Assembly (NCBI GenBank): GCA_913054375.1
Contig: CAJXIQ010000006.1
Location: 1 to 34,295, forward strand
Direction: 5' to 3'
Source: an uncultured Bacteroidota bacterium
GTDB taxonomy: Bacteria > Bacteroidota > Bacteroidia > NS11-12g > UBA9320
DNA: 34,295 nt
Both the position numbers and the translations under genes were made by a program. Positions 1-34,295 of this stretch are shown in pieces. Below the pieces are notes generated by a model, which was not told the DNA's origin, made no database searches, and was given only the letters and a program-made list of their open reading frames with translations. The stretch's first letter is position 1. The number at the start of each line of letters is the position of its first letter.

Positions 1-1095
1 GAGGGAGTATTAGAGGTGATTCAGGATGGGTATGGTTTTCTAAGATCGTCAGATTACAATTATTTGTCTTCACCGGATGATATTTATGTTTCTCAAAACC
101 AGATTAAACTTTTTGGTTTGAAAACAGGAGATACGGTAAAAGGAAATATTCGTCCACCGAAGGAAGGTGAGAAGTATTTTGCCCTTATCAATATCTTGGG
201 TATCAATGGTAGATCGGTAGAGTTTGTGAAAGATAGAGTAGCATTCCATCACCTTACACCACTTTTCCCAGATGAGAAATTCAACCTAGAATACAAAAGC
301 GATAACTACAGTACGCGTATTATGGATATCATCTCACCTATAGGTAAAGGCCAGCGTGGACTTATAGTAGCACAGCCTAAGACGGGTAAAACAATACTAT
401 TGAAGGATATAGCAAACGCAATATCTGAAAACCACCCAGAGGTGTACATGATAATTTTGCTAATAGATGAACGTCCGGAGGAGGTTACAGATATGGCCAG
501 AAATGTAAAAGCGGAAGTAGTAGCTTCTACATTTGATGAACCTGCAGACAAACACGTGAAGCTAGCCAATATTGTACTGGAGAAAGCAAAAAGACTTACA
601 GAGTGCGGTCATGATGTAGTGATCTTACTAGACTCAATCACACGTCTTGCAAGAGCATACAATACGGTACAGCCAGCTAGTGGTAAAATACTAAGCGGTG
701 GTGTAGATGCCAATGCGCTACAGAAACCTAAGCGTTTCTTTGGTGCAGCGCGTAACATTGAGAACGGAGGTTCACTTACTATTATAGCGACTGCTCTTAC
801 TGAGACAGGATCTAAGATGGACGAGGTCATCTTTGAAGAATTTAAAGGAACGGGTAATATGGAGCTACAGTTGGATAGAAAATTATCGAACAAGCGAGTG
901 TACCCTGCTATTGATATTGTCTCGAGTAGTACACGTAGAGAAGATTTACTATTGGATAAAATGGTACTTCAGAAAATGTGGATTATGCGAAATCACTTGG
1001 CAGACATGAACCCTGAAGAGGCGATGAATACGATGCTAAACTACATGAAAGGAACGAAGAACAACGATGAGTTCTTAGTAAGTATGAACGGATAA
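1..1095 (+). CDS. rho: Transcription termination factor Rho, 5' end cut off by the window
   Basis: Rho is the hexameric RNA helicase that ends transcription at Rho-dependent sites. The reading frame is open from the first base, and the residues before the first possible start (GVLEV before [10 protein letters not shown]) already belong to the RNA-binding cold-shock-like domain, so the true start lies upstream. 364 residues are visible; E. coli Rho has 419. The primary RNA-binding domain comes first, then the RecA-like ATPase with Walker A AQPKTGKT near visible residue 124, the [11 protein letters not shown] segment, the Walker B region [16 protein letters not shown], and the Q/R-loop segments [20 protein letters not shown] and [12 protein letters not shown]. 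Similarity to E. coli Rho is continuous to the stop. An intrinsic terminator follows. Identification is certain. Confidence 0.98.
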
Positions 1096-1114
1096 TCTGT
1101 TTTACATAAACAAT

Positions 1115-2275
1115 TTAAGGAAGAGTAATTACAATTGATTTGTAGTTACTCTTTTTGTTTTCATGGGGATTGTGTGAGTAGAGGCCTTCTAGCAGTATTT
1201 TATCACCAGATACCAGCTTCTTTAGTCTAATAATCATAGCAGAATTAAAAGTCCCTTCTCCGCTTGACATCATAGAAGGGTTTCCGCCTTGGGGTATCAT
1301 AACTGCTTTGAAACTAATGGGTTCTCCTTTGCTATTTACAAAGCATAATCCTCCAGGCAAGCTATCCATTTGGATTAATTTAAATACGTGAATTAAGAAG
1401 TCTGTGTTTGGTTCTTCAATGTTTATAGAAGTAGCGCATTCTACCTTATCAGTAATAGTAAACCTATAGCCCGGAGTGAAATAGTATTTACCAGCTTTGA
1501 GGTACACCGATCTTCGGAAAGCTATAATATCAGCGTGACCCAGACTCTTTATTTCATTGATAGGCCTAATGAGATCTGAACTAGGCCTAATGTTATAGTC
1601 GTTGATGAATGAGTTTACAGTAAAGTGGTCTACCAGGCTTCTTGGGGCAATCCACATTTCTACTTTTTGGTTAGTGTCATGCCATTCTATTTTGTTCTTA
1701 CAGCTATTGTATCCAAAAGAATCTGTTAGTAAAGTTATGAAATGTTCTTTACTAACTTTTATGTTGTGGTGCATAGGTTCTACTGGAGGCATGGGGAAAT
1801 ACTGCCAGCACGTATCGCGCTCCGGTACAACGAGGGAATCTATTACGATATGAATATCTTCTACCTGATACAGGCCGCCATTTCTCTCAAATTGTATGTC
1901 TCGTATGTGTATGTGGTCGTACGATTTTATGTGACTGAGGGAGGCTTTCAGCGAACTTTGATACACACTTTTTAGGTTACCATCTCCCAAGAGGTAATTC
2001 ACTCGGCCATCATCCATTAACCCTCCAAAGGTAATATCAAGGTTCTTGGCCCAAAGCGTATCTTCTGCATAGTTATAGCAGGTGTCCAAAGTGGTCCAGA
2101 TTCCTTTCAGATGCAGAAACTCCTTCTTGGATAGTATGATAATGGAATCTGTATTGTCCAGAGCTTGATGGCATTTGTCAAGTATCGGGACTACGGGATA
2201 TACCAATTCTTCTTTTGTCTGGGCATTACCCAACAAACAGAAGAATAGTATGCTCAGTAAAAGCAAGTGTTTCAC
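1115..2275 (-). CDS. Secreted protein of unknown function, possible GldM-like C-terminal domain
   Basis: 386 residues, starting at a GTG that overlaps the tilS stop in the sequence GTGA, so translation is probably coupled to tilS. The N-terminus MKHLLLLSILFFCLLGNAQT is a clear Sec signal peptide ending in the Ala-Gln-Thr cleavage pattern common in Bacteroidota. I do not recognise the middle of the protein. The last 80 or so residues (a Gly-Gly stretch, then GTFNSAMIIRLKKLVSGDKI and a closing beta-strand pattern IVITLP) resemble in layout the end of the gliding/type IX secretion protein GldM, but the match is by eye and weak. No membrane helix is seen after the signal. Its last codons also carry the rho terminator hairpin on the other strand. 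It is most likely periplasmic or surface exposed. Confidence 0.75.
   Translation of the reverse strand: MKHLLLLSILFFCLLGNAQTKEELVYPVVPILDKCHQALDNTDSIIILSKKEFLHLKGIWTTLDTCYNYAEDTLWAKNLDITFGGLMDDGRVNYLLGDGNLKSVYQSSLKASLSHIKSYDHIHIRDIQFERNGGLYQVEDIHIVIDSLVVPERDTCWQYFPMPPVEPMHHNIKVSKEHFITLLTDSFGYNSCKNKIEWHDTNQKVEMWIAPRSLVDHFTVNSFINDYNIRPSSDLIRPINEIKSLGHADIIAFRRSVYLKAGKYYFTPGYRFTITDKVECATSINIEEPNTDFLIHVFKLIQMDSLPGGLCFVNSKGEPISFKAVMIPQGGNPSMMSSGEGTFNSAMIIRLKKLVSGDKILLEGLYSHNPHENKKSNYKSIVITLP
1121..1156 (+). terminator. Intrinsic terminator after rho
   Basis: A 14-bp inverted repeat (left arm 1121-1134, right arm 1140-1153, one G-U pair, 5-base loop) runs into five T on the + strand. It begins 25 bases after the rho stop. 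It lies inside the last codons of the convergent gene, whose stop codon is at 1115-1117. Confidence 0.7.
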
Positions 2276-3615
2276 TTCATCGTCAGTTTATACACTATCG
2301 TTCCTGGTTTAGCTCTTAACTTCTCGCTCACTCGCATACCGCATATCCAGAGCACCTCGTCATCTTTGCAGAGCAGTGGGGTTTGGTGCTTGTCTAGTAC
2401 ATTTATCTTTTGATCTATGAAGAAGTCACTTAGCAGCTTGCTGCCTTTCATACCAAGAGGCTGTATACGATCTCCTTCCTGCCAGTAGCGAAGGGATAAC
2501 GGGAATAGCTCCGGTGAGATGCCCACTGTTTCTTCTTTTGGATCGTTAGAAAAAATCAACTCTGTCGTCTTTTTTATTTCTAGCGTATGTTCGCCAAGGG
2601 TAAAATCTCCAGCGGAGTCAATTGCTACAGCGGAGAATTCTTGCGTTTTGTACTTTTGAACTATAAACGTCTTGCGATTTATCAATAATTGGTGTGTGCT
2701 GCTATAAAAAAGAGCTCCAGTAGACGTGCTGCTTTCTAGTATTTGTTCGCATTGCGGGTAGTTAAATTCATAATTGTCTAAAATACGATACAAAAACACA
2801 GCCCCTTGTGGGTAAGTTCTAATTCTTTCACTATCAATGGTTAGAGTATTCTCTTCGTGTGTCACAAGAGCAGCTATTTTCTCTTGTACTAGCCAAGTAA
2901 GAGCTTCGTTCTCTTGTTGCAGTATCTGTATGCTGCTTACTGTGTTTTGCTCAAAATTGGGTAGGTGTTCCACTACCTTAGGTAGCAGTGAATTTCGCCA
3001 TTGGTTTCGGGCATATGTATCACTTGCGTTGGAGCTGTCCTCTCGGTGTGTTATGTTATTTTGTTTCAGGTAATCTTTCACCTGTTGGCCAGTTACAGCC
3101 AGTAGCGGCCGTATGATGTAGTCGCGTTTCATTGGGATACTCTTTAGACCATTGATGCCCGATTGGCGATTTAGGTTGATAAAAAATGTTTCTACCATAT
3201 CGCTCTGGTGATGTGCTGTTATTAGTTTGGTAATTTTACCGTTACTTTTTAGTTCTTCAAAATACGCGTAGCGAATTTCTCGGGCTGCCAGTTGTATATT
3301 CATCTTGTGGTCCTTGGCATACGCATTAGTGTCTACTTCTTTGGTATACACTGCTGTGCAGTAGCTTAGTTGCGTACCAAGGGTACGTACAAAAAGAGCA
3401 TCTGCGTCACTTTCTGTACCGCGCAGCCCAAAGTTGACGTGTACCATAACAAAGGGCAATTGCATCTCTTCCAGTAGATATGCCATACATACAGAATCCT
3501 TCCCACCACTTATAGCAAGACCTATTTGGTCAAGTTTATCCAGTAGTTGGTGTTTTGTTATGAATGATTTTACGGTTTGGAGCACGATGTTTGTAATCAA
3601 TAAAGTAACAAACAT
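2272..3615 (-). CDS. tilS: tRNA(Ile)-lysidine synthase TilS
   Basis: TilS attaches lysine to C34 of the CAU-anticodon tRNA(Ile) using ATP, so that AUA is read as isoleucine. The N-type ATP pyrophosphatase PP-loop SGGKDS is at residues 36-41 with the ATG start at 3615 (447 residues, normal for the family). AREIRYAYFEEL and the TAHHQSDMVETFFINLNR segment with its conserved His-His follow, then GLKSIPMKRDYIIRPLL. The C-terminal TilS domain has RYWQEGDRIQPLGMKGSKLL and ends with LWICGMRVSEKL. The frame is open for 36 more codons upstream, but those would run through the divergent gene's start, so 3615 is preferred; a GTG at 3585 is also possible. The stop overlaps the next gene by 4 bases. Confidence 0.95.
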   Translation of the reverse strand: MFVTLLITNIVLQTVKSFITKHQLLDKLDQIGLAISGGKDSVCMAYLLEEMQLPFVMVHVNFGLRGTESDADALFVRTLGTQLSYCTAVYTKEVDTNAYAKDHKMNIQLAAREIRYAYFEELKSNGKITKLITAHHQSDMVETFFINLNRQSGINGLKSIPMKRDYIIRPLLAVTGQQVKDYLKQNNITHREDSSNASDTYARNQWRNSLLPKVVEHLPNFEQNTVSSIQILQQENEALTWLVQEKIAALVTHEENTLTIDSERIRTYPQGAVFLYRILDNYEFNYPQCEQILESSTSTGALFYSSTHQLLINRKTFIVQKYKTQEFSAVAIDSAGDFTLGEHTLEIKKTTELIFSNDPKEETVGISPELFPLSLRYWQEGDRIQPLGMKGSKLLSDFFIDQKINVLDKHQTPLLCKDDEVLWICGMRVSEKLRAKPGTIVYKLTMK

Positions 3616-3620
3616 AAAGT

Positions 3621-3628
3621 TAATTTTG
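3621..3628 (+). promoter_or_regulatory. Bacteroidota -7 promoter element (TAATTTTG)
   Basis: An exact TAnnTTTG match ends 12 bases before the ATG of the OstA-like gene, implying a very short or leaderless mRNA. I found no well-spaced -33 TTG/TTTG. Only 25 bases separate this start from the divergent tilS start. Confidence 0.45.
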
Positions 3629-3640
3629 CGACCTTCATAC

Positions 3641-5149
3641 ATGCTCAAATCTGCATTTATATACGTTTTTCTGCTTTCGACTCTGGTGACACAGGCACAA
3701 GCACCTGTGAGCAAGCAAACCAAGATAGAAATACTCCGTACAGACGAGTTGGTTTATAACCAAAATAGAGGCCTATATCAAATATGCAAGGGCAATGTAC
3801 AATTCAAGCAAGGTTCCATGCTGATGAATTGTGATAGTGCATATTTTTACGAAGAAGTAAACAAGATTGAGGCCTTTGGTAAAATCCATATTCGCCAAAG
3901 AGATACCGTTGACTTACGGGGTAATTACTTGGAGTACGATGGAGATACACGGTTAGCTAAAGTAAGCCACGATGTGAGGTTTACCGATGGCAAAATGATA
4001 CTTACAACGGACCAATTGAATTATGACATGGTAGAAAAGATAGGCTATTATACTACCGGCGGTACAACAGTGAATGAGGAGGACAAGCTCTATAGTAGGC
4101 GCGGTACGTATTACTCCAGAAGCAAGAATTTGTTTTTTAAAGATTCTGTGCGACTCACTAATCCGGAGTACACAATGGATAGCGATACATTAAAATACAA
4201 TACCATCACTAAATTGGCCACCTTTTTAGGCCCCACCTACATACGCAGTGAGGAAAATGTGATTTATTGTCAATATGGATGGTACAATACGCAATCCAAC
4301 ACATCGCAGTTTAGCCAAGGAGCATACATAGAAGGCAAGGAAAATAAGCTATCAGCTGATAGTATGATGTATTTCAGAAACAGTGGGCTCGGCGAGGCAT
4401 TTGGTAATATAGAACTGATAGATACGTTGGAGGAAATTACGATAACAGGACAATATGGGCGGTATGATCGGCAGAATAAAACAACACTCATTACGGGTGA
4501 ACCAATAGCGATCAAAAATATGGATGGCGACTCCTTTTACCTCAAAGCAGACACCTTCATTGATCGAACAGATACATCTTTAGGTCAAAAAAGAACACTG
4601 TACGCTTTTAAAGGAGTATGTGCTTATAAAAGTGACTTGCAAGCCATTTCAGATTCTATGGTCTATAATTTTACGGATAGTACCATCGGCTTCTATTCCA
4701 GCCCAATCTTATGGACAGATAGCAATCAAATAACAGGGGATACCATCATTGTTTTTCGCAATTCAGAAGGGCTCGAGAGACTTAAAGCGCACAAAAATGG
4801 GTATGTAATAGAAAAAGATCCGAACGGTCTATACAATCAAATAAAAGGAAAATATTTGGAAGCATTCTTTGTGAACGGGAGTATTGATAAAGTAGAAGTA
4901 GACGGCAATGGTCAGAGTGTCTATTATGCCCGCGAGGATAGCACACAGTATAGTGGCGTAAATGACGTTATATGTGGACGCATGACCATAAATATTGATA
5001 CCGTAAGCCGTATACGTAGCATTGTCTTCAAGAACAAACCAAAAGCTACTTTCTCACCGCTAGAAACATTTCCTAAATCAAAAAGCCGATTAGTTGGTTT
5101 TAAATGGAGCGCAGTTTTGCGTCCGACAAAATTTCATTTTTTAAATTAA
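3641..5149 (+). CDS. OstA/LptA-like periplasmic protein, probable lipopolysaccharide transport
   Basis: 502 residues from the ATG at 3641. The N-terminus MLKSAFIYVFLLSTLVTQAQA is a signal peptide. The body is a long run of beta-strand repeats typical of the OstA/LptA fold: NQNRGLYQICKGNVQFKQGS, LMNCDSAYFYEEVNKIEAFG, VDLRGNYLEYDGDTRLAKVS and so on. In this family such repeats form a beta-jellyroll that carries LPS from the inner to the outer membrane (LptA, and the N-terminal part of LptD). No C-terminal LptD barrel is present, so it matches the stand-alone 'OstA-like protein' of Bacteroidota. The frame is open further upstream, but the signal peptide and the -7 element at 3621 fix the start. 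Divergent from tilS. Confidence 0.85.
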   Translation: MLKSAFIYVFLLSTLVTQAQAPVSKQTKIEILRTDELVYNQNRGLYQICKGNVQFKQGSMLMNCDSAYFYEEVNKIEAFGKIHIRQRDTVDLRGNYLEYDGDTRLAKVSHDVRFTDGKMILTTDQLNYDMVEKIGYYTTGGTTVNEEDKLYSRRGTYYSRSKNLFFKDSVRLTNPEYTMDSDTLKYNTITKLATFLGPTYIRSEENVIYCQYGWYNTQSNTSQFSQGAYIEGKENKLSADSMMYFRNSGLGEAFGNIELIDTLEEITITGQYGRYDRQNKTTLITGEPIAIKNMDGDSFYLKADTFIDRTDTSLGQKRTLYAFKGVCAYKSDLQAISDSMVYNFTDSTIGFYSSPILWTDSNQITGDTIIVFRNSEGLERLKAHKNGYVIEKDPNGLYNQIKGKYLEAFFVNGSIDKVEVDGNGQSVYYAREDSTQYSGVNDVICGRMTINIDTVSRIRSIVFKNKPKATFSPLETFPKSKSRLVGFKWSAVLRPTKFHFLN

Positions 5150-5151
5150 CA

Positions 5152-5159
5152 TACCTTTG
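5152..5159 (+). promoter_or_regulatory. Bacteroidota -7 promoter element (TACCTTTG)
   Basis: An exact TAnnTTTG match ends 6 bases before the ATG at 5166 of the desaturase, which predicts an essentially leaderless transcript. It also argues against the in-frame TTG at 5157 as a start. No convincing -33 element at the usual spacing. Confidence 0.45.
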
Positions 5160-5165
5160 CAGAAT

Positions 5166-6260
5166 ATGTCAAACATAGCATTACCAAAATTCAAGTCAGC
5201 CACTGATTTCAGTCGCGAGCTAAGAACCAATGTAGAGAAATATTTTAGAGAGTCAAAAATTTCCAAATTTGCAACACCTTCTCTTAAGGTGAAAGCGGTC
5301 ATTTTGCTCGTTAGTTTCTTTGGTTCCTATGCTGCTATTATGTTTTCGGGGATGTCCATTTGGACACTACTGGCTTTGTGTGGAACCATGGGCCTAGCTA
5401 AGGCTGGAATTGGGATGGGCTTAATGCACGATGCAAATCATGGCTCGTTTTCAAAAAACAAAACAGTCAATAAAATATTTGGATACACCGCAGACATACT
5501 TGGTGTGAGCTCTAGTAACTGGATAAATCAGCACAATAGACTACACCATACGTATACCAACATATACAAGCACGATGAGGATGTACATGGAAAAGGTTTG
5601 TTCCGTTTTACACAAGACGCTCCACGAAATAAAATCCATAAATTTCAGCATGTATACTGGGCATTTTTCTATGGATTCCTGACATTGGGTTGGTTTTTTG
5701 CTGACTTTACGAAGTACAAAGAGTACAGACGAAAAGGTCTAAACAAGGCGAAGGGGATGGAAATTGTCAAAGAGTATGGCGAGATGGTATTTTTCAAGGT
5801 CATTTTTGTAACCTATATGCTAGTGTTACCTATGGTTTTCTTAGACGTTGCTTTTTGGCAGGTAATGATCGGTTTTTTTGTAGTAGAATTTGTCGCAGGA
5901 TGGGTACTCGCAGTGATATTCTCACTCGCACACGTAGTGGACAAGTTTGATTTATCCAACCACGATAAATTTAATGGTACCTCAGAAGATGAGTGGACCG
6001 TACATCAGATACACAATACGTTTGATTTTGCAGTGAAAAACAAAGCGTTAACATGGTACTGCGGAGGGTTAAATTATCAAGTAATACATCATTTATTTCC
6101 AAACATATCACACGCTCATTATCCAAAACTATATGATATAGTGAAAGAAACAGCAAGCAAGCATGGGATCAATTATCAAGAGTTCACCACTTTCAGAGAA
6201 GCACTTGTTTCTCATATCGTGTTTCTACGAAAACTAGGGAGTCCTAAGTTGGCTTTGTAA
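5166..6260 (+). CDS. Membrane fatty acid desaturase (front-end / acyl-CoA type)
   Basis: 364 residues. This membrane di-iron enzyme introduces a double bond into fatty acyl chains and probably tunes membrane fluidity. The three histidine boxes are intact: HDANH at residues 88-92, HNRLHH at 123-128 and QVIHH at 305-309. The Gln in the third box is typical of front-end (delta-5/6-like) and acyl-lipid desaturases rather than stearoyl-CoA types. Hydrophobic segments lie at about 42-85, 165-180 and 210-260, giving the usual four-helix membrane arrangement. The start is the ATG at 5166. Regioselectivity and whether the substrate is acyl-CoA or lipid cannot be read from the sequence. It stands alone, apparently with its own promoter. 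Confidence 0.93.
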   Translation: MSNIALPKFKSATDFSRELRTNVEKYFRESKISKFATPSLKVKAVILLVSFFGSYAAIMFSGMSIWTLLALCGTMGLAKAGIGMGLMHDANHGSFSKNKTVNKIFGYTADILGVSSSNWINQHNRLHHTYTNIYKHDEDVHGKGLFRFTQDAPRNKIHKFQHVYWAFFYGFLTLGWFFADFTKYKEYRRKGLNKAKGMEIVKEYGEMVFFKVIFVTYMLVLPMVFLDVAFWQVMIGFFVVEFVAGWVLAVIFSLAHVVDKFDLSNHDKFNGTSEDEWTVHQIHNTFDFAVKNKALTWYCGGLNYQVIHHLFPNISHAHYPKLYDIVKETASKHGINYQEFTTFREALVSHIVFLRKLGSPKLAL

Positions 6261-6362
6261 GCCGTACTAATTTGCAAACACTTACGTTTATAAGTAAGTA
6301 CCTCACACTTCATAATATGACGGCATTTATCGTCTCTTTTGTATCCAGGTACAGAATTTGGG

Positions 6363-9284
6363 ATGAGATTAATAAAAATGCTAAGAAACACAGTTATTGT
6401 AGTTTTACTACTTACTTCATCAAACTTATTTGCGCCCCCTAGCAGCCCTAACTATTCACACAGTGGTACGTGGGCGGAGACTACGTTTGACTCATTAAGT
6501 GTAGACGATCGTCTGGCTCAATTATTTATGATTGAGGTGCGACCTACCTACGGTGCCAAACACCTTGCTATTGTAGAACGTACAATCAAAGAACACAAGG
6601 TAGGTGGGGTTATATTTTTCAAAGGAAACCCAACGGAACAGGTGAAACTTACGAATAAGTTTCAGCAAATGAGCAAGACCAAAATGCTCGTAGCGATAGA
6701 CGGAGAGTGGGGTCTAGCGATGCGATTAGCCAATACCATTTCATACCCGTATCAATTGGGTTTGGGAAGCATTCAAGACGATAAAATAATATATGATATG
6801 GGAAAAGAGATAGGTCGCCAGTGCAATCGTATAGGCGTTCATGTCAACTTTGCCCCGGTTATTGATGTCAATAACAACCCCAACAATCCAGTAATAAATT
6901 ACCGCTCTTTTGGTGAAGACCCGGATAACGTATCTACCAAAGGATGGGCATATGCTAGCGGCATGCAAGCGGCGGGTGTTATTGCTTGTGCAAAGCATTT
7001 TCCTGGTCATGGAGATACTGACGTAGACTCGCACAAAGATTTGCCAGTGATAAACCATAGTATGGAACGCTTGCGAGAGGTAGAGTTCAAACCATTTGAA
7101 CACCTCACTCGTAAGGGTGTTATGTCGGTCATGACTGCACACTTATACATTCCGGCAATAGACGCAAGAAAAAACATAGCTATTAGCATTTCAGACAAAG
7201 CTATCAATGGTATACTGCGAAGAGAAATGGGTTTTACAGGTCTTTCGTTTACCGATGCACTCAATATGCAAGGAGTTGCTAAGTACCATACAGATGGTGA
7301 GCTGGAGTTAAAAGCATTGATGGCAGGAAATGACGTTTTACTTGCTCCGGGAGATATCCCTAAAGCTATTGGCCTGATAAAAAAAGCAATGGCAGATGGT
7401 ACATTAAGTGAAGACTACGTTTGGAATAAGGTATTAAAAATACTGAATTACAAGCACGCTATGGGCTTACACGAGTTTGAGCCAATAAAGGAATATGGAA
7501 TAGAAGAAGATCTTAATAGTACACGAGCAAAGCACGTGAACTATAAGCTGGTAGAACAGACGTTATGCTTAGCTAAAGACGACAACAGTTTAGTTCCGAT
7601 CAATCCTAAGAGCAACCAAAAAATTCTTTCTATTGCCATAGGTGATGGCAGTAAAACAACGTTTCAGCAGGAGCTCATGTCTATGGGGAATATAACGACC
7701 GCAAGCATTAGTAAAAAGGCCTCTGCGGCTCAATTTTCTGCACTCAAGAACCAAATGGCGGGTTATGACTTGACTATAGTATCGTTGCATAAGACAAGTA
7801 AGTATCCCCCAAATTTTGGGATTACCCCTACATCAGCAAATTTCATTTCTGAAATAGGAACGATGAATAATGTTTTGCTCGTCAATTTTGGCAATCCATA
7901 TAACCTGAAGAAATTTGCAAGCCAGAATAGTGTATTATTAGCGTATGAGGATCAAGAGGCACATCAACTAAAAGCAGCGCAAGCGGTATTTGGCGTTATA
8001 GGTATTAATGGAACGCTACCAGTCACCGTTGGAAGCCAATATAGTGCTAAGATGGGTATTACGACATTGCCAATAAAGGAACTGGTACGTGGTATTCCTG
8101 AGGAAGTAGGAATGAGCAGTAGCCGACTCAGTAAAATAGATAAAATAGCACAAGGTGCTGTGAATAGCGGAGCAACTCCTGGCTGCCAAGTACTGGTAGC
8201 AAAAGGAGGGAGGGTAGTTTATAATAAGAGTTTCGGTAAGCATACTTTTAATAGTAAGCAGAACGTACAAAATTCCGACTTGTACGATTTGGCTAGTCTA
8301 ACCAAAGTGGCTGCTACTACCGTTACGCTGATGAAACTGGAAGAAGATGGACAGCTGTCTTTGGATGATAAAATGGTCAAATACTTGCCGGAGTTAGCTA
8401 CTACTAATAAGTTACATATGACTATTAAAATGGTGCTAGAACACAAAGCCGGATTGAAAGATTGGATACCATTTTATGCAGAAACCACGCAAGATGATTC
8501 TGTGTATGATTCGGTTTACTCCAAAGTACCCACCGCTTTACATACGGTTTTTGTTGGCAACGGTTTGTATATGCTCGACACCTATAAAGAGCGAATTATG
8601 CAACAAATTTATGACTCTGAAGTAGGTACTATAAATAAATACAAGTACAGTGATTTGGGCATGATTCTCATGAAGGAACTCATAGAACGTGTAACTGGAA
8701 CAGATTTTCAAGATTACGTAGATGCGGTATATTTCAAGCCAATGGGGATTAGTAGACTTACTTTTTTACCATTAGATAAGTTTGATAAAGCAGAAATAGT
8801 TCCCACCTCCTTAAGTCCTGATATGCGTCAAGGTTTGGTACACGGTATGGTGCACGATCCAGGAGCAGCTATGCTCGGTGGTGTAAGTGGTCACGCTGGG
8901 CTATTTGGTAATGCAGAGTCCCTTGCGGTACTCATGCAAATGCTACTCAATGGCGGCACCTATAACAATGTCCAATACCTGAAACCAGAGACGATTTCCA
9001 AATTTACCGCAAAACAAGCCCGGGATTCGCGTAGAGGTATAGGATGGGACAAGCCTGAGATGAACAGAAAAAAAGGAAATCCAGCGTCTGATTTAGCATC
9101 AGCAAATTGTTTTGGACATACAGGCTTTACTGGGACGATGATATGGGCAGATCCAGCGTACGATTTGGTATATGTATTCTTGAGTAACAGAGTGTATCCA
9201 ACACAGGACAATCGAAAATTGATCCGTATGGGAGTTCGAACCAACATCATGGACGTGATTTATGAAAGTTTTCTACTTCAGTAA
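6363..9284 (+). CDS. GH3 beta-N-acetylhexosaminidase (NagZ-type) fused to a beta-lactamase-like serine hydrolase
   Basis: 973 residues with an N-terminal signal peptide (MRLIKMLRNTVIVVLLLTSS). Residues about 40-370 are a glycoside hydrolase family 3 domain of the NagZ type: the motif KHFPGHGDTDVDSH at 211-224 supplies the His/Asp general acid-base pair, and Asp298 in SFTDALNMQG is the expected nucleophile. About 380-590 looks like the GH3 C-terminal domain. About 595-973 is a class C beta-lactamase/penicillin-binding-like domain with all three motifs: SLTK at 645-648, YSD at 762-764 and HTG at 919-921. NagZ cleaves GlcNAc-anhydroMurNAc in peptidoglycan recycling; the second domain would be a serine hydrolase such as an esterase or peptidase. 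The export signal suggests action in the periplasm on wall fragments. This two-domain form occurs in Bacteroidota. The ATG at 6363 is preferred; 6378 is possible. Confidence 0.92.
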   Translation: MRLIKMLRNTVIVVLLLTSSNLFAPPSSPNYSHSGTWAETTFDSLSVDDRLAQLFMIEVRPTYGAKHLAIVERTIKEHKVGGVIFFKGNPTEQVKLTNKFQQMSKTKMLVAIDGEWGLAMRLANTISYPYQLGLGSIQDDKIIYDMGKEIGRQCNRIGVHVNFAPVIDVNNNPNNPVINYRSFGEDPDNVSTKGWAYASGMQAAGVIACAKHFPGHGDTDVDSHKDLPVINHSMERLREVEFKPFEHLTRKGVMSVMTAHLYIPAIDARKNIAISISDKAINGILRREMGFTGLSFTDALNMQGVAKYHTDGELELKALMAGNDVLLAPGDIPKAIGLIKKAMADGTLSEDYVWNKVLKILNYKHAMGLHEFEPIKEYGIEEDLNSTRAKHVNYKLVEQTLCLAKDDNSLVPINPKSNQKILSIAIGDGSKTTFQQELMSMGNITTASISKKASAAQFSALKNQMAGYDLTIVSLHKTSKYPPNFGITPTSANFISEIGTMNNVLLVNFGNPYNLKKFASQNSVLLAYEDQEAHQLKAAQAVFGVIGINGTLPVTVGSQYSAKMGITTLPIKELVRGIPEEVGMSSSRLSKIDKIAQGAVNSGATPGCQVLVAKGGRVVYNKSFGKHTFNSKQNVQNSDLYDLASLTKVAATTVTLMKLEEDGQLSLDDKMVKYLPELATTNKLHMTIKMVLEHKAGLKDWIPFYAETTQDDSVYDSVYSKVPTALHTVFVGNGLYMLDTYKERIMQQIYDSEVGTINKYKYSDLGMILMKELIERVTGTDFQDYVDAVYFKPMGISRLTFLPLDKFDKAEIVPTSLSPDMRQGLVHGMVHDPGAAMLGGVSGHAGLFGNAESLAVLMQMLLNGGTYNNVQYLKPETISKFTAKQARDSRRGIGWDKPEMNRKKGNPASDLASANCFGHTGFTGTMIWADPAYDLVYVFLSNRVYPTQDNRKLIRMGVRTNIMDVIYESFLLQ

Positions 9285-9332
9285 AGCATTGGCATCATTT
9301 TTGAAAAATAGGAGAAACAATAATATATAGAA

Positions 9333-10070
9333 ATGAAAAAATTTATTTTAGCAAGCGTAGTACTATTCACTATGTCGTCGTGTGATGAGATACTTGATGT
9401 TCTTACCGCTACTGGAGGAGGAACCAACGGTATAGCGAGCATATCACAGAATGAAGCTGCTTCTGGTTTGAAGCAAGCATTAGAAAAAGGGGTGCTGACC
9501 GGAACATCATTCTTGGGAAAGAAAGATGGCTTCTTAAAAAATGAAGCTTACAAAATTCTACTACCCGCTGAGGTGCAAGATGCGGTAACCAAAATAAGGG
9601 CTAATCCAATTGCTAATGCATTGGCGGGTCCGTACTTGGGGAAAGTGGAAGTTGCTATGAATACCGGTGCAGAAAATGCCATGGCAGAGGCAAAACCAAT
9701 TTTTATTAACGCTATTAAATCGATGAGTATTAGTGATGCTATAAGTATTGTAACTGGAGGAGAGGGAGCAGGTACAGCATACTTGAAGCGTGCAACTTCC
9801 GCAAGCCTAAAAAGCAAGTTTACTCCAGTCATTACTCAGGCCATGGAGAAAGTAAATATCAAGGATCCTTGGGAAAAGGTAACAACTGGATACAATATGG
9901 TAATGGGTAAAAAGGTACAGACAGATCTTAATGCATATGCTACCGAAAAGGCAATGACAGCGCTTTTCAGCCAAGTAAAGCAAGAAGAAGATAAGATTCG
10001 TGCAAATCCCATAGCCCGTAGTACAGATCTACTTAAAAAAGTATTTGGCTACGCCGATGCTCAGAAGTAA
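9333..10070 (+). CDS. DUF4197 lipoprotein
   Basis: 245 residues. The N-terminus MKKFILASVVLFTMSSC is a lipoprotein signal with Cys17 as the lipidated residue. The rest matches the DUF4197 layout: an alpha-helical protein with GLKQALEKGV, FLKNEAYKILLPAEVQ, a segment of alternating Ala-rich helices, KPIFINAIKSMSISDAISIV, and a YLKRATSASLKSKFTPVI segment. The molecular function of the family is unknown. The gene starts 48 bases after the GH3 fusion gene, so the two may be co-transcribed. Its last 14 bases overlap the proposed bioY start. A strong intrinsic terminator follows 18 bases after the stop. Confidence 0.9.
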   Translation: MKKFILASVVLFTMSSCDEILDVLTATGGGTNGIASISQNEAASGLKQALEKGVLTGTSFLGKKDGFLKNEAYKILLPAEVQDAVTKIRANPIANALAGPYLGKVEVAMNTGAENAMAEAKPIFINAIKSMSISDAISIVTGGEGAGTAYLKRATSASLKSKFTPVITQAMEKVNIKDPWEKVTTGYNMVMGKKVQTDLNAYATEKAMTALFSQVKQEEDKIRANPIARSTDLLKKVFGYADAQK

Positions 10071-10581
10071 TCATCCTAAAAAATATACAAAAAAGCATTC
10101 GCTATTAGCGGGTGCTTTTTTGGTGCTAGTCATAGTAGGAGCTAAGGTAGATTTAGACTTAGGTGGCTTAGTCTCATTTACACTGCAAACGTTATTTCTT
10201 TGCCTCGCGTACTACTACCTTCCTCGGCAATGGAGCCTATTGTTGGTACTTACTTACCTTACATTAGGAGCCATAGGTATTCCTGTTTTTAATTCAGGCG
10301 TTGGATGGACCTATTTTATTTCGTGGCCTTTGGGTTTTTTTATAGGTTTTGTGTTGGCAGCAATGGTCCCATCTCCATCATCAAATGGACTTATGCCAGC
10401 ATTAAGTTTCTTTTTGAAAATCCATGTAGTGATTATAATAGCGGGGATAGTTGGCATTGCTCGTTACAGCGGTTCGTATATTTCTGCCTTAGAGACAGCT
10501 ATAGAGATACTTCCAGGAGCGGTGCTAAAAAGTGTTGTTGCAACTCTTGTGGTGGGCGGACTCAACAACAGAGTACAATAA
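10057..10581 (+). CDS. bioY: BioY-type biotin transporter (ECF substrate-binding component)
   Basis: 174 residues if started at the ATG at 10057. BioY is the membrane S-component that binds biotin for uptake, with or without an ECF ATPase module. The protein is almost wholly hydrophobic, about six helices. It carries the family signposts VSFTLQTLFLCLAYYYLP (usual form PFTLQTL..LLAG..L) and LTLGAIGIPVFNSGVGW...PLGFFIGF (usual form G.IGLPVF..G.GG...GPTGG..GF). The Gly-Pro-Thr-Gly-Gly stretch is altered to WPLGF, so it is a divergent member. It overlaps the DUF4197 gene by 14 bases, and codons for residues 11-22 coincide with a terminator-shaped hairpin. No ECF ATPase gene is nearby. I am fairly sure of the family, less of biotin specificity. 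Confidence 0.8.
   Translation: MLRSNHPKKYTKKHSLLAGAFLVLVIVGAKVDLDLGGLVSFTLQTLFLCLAYYYLPRQWSLLLVLTYLTLGAIGIPVFNSGVGWTYFISWPLGFFIGFVLAAMVPSPSSNGLMPALSFFLKIHVVIIIAGIVGIARYSGSYISALETAIEILPGAVLKSVVATLVVGGLNNRVQ
10089..10121 (+). terminator. Intrinsic terminator-like hairpin inside the start of bioY
   Basis: The left arm 10089-10102 pairs with 10108-10121 in a 14-bp stem (six A-T, then GC-rich with two G-U pairs) around a 5-base loop, and the right arm ends in six T. It lies just after the DUF4197 stop at 10070 but within bioY codons, so it either terminates the upstream transcript or attenuates bioY. Confidence 0.6.
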
Positions 10582-10589
10582 TCCACACA

Positions 10590-11912
10590 CTATGTTTTGA
10601 GCGCATAGGTGCGTTCAAACTTATTGGTAGGTGTTATTCCAGAGGACTTTTGTAGTACAGTATTTTGATGTGATAGTGGGCGTGTTATCTCCTTGTTGCG
10701 CAAGCTTATATACTGCTCAAATTTGATTTTTGTTCTGTTCGTGAGGTGCTTCTCAGTTTGCCATAAGGCTGTCTTACGGTGATACCCCGCTTGCACTTTT
10801 CCAGAAAACACTTTTGCCTTAGAGCCACTTCCGTAGGCTAAGAATAAAAGTGTACTATCACGTAGATTGCCTGCAGATGCGCAAAAACTTACTAAGCTAA
10901 GAAATATACTCGCGGTATATAGGTTACCCATATCAGAGGACAAATTGTCTCCAGCAGCTACCTTACTTTGAACCCAATCCTTGTAGTATTTACTCTTGGA
11001 GAAGAGCTTACCGATTTGTTCGTCTTCTGTGTCTAAAGCGTTTTCGCTGCAAATAGTGTCAAAAGAGCCTGTATCTTTCAATTCTTGTTGTAGTAATGGA
11101 GCTACTATTCGTCTACCGTGATAAGCATAAGGAAGATGAAAAATAAGGTGGTCATAGTTGTTGAGCAACTCTTCTTCTTTGAAATGTTCCCACGCTTCGG
11201 TTATTCTATCTTGGTAGACAGCATTAGAAAGTTGACCATCGAAAATGGGCTTCTCATCGTGTATCTCCACCATTTGATTATTGATTTTTTGATAGCGTAT
11301 TGGCTTAAAAAAATCGTGCTCATTTTTCACAGAAACACCCCATTTTTCAGATAGCGATACCAAAGCAGGATTTTTGGCTAATAACATAGCTACAGCCCCA
11401 GCACCCTGTGTGTATTCTCCTGGTGAGGCCAAGTCGTAATTGGCTATGTCAGCAGCAACTACAATTGCTACTTTGTCTGGATTAGCATAGAGATAATACA
11501 ACGAATTGTGCATAGCATCTACAGCGCCTATACATGCAAAGGTCATATCAATTACATCGATATGATTGATGCCCGTATCATTTATTTTCTTCGTTGTAAA
11601 ATATTGATGAACGATATTATGAATGTAGGTACCTATGGGCTTTGAGCCATCTATACTGCTTTCTGTCCCCACATAGATACGACCAATATCTTGTGGTTTC
11701 ACATTGGGATTTTGCTCGAGGAGTTGTATCACTGAGCCAGCAGCTAAGGTTACCACATCCTCGTCTACGTCACATACAGACATATTTCGTAGCCCAAGGC
11801 CGTGTATTAGTTTGGCGGGCTCTATATCGCGCGCATTGGCAAGATCTTCAATGGGGAGGTATAAGGATGGGGCCTTCAGGGCTAGATCATGTATTCCAAA
11901 TGTGTCATTCAT
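10590..11912 (-). CDS. Hydroxymethylglutaryl-CoA synthase family protein
   Basis: 440 residues. HMG-CoA synthase condenses acetyl-CoA with acetoacetyl-CoA, the first committed carbon step of the mevalonate pathway to isoprenoids. The three catalytic residues of the S. aureus enzyme (Glu79, Cys111, His233) have clear counterparts: Glu84 in VGTESSIDGS, Cys127 in TFACIGA and His259 in IFHLPY. GEYTQGAGAVAMLLAKNPAL and the late YTASIFLSLVSF and YGSGSKAKVFSG segments also match. The gene starts 5 bases after the stop of the KAS III-like gene, so they form an operon. Polyketide beta-branching HMG synthases belong to the same family, but no carrier protein or PKS gene is in view. No other mevalonate gene lies in the window. 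Confidence 0.9.
   Translation of the reverse strand: MNDTFGIHDLALKAPSLYLPIEDLANARDIEPAKLIHGLGLRNMSVCDVDEDVVTLAAGSVIQLLEQNPNVKPQDIGRIYVGTESSIDGSKPIGTYIHNIVHQYFTTKKINDTGINHIDVIDMTFACIGAVDAMHNSLYYLYANPDKVAIVVAADIANYDLASPGEYTQGAGAVAMLLAKNPALVSLSEKWGVSVKNEHDFFKPIRYQKINNQMVEIHDEKPIFDGQLSNAVYQDRITEAWEHFKEEELLNNYDHLIFHLPYAYHGRRIVAPLLQQELKDTGSFDTICSENALDTEDEQIGKLFSKSKYYKDWVQSKVAAGDNLSSDMGNLYTASIFLSLVSFCASAGNLRDSTLLFLAYGSGSKAKVFSGKVQAGYHRKTALWQTEKHLTNRTKIKFEQYISLRNKEITRPLSHQNTVLQKSSGITPTNKFERTYALKT
10596..10619. other. Hairpin between the convergent bioY and HMG-CoA synthase genes
   Basis: A 10-bp stem (10596-10605 with 10610-10619, one G-U pair) with a TAGG loop, 15 bases after the bioY stop and inside the last codons of the convergent gene. 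There is no T-run beyond the stem on either strand, so it may protect or end the bioY mRNA but is not a classical terminator. Confidence 0.35.
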
Positions 11913-11917
11913 TTTTT

Positions 11918-12994
11918 TTATGGAAGTCTATAGGTGAATGTGTTAATACTCATACCCGCACCTACAGATGCCAGAACAAGTAATTGATTTGAAGCAAACG
12001 TATGGTTGGGTAGGTGGCCTTTGTCAATCATATCGTAAAGTATAGGGACCGTTGCCACAGAGTTGTTTCCCATTCTATCTAGAATAAGCGGCATTTTATT
12101 TTTTGGCATTGCCTCATATCCGTAGAGCGAGTATAATCTGTTTCCTATGGCAACATCCATTTTTTCGTTTGCTTGATGTATTAGTACTTGTGAAACACTC
12201 TTTAGGTCTATTTTGCTTTTGTCGAGACAGGATTTTATTGCTTTGGGTACTTCTATGAGGGCATAGTTGTAAATTTTTCTACCGTTCATCTTGATATAGA
12301 GGTCTTTACTCTCTTGTTCTCCGTAGGTTGGTCCCATGGTAAGATAATTAAGATCTGCAGCTGCATGTGTCAAAGCGCTATGAGCGATTATCCCAATTTC
12401 TTTTTCTGATTCTATTGCAGAAAGCACAACGGCACCGGCACCGTCAGAAAATATCATAGAATCACGATCACTAGGATCTACGTTGCGTGAGAGGCTTTCA
12501 GTTCCAATAACTAAGCAGGTCTTAGCATGGCCACTCTTGATATATACGTCTGCTTGTATCATAGCTTGTACCCAACCTGGGCAACCAAATATGATATCGT
12601 AGCTCACGCAGGTCGGGTTCTTTAGCCCTAACTTATTTTTAACTTTGGCTGCCAAACTTGGCATCATCTCTGGAATAGTCGAACCGTGCTGGGTATCGCC
12701 AAAATTATGAGCTACAATGATTTGATCAATAGACTCTTTGTCTATTCCGGCGTCGGCAATGGCTTTTTCTGCAGCCAGTGCGGCCATATCGGAAGATAGC
12801 ATTTCCTCAGGCATGTACCTACGTTCTTTTATCCCGGTAATATCATAAAATTTTTGAATTATTTCTGAACTGCTTGTAGCAAATGGTGTCCCGTCTTGAT
12901 TGTAAAAGGAACTTTTCTTGAAATGACTGTTTTTGATGTGCTCCGTGGGAAGGTAGTGGCCAGAGCCTATTATTACTGATCTAATCTGTGACAT
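11918..12994 (-). CDS. KAS III (FabH)-like beta-ketoacyl synthase paired with HMG-CoA synthase
   Basis: 358 residues from the ATG at 12994; the frame is open 15 codons further, but MSQIRSVIIGSGHYLP is the normal thiolase-fold beginning. The Cys-His-Asn triad of KAS III enzymes is present: Cys138 in IFGCPGWVQAM, His273 in LIHQANEKM and Asn310 in DRMGNNSVA. The active-site loop reads GCPG rather than the GCSG/QCSG of true FabH, and an insertion sits near residues 25-45, so this is a paralogue and not the housekeeping enzyme, which is at 25858-26859. Directly upstream of and co-directional with the HMG-CoA synthase gene, it may make acetoacetyl-CoA from acetyl- and malonyl-CoA, as NphT7 does in Streptomyces. 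That role is inferred from context only. Confidence 0.85.
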   Translation of the reverse strand: MSQIRSVIIGSGHYLPTEHIKNSHFKKSSFYNQDGTPFATSSSEIIQKFYDITGIKERRYMPEEMLSSDMAALAAEKAIADAGIDKESIDQIIVAHNFGDTQHGSTIPEMMPSLAAKVKNKLGLKNPTCVSYDIIFGCPGWVQAMIQADVYIKSGHAKTCLVIGTESLSRNVDPSDRDSMIFSDGAGAVVLSAIESEKEIGIIAHSALTHAAADLNYLTMGPTYGEQESKDLYIKMNGRKIYNYALIEVPKAIKSCLDKSKIDLKSVSQVLIHQANEKMDVAIGNRLYSLYGYEAMPKNKMPLILDRMGNNSVATVPILYDMIDKGHLPNHTFASNQLLVLASVGAGMSINTFTYRLP

Positions 12995-13056
12995 AACGCA
13001 ATGACAAATAGCTTGTTTTTTATTGATTTTGAATGCCAATTATTATATTGTATTTA

Positions 13057-13082
13057 TGATTTATAAATCACTATATATAGTG
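13057..13082. promoter_or_regulatory. Two abutting 14-bp palindromes in an AT-rich regulatory region
   Basis: TGATTTATAAATCA (13057-13070) and CACTATATATAGTG (13069-13082) are each perfect palindromes and share the two bases CA. They lie 63 bases upstream of the KAS III-like start on the minus strand. The gene-free stretch 12995-13285 holds, besides these, only AT-rich sequence and the -7 element of the next gene. They could be operators for a dimeric regulator, but no binding protein can be named. Confidence 0.4.
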
Positions 13083-13272
13083 TAAAATGCTTATTTTGAA
13101 CAGGTTAAAATAAAAAATAAATTAACTATAATTTATGATCTTGCCCGAGTAAATACAGGCAGCAGTGTATGACATATTTCAAATGTCAATGGCATACCTA
13201 CTAAAAGGTATAGTAGCCTTTCTGGTGTGTCTGGTGGTGGTGGTCCAATTTAAGCTACCAATGCTAATTGTT

Positions 13273-13280
13273 TACTTTTG
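13273..13280 (+). promoter_or_regulatory. Bacteroidota -7 promoter element (TACTTTTG)
   Basis: An exact TAnnTTTG match ends 5 bases before the GTG at 13286. It decides the start of the following gene, because the only earlier in-frame start (TTG at 13268) would lie upstream of the transcript. Predicts a leaderless mRNA. Confidence 0.45.
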
Positions 13281-13285
13281 TATTT

Positions 13286-13681
13286 GTGCCACTCACCACA
13301 GAAATATCCGATATACAAGTTGATCCTCAAATCTTATCAGATATAAAAGAGGAAGCTCAGGTGATCGTACATTGCTCGTTCTATAATGACTCCAATGTAT
13401 ACGCTGGAGATATGGGGCTACGGGTATGGAAGGAGACTTTTTTGATAGATGAGGCTACTGGCCTAAAAGTACCCATGATAAAAGCATTGGGGATCGTCTA
13501 TCAGCCGGACTGGTACTTCTTAGTCCCGGGAGAGACCAAACGGTTTACGCTTATTTTTGAGGCATTGCCCAAAAGCTGTGTTTCGTTTACACTCGTAGAA
13601 ATTATCAATCAGCCTGGGGCGTTTATGGTGACGGGTATTTTAAGAAACAATTCAGATATTTATCATGCTAGATTAGACTAA
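13286..13681 (+). CDS. Small conserved-looking protein of unknown function
   Basis: 131 residues if started at the GTG at 13286 (MPLTTEISDIQVDP). There is no signal peptide and no membrane segment. The pattern is all-beta: alternating strands such as AQVIVHCSFYNDSN, VWKETFLIDEATGLKVPMIKA, a Trp-Tyr-Phe loop followed by VPGETKRFTLIFEALPKSC, and FTLVEIINQPGAFMVTGILRNNSD. PGETKRFTLIFEALPKSC looks like the end of a beta-sandwich domain. I do not recognise a named family. The last 9 bases overlap the convergent thioesterase gene. An uninterrupted frame with a promoter element makes it a real gene. Confidence 0.7.
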   Translation: MPLTTEISDIQVDPQILSDIKEEAQVIVHCSFYNDSNVYAGDMGLRVWKETFLIDEATGLKVPMIKALGIVYQPDWYFLVPGETKRFTLIFEALPKSCVSFTLVEIINQPGAFMVTGILRNNSDIYHARLD

Positions 13682-14221
13682 ATCGTCTGTTACTTGCACA
13701 TTGTGTTGTTCCAACTCAGCGAGGTGTTCATTTACCAAAAAAGACTCCGGTTGAAAATTAGAGTCTCTGTTCTTTCGCTGTTCTTGCCTGTGAATGCTGC
13801 GTACATATCGCCGTACATCTTCTTTATCATTAAGTAGTAATCCCGGTACAGGGACGTTTTCACCGCTGCTGTCTTTAGCCACCATGGTAAAATAACTGGA
13901 GTTACAATGGTTGGATTTGCCGGTCTGTATATTTTCGGAATCTACACGTACGCCTACGACCATACTGGTTCTTCCTGTGAAGTTAATCGACGCCCTTAGG
14001 GTTAATATCTCACCTACTTCAACGGGATGCAAGAAATCTACCCTGTTGACAGATGCTGTCACACAATAGTGACCACTGTGCTTGCTCGAACATGCAAATA
14101 CAACTTGGTCCATCAGATTTAGAATATGACCGCCGTGTATCTTTCCGCTAAAATTGGAGTGAGAAGGAAGCATTAACTCAGAAAGTGTGATTTGTGATTG
14201 CTCTGCAGTTTTGTAATCCAT
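13673..14221 (-). CDS. Acyl-CoA thioesterase, hotdog fold (YciA-like)
   Basis: 182 residues. It hydrolyses acyl-CoA thioesters in the cytosol, probably with a broad range. The hotdog-domain signature is clear: SHSNFSGKIHGGHILNLMDQ near residues 20-39 with the expected Gly-Gly-His-Ile and an Asp in LMDQ, then CVTASVNRVDFLHPVEVGE, LRASINFTGRTSMVVGVRV and CNSSYFTMVAKD. After residue 125 comes a charged tail found in many family members. It lies 85 bases downstream of the FeS-BCP-like cryptochrome gene on the same strand, so it may be the last gene of that operon, and it overlaps the convergent small gene by 9 bases. Substrate is not predictable. Confidence 0.9.
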   Translation of the reverse strand: MDYKTAEQSQITLSELMLPSHSNFSGKIHGGHILNLMDQVVFACSSKHSGHYCVTASVNRVDFLHPVEVGEILTLRASINFTGRTSMVVGVRVDSENIQTGKSNHCNSSYFTMVAKDSSGENVPVPGLLLNDKEDVRRYVRSIHRQEQRKNRDSNFQPESFLVNEHLAELEQHNVQVTDDLV

Positions 14222-14306
14222 GCCACGAAGATAAGCGTCTATTTACGTTAGATGCACAAAGTACTTCTTCAACGAGCGGATAAATGAGTGTGACAAAACT
14301 CCTTTT

Positions 14307-15782
14307 TTATTCTTTATCCAGCTGTGATAAAAAAGCCTCTGCTCGCTCCAAATGCGCATCCATTTTAGGTCCTTCCATCTTCTTAGCTAGGTTTACCATC
14401 ATTCCCATACGGGGGTTTTTGCTAAAAGCTTCGCGGTTCACATGAATAAATCGCCAGTACAAGGCATTCCATACTTCACACCATTCGCCTTTGGGGTAGT
14501 CGCTCATTTTGAGTACATAGTTACTCCCGCTACAATACGGCTTGGTGGTCATTAGTCCGCCATCTGCGTATTGCGTCATACCATATACATTAGGTACCAT
14601 TACCCAATCGTATGCATCTACGTACATCTCCATAAACCAGCGGTAGACTTCATCTGGATCAAACTCGCAGAGCAACATAAAATTGCCAAAAAGCATCAGT
14701 CGCTCTATATGGTGGGAATATCCTGTTTTGAGTAGCTTCTTGATGGTACTATCGAGGGGTACAATTCCGGTGGTCCCTTCCCAAAAACTCAGAGGTATCT
14801 TGCGTTCGTATCCCAAGTGGTTGGTTGTTCGTTGCTTCACACCTTCTAAGGAATAGATGCCCCGTATAAACTCCCTCCATCCGATTATTTGACGAATAAA
14901 TCCTTCTAGACTGTTTAGTGGAAATTGCTGCTTTTTGTGTGCTATGAGTACTTCGTTTATGATTTGCTTTGGACTAAGCAATCCAATGTTGAGCATTGGA
15001 GTGAGGACAGAGTGCCACAACCAATTTTCATCTTTTACTAGTGCGTCCTCGTAGTCTCCAAATTTTACAAATCGCTCGCTAATAAAGGATTGAAGGTGCC
15101 TTTCCGCCTCCGAATGCGTAGTGGGATAGTAGCATGTATCTACGCTTCCATAGTTGTTGGCGAAGTGCTTTTCTATGTAGGCTTTTGCTTCATCAGTATA
15201 GCTATTAGGCTCAGGATACTTTACTGTTGGTATCGCCTCGCTTTTAGGTACTTTCTTTCTATTCTCTGCATCAAAACTCCACTTACCTCCCAAGGGTTTC
15301 TCGCCATCTTCGAGCAGGATATTGTATTTTTTACGTTGTCCGGTATAGAAATTAGCCATCAGATATTTCTTCTGCTTGCTTAGTGTTTCAGTAATTTCTT
15401 CTGCAGATTCTATAAAGTTGGGGTTGGTAAATGTATTAAGTTTTAGACCATACTGCAGTGCAAAACGCTTGATCCTTCTTTCCAATAAATAATCGTCAGT
15501 CAGAGTATAATAGATGTCTTCTACACCCTTGTCACTCAAGGATGAAAAGAGGTCTGCTAACGTATCCATAACATGAAATTCTACATAGTTTACAGTCGCT
15601 CTGTTGGCGATATAGTCTGCGTAGTATTTCATACTCGCACGATGTAAAACAAGTTTTTGCTTGTGGAAGGTGTACTGCGAAAAATACAAATCATCCTCGA
15701 TGAGATAGATCTCATCACAGGTGTCTACTAACTCAGATTCCTTGTAGAGTTGGTGTGGGAACAGAAGTCCTATTTTAGCCAT
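14307..15782 (-). CDS. FeS-BCP/PhrB-like cryptochrome-photolyase lacking most iron-sulfur ligands
   Basis: 491 residues. The family (A. tumefaciens PhrB, R. sphaeroides CryB) comprises (6-4) photolyases and photoreceptors binding FAD, an antenna chromophore and a 4Fe-4S cluster. The N-terminal antenna domain ([20 protein letters not shown]), GYSHHIERLMLFGNFMLL, MYVDAYDWVMVPNVYGMTQY, KPYCSGSNYVLKMSDY and NALYWRFIHVNREAF all match. By alignment from memory of PhrB, cluster ligands Cys350, Cys438 and Cys441 fall at Pro342, Pro430 and a deletion; only the Cys454 position is kept (Cys435). The ligand loop between MSDY and NALYW is about nine residues short, so a normal cluster cannot form. It overlaps cry-DASH by 13 bases and is translationally coupled to it. 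Confidence 0.88.
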   Translation of the reverse strand: MAKIGLLFPHQLYKESELVDTCDEIYLIEDDLYFSQYTFHKQKLVLHRASMKYYADYIANRATVNYVEFHVMDTLADLFSSLSDKGVEDIYYTLTDDYLLERRIKRFALQYGLKLNTFTNPNFIESAEEITETLSKQKKYLMANFYTGQRKKYNILLEDGEKPLGGKWSFDAENRKKVPKSEAIPTVKYPEPNSYTDEAKAYIEKHFANNYGSVDTCYYPTTHSEAERHLQSFISERFVKFGDYEDALVKDENWLWHSVLTPMLNIGLLSPKQIINEVLIAHKKQQFPLNSLEGFIRQIIGWREFIRGIYSLEGVKQRTTNHLGYERKIPLSFWEGTTGIVPLDSTIKKLLKTGYSHHIERLMLFGNFMLLCEFDPDEVYRWFMEMYVDAYDWVMVPNVYGMTQYADGGLMTTKPYCSGSNYVLKMSDYPKGEWCEVWNALYWRFIHVNREAFSKNPRMGMMVNLAKKMEGPKMDAHLERAEAFLSQLDKE

Positions 15783-16990
15783 AAATTTCTATATGTTTTG
15801 TCTGCGTCGTATCGTTCTGCTTGTCCTTTGGTATTGAATTTTCTGAATGGTCTAGGGTCGTGACCCACCCCCGCTATGTACATCCAATTGCCATAGTTGC
15901 TCGCAGGGTCATAGTCTATGAGTTGACTTTCTAAGTATGCTGCACCCCATCTCCAGTCAATACCTAGGTCATGTATAAGGTAGCTGGCCACGTTCTGTCG
16001 GCCGCGGTTGCTCATCCATCCTGTGGCATTTAGCTCCCGCATATTAGCATCTACCAGATCGTCTCCTGTGTGCCCGTACATCCATTGTTCAAACAAGTGT
16101 TTATCCTGTTTACTTGAAATAACTTTTCGCTGTATTCCACCTTTTTGAAAGAATGTGTTACCGTGTAGTTGTAACTGTAGTTGGAAGAAGTCTCGCCACA
16201 GCAATTCGAAAATAAGCCAATAGGTAGAGGCATTAGATACTATGGTGTTTTCATAGTGCACGATGTAATCAAAAACGGTGCGCGCAGAAATGTTTCCTAA
16301 AGCGAGCCATGGACTTAGTCTGCTACTATAGTCTGTGCCTACCATTCCGTTGCGAGTTTCTTTGTAGGTAGCTATATGGTGGCTATCATACAGGTAATAT
16401 TTCAACCGATTGAGGGCTGGGTTTTCTCCTCCTTTTAACTCAAAAGAAATAGAATTTTTGGGTAGAGGTGGTAGTGCTATCGTTTTTGAGTAGGCTCCCG
16501 ATTCTCCTACCTTATTTTTGAATGGTGTAAACGTTTTGGGCATTTGGTGTAGTTCAAACGGCAAGTTATTTTGATCCACTAATGTGAAATGATCAAAAGT
16601 ATAAACCGCCTCAGAGTGCAATTTAAGAACGGCTGTCTCTTGTTTTCGTTCTTCGGTACCATAGCACCTTTGGTAGGTGAGTGTTTTGGTCTTTAAAATA
16701 GCACTTTCATGCAGTTCTTTTACGTTGTTAAATATGTGAAAATCAACACCTAAAACATCCAATTTGGCTGCAAGTTCCTGCAGGGATTCATTCAAAAAAA
16801 TCTTTCTTTTTTTGCTTACCCACTCAAAATTCAAGGGATGCAGTGCAGTATATTTATCTTGGTGTACATAGAATGCAGTTACTTCTGTAAAGTCATCTAA
16901 TCGAGACAATATCTCATGATCTGTTACCCGCTGGTCGTTTCGAAACCAGTGTACAATCGATTTATTTTTTATTCCGTTTACAGCGTTCAC
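15770..16990 (-). CDS. Cryptochrome DASH
   Basis: 406 residues from a GTG start at 16990. Cry-DASH proteins bind FAD and an antenna pterin, repair cyclobutane pyrimidine dimers in single-stranded or looped DNA, and may signal light. The N-terminal photolyase domain starts [17 protein letters not shown]. The FAD domain shows [38 protein letters not shown], the DASH hallmark [16 protein letters not shown], and [20 protein letters not shown] followed by [11 protein letters not shown]. The length is slightly below the usual 420-500. Its start lies inside the end of the DUF2256 gene (29-base overlap in another frame), and its end overlaps the FeS-BCP-like gene, so these are one operon. Confidence 0.95.
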
Positions 16991-17096
16991 TACAGTATTT
17001 TACGTTGTCCCAGCTACGTTCCCATTTTTTTCTCCAGTTAAATGGGAGCCCGCAAGTGAGGCATATTTTTGAAGGAAGATTCGTTTTTTTATGCAT
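16962..17096 (-). CDS. DUF2256 zinc-ribbon-like small protein
   Basis: 44 residues, found by translating the gap between the SDR and cry-DASH genes. The sequence begins [20 protein letters not shown] and continues through [20 protein letters not shown]. Four cysteines (12, 15, 35, 39) in a CxxC...CxxxC pattern suggest a bound zinc. This is the full DUF2256 pattern; the family is known as a small neighbour of cryptochrome and photolyase genes, with function unknown. The start ATG is at 17096, 71 bases after the SDR stop. The 3' end overlaps the cry-DASH start by 29 bases, which argues for co-translation. Confidence 0.9.
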
Positions 17097-17167
17097 AGCA
17101 TAGTGGGGATGCTGGATTTATCATTTAGGCGACGTGTATCACTTGTATTACTCCATGCAATTGGATA

Positions 17168-17839
17168 TTAGCCTGTCGCGAGACTACTCATGCCACCGTC
17201 TATCCCTATAATTTGACCGGTCATCCATTGTGCTTTATCGCTAATCAGAAACTGAGCCATATGAGCAATGTCAGATGCTTCTCCGATTGTTTTTAAAGGA
17301 TGTCGATTTTCGGCGCCCTCTCGTTGCTTATCGTTGCGAAGCAATTTTTCTGCAAGAGGAGTATCTGTGAGGCTAGGAGCGATGCAATTAATGCGCACCG
17401 TTGGAGCGTATTCTGCTGCTAGTGCTCTGGTAAGGCCTTCAACGGCTCCTTTGGCACCTGCTATACTGCTATGAAAAGGCATGCCTTTCTGTACCGCTAC
17501 AGTGCTGAAGAGTACAATACTTGCATGGTCAGATAGTTTTAAGTTTGGCATGTACTGTTTGATTGTTTTTACTGCGCCAAAGTAATTGACACTCATGTCA
17601 TGCTCAAAGTCAGACATTTTTAACCCTCTGAAGGGTTTTAGATTGATACTGCCTGGGCAATATATTAATGCGTCTATAGCACCTTCTACTTCAGGGAAGT
17701 TAGGGTCTTCTGCTGTAACATCCACGTCTCCTTGGCTTCTACTTATTAGAATAGTGGTTACTCCGTCACTAGTGAGCTGCTCATTTAGAGCTGCACCTAT
17801 TCCCGTATTCCCGCCAACTATCAATACTCGTTTTGTCAT
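17168..17839 (-). CDS. Short-chain dehydrogenase/reductase family protein without the catalytic Tyr
   Basis: 223 residues from the ATG at 17839; the frame is open 49 codons further, but that would overlap the divergent gene, and [15 protein letters not shown] is the usual SDR start. The Rossmann motif GGNTGIG binds NAD(P). CPGS (for NNAG), Asn in SVNYFGAV and Ser in FSTVAV are in place, as is the Lys of the YxxxK motif in [12 protein letters not shown]. The Tyr four residues before that Lys is Ile, so the standard acid-base residue is missing. The end [12 protein letters not shown] is typical. It is first in the operon with DUF2256, cry-DASH and the FeS-BCP-like gene; SDR genes are recurrent neighbours of photolyase genes in bacteria. 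The reaction is unknown, possibly non-catalytic. Confidence 0.9.
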
Positions 17840-17914
17840 AACTGTATAACGCAGATTGTTCGAGATGGTTTGTCTTGGCTTGAACAAAGTATGGTGACAT
17901 ACGTTCTTAGAAGG

Positions 17915-19369
17915 ATGTCTTTGCCCAGGGTAAATATCGTGTGGCTCAAAAGAGATTTGAGGCTCAATGACCATGCACCATTGCAAAAAGCTGTGGTAGC
18001 AGGTTTGCCAGTGGTGTTACTGTACATTCTAGATAACAGTGTGGTAGGCGAAAAGCACTATGCTCATCGGCATTGGCAGTTTGTACGAGACTGTTTAGTG
18101 AGCATAGGTAAGGCGTTAAAGGCGCACAACCAACTACTCACCGTAGTGCAAGGGGATAGTATCTCAATATTTGAAGAGATTAATAAAGTGTATGATGTGC
18201 AGAATATTTACTCGCATCAGGAGACAGGCTTGAATGTTACGTATGCGATAGATAAAGCCCTGGCAAAATGGTGTGCCTCCAATGCCATTGAATGGCATGA
18301 GGAACAAGCTAATGGCGTCATTCGAGGTATTGGCAACCGGACCGATTGGGTAAAAATGTGGTATGCTTACATGCATGACGATCAGGTTGTTTTTGAACTA
18401 GAAAAGCTGATGACGGCAAAGCCAGACCTTCCTAATTATGTATGTCACTATTTTAAAGATCTTGAGATAAATAGTGAGATACAACGGGGTGGTGAGCAGA
18501 GAGCACATCAGTTATTGGAAAGTTTTAGAGATGAACGAGCTAAGAGTTATATGTATCATATCTCAAAACCAGCAGAAAGTCGTGAATCTTGTAGCCGACT
18601 ATCGCCACATTTAGCGTGGGGTAGCGTGAGTGTCCGGCAGGTGTATCAAGCTGCTTACCTTGCCAAAAAGAGTGGGAATAAACGAAATTTGAATGCGTTT
18701 TTGTCACGATTGAGATGGCATGATCATTTCATCCAAAAATTTGAGCAGGAAATAGAAATGGAGTTTGTGCCGCAGAACAAAGCTTACACTTATATCAAAC
18801 GTGAGCGGAATGAGGACTATATAAGGCGTTGGGAAAGTGGCACTACAGGAATCCCCTTAGTGGACGCATGTATGCGATGTGTTACACAGACGGGTTACCT
18901 TAATTTTAGAATGCGTAGTATGTTGGTTTCCTTTCTTACCCATGCACTGCTTCAAAGTTGGGAAGATGGCGTTCATTTCTTGGCACAGCAATTTACGGAC
19001 TTTGAGCCCGGTATTCACTACCCGCAGTTTCAGATGCAGGCTTCAGTTACGGGTATCAATACTATCCGAATCTATAACCCTACCAAACAAGCTCAAGAGC
19101 ACGATCCATACGGTCTATTTATCAAAAAATGGGTGCCCGAACTGGGAGACTTCCCCAAAGAGTATATTCACGAACCGTGGAAAATGAATGAGATGGAGCG
19201 GGTGATGTTTGGGGTAAAGACAAACTATCCTTCACCCATGATTGAGATTACTACGGCCTTGAAAGTAGCTAGAGAAGAGCTCTGGGGAAACAAACGCTCC
19301 ACTGCTGTGCGAGCTGGAAGAAAGGAAGTGCTCGATAAGCATACCATAAAGGGAAGAAAAAAGCAATAA
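17915..19369 (+). CDS. Photolyase/cryptochrome family protein with atypical FAD-site motif
   Basis: 484 residues from the ATG at 17915, preceded by AGAAGG. The N-terminal photolyase domain begins [21 protein letters not shown]. The FAD-binding domain shows [55 protein letters not shown] and [21 protein letters not shown]. Between them, where classic photolyases have NNGGWQWAAS, this protein has [12 protein letters not shown] (366-377): the Asn that contacts flavin N5 and the nearby Trp pair are absent. It is therefore a member of a distinct clade, likely to bind FAD but with uncertain chemistry (CPD repair, other repair, or sensing). The C-terminal 40 residues are basic, which suits DNA contact. 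Divergent from the SDR gene across 75 bases; an intrinsic terminator follows. Confidence 0.9.
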
Positions 19370-19384
19370 CTACCCGTGTGACAC

Positions 19385-19403
19385 GTCTCCATCGGAGACT
19401 TTT
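19385..19403 (+). terminator. Intrinsic terminator after the photolyase-like gene
   Basis: GTCTCC (19385-19390) and GGAGAC (19394-19399) form a perfect 6-bp stem with a 3-base loop, followed by TTTT. It lies 15 bases after the stop, in the gap before the convergent protease gene. Confidence 0.55.
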
Positions 19404-19453
19404 CTGGTGTAGGCGCACACAGAGTGGAGTATGCGTAGCAAAATAGAGGTAGT

Positions 19454-21541
19454 CTATTTATAGTTTAGGTCTTCTATGATTTGAAGACTTTCATATACAT
19501 ATGGGTCCTTGCTTATACTTTTTATCCAATCGTTGTTGCGCTTTTGGCGAGACTCCTCCGTATTAATAATGGTGAGATCAGCACTCGTATTTGTTACTTC
19601 AAAGCCATCTATGACACGTTTTTTGAGTACAGCGAATTTTTCACTTTCTTTTTTGTCTTTTTCTTCTTGGACTGCATATGCACTTAAGTTAAGTGGGTAT
19701 GTGTTGTCTGCACGTTCTCTTTCCCAGCGACGAGCGTTCTGCTCTATTAGTTGAAAAGTCTCGCTTTTTTTCACGCGAGCTTGACTCTTTTTATAGACTT
19801 TAACGGGTATGCTAAAGTGTTTTGCGTCATAATCAGAACTTGCTATTTGGTCCCAAGCCATAGGGTAATCGTTTTCTTTTTCTCCTGTTTTGATGTACAT
19901 ATAGTTGTCGGGCAACAGTATGTCGGAGCTTACTCCTTTGAGTTGTGTGGCGTCACCATTAATTCTATAAAATTTCTGAATGGTAAGTTTCACGCTTCCG
20001 AGGTCAGGCACATCTTTGCTGCGTACAGCTCTGTTAAGGTCCAAGAAACGTTGGACGGTTCCTTTACCATGTGTAGATGATGATCCTACAATTACGGCTC
20101 TACTGTAGTCTTGCATGGCAGCGGCCATTATTTCAGATGCCGATGCACTAAATTCGTTCACCATAATAACCAATGCTCCATCCCACTCTGCTCCGGCATA
20201 TCTATCTTCGAGTACTTGAGCTGTTCTGCCCTTTTCTTTTACTTGTACAATAGGACCTTGATCTATAAAAAGCCCTCCCATTTTTACAACGTCATCCAGT
20301 GAGCCACCACCATTATTTCTTAAGTCCAATATGATTCCCTGTACACCTGCATTTTTAAGTTTCTCTACTTCTGCTTTTACATCTTTCCAGCTAAACCTAC
20401 CCCGGGGATTTCTGAAATCAGCATAGAAGCTAGGTAGATATATATAACCTGCAGTTAGGTTGTCATTGTCTTTTACTAGTAGAGACTTAGCGTAGGTTTC
20501 TTCAAGAACGACTACATCTCGGGTAATGGTTACATCTTTTTGGGACCCGTCTGGTTTACGCACTGTCAAGGTTACTTTCGTTCCTTTTTTACCGCGTATA
20601 ATTTTTACGGCGTCACTTATCCTCCAATCCACTACATCTATGGGTTCTTTGCCTTCTTGAGCTACTTTTAAGATCAAGTCATTGGCTTGCAAGTCTCCCT
20701 GCAGCGATGATGGTCCACCGGGGATTACATTGGTTATTTTTATATAGCCGTCTTTCTCTTGTAGTTGAGCGCCAATACCTTCTAGCTTGCCACTCATTTG
20801 TATGTCGAAATCTTCTTTTTGAGCAGGTGGAAAATAGTTGGTATGCGGATCGTACACGCTTGTAATACTATTGATATACATGGACAAACGCTCCTTACGG
20901 TCTAGTCTTTGTAACCGTTTGTAATAGTCTTTGTGTGTCTTTAAAACACCTTTTCTTGCTTTAGCTTCAAGAGAGTCCAGCGACACTGGCACAACCACAG
21001 TATCAGAAGTTTCTAGCACCTTATCCTGTGCTATTTTATCGGCATATAATCGTGTGAGAACATTGTATTTCAAGTACTTACGCCAGCGGTCTTTCAGTTC
21101 GGCTGGTGTGTTTACGTAATCTATTTCATCACCAAAAGTGACTTCTTCATCGGTATTAAAATCAAACGGTTGAGCGAGAATCTCTACAAAATATCCTTCA
21201 GTCTCTGTCATTTGACGATCTAATATGTCCAGAGATTTTTCAAATAATGAGTAGGTTCCATTCTTAGTTTCATCATCTATCTTGGTTTCGTATACCTTTA
21301 GATCATCTACATCACTTTGTAGTAAAAGACGCTTATTGGCATCAATATTTTCAAGGTAAGTATTGAATGCTTTTTGAGAAAAGTCATCGTCCACAACTGG
21401 TGCATCGTAATGAGCGCTTTGCAAACTTGCATTAATAACTCTCATCAGTATGTTCTCCCCTGATTCGCTTGTTTTTAGATAAAAACCAAAAACGACAAAC
21501 AGTATGGGAGTAATTAGGAAGAATGTATTTTTTAATTTCAT
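19454..21541 (-). CDS. prc: Carboxy-terminal processing protease Prc/Tsp (peptidase S41)
   Basis: 695 residues from the ATG at 21541 (E. coli Prc 682). This periplasmic serine protease degrades or trims proteins from the C-terminus. The N-terminus MKLKNTFFLITPILFVVFGF is a signal peptide or anchor. A helical N-terminal domain with YLENIDANKRLLLQSDVDDL follows. The PDZ domain covers about GKLEGIGAQLQEKDGYIKIT to LTVRKPDG. The S41 core has LDLRNNGGGSLDDVVKMGGL, NEFSASASEIMAAAM with the nucleophile Ser and HGKGTVQ with the general-base Lys, and the C-terminal DUF3340-like tail. All catalytic parts are intact. It appears monocistronic. An in-frame upstream start (21568) would only add residues before the signal. 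Confidence 0.95.
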   Translation of the reverse strand: MKLKNTFFLITPILFVVFGFYLKTSESGENILMRVINASLQSAHYDAPVVDDDFSQKAFNTYLENIDANKRLLLQSDVDDLKVYETKIDDETKNGTYSLFEKSLDILDRQMTETEGYFVEILAQPFDFNTDEEVTFGDEIDYVNTPAELKDRWRKYLKYNVLTRLYADKIAQDKVLETSDTVVVPVSLDSLEAKARKGVLKTHKDYYKRLQRLDRKERLSMYINSITSVYDPHTNYFPPAQKEDFDIQMSGKLEGIGAQLQEKDGYIKITNVIPGGPSSLQGDLQANDLILKVAQEGKEPIDVVDWRISDAVKIIRGKKGTKVTLTVRKPDGSQKDVTITRDVVVLEETYAKSLLVKDNDNLTAGYIYLPSFYADFRNPRGRFSWKDVKAEVEKLKNAGVQGIILDLRNNGGGSLDDVVKMGGLFIDQGPIVQVKEKGRTAQVLEDRYAGAEWDGALVIMVNEFSASASEIMAAAMQDYSRAVIVGSSSTHGKGTVQRFLDLNRAVRSKDVPDLGSVKLTIQKFYRINGDATQLKGVSSDILLPDNYMYIKTGEKENDYPMAWDQIASSDYDAKHFSIPVKVYKKSQARVKKSETFQLIEQNARRWERERADNTYPLNLSAYAVQEEKDKKESEKFAVLKKRVIDGFEVTNTSADLTIINTEESRQKRNNDWIKSISKDPYVYESLQIIEDLNYK

Positions 21542-21653
21542 GTATTTTGTCCTGTGCAAGCGTAGCAATATGAAGTGAAAAGTGACAATAAAACGCTTGA
21601 GGATACCAAGGTAACGAAATAAACCATGCGGTGTTTCATTTCACTGCTAAAAA

Positions 21654-21684
21654 CAAAAAAATACCGACCAAATAATTGACCGGT
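21654..21684 (-). terminator. Intrinsic terminator after ndk
   Basis: Read on the minus strand, a 9-bp stem (two G-U pairs) at 21684-21663 with a TTAT loop is followed by a run of T with one interruption (21661-21651 on the + strand as A). It lies 35 bases after the ndk stop. Confidence 0.6.
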
Positions 21685-21718
21685 AGTTTATTCGTTTATA
21701 GGTTTTTGCTTGTCTTAG

Positions 21719-22135
21719 CTAGTACATCTCAAAGCTAGAAAAGAAGAATGAAGCTTCGCCAGCTGCATTTTCGTCACTATCGCTTCCGTGTACAGCGTTC
21801 GCGTCTATAGATTTAGCATACTTAGCACGTATGGTTCCTTCTGCTGCTTCTGCAGGGTTGGTGGCACCTATCAAGGTTCTAAAATCGGCAACCGCATTCT
21901 CTTTTTCTAATACTGCGGCTACTATTGGTCCAGAGATCATAAAGCTTACAAGATCATTGAAAAATGGACGTTCACGATGGATGCCATAAAATGCTTCTGC
22001 TTGCTCTTTGCTGAGATGAAGATACTTCATAGCTTTGAGCTTAAAACCGCCTACTATGAAATCATTGATTACGTTCCCTGTGTGGCCGTTTGCTACTGCA
22101 TCTGGCTTTATCATTGTGAATGTGATGTTTGACAT
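21719..22135 (-). CDS. ndk: Nucleoside diphosphate kinase
   Basis: 138 residues, full length for the family. It transfers the gamma-phosphate from ATP to other nucleoside diphosphates through a phospho-His. The start [17 protein letters not shown] carries the conserved KPDAV. The active-site His is His116 in [20 protein letters not shown]; this NxxHGSDS motif is diagnostic. IMISGP and the [21 protein letters not shown] stretch are also present. The gene is divergent from the DHH gene, has a -7 element 26 bases upstream, and is followed by a terminator, so it is monocistronic. Confidence 0.98.
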
Positions 22136-22161
22136 TACTATTTTCTTTTGTTAAATGGCCG

Positions 22162-22169
22162 CAAAAATA
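22162..22169 (-). promoter_or_regulatory. Bacteroidota -7 promoter element for ndk (TATTTTTG)
   Basis: On the minus strand this is an exact TAnnTTTG, ending 26 bases before the ndk ATG. I found no -33 at good spacing. It lies in the 80-base divergent region between ndk and the DHH gene. Confidence 0.45.
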
Positions 22170-22215
22170 GATATATCTCTTTCTTTTTACGAGTTTTGTC
22201 TCAAATAAATAGAGC

Positions 22216-23226
22216 GTGCAAGATACTATAAAACATAATCTAGAAGAACTACGTAAACACTCGGGACAGATAATAATAACGACTCATTACAAGCCCGATG
22301 GTGATGCCATGGGATCCAGTCTTGGTCTTTACCATTACTTAAAAAATGCAGGGATTGATAGTCAGGTGGTTACACCTACAGACTACGCTGAGTTTTTACA
22401 CTGGTTGCCGGGCAACGATACAGTGGTAGTGTACGAGCAAGAGACAACCCGCTGCAAAGAACTAATAGACAATGCGGCTTATATCTTTTGTTTGGATTTT
22501 AATGCACTTGGCCGTATCAATGATATGGGTGAGTACATCAAGCACTGTGATGCTAAGCTTGTTATGATAGATCACCACCAGGATCCACAGGATTTTGATG
22601 ACGAGCGATTTATAGAAATAGGGGCTAGTTCTGCATGTGAATTGGTATATAGGTATGTGCAGACACACCTAGACCCTAGCCTGATGACCAAGGAAATGGG
22701 AGAGTGTATATATACGGGTTTGATAACAGACACGGGCTCTTTCCGTTTTGGTAGCACCACAAGTACCACCATACGCACTGCAGCAGATTTGATGGACTTG
22801 GGTGTGGTTCCAGATAGAATATACCGTTCATTATTTGACCAGAATAGACTGGAAAGACTCCAACTACTGGGTTATTTTCTGGCAAATAAAATTGAACTCA
22901 TTGAAGATGGCAAAGTAGCCTTGGCTCATATGACCGTAGATGAGCTTAATAAATACAACGTTATCACTGGAGATACTGAAGGTTTTGTGAACTACGGATT
23001 GGGTATAAAAGGGGTACAGATGAGCGCCCTTATTATAGATAGAGACTACTTAGTGAAAATGAGTTTTCGGAGTGCAGAACATTTTCCGTGCAACGAGTTT
23101 AGTGCAGACTTTTTCAACGGAGGTGGTCACAAGAATGCTGCCGGTGGCGCAAGCAAAGATTCACTAGAAAACACCTTGGCCAAGTTTAAAGAATCAATAA
23201 AGACTTACCGCAATCACTTTAAATGA
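22216..23226 (+). CDS. DHH/DHHA1 phosphoesterase, NrnA-like
   Basis: 336 residues from a GTG start. Family members cleave short oligoribonucleotides (nanoRNA), pAp or cyclic-dinucleotide breakdown products using two Mn ions. Motif I is TTHYKPDGDAMGSS (residues 22-35), the following LDFNAL stretch carries motif II, motif III is MIDHHQDP, and the Asp of LITDTGSFRF follows. The DHHA1 domain ends in FNGGGHKNAAGG. All metal-binding residues are present. Which of the family's substrates it uses is not clear. The stop overlaps the next ATG in ATGA, and the gene order ndk | DHH - FKBP lipoprotein is what I recall around gldI in Flavobacteriia. Confidence 0.95.
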   Translation: MQDTIKHNLEELRKHSGQIIITTHYKPDGDAMGSSLGLYHYLKNAGIDSQVVTPTDYAEFLHWLPGNDTVVVYEQETTRCKELIDNAAYIFCLDFNALGRINDMGEYIKHCDAKLVMIDHHQDPQDFDDERFIEIGASSACELVYRYVQTHLDPSLMTKEMGECIYTGLITDTGSFRFGSTTSTTIRTAADLMDLGVVPDRIYRSLFDQNRLERLQLLGYFLANKIELIEDGKVALAHMTVDELNKYNVITGDTEGFVNYGLGIKGVQMSALIIDRDYLVKMSFRSAEHFPCNEFSADFFNGGGHKNAAGGASKDSLENTLAKFKESIKTYRNHFK

Positions 23227-24032
23227 GAAAGGTATTTTTTGCTTTTGTGGGTATTGTGCTACTGTGGTCTTGTAACGACAAGCCTATGGATAAACTAGGA
23301 AACGTAACGTATAGTAGAGGCGGAAAACCGTGCGAAACTGCTAGAAGAAATCATTGGCTTATGGATATAGAGGCCCGTGATGCTTTAGATTCTGTATACC
23401 TCAATACGATTCAACTAGGTAGAAAAATAGAAGTGCATAGGTTGCAATTAGACAGTAGCTCTACGCTCTATACGCTGCTAGTGCAAACATGCAAAGGTGA
23501 TAGCTTGAAGCTACACGTATCAGCCAAAGAGTTTTACACGTCTATGAAGGGTTCAGTCCCTGCACATTTGAAAAGCGATGATCAGATTACTGTGTATATT
23601 TGGATGCGGGACAAACTGACCGACGCAGAGCACATATCGTATAAAAAAGTGTATGAAAAGGATGCAATACGAAGGTATATAGATAACCAGCGGTGGAAGG
23701 GTATAAGTGACAGTGAAACAGGTATTGTATACGAAAAATTAAAAAGCAACAGTGGTCCTCAACCTATCAAGAAAGCCAAAGTGAAGTATATCATAAAATC
23801 ACTCAATGAACAGTTTATTGCAAGCAGTCGAGGAGACAGACTGCTAATGTTTGATGCAAGTGACAAAGGCGTTTTGGGCGGTATCCGCTTCTTGGTAAGC
23901 AAACTCGGACTGGGGGAGAGTGCAAGGGCTATAGTTCCATCGGGTATGGCATACGGTGCAAGCGGCAATACTAGGGTGCCCGGATATATGCCAATACTGC
24001 TCGAGGTAGAAATAATAGAGATACTTGAGTAA
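23223..24032 (+). CDS. FKBP-type peptidyl-prolyl isomerase lipoprotein, GldI-like
   Basis: 269 residues. The N-terminus MRKVFFAFVGIVLLWSC is a lipoprotein signal, with Cys17 lipidated. The C-terminal domain is FKBP-like: an LGGIRFLVSKLGLGESARAI segment then VPSGMAYGASG and PGYMPILLEVEIIEIL match the second half of FKBP, though the first half is shortened. The middle (residues about 75-125, KGDSLKLHVSAKEFYTSMKG through a TVYIWMRD strand) looks like a degenerate first FKBP unit. Protein folding in the periplasm is the probable role; GldI supports gliding motility in Flavobacterium and sits beside a DHH gene there. 269 residues is longer than GldI (about 180), so orthology is not certain. It overlaps both neighbours (4 and 8 bases). 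Confidence 0.8.
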   Translation: MRKVFFAFVGIVLLWSCNDKPMDKLGNVTYSRGGKPCETARRNHWLMDIEARDALDSVYLNTIQLGRKIEVHRLQLDSSSTLYTLLVQTCKGDSLKLHVSAKEFYTSMKGSVPAHLKSDDQITVYIWMRDKLTDAEHISYKKVYEKDAIRRYIDNQRWKGISDSETGIVYEKLKSNSGPQPIKKAKVKYIIKSLNEQFIASSRGDRLLMFDASDKGVLGGIRFLVSKLGLGESARAIVPSGMAYGASGNTRVPGYMPILLEVEIIEILE

Positions 24033-25755
24033 GCTTAAAGGTATATCGTCTTCTTGGATGCAGCTTTGGGCAGCACTGGACAACTCATGCAAAAAAAAAT
24101 ATTCCAAAATGGTTGGGTTGAGTATACTAATCGCCATAATGGAAATTGGTGGGATTGGTGTTTTACTGCACACGATACTGTCTATCCTTAAACCTACATT
24201 TATACTGCACAACATCCTTACGCGGTTTGTATACCATGAGCTTGGTATTGCAAATGAGAAAACATTTGTTATGGTGATGGCTGTTATTCTGTTTATTGTG
24301 TACTTGGTGAAAAATATCGTCCTAGTTCAGATTAATAAAGTACAAGTAAAATGGGCTTTTGAGATCACATCAATCGTATCTAACAAGCATTACAAACACA
24401 TAGCTAGTAGGGAGTTGCGTTATTTTTATGAGCGCAAGTCAGCAGACATAGTAAATGAAATTGTATCTATTACGGTATCTTTTACAGATACTATATTACT
24501 CTCAAGTGTGATGCTGCTATCGGAACTTAGCATCGTGATAATGATGTTAACTGCCATTTTAGTGTACAACCCATTTCTCTTTGTTTTCAGCTTTGTCTCC
24601 ATTATCCCTGCAGCTGCCTTTTTGGTATATCTCAATAGGAATAAACTTGCCGAACAGGGGAGTAAACTACATTTAGCTTTCCCATTTTTATATGAGAATA
24701 TTGTGGAACTCACCGCTGGCATTGCACAGGTTAAACTTTGGAACAGCGCAAGCCATTCATTTAAGAAGTACGAAAAGATAAAAAACGAGATCTATAAACT
24801 GAATAAGAGTGTTTACATCAAATCACACCACGTGCCACCTCGCATCTATGAGGTAGTAGCTATCGCTGGAATATTGTGTGTAGTGCTCTATGGTGTTTTG
24901 GGTGAGATTGGAACAAGTGCGATAATATCCTCTATTTCTATATATGCAGGAGTATCGTTCAGGCTATTGCCTAGTATGAATAGGGTGATAGGTGCCTCCA
25001 ACTCCTTGTCTACTCACAATTACATCATAGATTTTATAAAAGACGTAGACACAGATTTAGTGGATGCTAAGGTGGGAACACTCTCTTTTGAACATTCTCT
25101 CTCTCTGTCCAATGTAAGTTTTGGATACAGCAGCGATAAACGAATCTTAGATAACCTTAGTTTGGATATTAAAAAGGGGGAGTTTATTGGTCTGGTAGGA
25201 AATAGTGGAGCGGGTAAATCTACGCTGATGAACGTCCTATGTTCACTATTGGAGCCGCAAGGCGGAAATGTCCTTTTAGATAGGAAGGAGTTGTCTAGAG
25301 AGCAAAAAGCAGCCTATCAATACTTGTTTTCGTATGTGAAACAAGATGTGTTCATGCTCAATACTAGTATACTACACAATGTGGCATTTTTGGATGATGA
25401 GCCAGATGTAGAACGGGTATGGAGTTGTTTGGAAAAAGTGAGTCTAACAGGCTGGGTAAAAACGTTGCCAAATGGAGTTGATACCTCAGTGGGAGAGGTT
25501 GGTAAACAGGTAAGTGGTGGCCAACGCCAACGAATAGCCATAGCAAGGGCATTGTACAAAAACACAGAAGTGTTCATATTTGATGAAGTGACTAATAACC
25601 TGGATACAACTAGTCAAGAACAAACACTGGCGGCTATCAAAATATTGAAGTCTGAAGGCAAGACCGCTGTGTTTATTACGCACAAAGAAAGTGAGCTAGT
25701 GCTATGCGATAGCGTTTATTCGCTAAAGAATAAAAAGCTAGTTCAAGATAAATAA
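24025..25755 (+). CDS. ABC exporter half-transporter (membrane domain fused to ATPase)
   Basis: 576 residues from a TTG at 24025, which overlaps the FKBP stop; an ATG at 24058 is also possible. Residues about 25-320 are a six-helix type-1 exporter domain (hydrophobic runs near 31-55, 84-105, 150-195, 280-310). The ATPase follows: Walker A GNSGAGKST (392-400), signature VSGGQRQRIAIARAL (from 496), Walker B VFIFDEVTNNLD, and the His switch FITHKES. The signature and all catalytic motifs are normal. It most resembles lipid or polysaccharide exporters, but the substrate cannot be told; it probably works as a homodimer. It is third in the overlapping DHH - FKBP - ABC operon, with a terminator right after the stop. 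Confidence 0.92.
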   Translation: MSKLKGISSSWMQLWAALDNSCKKKYSKMVGLSILIAIMEIGGIGVLLHTILSILKPTFILHNILTRFVYHELGIANEKTFVMVMAVILFIVYLVKNIVLVQINKVQVKWAFEITSIVSNKHYKHIASRELRYFYERKSADIVNEIVSITVSFTDTILLSSVMLLSELSIVIMMLTAILVYNPFLFVFSFVSIIPAAAFLVYLNRNKLAEQGSKLHLAFPFLYENIVELTAGIAQVKLWNSASHSFKKYEKIKNEIYKLNKSVYIKSHHVPPRIYEVVAIAGILCVVLYGVLGEIGTSAIISSISIYAGVSFRLLPSMNRVIGASNSLSTHNYIIDFIKDVDTDLVDAKVGTLSFEHSLSLSNVSFGYSSDKRILDNLSLDIKKGEFIGLVGNSGAGKSTLMNVLCSLLEPQGGNVLLDRKELSREQKAAYQYLFSYVKQDVFMLNTSILHNVAFLDDEPDVERVWSCLEKVSLTGWVKTLPNGVDTSVGEVGKQVSGGQRQRIAIARALYKNTEVFIFDEVTNNLDTTSQEQTLAAIKILKSEGKTAVFITHKESELVLCDSVYSLKNKKLVQDK

Positions 25756-25758
25756 TTT

Positions 25759-25802
25759 CCAGCGCGCGCACCTACAGGCGCACTACTGTGCTGGTTTTTT
25801 TT
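25759..25802 (+). terminator. Intrinsic terminator after the ABC exporter gene
   Basis: CCAGC (25759-25763) pairs with GCTGG (25790-25794) around inner G+C-rich hairpins (GCGCA/TGTGC), followed by eight T (25795-25802). It starts 4 bases after the stop. Confidence 0.6.
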
Positions 25803-25857
25803 GGGCGGTACTGCTGGATACTACTCTAGAATGGATGCTAAACATGTGTAGCCTATG

Positions 25858-26859
25858 CTACCATCTAATTAGGGCGCTGGCCCATGTAAAACCACTACCA
25901 AACGCAGCTAAGCATATAAGATCACCCTCTTTCACTTTTCCTGCTTGTTTTGCCTCTGCTAAAGCGATAGGAATAGATGCTGCGGTTGTGTTACCGTACT
26001 TCTGTATATTGTTAAAAACTTGATCGTTGGAAAGGCCCATTTTCTTCTGTACAAATTGCGAGATACGAAGATTTGCTTGGTGCGGTATTAGAAGGTCTAT
26101 ATCTGTAGATTGTAAGTTATTTTTGATTAGTGCTTCTCCTATGACTTGAGGAAAACGTGTTACGGCATGCTTGAAAACGAATGTACCATTCATATACGGA
26201 TAGATGGCTTGGTCATCCTTCCCATCATTATCAATTATTTCGGGTACCCATCTGCGAGTACTTGGCCCTATTAGGGTAAGTTCCTCTGCGTGCTCGCCTT
26301 GTGCATGTAGATGGGTAGAGAGTATACCTCTCTCGGCACTTGGACTTTTGCTCACTATGGCTGCTCCAGCTCCATCACCAAATATTACGGACACACCACG
26401 TCCTTTGGTTGTTTTATCTAGGCCACCACTGTGGTATTCTGACCCTACTACAAGGATGTTTTCATACATCCCTGTTTTAATGTATTGGTCTGCTATAGAT
26501 AGGGCGTATACGAAACCGCTGCATTGGTTTCTCACGTCTAAAGCTCCGATGGTATCTAGACCAAGTTCTTTTTGTAGTGTAACCCCTGGGCCAGGAAAGT
26601 AATAATCTGGACTAAGGGTAGCAAAGATGATAAAATCGATAGCTGATTTCTCTATTCCAGCATCAGCAATAGCATTTTTAGAAGCTTCTAATGCCATAGA
26701 GGAGGTGCTTTCATCATTGTTTATCCATCTTCTTTCTTTTATACCTGTACGCTCTATAATCCACTCATTATTGGTATCCATTATTTTAGAGAGATCCTCG
26801 TTCGTTACTATATTATCTGGCACGTAGTATCCCATGCCTGTTATGATTGCGCTATTCAT
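25858..26859 (-). CDS. fabH: Beta-ketoacyl-ACP synthase III
   Basis: 333 residues, standard FabH length. It condenses acetyl-CoA (or a branched starter) with malonyl-ACP to begin fatty acid synthesis. The triad is intact: Cys113 in VRNQCSGFVYAL, His260 in LIPHQANLRI and Asn290 in KYGNTTAASIP. NEWIIERTGIKERRW and FGDGAGAAIV are also present. This is the housekeeping-type copy; the second KAS III-like protein at 11918-12994 is more divergent. It is monocistronic here, 92 bases downstream of infB and separated from it by a strong terminator. Confidence 0.96.
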   Translation of the reverse strand: MNSAIITGMGYYVPDNIVTNEDLSKIMDTNNEWIIERTGIKERRWINNDESTSSMALEASKNAIADAGIEKSAIDFIIFATLSPDYYFPGPGVTLQKELGLDTIGALDVRNQCSGFVYALSIADQYIKTGMYENILVVGSEYHSGGLDKTTKGRGVSVIFGDGAGAAIVSKSPSAERGILSTHLHAQGEHAEELTLIGPSTRRWVPEIIDNDGKDDQAIYPYMNGTFVFKHAVTRFPQVIGEALIKNNLQSTDIDLLIPHQANLRISQFVQKKMGLSNDQVFNNIQKYGNTTAASIPIALAEAKQAGKVKEGDLICLAAFGSGFTWASALIRW

Positions 26860-26896
26860 TGGTGCAATTTAAGAAGAAAATGGAAATATGATTCAT

Positions 26897-26934
26897 AAAA
26901 AAGCCCAGTTACTGCAAAGTAACTGGGCTTTTTT
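26897..26934. terminator. Strong intrinsic terminator between infB and fabH
   Basis: An 11-bp perfect stem (26903-26913 with 26918-26928) with a GCAA tetraloop, flanked by six A on the left and six T on the right, so it can work in both directions. Its job is to end the rimP-nusA-infB transcript, 17 bases after the infB stop. Confidence 0.85.
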
Positions 26935-26951
26935 ATTGGATTTGAAAAATA

Positions 26952-29816
26952 CTATTTCAACTTTCGTGCAACTTCTACTTCGCGGAAGCCTTCTATGAGG
27001 TCAAGCTCTTGTAAATCGTTGTAGTTTTTAATCTGAATACCACACTCGTAACCTTTAGCTACTTCTTTCACGTCGTCTTTGAAACGTTTGAGGGTATCTA
27101 TTTCACCAGTGTATACAACAACACCTTCACGTATAATACGCACTTTATTGTCGCGGAACATTTTTCCTTCAGTTTGCATACAACCCGCTACTGTACCCAC
27201 TTTAGTAATCTTGAAGACCTCACGTACCTCTGCAGTACCAGTAATCTCTTCTTTAAGCTCAGGAGATAACATTCCTTCCATAGCGTCTTTAAGATCATTG
27301 ATAGCGTCATAAATAATAGAATAAGTTCTAATATCTACCTCTTCTCTATCTGCTATTATTCTTGCATTAGATTGTGGACGAACATTAAATCCGACAATAA
27401 TAGCATCTGAAGCAGTTGCTAATAGAACATCTGACTCTGTAATTGCTCCCACACCTTTGTGTAAAATATTAACTTGTATTTCTTCAGTTGATAGTTTCTG
27501 GAAAGAATCTGTAAGCGCTTCTACAGAACCATCTACATCTCCTTTTAAGATAATATTTAATTCTTTGAAATCTCCTAAAGCAATTCGTCTTCCTATTTCT
27601 GCTAGTGTTAAAGTTTTCTGTGTTCTTACAGATTGTTCTCTTTGTAATTGTGATCTTTTTGATGCAATTTGCTTTGCTTCTCTTTCATCATCAAATACAT
27701 TGAACTTATCTCCTGCTTGAGGAGCACCATCTAATCCTAAAATAGAAATTGGTGTAGAAGGACCAGCTTGCTCAACATTATTTCCTTTGTCATCAAACAT
27801 GGCTTTTACCTTACCACTATTTTTACCAGCTAATATGTAGTCTCCAATTTTTAAGGTTCCAGCCTGAACTAATATAGTAGTTACATAACCTCTTCCCTTA
27901 TCTAATTGTGCCTCAACTACTGCTCCAATGGCATTTTTATTTGGATTTGATTTTAATTCTAAAATTTCTGCTTCTAACAATACTTTTTCTAATAATTCTG
28001 GAATTCCTTCTCCTGTTTTAGCAGAAATATCTTGAGATTGTATACTTCCTCCCCATTCTTCAATTAATAAATTCATTGAAGATAATTGTGTTTTTACATT
28101 GTCTGGGTTGGCATTTGGCTTGTCAATTTTATTAATTGCAAATATAATTGGTACTCCTGCTGCTTGCGCATGTGATATTGCTTCTTTTGTTTGAGGCATT
28201 ACATCATCATCTGCAGCTGCTACAATAATTACTAAATCGGTTACTTGGGCACCACGAGCACGCATGGCTGTAAAAGCTTCGTGACCTGGCGTATCTAAAA
28301 ATGCTATTTTTTGATCTCCTACATTTACTGAATAGGCTCCAATATGCTGTGTAATTCCTCCAGACTCTCCATCAATTACATTTGCTTTTCTAATATAATC
28401 TAATAAAGACGTTTTTCCATGATCTACATGACCCATCACTGTAATAATTGGCGCACGGTTTACAAGGTCTTCTGGTTTATCTACAACTTCTTCTATAGAT
28501 TCTTCTACTTCTGCTCCAACAAATTCTACGGTATGATCAAATTCTTCTGCTACAATTTTTAATGTTTCAGCATCTAAACGTTGATTCATTGTTACCATCA
28601 TTCCTAACATCATACATGCTGAAATAATTTCAGTTACGGGCACTTCCATCATGGTAGCTACCTCACTTGCTGTTACAAATTCTGTAACCTTTAAAATTTT
28701 AGACCCTAGAACTTGTGCTTCAGATTCTGCATCAGATAATTCTTTGTGTGCATCTCTTTTATTTCTTCTATATTTCGCTCCTTTTCCTTTAGAAGATTTT
28801 CCCTGGAGTTTTTCTAGTGTTTCTCTAACTTGTTTTTGAACTTCTGCTTCTGTAAGCTCTCTTTTAACAGCTACAGGCCTTCTTTGAGCAGCACCACCTC
28901 TTCCTGGACTTGGTCTTCCAACTCCTCCTGGTCTTCCAACTCCTCCTGGCCTTCCTACTCCTGAAGTTCTATTTTGATTGGCTTGCCCGGGCGCTCCTGG
29001 CTTGCTAATTCTTTTTCTTTTTCTCTTAGAAGCGTCGTTTTTATTGGGTGTTTTTGGCTTGTCTTCAGGTTTTTTCTTTACTTTCTCAAACTGCTTGAGA
29101 TCAATTATTTTACCTGTTAACTTTGGCCCGTTTAACTTTTTATATTGTGTTTTTATTGTTTCTGAAACTTCTGTTGTGTCAGTTGTTTCTGACGCTTCTG
29201 TTGCTTCTGTGGAAGTTCCCTCATTGGTCTTAACCGCTGGTTTTTCTTCCTCAACTTTCACAGGAGCTTCTTTTAGCTCTTGTACTACTTTAGGTTTTTC
29301 TTCCTCAACTTTTTTAGAAGGAACTTCAGTTACTGTATTTTCTGCTTTTGGAGCTTCTTCTGGCTTTTCTTCTTCAACTTTAGTCGATGGCTTTTCTTCT
29401 TGCACTTCAGTCTTTGGGACATCAGCAGATACTGGTACTGGATTTACTGCGGCTTTTTTAGGTGCTATATCTATTTTACCAACCGTTTTTATTTGTAATT
29501 TTTCAGCTTTGGCTTTTAAAACTTCTTCCTTCTTTTCGTCCTCTATTCTCTTTCTTTCAATTTTTGCTTCAAGCTCAAGCCTAATTGCTTCTTTCTCTTT
29601 TCTCTTTTCTTCGCCTACTTCTTTTGATGCAGCTTTTTTGTTAGCATCTGTTTCGAAACCATCTTGCAGTACTTGATATATCTGACTTGATATTTTTGTA
29701 GTTGGTCTTGCATCGATCTGATGACCGTTTTTTGCAAGAAACTCTACAGCTCTATCAAGAGATATATTTAATTCTCTTAGCACCTTATTTAGTCTCACTG
29801 TTCTACTTTCCGACAT
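26952..29816 (-). CDS. infB: Translation initiation factor IF-2
   Basis: 954 residues. IF-2 is the GTPase that brings initiator tRNA to the small subunit and promotes subunit joining. An IF2_N domain ([20 protein letters not shown]) is followed by a Lys/Glu-rich linker with three VEEEKP units and a basic segment with three GGVGRP-type repeats. The second IF2_N-like part is next, then the G domain (G1 GHVDHGKT at 462-469, DTPGHEA, NKID) and domains II to IV ending in the initiator-tRNA domain. All GTPase motifs are intact. The last 100 codons differ in base and codon use from the rest: seven of seven Arg codons are CGN, whereas three of the four before them are AGA. The switch falls between about 27240 and 27330. 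The protein itself is unbroken. Confidence 0.96.
28912..28965. repeat. Three tandem 18-bp units in the IF-2 linker
   Basis: Units at 28912-28929, 28930-28947 and a diverged 28948-28965 encode Gly-Gly-Val-Gly-Arg-Pro repeats on the minus strand. The first two units are identical. They form a basic, flexible linker, a normal place for length variation in IF-2. Confidence 0.8.
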
Positions 29817-29865
29817 ATACTCTTGTTAACCTTTTATTTGTAAAAGTATTATTTTTTATTGATAG

Positions 29866-31122
29866 TTATTCTTCGAATTCTTCTTTTAGGATTCTTTGAA
29901 CGTCTAATATTGTTTCTTCTTCTAAATCTGTTCTCTTTAACAATTCTTCAACAGAAGCATCTAACACACTTTTTGCAGTATCTAAACCAATGTTTTTAAA
30001 TTCTTGAATTACCCAAGGTTCTATCTCATCTCTAAATTCTGTCAACTCAACATCTTCTTCCTCTAAACCTTCTCTTTGAACGTCTATGTCATATTTTGTC
30101 AATTCACTTGCCAAACGAATATTTACGCCTCCTTTACCAATTGCTTTTGACACTTCTTCTGGTTTCAAGAAAACGTTTACACGTCCTTTCTTTCCGTTTT
30201 TTTCTTCTTCGTATTCTTCAATTTCCATAGAAACAACTTTCGCAGGGCTTAAAGCTCTAGAAATAAATAGTTGTTCGTTTTTTGTATAATTGATGACATC
30301 TATATTCTCATTTCCTAACTCGCGAACAATTCCGTGAATTCTAGAACCTTTCATTCCTACACATGCTCCAACTGGATCAATTCTATCATCATAAGAATCT
30401 ACTGCTACTTTTGCTTTTTCTCCTGGAATTCTAGCCACTCTTTCAACAGTAATTAACCCATCAAATACTTCTGGAATTTCTTGTTCAAATAGTTTGACTA
30501 GAAAATCTGGTGAAGTTCTAGATAAGATTATTGCAGGCTTGTTACCTCGCAATTCAACTGTTTTAATAACACCTCTTACAGAATCTCCTTTTCTAAAAAA
30601 GTCTGATCTTATTTGTTCACTTTTGGGTAGTACAATTTCATTTCCATCATCGTCTAATAAAATAATAGCGTTATGACGGATGTGATGCACCTCTGCACTA
30701 TAGATATCTCCTTCTAAATCCTTAAAGTGCTTAAAAATATTAGTACTATCGTGTTCTTGAATTTTTGAAATTAAGTTTTGACGCAAGGCCAAAATAGCTC
30801 TTCTTCCTAAATCATATAACTTTACTTCTTCTGAAACATCTTCACCAATTTCAAAATCTGGTTCGATTTTTCTTGCTGCTGATAGCTCAATTTCTTCGTT
30901 ATCATCTTCTACTTCGTCGTCTGCTACAACAATTCTATTTCTCCAAATTTCTAAATCTCCTTTATCAGGGTTGATAATGATATCAAAATTATCATCAGAA
31001 CCAAACTTACGCTTTAACGCAGCTCTAAAAACCTCTTCTAAAATAGACATGAGCGTAACTCTGTCTATGCTTTTCATGTCTTTGAATTCTGAAAACGAAT
31101 CTATTAATGCTATATTTTCCAT
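29866..31122 (-). CDS. nusA: Transcription termination/antitermination factor NusA
   Basis: 418 residues. NusA binds RNA polymerase and controls pausing, termination and antitermination. The N-terminal domain (MENIALIDSFSEFKDMKSID) is followed by an S1 domain (GDIYSAEVHHIRHNAIILLD) and two KH domains (GACVGMKGSRIHGIVRELG and AIGKGGVNIRLASELTKYDI). There is a short acidic C-terminal tail (about 370-418) with one helix-hairpin-helix-like repeat, and no AR2 repeat as in E. coli, which is normal for Bacteroidota. It begins 12 bases after rimP and ends 49 bases before infB; one operon. AT-rich codon use, like rimP and the infB body. Confidence 0.97.
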   Translation of the reverse strand: MENIALIDSFSEFKDMKSIDRVTLMSILEEVFRAALKRKFGSDDNFDIIINPDKGDLEIWRNRIVVADDEVEDDNEEIELSAARKIEPDFEIGEDVSEEVKLYDLGRRAILALRQNLISKIQEHDSTNIFKHFKDLEGDIYSAEVHHIRHNAIILLDDDGNEIVLPKSEQIRSDFFRKGDSVRGVIKTVELRGNKPAIILSRTSPDFLVKLFEQEIPEVFDGLITVERVARIPGEKAKVAVDSYDDRIDPVGACVGMKGSRIHGIVRELGNENIDVINYTKNEQLFISRALSPAKVVSMEIEEYEEEKNGKKGRVNVFLKPEEVSKAIGKGGVNIRLASELTKYDIDVQREGLEEEDVELTEFRDEIEPWVIQEFKNIGLDTAKSVLDASVEELLKRTDLEEETILDVQRILKEEFEE

Positions 31123-31134
31123 TGCATATTATTC

Positions 31135-31596
31135 TTAAAATGTAATCTTCACTTTTGCTTCTTTTATACTGTTAAACGCTATTAAAGCATTTTTCTCTAC
31201 AGTTACTTTACCTTTTCCTATTGGTTTAGGCTCTCTTGTTTTCCATCTCAAAGAAATTTCTTTTTCGTTGGCACTTATCAAGGTTCCTTCTAATTCTTGT
31301 TCGGCTGTCTTTACTTTTAATATCCTATTGATATTCTTAAGGTATTGCCTTCTTACTGTTAAAGGATGAGAAATATCTGGCGATGTTACTTCTAGTCCAA
31401 AATCTTCTTCTTCTCTATCTAAGTTATGTTCTACATGTCTGCTAATACGCATGCATTCTTTAATAGAGATGCCTTGATCACCATCAACAACAACCTTAAT
31501 TCTGTTTCCTACTAAAAAAGATAGTTCAATTAGGAACAAAGATTCATTATCTGATATTGCTTCGTTTACTAATTTTTTAACTAAATTTTGATCCAT
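31135..31596 (-). CDS. rimP: Ribosome maturation factor RimP
   Basis: 153 residues. RimP is needed for 30S subunit maturation. The N-terminal alpha/beta domain has LIELSFLVGNRIKVVVDGDQ, the conserved ISIKECMRISRHVEHNLD and the LEVTSPDISHPLTVRRQYLK stretch with the typical LEV-SPG-like motif as TSPDISHPL. The C-terminal SH3-like domain covers about residues 90-153. It is first in the rimP-nusA-infB operon. It has a promoter at 31662-31693 and a terminator-like hairpin in its leader. Start ATG at 31596 with a weak GAGG nearby. Confidence 0.96.
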   Translation of the reverse strand: MDQNLVKKLVNEAISDNESLFLIELSFLVGNRIKVVVDGDQGISIKECMRISRHVEHNLDREEEDFGLEVTSPDISHPLTVRRQYLKNINRILKVKTAEQELEGTLISANEKEISLRWKTREPKPIGKGKVTVEKNALIAFNSIKEAKVKITF

Positions 31597-31613
31597 ACCT
31601 CAAGATATAAAAA

Positions 31614-31634
31614 GAGGGGACTTATCGTCCCCTT
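31614..31634 (-). terminator. Terminator-like hairpin in the rimP leader (possible attenuator)
   Basis: GGGGAC and GTCCCC (31616-31621 and 31627-31632), extended by an A-T and a G-U pair, form an 8-bp stem with a 5-base loop. On the minus strand it is followed by TCTTTTTAT. It lies between the rimP promoter and start codon, 17 bases before the ATG, so it would cut the operon transcript short unless bypassed. Confidence 0.5.
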
Positions 31635-31661
31635 CTTCTTCGTTTTTGGTTATTTTCGGTG

Positions 31662-31693
31662 CAAATATACTAACTTGTTACTTAATAACCAAA
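31662..31693 (-). promoter_or_regulatory. rimP-nusA-infB promoter, Bacteroidota consensus
   Basis: On the minus strand the -7 element TATATTTG (31669-31662) matches TAnnTTTG exactly, and TTTG (31693-31690) lies 20 bases upstream, the spacing expected for the primary sigma factor of Bacteroidota. The leader would be about 60 bases. Confidence 0.65.
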
Positions 31694-31781
31694 TAGCTTT
31701 TTCTCAATTTTTTTCGTAAATTTAACAAGACTGATGTTATTCTAACAAAGCTCCCCCAGAAACTAATAAAACAATTTTACT

Positions 31782-32255
31782 ATGTATAAAATTTTAGTTC
31801 CTGTAGATTTTTCTGAGAAATCTAAATACGCTGTCAAAATAGCCGCTCAAATTGGTAAAAAAATTGATGCTAAAATATATTTATTACACCTAGTAGAACT
31901 TCCTTCTGGAATAGTAGATATGGGAGCTGGAAGTAATTTTAGCATTCCGGAAAGTATGATGTACTTAAGAAAAGTCAAGGAAAAAATTCTTGCCTTAAAA
32001 ACTGCTTTTTTCACTGATGATCAGATTGTTAAATATTCCATTAAATTTCAACATCCTTATGAAGGAATTAGAGACTATGTAAAAAAAATTAATGCAGATT
32101 TAATTGTTATGGGATCTAAAGGAGTTTCTGATTTTGAAGAAATGATTATAGGCTCTAATACAGAAAAAGTTGTACGAACTTCAACAATTCCTGTAATTGT
32201 AGTAAAAACTGATGCTGAAAAATTTAAATTTAAAAATCTTAAAAAACAATCCTGA
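31782..32255 (+). CDS. Universal stress protein (UspA family)
   Basis: 157 residues, one Usp domain. The start MYKILVPVDFSEKSKYAVKIA is typical, and the end carries the ATP-binding motif GSKGVSDFEEMIIGSNTEKV followed by SIPVIVVK, i.e. the Gx2Gx9GS form of ATP-binding Usp proteins. DLIVMGSKG is also standard. Cytosolic; roles in the family are broad stress or energy responses, so nothing specific can be said. It is divergent from rimP. The last 75 bases overlap the convergent ABCG gene, an unusually long overlap. It shares the AT-rich composition of the right part. Confidence 0.92.
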   Translation: MYKILVPVDFSEKSKYAVKIAAQIGKKIDAKIYLLHLVELPSGIVDMGAGSNFSIPESMMYLRKVKEKILALKTAFFTDDQIVKYSIKFQHPYEGIRDYVKKINADLIVMGSKGVSDFEEMIIGSNTEKVVRTSTIPVIVVKTDAEKFKFKNLKKQS

Positions 32256-34295
32256 ATTTTCTAATATTTTCCTTAACACATCAAAATAAAGTGTAATAGT
32301 AAGTAGAATGGTCATTAACCATATTACTATTAGGTTAGCAGTTAATGTATCAATTTTTTTACCCATAAAGTATTTAGATGGTGCATAAAATTGCGCTCCT
32401 AAATATTTGTTTCCTACAGGATCTAAATAAATAGGATCAGACTTTTGAATAAGACCAGTTTCGCTTTCATCAATAAAGCTTAGGGAATTAGAATTGGTGA
32501 CAAAATCTTCTAAACTATGATTGTTGTATTTGTTTTTAAACTCCTGAAAATCATAGTTTTTTAAGTAAGAAATTAATTTTTTGTAAGACCTATATTCTTT
32601 AGACGTAATGGTTTTGCTGTCTTTTAGAGCTTTAATTTTATTTACTAAATCTTTCCCAGGTTTTATATAAGATCTAAGTAAACTGTCTTTAGACAAGTCA
32701 GCCTTATTATACATCGCTTTATAATAGTCTCTTGTACTAGTAAAATAATTATGGAGTTGCATGTAATCTTTCTTTTCCATGGTATTGTTTTCTATGGTAT
32801 ATAGGAGTTCTCCCATTTTTTCATTGCTGTAAACAACAGAGGAATTAAAGTTTTTTAATTCTTTTCTTACTTCATTCACTATAATTTCACCATCTCGCTT
32901 TGTTTTTCTTTTTTCCATTTCAAGAGGGTTATCTTTCTTAGAGACCCTATAGAAATTGGTAAGCTTAGTATCTAAATTACTTTCCCACTGATCTTTTTTC
33001 CAGTTGGCAAATGACATTTTTTTGTCGTATTTAAAAAACTTTTTTTCGTATTTATTGTCTTTAAATTGCGTAACTGTTAATGCCTCATATGCCCATCTAG
33101 AGGCCATAACATTTCCAATCATAGGAACTTCAGATTTAGATGAAAAATAAGGGTGAAGTTTGTCAAAAGGAACAATAATACCACTAAACAACAGCTGTGG
33201 AATAATACATATAGGAATAAGAATGTAAATTACTTTTACTGAATTGAAACTAGATGAAATGTTTAGTCCAAGAAGATTTGCAAAACATGAAGTAGAAAAT
33301 AATATCATCCAATGTGCAAAAAACATTCCTTCTATTTCAAGTATAAAATTCCCAATTAAAACATAGAAAAGTGTTTGAATGGCTGATATTAAAAACATGA
33401 TACTAATTTTCGAAAACAAGTAACTTCCTTTACTAAGGTTTAAAAACTTCTCTCTTTGAAGAATTTTTAGATTACCTATTATTTCTTCCGAACTGGTTGT
33501 TAACCCTATAAAAAGAGCCACTATGACAGAAATAAATAGATATTGAGGGAGATTGTCACTATTGTAAAAAGCATATTCAAATTCATGCTTTAAATAATTA
33601 ATTTCTAAATATTTCATGAAAAATGCTAAAATACCAGCTAATATAGGAGCCTCAAATAAGGTGATTATCATATACTGCGTATTGGTAAGCTTGGACTTAA
33701 CATCTCTGATGAAGAAGACTCCTAACTGACTTATTAAATTAGGTATTTTAAAAATACTGTCAGGAATTTTCTGCTTTGGATTTTCATTGTTTTGAGGGTT
33801 GATGATCTCATGGTAATGTGTGTTCCATTCTTCAGGTGAAATTTTTCTGTCACCAGTAAGTTCTCCATATTCATCTACCACTTTCATGTCAATGATGTTG
33901 AAAATCTGTTCTGGATTTACATTTCCGCAGGTTTCACATTCACTTTCTTCGGCATTTGCATGATGGATTAATTTTTTAAAATAAACTACAGCATCTACAG
34001 GATCTCCTTTGTATATAGGATAACCACCAACGTCTAAAATAATAAGCTGGTCGAACATTTTATAAATTTCAGAAGATGGTTGGTGAATAACTACAAATAT
34101 TAGTTTCCCTTTTAGAGCTAATATTTTTAATAAATCCATAATAATTTCTGAATCATTTGAGGACAATCCTGAAGTAGGTTCGTCTACAAATAGAATGGAC
34201 GGTTCTCTTATTAGTTCTAAAGCAATGTTTAGTCTTTTTCTCTGTCCACCAGAAATAGTTTTAGATAACGGGTTGCCCACCTTTAGATCTTTGGC
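32181..34295 (-). CDS. ABCG/White-type ABC transporter, 5' end cut off by the window
   Basis: 704 residues visible; the frame continues through the window end (AKDLKVGNPLSK), so Walker A and the true start are missing. The visible ATPase part has the signature SGGQRKRLNIALELI, Walker B ILFVDEPTSGLS and the His switch VVIHQPSSEI, all diagnostic of the ABCG/White family. A Cys-rich ECETCGNVNPEQIFNIIDMK segment follows, then an ABC2-type membrane domain. Five helices occur at roughly visible residues 215-375. Next comes a hydrophilic stretch of over 250 residues, then a last helix near the C-terminus (LIVIWLMTILLTITLYF). The long loop before the last helix is expected for ABCG proteins but is very large here. 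Substrate unknown. The C-terminus overlaps usp. Confidence 0.88.
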   Translation of the reverse strand, partial: AKDLKVGNPLSKTISGGQRKRLNIALELIREPSILFVDEPTSGLSSNDSEIIMDLLKILALKGKLIFVVIHQPSSEIYKMFDQLIILDVGGYPIYKGDPVDAVVYFKKLIHHANAEESECETCGNVNPEQIFNIIDMKVVDEYGELTGDRKISPEEWNTHYHEIINPQNNENPKQKIPDSIFKIPNLISQLGVFFIRDVKSKLTNTQYMIITLFEAPILAGILAFFMKYLEINYLKHEFEYAFYNSDNLPQYLFISVIVALFIGLTTSSEEIIGNLKILQREKFLNLSKGSYLFSKISIMFLISAIQTLFYVLIGNFILEIEGMFFAHWMILFSTSCFANLLGLNISSSFNSVKVIYILIPICIIPQLLFSGIIVPFDKLHPYFSSKSEVPMIGNVMASRWAYEALTVTQFKDNKYEKKFFKYDKKMSFANWKKDQWESNLDTKLTNFYRVSKKDNPLEMEKRKTKRDGEIIVNEVRKELKNFNSSVVYSNEKMGELLYTIENNTMEKKDYMQLHNYFTSTRDYYKAMYNKADLSKDSLLRSYIKPGKDLVNKIKALKDSKTITSKEYRSYKKLISYLKNYDFQEFKNKYNNHSLEDFVTNSNSLSFIDESETGLIQKSDPIYLDPVGNKYLGAQFYAPSKYFMGKKIDTLTANLIVIWLMTILLTITLYFDVLRKILENSGLFFKIFKFKFFSISFYYNYRNC

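What the first reader, a model, noticed from the sequence alone, without database searches (positions are those of the whole stretch)
10590..12994. KAS III-like + HMG-CoA synthase operon, a possible acetoacetyl-CoA synthase route into mevalonate
The two genes are 5 bases apart and co-directional. The KAS III-like protein has an intact Cys-His-Asn triad but a GCPG active-site loop and an insertion near the N-terminus, and it is not the housekeeping FabH (found at 25858-26859). In Streptomyces, NphT7, a KAS III-like enzyme, makes acetoacetyl-CoA for HMG-CoA synthase. The same logic would explain this pair and avoid a thiolase.
Basis: inference. Interest (0 to 1): 0.55.

Follow-up and report, generated by a model that had tools for sequence, protein, structure and literature searches.

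The report
KAS III-like and HMG-CoA synthase operon
Two neighbouring genes in an uncultured Bacteroidota bacterium probably make HMG-CoA, the precursor of mevalonate and so of isoprenoids, but the first enzyme is not the known Streptomyces type and its exact substrate is still a guess.

Summary
A KAS III-like gene (11918-12994, minus) and an HMG-CoA synthase gene (10590-11912, minus) lie 5 bp apart with all catalytic residues present. The pair is conserved: in the window's genus exactly the same 9 of 19 genomes carry both genes, the two gene trees match, and dN/dS is about 0.06. The HMG-CoA synthase is the only one found in these genomes. The order uses mevalonate: HMG-CoA reductase in 54 of 58 genomes, DXR in 2 of 58 and only marginally.

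The NphT7 analogy is only partly supported. The KAS is not NphT7-like: no AGGSR motif, a lysine where NphT7 lost FabH's ACP-binding arginine, and a separate clade. "Avoids a thiolase" fails: all 58 genomes have thiolases, the window's genome three. The KAS family is widespread in Bacteroidota (68 of 296), mostly without HMG-CoA synthase (47 of 68) and often without HMG-CoA reductase (27 of 68), so its ancestral role is not mevalonate.

Best reading: an uncharacterised KAS III family paired in one genus with a divergent HMG-CoA synthase to supply HMG-CoA. Confidence about 0.4. The window's own assembly lacks HMG-CoA reductase and the adjacent isomerase.

The parts
11918..12994 (-). KAS III-like enzyme, 358 aa (P0001), first gene of the pair
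   Evidence: ORF; PF08545 and PF08541 over cut-off; FabH fold by AlphaFold2 model (pLDDT 94.4) with Z about 45 to FabH structures
10590..11912 (-). HMG-CoA synthase, 440 aa (P0002), second gene of the pair
   Evidence: ORF; PF01154 and PF08540 over cut-off; best solved relatives are bacterial HMG-CoA synthases
11913..11917 (-). 5 bp between the stop of the KAS and the ATG of the HMG-CoA synthase
   Evidence: sequence, spacing
12581..12583 (-). codon of Cys138, in the GCPG loop (GCPG = 12575-12586)
   Evidence: alignment with E. coli FabH Cys112, invariant in 40 of 40
12176..12178 (-). codon of His273 (HQAN motif)
   Evidence: alignment with E. coli FabH His244, invariant in 40 of 40
12065..12067 (-). 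codon of Asn310 (GNNS motif)
   Evidence: alignment with E. coli FabH Asn274, invariant in 40 of 40
12887..12913 (-). N-terminal insertion relative to FabH, about residues 28-36
   Evidence: alignment with window FabH and E. coli FabH
11532..11534 (-). codon of Cys127 of the HMG-CoA synthase; Glu84 codon 11661-11663, His259 codon 11136-11138
   Evidence: aligned with the same residues of solved HMG-CoA synthases, invariant in 14 of 14

Best explanation
The two genes form one unit that supplies HMG-CoA. The KAS III-like enzyme makes a short beta-ketoacyl thioester, most simply acetoacetyl-CoA from acetyl-CoA and a malonyl thioester by decarboxylative condensation, and the neighbouring HMG-CoA synthase adds acetyl-CoA to give HMG-CoA for the mevalonate pathway. 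The unit works like the Streptomyces NphT7 plus HMG-CoA synthase pair, but the KAS comes from a different, uncharacterised Bacteroidota KAS III family. Shown: the conserved pair, the intact active sites, the shared presence and absence in the genus, and the mevalonate background of the order. Inferred: the substrate, CoA versus ACP, and the flow into mevalonate.
For: Exactly the same 9 of 19 genus genomes carry both genes, and 10 carry neither. Flanking genes differ between two sub-groups while the pair stays together. KAS and HMG-CoA synthase trees have the same topology for 8 genomes. The pair's synthase is the only one found in each of these genomes. HMG-CoA reductase in 54 of 58 relatives, DXR only marginal in 2 of 58. 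Type 2 IDI-like, reductase, GHMP kinase and diphosphomevalonate decarboxylase genes cluster in relatives of the genus. In the phylum sample 21 of 22 HMG-CoA synthase genomes also have the KAS family (taxonomically clumped). dN/dS about 0.06 for both genes. PMC5432608 (passages) gives the NphT7 precedent.
Against: 47 of 68 genomes with the KAS family lack HMG-CoA synthase and 27 of 68 lack HMG-CoA reductase, so the family has another ancestral role. Only 4 of 80 loci fetched have the synthase nearby, all four from the window's genus group. In the order 7 of 17 synthase genomes lack the KAS, so the synthase does not need it. Thiolases in 58 of 58. No AGGSR motif, and Lys278 is kept where NphT7 lost the ACP-binding residue. 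G000 and its sister G016 have no HMG-CoA reductase and no adjacent isomerase in their assemblies. The shared presence and absence may be only one gain and one loss.
Confidence: 0.4

Rival explanations
1. The KAS keeps the ancestral function of its Bacteroidota family, for example a lipid or fatty-acid starter condensation with ACP, and the HMG-CoA synthase beside it works with thiolase-made acetoacetyl-CoA. The two genes are linked by shared regulation or history, not by a shared intermediate.
For: The family is a conserved, mostly stand-alone gene across Bacteroidota and Ignavibacteriota, with 47 of 68 carriers lacking HMG-CoA synthase. Thiolases in 58 of 58 genomes. The basic residue at the FabH Arg249 position is kept as Lys in 40 of 40.
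Against: Exact co-occurrence in 9 of 19 genus genomes, both genes absent from G008, which falls among pair-bearing species in the HMG-CoA reductase tree, and short gaps kept while flanks change.
Confidence: 0.35
2. The pair makes a different branched acid: the KAS makes a longer or branched beta-ketoacyl thioester and the HMG-CoA synthase-like enzyme makes a 3-alkyl-3-hydroxyglutaryl thioester, or HMG-CoA feeds a route to isovaleryl-CoA and iso fatty acids as in Myxococcus.
For: The synthase is divergent (263 bits against the 360 cut-off of TIGR01835). Leucine and HMG-CoA routes that join are described in PMC9636800 (passages). The window's assembly lacks HMG-CoA reductase.
Against: No dehydratase, decarboxylase or ACP gene was recognised beside the pair. 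HMG-CoA reductase is present in 7 of 9 pair-bearing genomes. Beta-branching synthases PksG and CurD score far lower (44 and 34 bits) than HMG-CoA synthases (about 150 bits).
Confidence: 0.12
3. The pair is a second HMG-CoA supply in a group that otherwise gets HMG-CoA from leucine breakdown; the KAS lets it run on acetyl-CoA when leucine is scarce.
For: 40 of 58 relatives have HMG-CoA reductase but no HMG-CoA synthase. HMG-CoA lyase-like genes in 49 of 58.
Against: All lyase matches are below the curated cut-off. Methylcrotonyl-CoA carboxylase and the hydratase were not searched. The absence of HMG-CoA synthase rests on a search with a heuristic first step.
Confidence: 0.1

Closest known systems
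NphT7 acetoacetyl-CoA synthase of Streptomyces sp. CL190
   Same: KAS III-like, Cys-His-Asn triad, proposed partner of an HMG-CoA synthase
   Different: No AGGSR motif, Lys kept at the FabH Arg249 position, Bacteroidota-specific insertions, groups apart from NphT7 and FabH; only the HMG-CoA synthase is adjacent
FabH, beta-ketoacyl-ACP synthase III (TIGR00747)
   Same: Fold (Z about 45, 28-34 percent identity to bacterial FabH), triad
   Different: 188 bits against the cut-off of 292, GCPG loop, insertions, different neighbours
Bacterial HMG-CoA synthase MvaS (TIGR01835; best solved relative 5hwo)
   Same: Both Pfam domains over cut-off, Glu-Cys-His aligned
   Different: 263 bits against the cut-off of 360; a separate clade from the other Bacteroidota synthases in the tree

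Membership tests
NphT7 acetoacetyl-CoA synthase | Cys-His-Asn triad | tested here: met
   Cys138, His273, Asn310 aligned
NphT7 acetoacetyl-CoA synthase | AGGSR motif proposed for CoA recognition (PMC5432608, passages) | tested here: not met
   no such motif in P0001; the aligned stretch reads LTMGPTYGE
NphT7 acetoacetyl-CoA synthase | loss of the arginine needed for ACP binding (PMC5432608, passages) | tested here: inconclusive
   the arginine (E. coli Arg249, position recalled) is replaced by Lys278, conserved in 40 of 40; a basic residue remains
NphT7 acetoacetyl-CoA synthase | groups with NphT7 in a tree | tested here: not met
NphT7 acetoacetyl-CoA synthase | makes acetoacetyl-CoA from acetyl-CoA and malonyl-CoA | not testable with these tools
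   needs an assay
FabH (TIGR00747) | score over the curated cut-off | tested here: not met
   188.4 against 292.1 bits
KAS III fold (PF08545 and PF08541) | both domains over the gathering score | tested here: met
   65.8 and 37.4 bits
HMG-CoA synthase | PF01154 and PF08540 over cut-off, Glu-Cys-His present | tested here: met
   79.6 and 65.6 bits; residues aligned
HMG-CoA synthase equivalog TIGR01835 | score over the curated cut-off | tested here: not met
   263.1 against 360.35 bits

The most novel reading that the evidence does not exclude
The KAS family of the window is a second, independently evolved family of malonyl-dependent acetoacetyl-CoA (or acetoacetyl-ACP) synthases, widespread in Bacteroidota, that primes HMG-CoA synthesis in mevalonate users (21 of 22 HMG-CoA synthase genomes in the phylum sample carry it), while many relatives run the mevalonate pathway with no HMG-CoA synthase at all.
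Probability: 0.2. Interest if true: 0.6.

Novelty: new variant of a known kind. Interest (0 to 1): 0.38.

Why it matters
If true, a decarboxylative entry into mevalonate, known from Streptomyces NphT7, would have arisen again in a different KAS III family in Bacteroidota, and would give an untested acetoacetyl-CoA synthase family for engineering. The side finding, that most genomes of this order have HMG-CoA reductase but no detectable HMG-CoA synthase, asks where their HMG-CoA comes from and can be tested directly.

Tried and rejected
NphT7 membership was tested by motif and tree and dropped. 'Avoids a thiolase' was tested and dropped. A tie of the whole KAS family to mevalonate was tested at phylum scale and dropped. 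A plasmid origin was looked for: no match in the plasmid collection. Paper searches for a Bacteroidota acetoacetyl-CoA synthase or a described KAS III of this kind gave nothing relevant (search listings); of papers I saw passages only of PMC4026382 (plus its outline), PMC13001223, PMC5432608 and PMC9636800. The fold search gave FabH-like structures only and does not settle the substrate.

Rows dropped: L039 was left out of alignment A2 because its translation holds a stop; A2 holds P0001 plus 39 of the orthologous loci in hand. L012 (G012), whose KAS and HMG-CoA synthase matches are each split in two, was not put into the KAS or synthase alignments. A1 holds 14 HMG-CoA synthase rows, P0002 included. 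FabH matches (about 20-26 bits) were set aside when counting PF01154 hits: 24 of 58 genomes matched, 19 over cut-off, 17 true HMG-CoA synthases. For the phylum draws I assume that the three searches drew the same 296 genomes; handles agree in the rows shown, but about 208-254 rows per search were not listed.

Full report
What is there. The window is part or all of contig C6 of an unnamed Bacteroidota MAG (G000, 2.06 Mb in 207 contigs, 89 percent complete; the phylum is inferred from the organisms of the closest named loci). On the minus strand a KAS III-like gene (11918-12994, 358 aa) is followed after 5 bp by an HMG-CoA synthase gene (10590-11912, 440 aa). The KAS carries PF08545 and PF08541 over cut-off but stays below the FabH model (188 against 292 bits); the second protein carries PF01154 and PF08540 over cut-off but stays below TIGR01835 (263 against 360 bits). 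Cys138-His273-Asn310 of the KAS and Glu84-Cys127-His259 of the synthase are in place. The synthase is followed by a convergent BioY gene (10057-10581); the pair stands alone on its strand.

Conservation of the pair. A search of 58 related genomes with the KAS gave 11 orthologues at 250 bits or more, the next hit being 91 bits. HMG-CoA synthase was found in 17 of 58 by a 14-row profile and in the same 17 by PF01154 once FabH noise was set aside. Within the window's genus both genes are in the same 9 of 19 genomes, with no genome holding only one. Gaps measured are 5, 5, 11, 26, 26, 24 and 8 bp in seven genomes; in an eighth, G002, a gene that reads like an ammonium transporter (by eye) lies between the two. 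The ninth, G012, is fragmented but has the same order. The KAS tree and the synthase tree have the same branching for the eight genomes compared, one KAS fork being weak (82/67). dN/dS between G000 and G016 is 0.07 and 0.06. In a tree of HMG-CoA reductase G008, which lacks both genes and is 99 percent complete, falls among pair-bearing species (95/94), so the co-occurrence may rest on one gain and one joint loss; the simple Fisher value of 1e-5 overstates the evidence.

Pathway background. HMG-CoA reductase is in 54 of 58 relatives, DXR in 2 of 58 at 22 bits against a cut-off of 21.7. In relatives of the genus reductase, a GHMP kinase and a type 2 IPP isomerase-like protein (below its curated cut-off) lie together, with a diphosphomevalonate decarboxylase nearby in G008. 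So the order makes isoprenoids by mevalonate, as reported for flavobacteria (PMC4026382, passages). Against the reading, G000 and its sister species G016 lack the reductase and also the isomerase that adjoins it in relatives. A missing contig is the simple explanation, as seven other pair-bearing genomes have both, but a true loss is not excluded.

Thiolase. TIGR01930 thiolases are over cut-off in 58 of 58 genomes. G000 has three: one beside genes that look by eye like fadB and an acyl-CoA dehydrogenase, one closest to 3-oxoadipyl-CoA thiolase, and one, cut by a contig end, whose next-best models are acetyl-CoA acetyltransferases. The pair therefore does not stand in for a missing thiolase.

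What the KAS is. Of 80 loci kept only 4, all of the window's genus group, have the synthase nearby (several of the 80 are short contigs); elsewhere the gene is mostly alone or in lineage-specific surroundings. In 296 genomes of the phylum 68 have the KAS, 22 HMG-CoA synthase and 67 HMG-CoA reductase. 21 of 22 synthase genomes have the KAS, but 47 of 68 KAS genomes lack the synthase and 27 of 68 lack the reductase (G000 itself counts among the 27). The synthase genomes fall in only 4 genera, so the first number is clumped. The AlphaFold2 model is confident (pLDDT 94.4) and FabH-like. The published markers of NphT7 are an AGGSR motif and the loss of an ACP-binding arginine (PMC5432608, passages). 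The KAS has no AGGSR and keeps a basic residue, Lys278, at the arginine position in 40 of 40. In a tree the family is a clade of its own (100/99) and NphT7 sits with FabH (97/82), with a warning about long branches and an NphT7 sequence from memory.

Reading. The most likely function is HMG-CoA supply, with the KAS providing the beta-ketoacyl thioester for its neighbour. It would work like NphT7 plus HMG-CoA synthase without being an NphT7. Close behind is the reading that the KAS keeps an older, unknown lipid role and is only linked to the synthase. Sequence alone cannot decide; an assay with malonyl-CoA and malonyl-ACP would.

Side finding. 40 of 58 relatives have HMG-CoA reductase without detectable HMG-CoA synthase, among them nearly complete genomes such as G008, G011 and G037. 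HMG-CoA lyase-like genes are in 49 of 58, all below the curated cut-off. HMG-CoA from leucine breakdown is a possible source; two independent routes to a shared intermediate are described for caprazamycin (PMC9636800, passages). This was not tested further.

Noticed in passing
58 related genomes (G000-G057): 40 of 58 have HMG-CoA reductase but no detectable HMG-CoA synthase, while DXR is only marginal in 2. The source of HMG-CoA in these genomes is unexplained.
   Followed up: partly
G000 and G016: Both assemblies lack HMG-CoA reductase and the isomerase that adjoins it in relatives.
   Followed up: partly
window 25858-26859 and G000:C143:2022-3005: Two FabH paralogues: the window copy, and the one linked to plsX, accB and accC (named by eye) on another contig.
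   Followed up: yes
L192-L195: In f2 genomes of the order the HMG-CoA synthase lies beside genes that look, by eye, like meta-cleavage enzymes (hydratase or decarboxylase, acetaldehyde dehydrogenase, hydroxy-oxovalerate aldolase).
   Followed up: no
window 14307-19369: Three photolyase or cryptochrome family genes close together (DPRP type at 14307-15782, photolyases at 15770-16990 and 17891-19369), with a 4HBT thioesterase and an SDR gene.
   Followed up: no
L201 10641-11918: In G002 a gene that reads like an ammonium transporter (by eye) lies between the KAS and the HMG-CoA synthase.
   Followed up: no
G069, G152, G267, G322, G334 (g22): Genomes of this genus carry two copies of the KAS family.
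   Followed up: no
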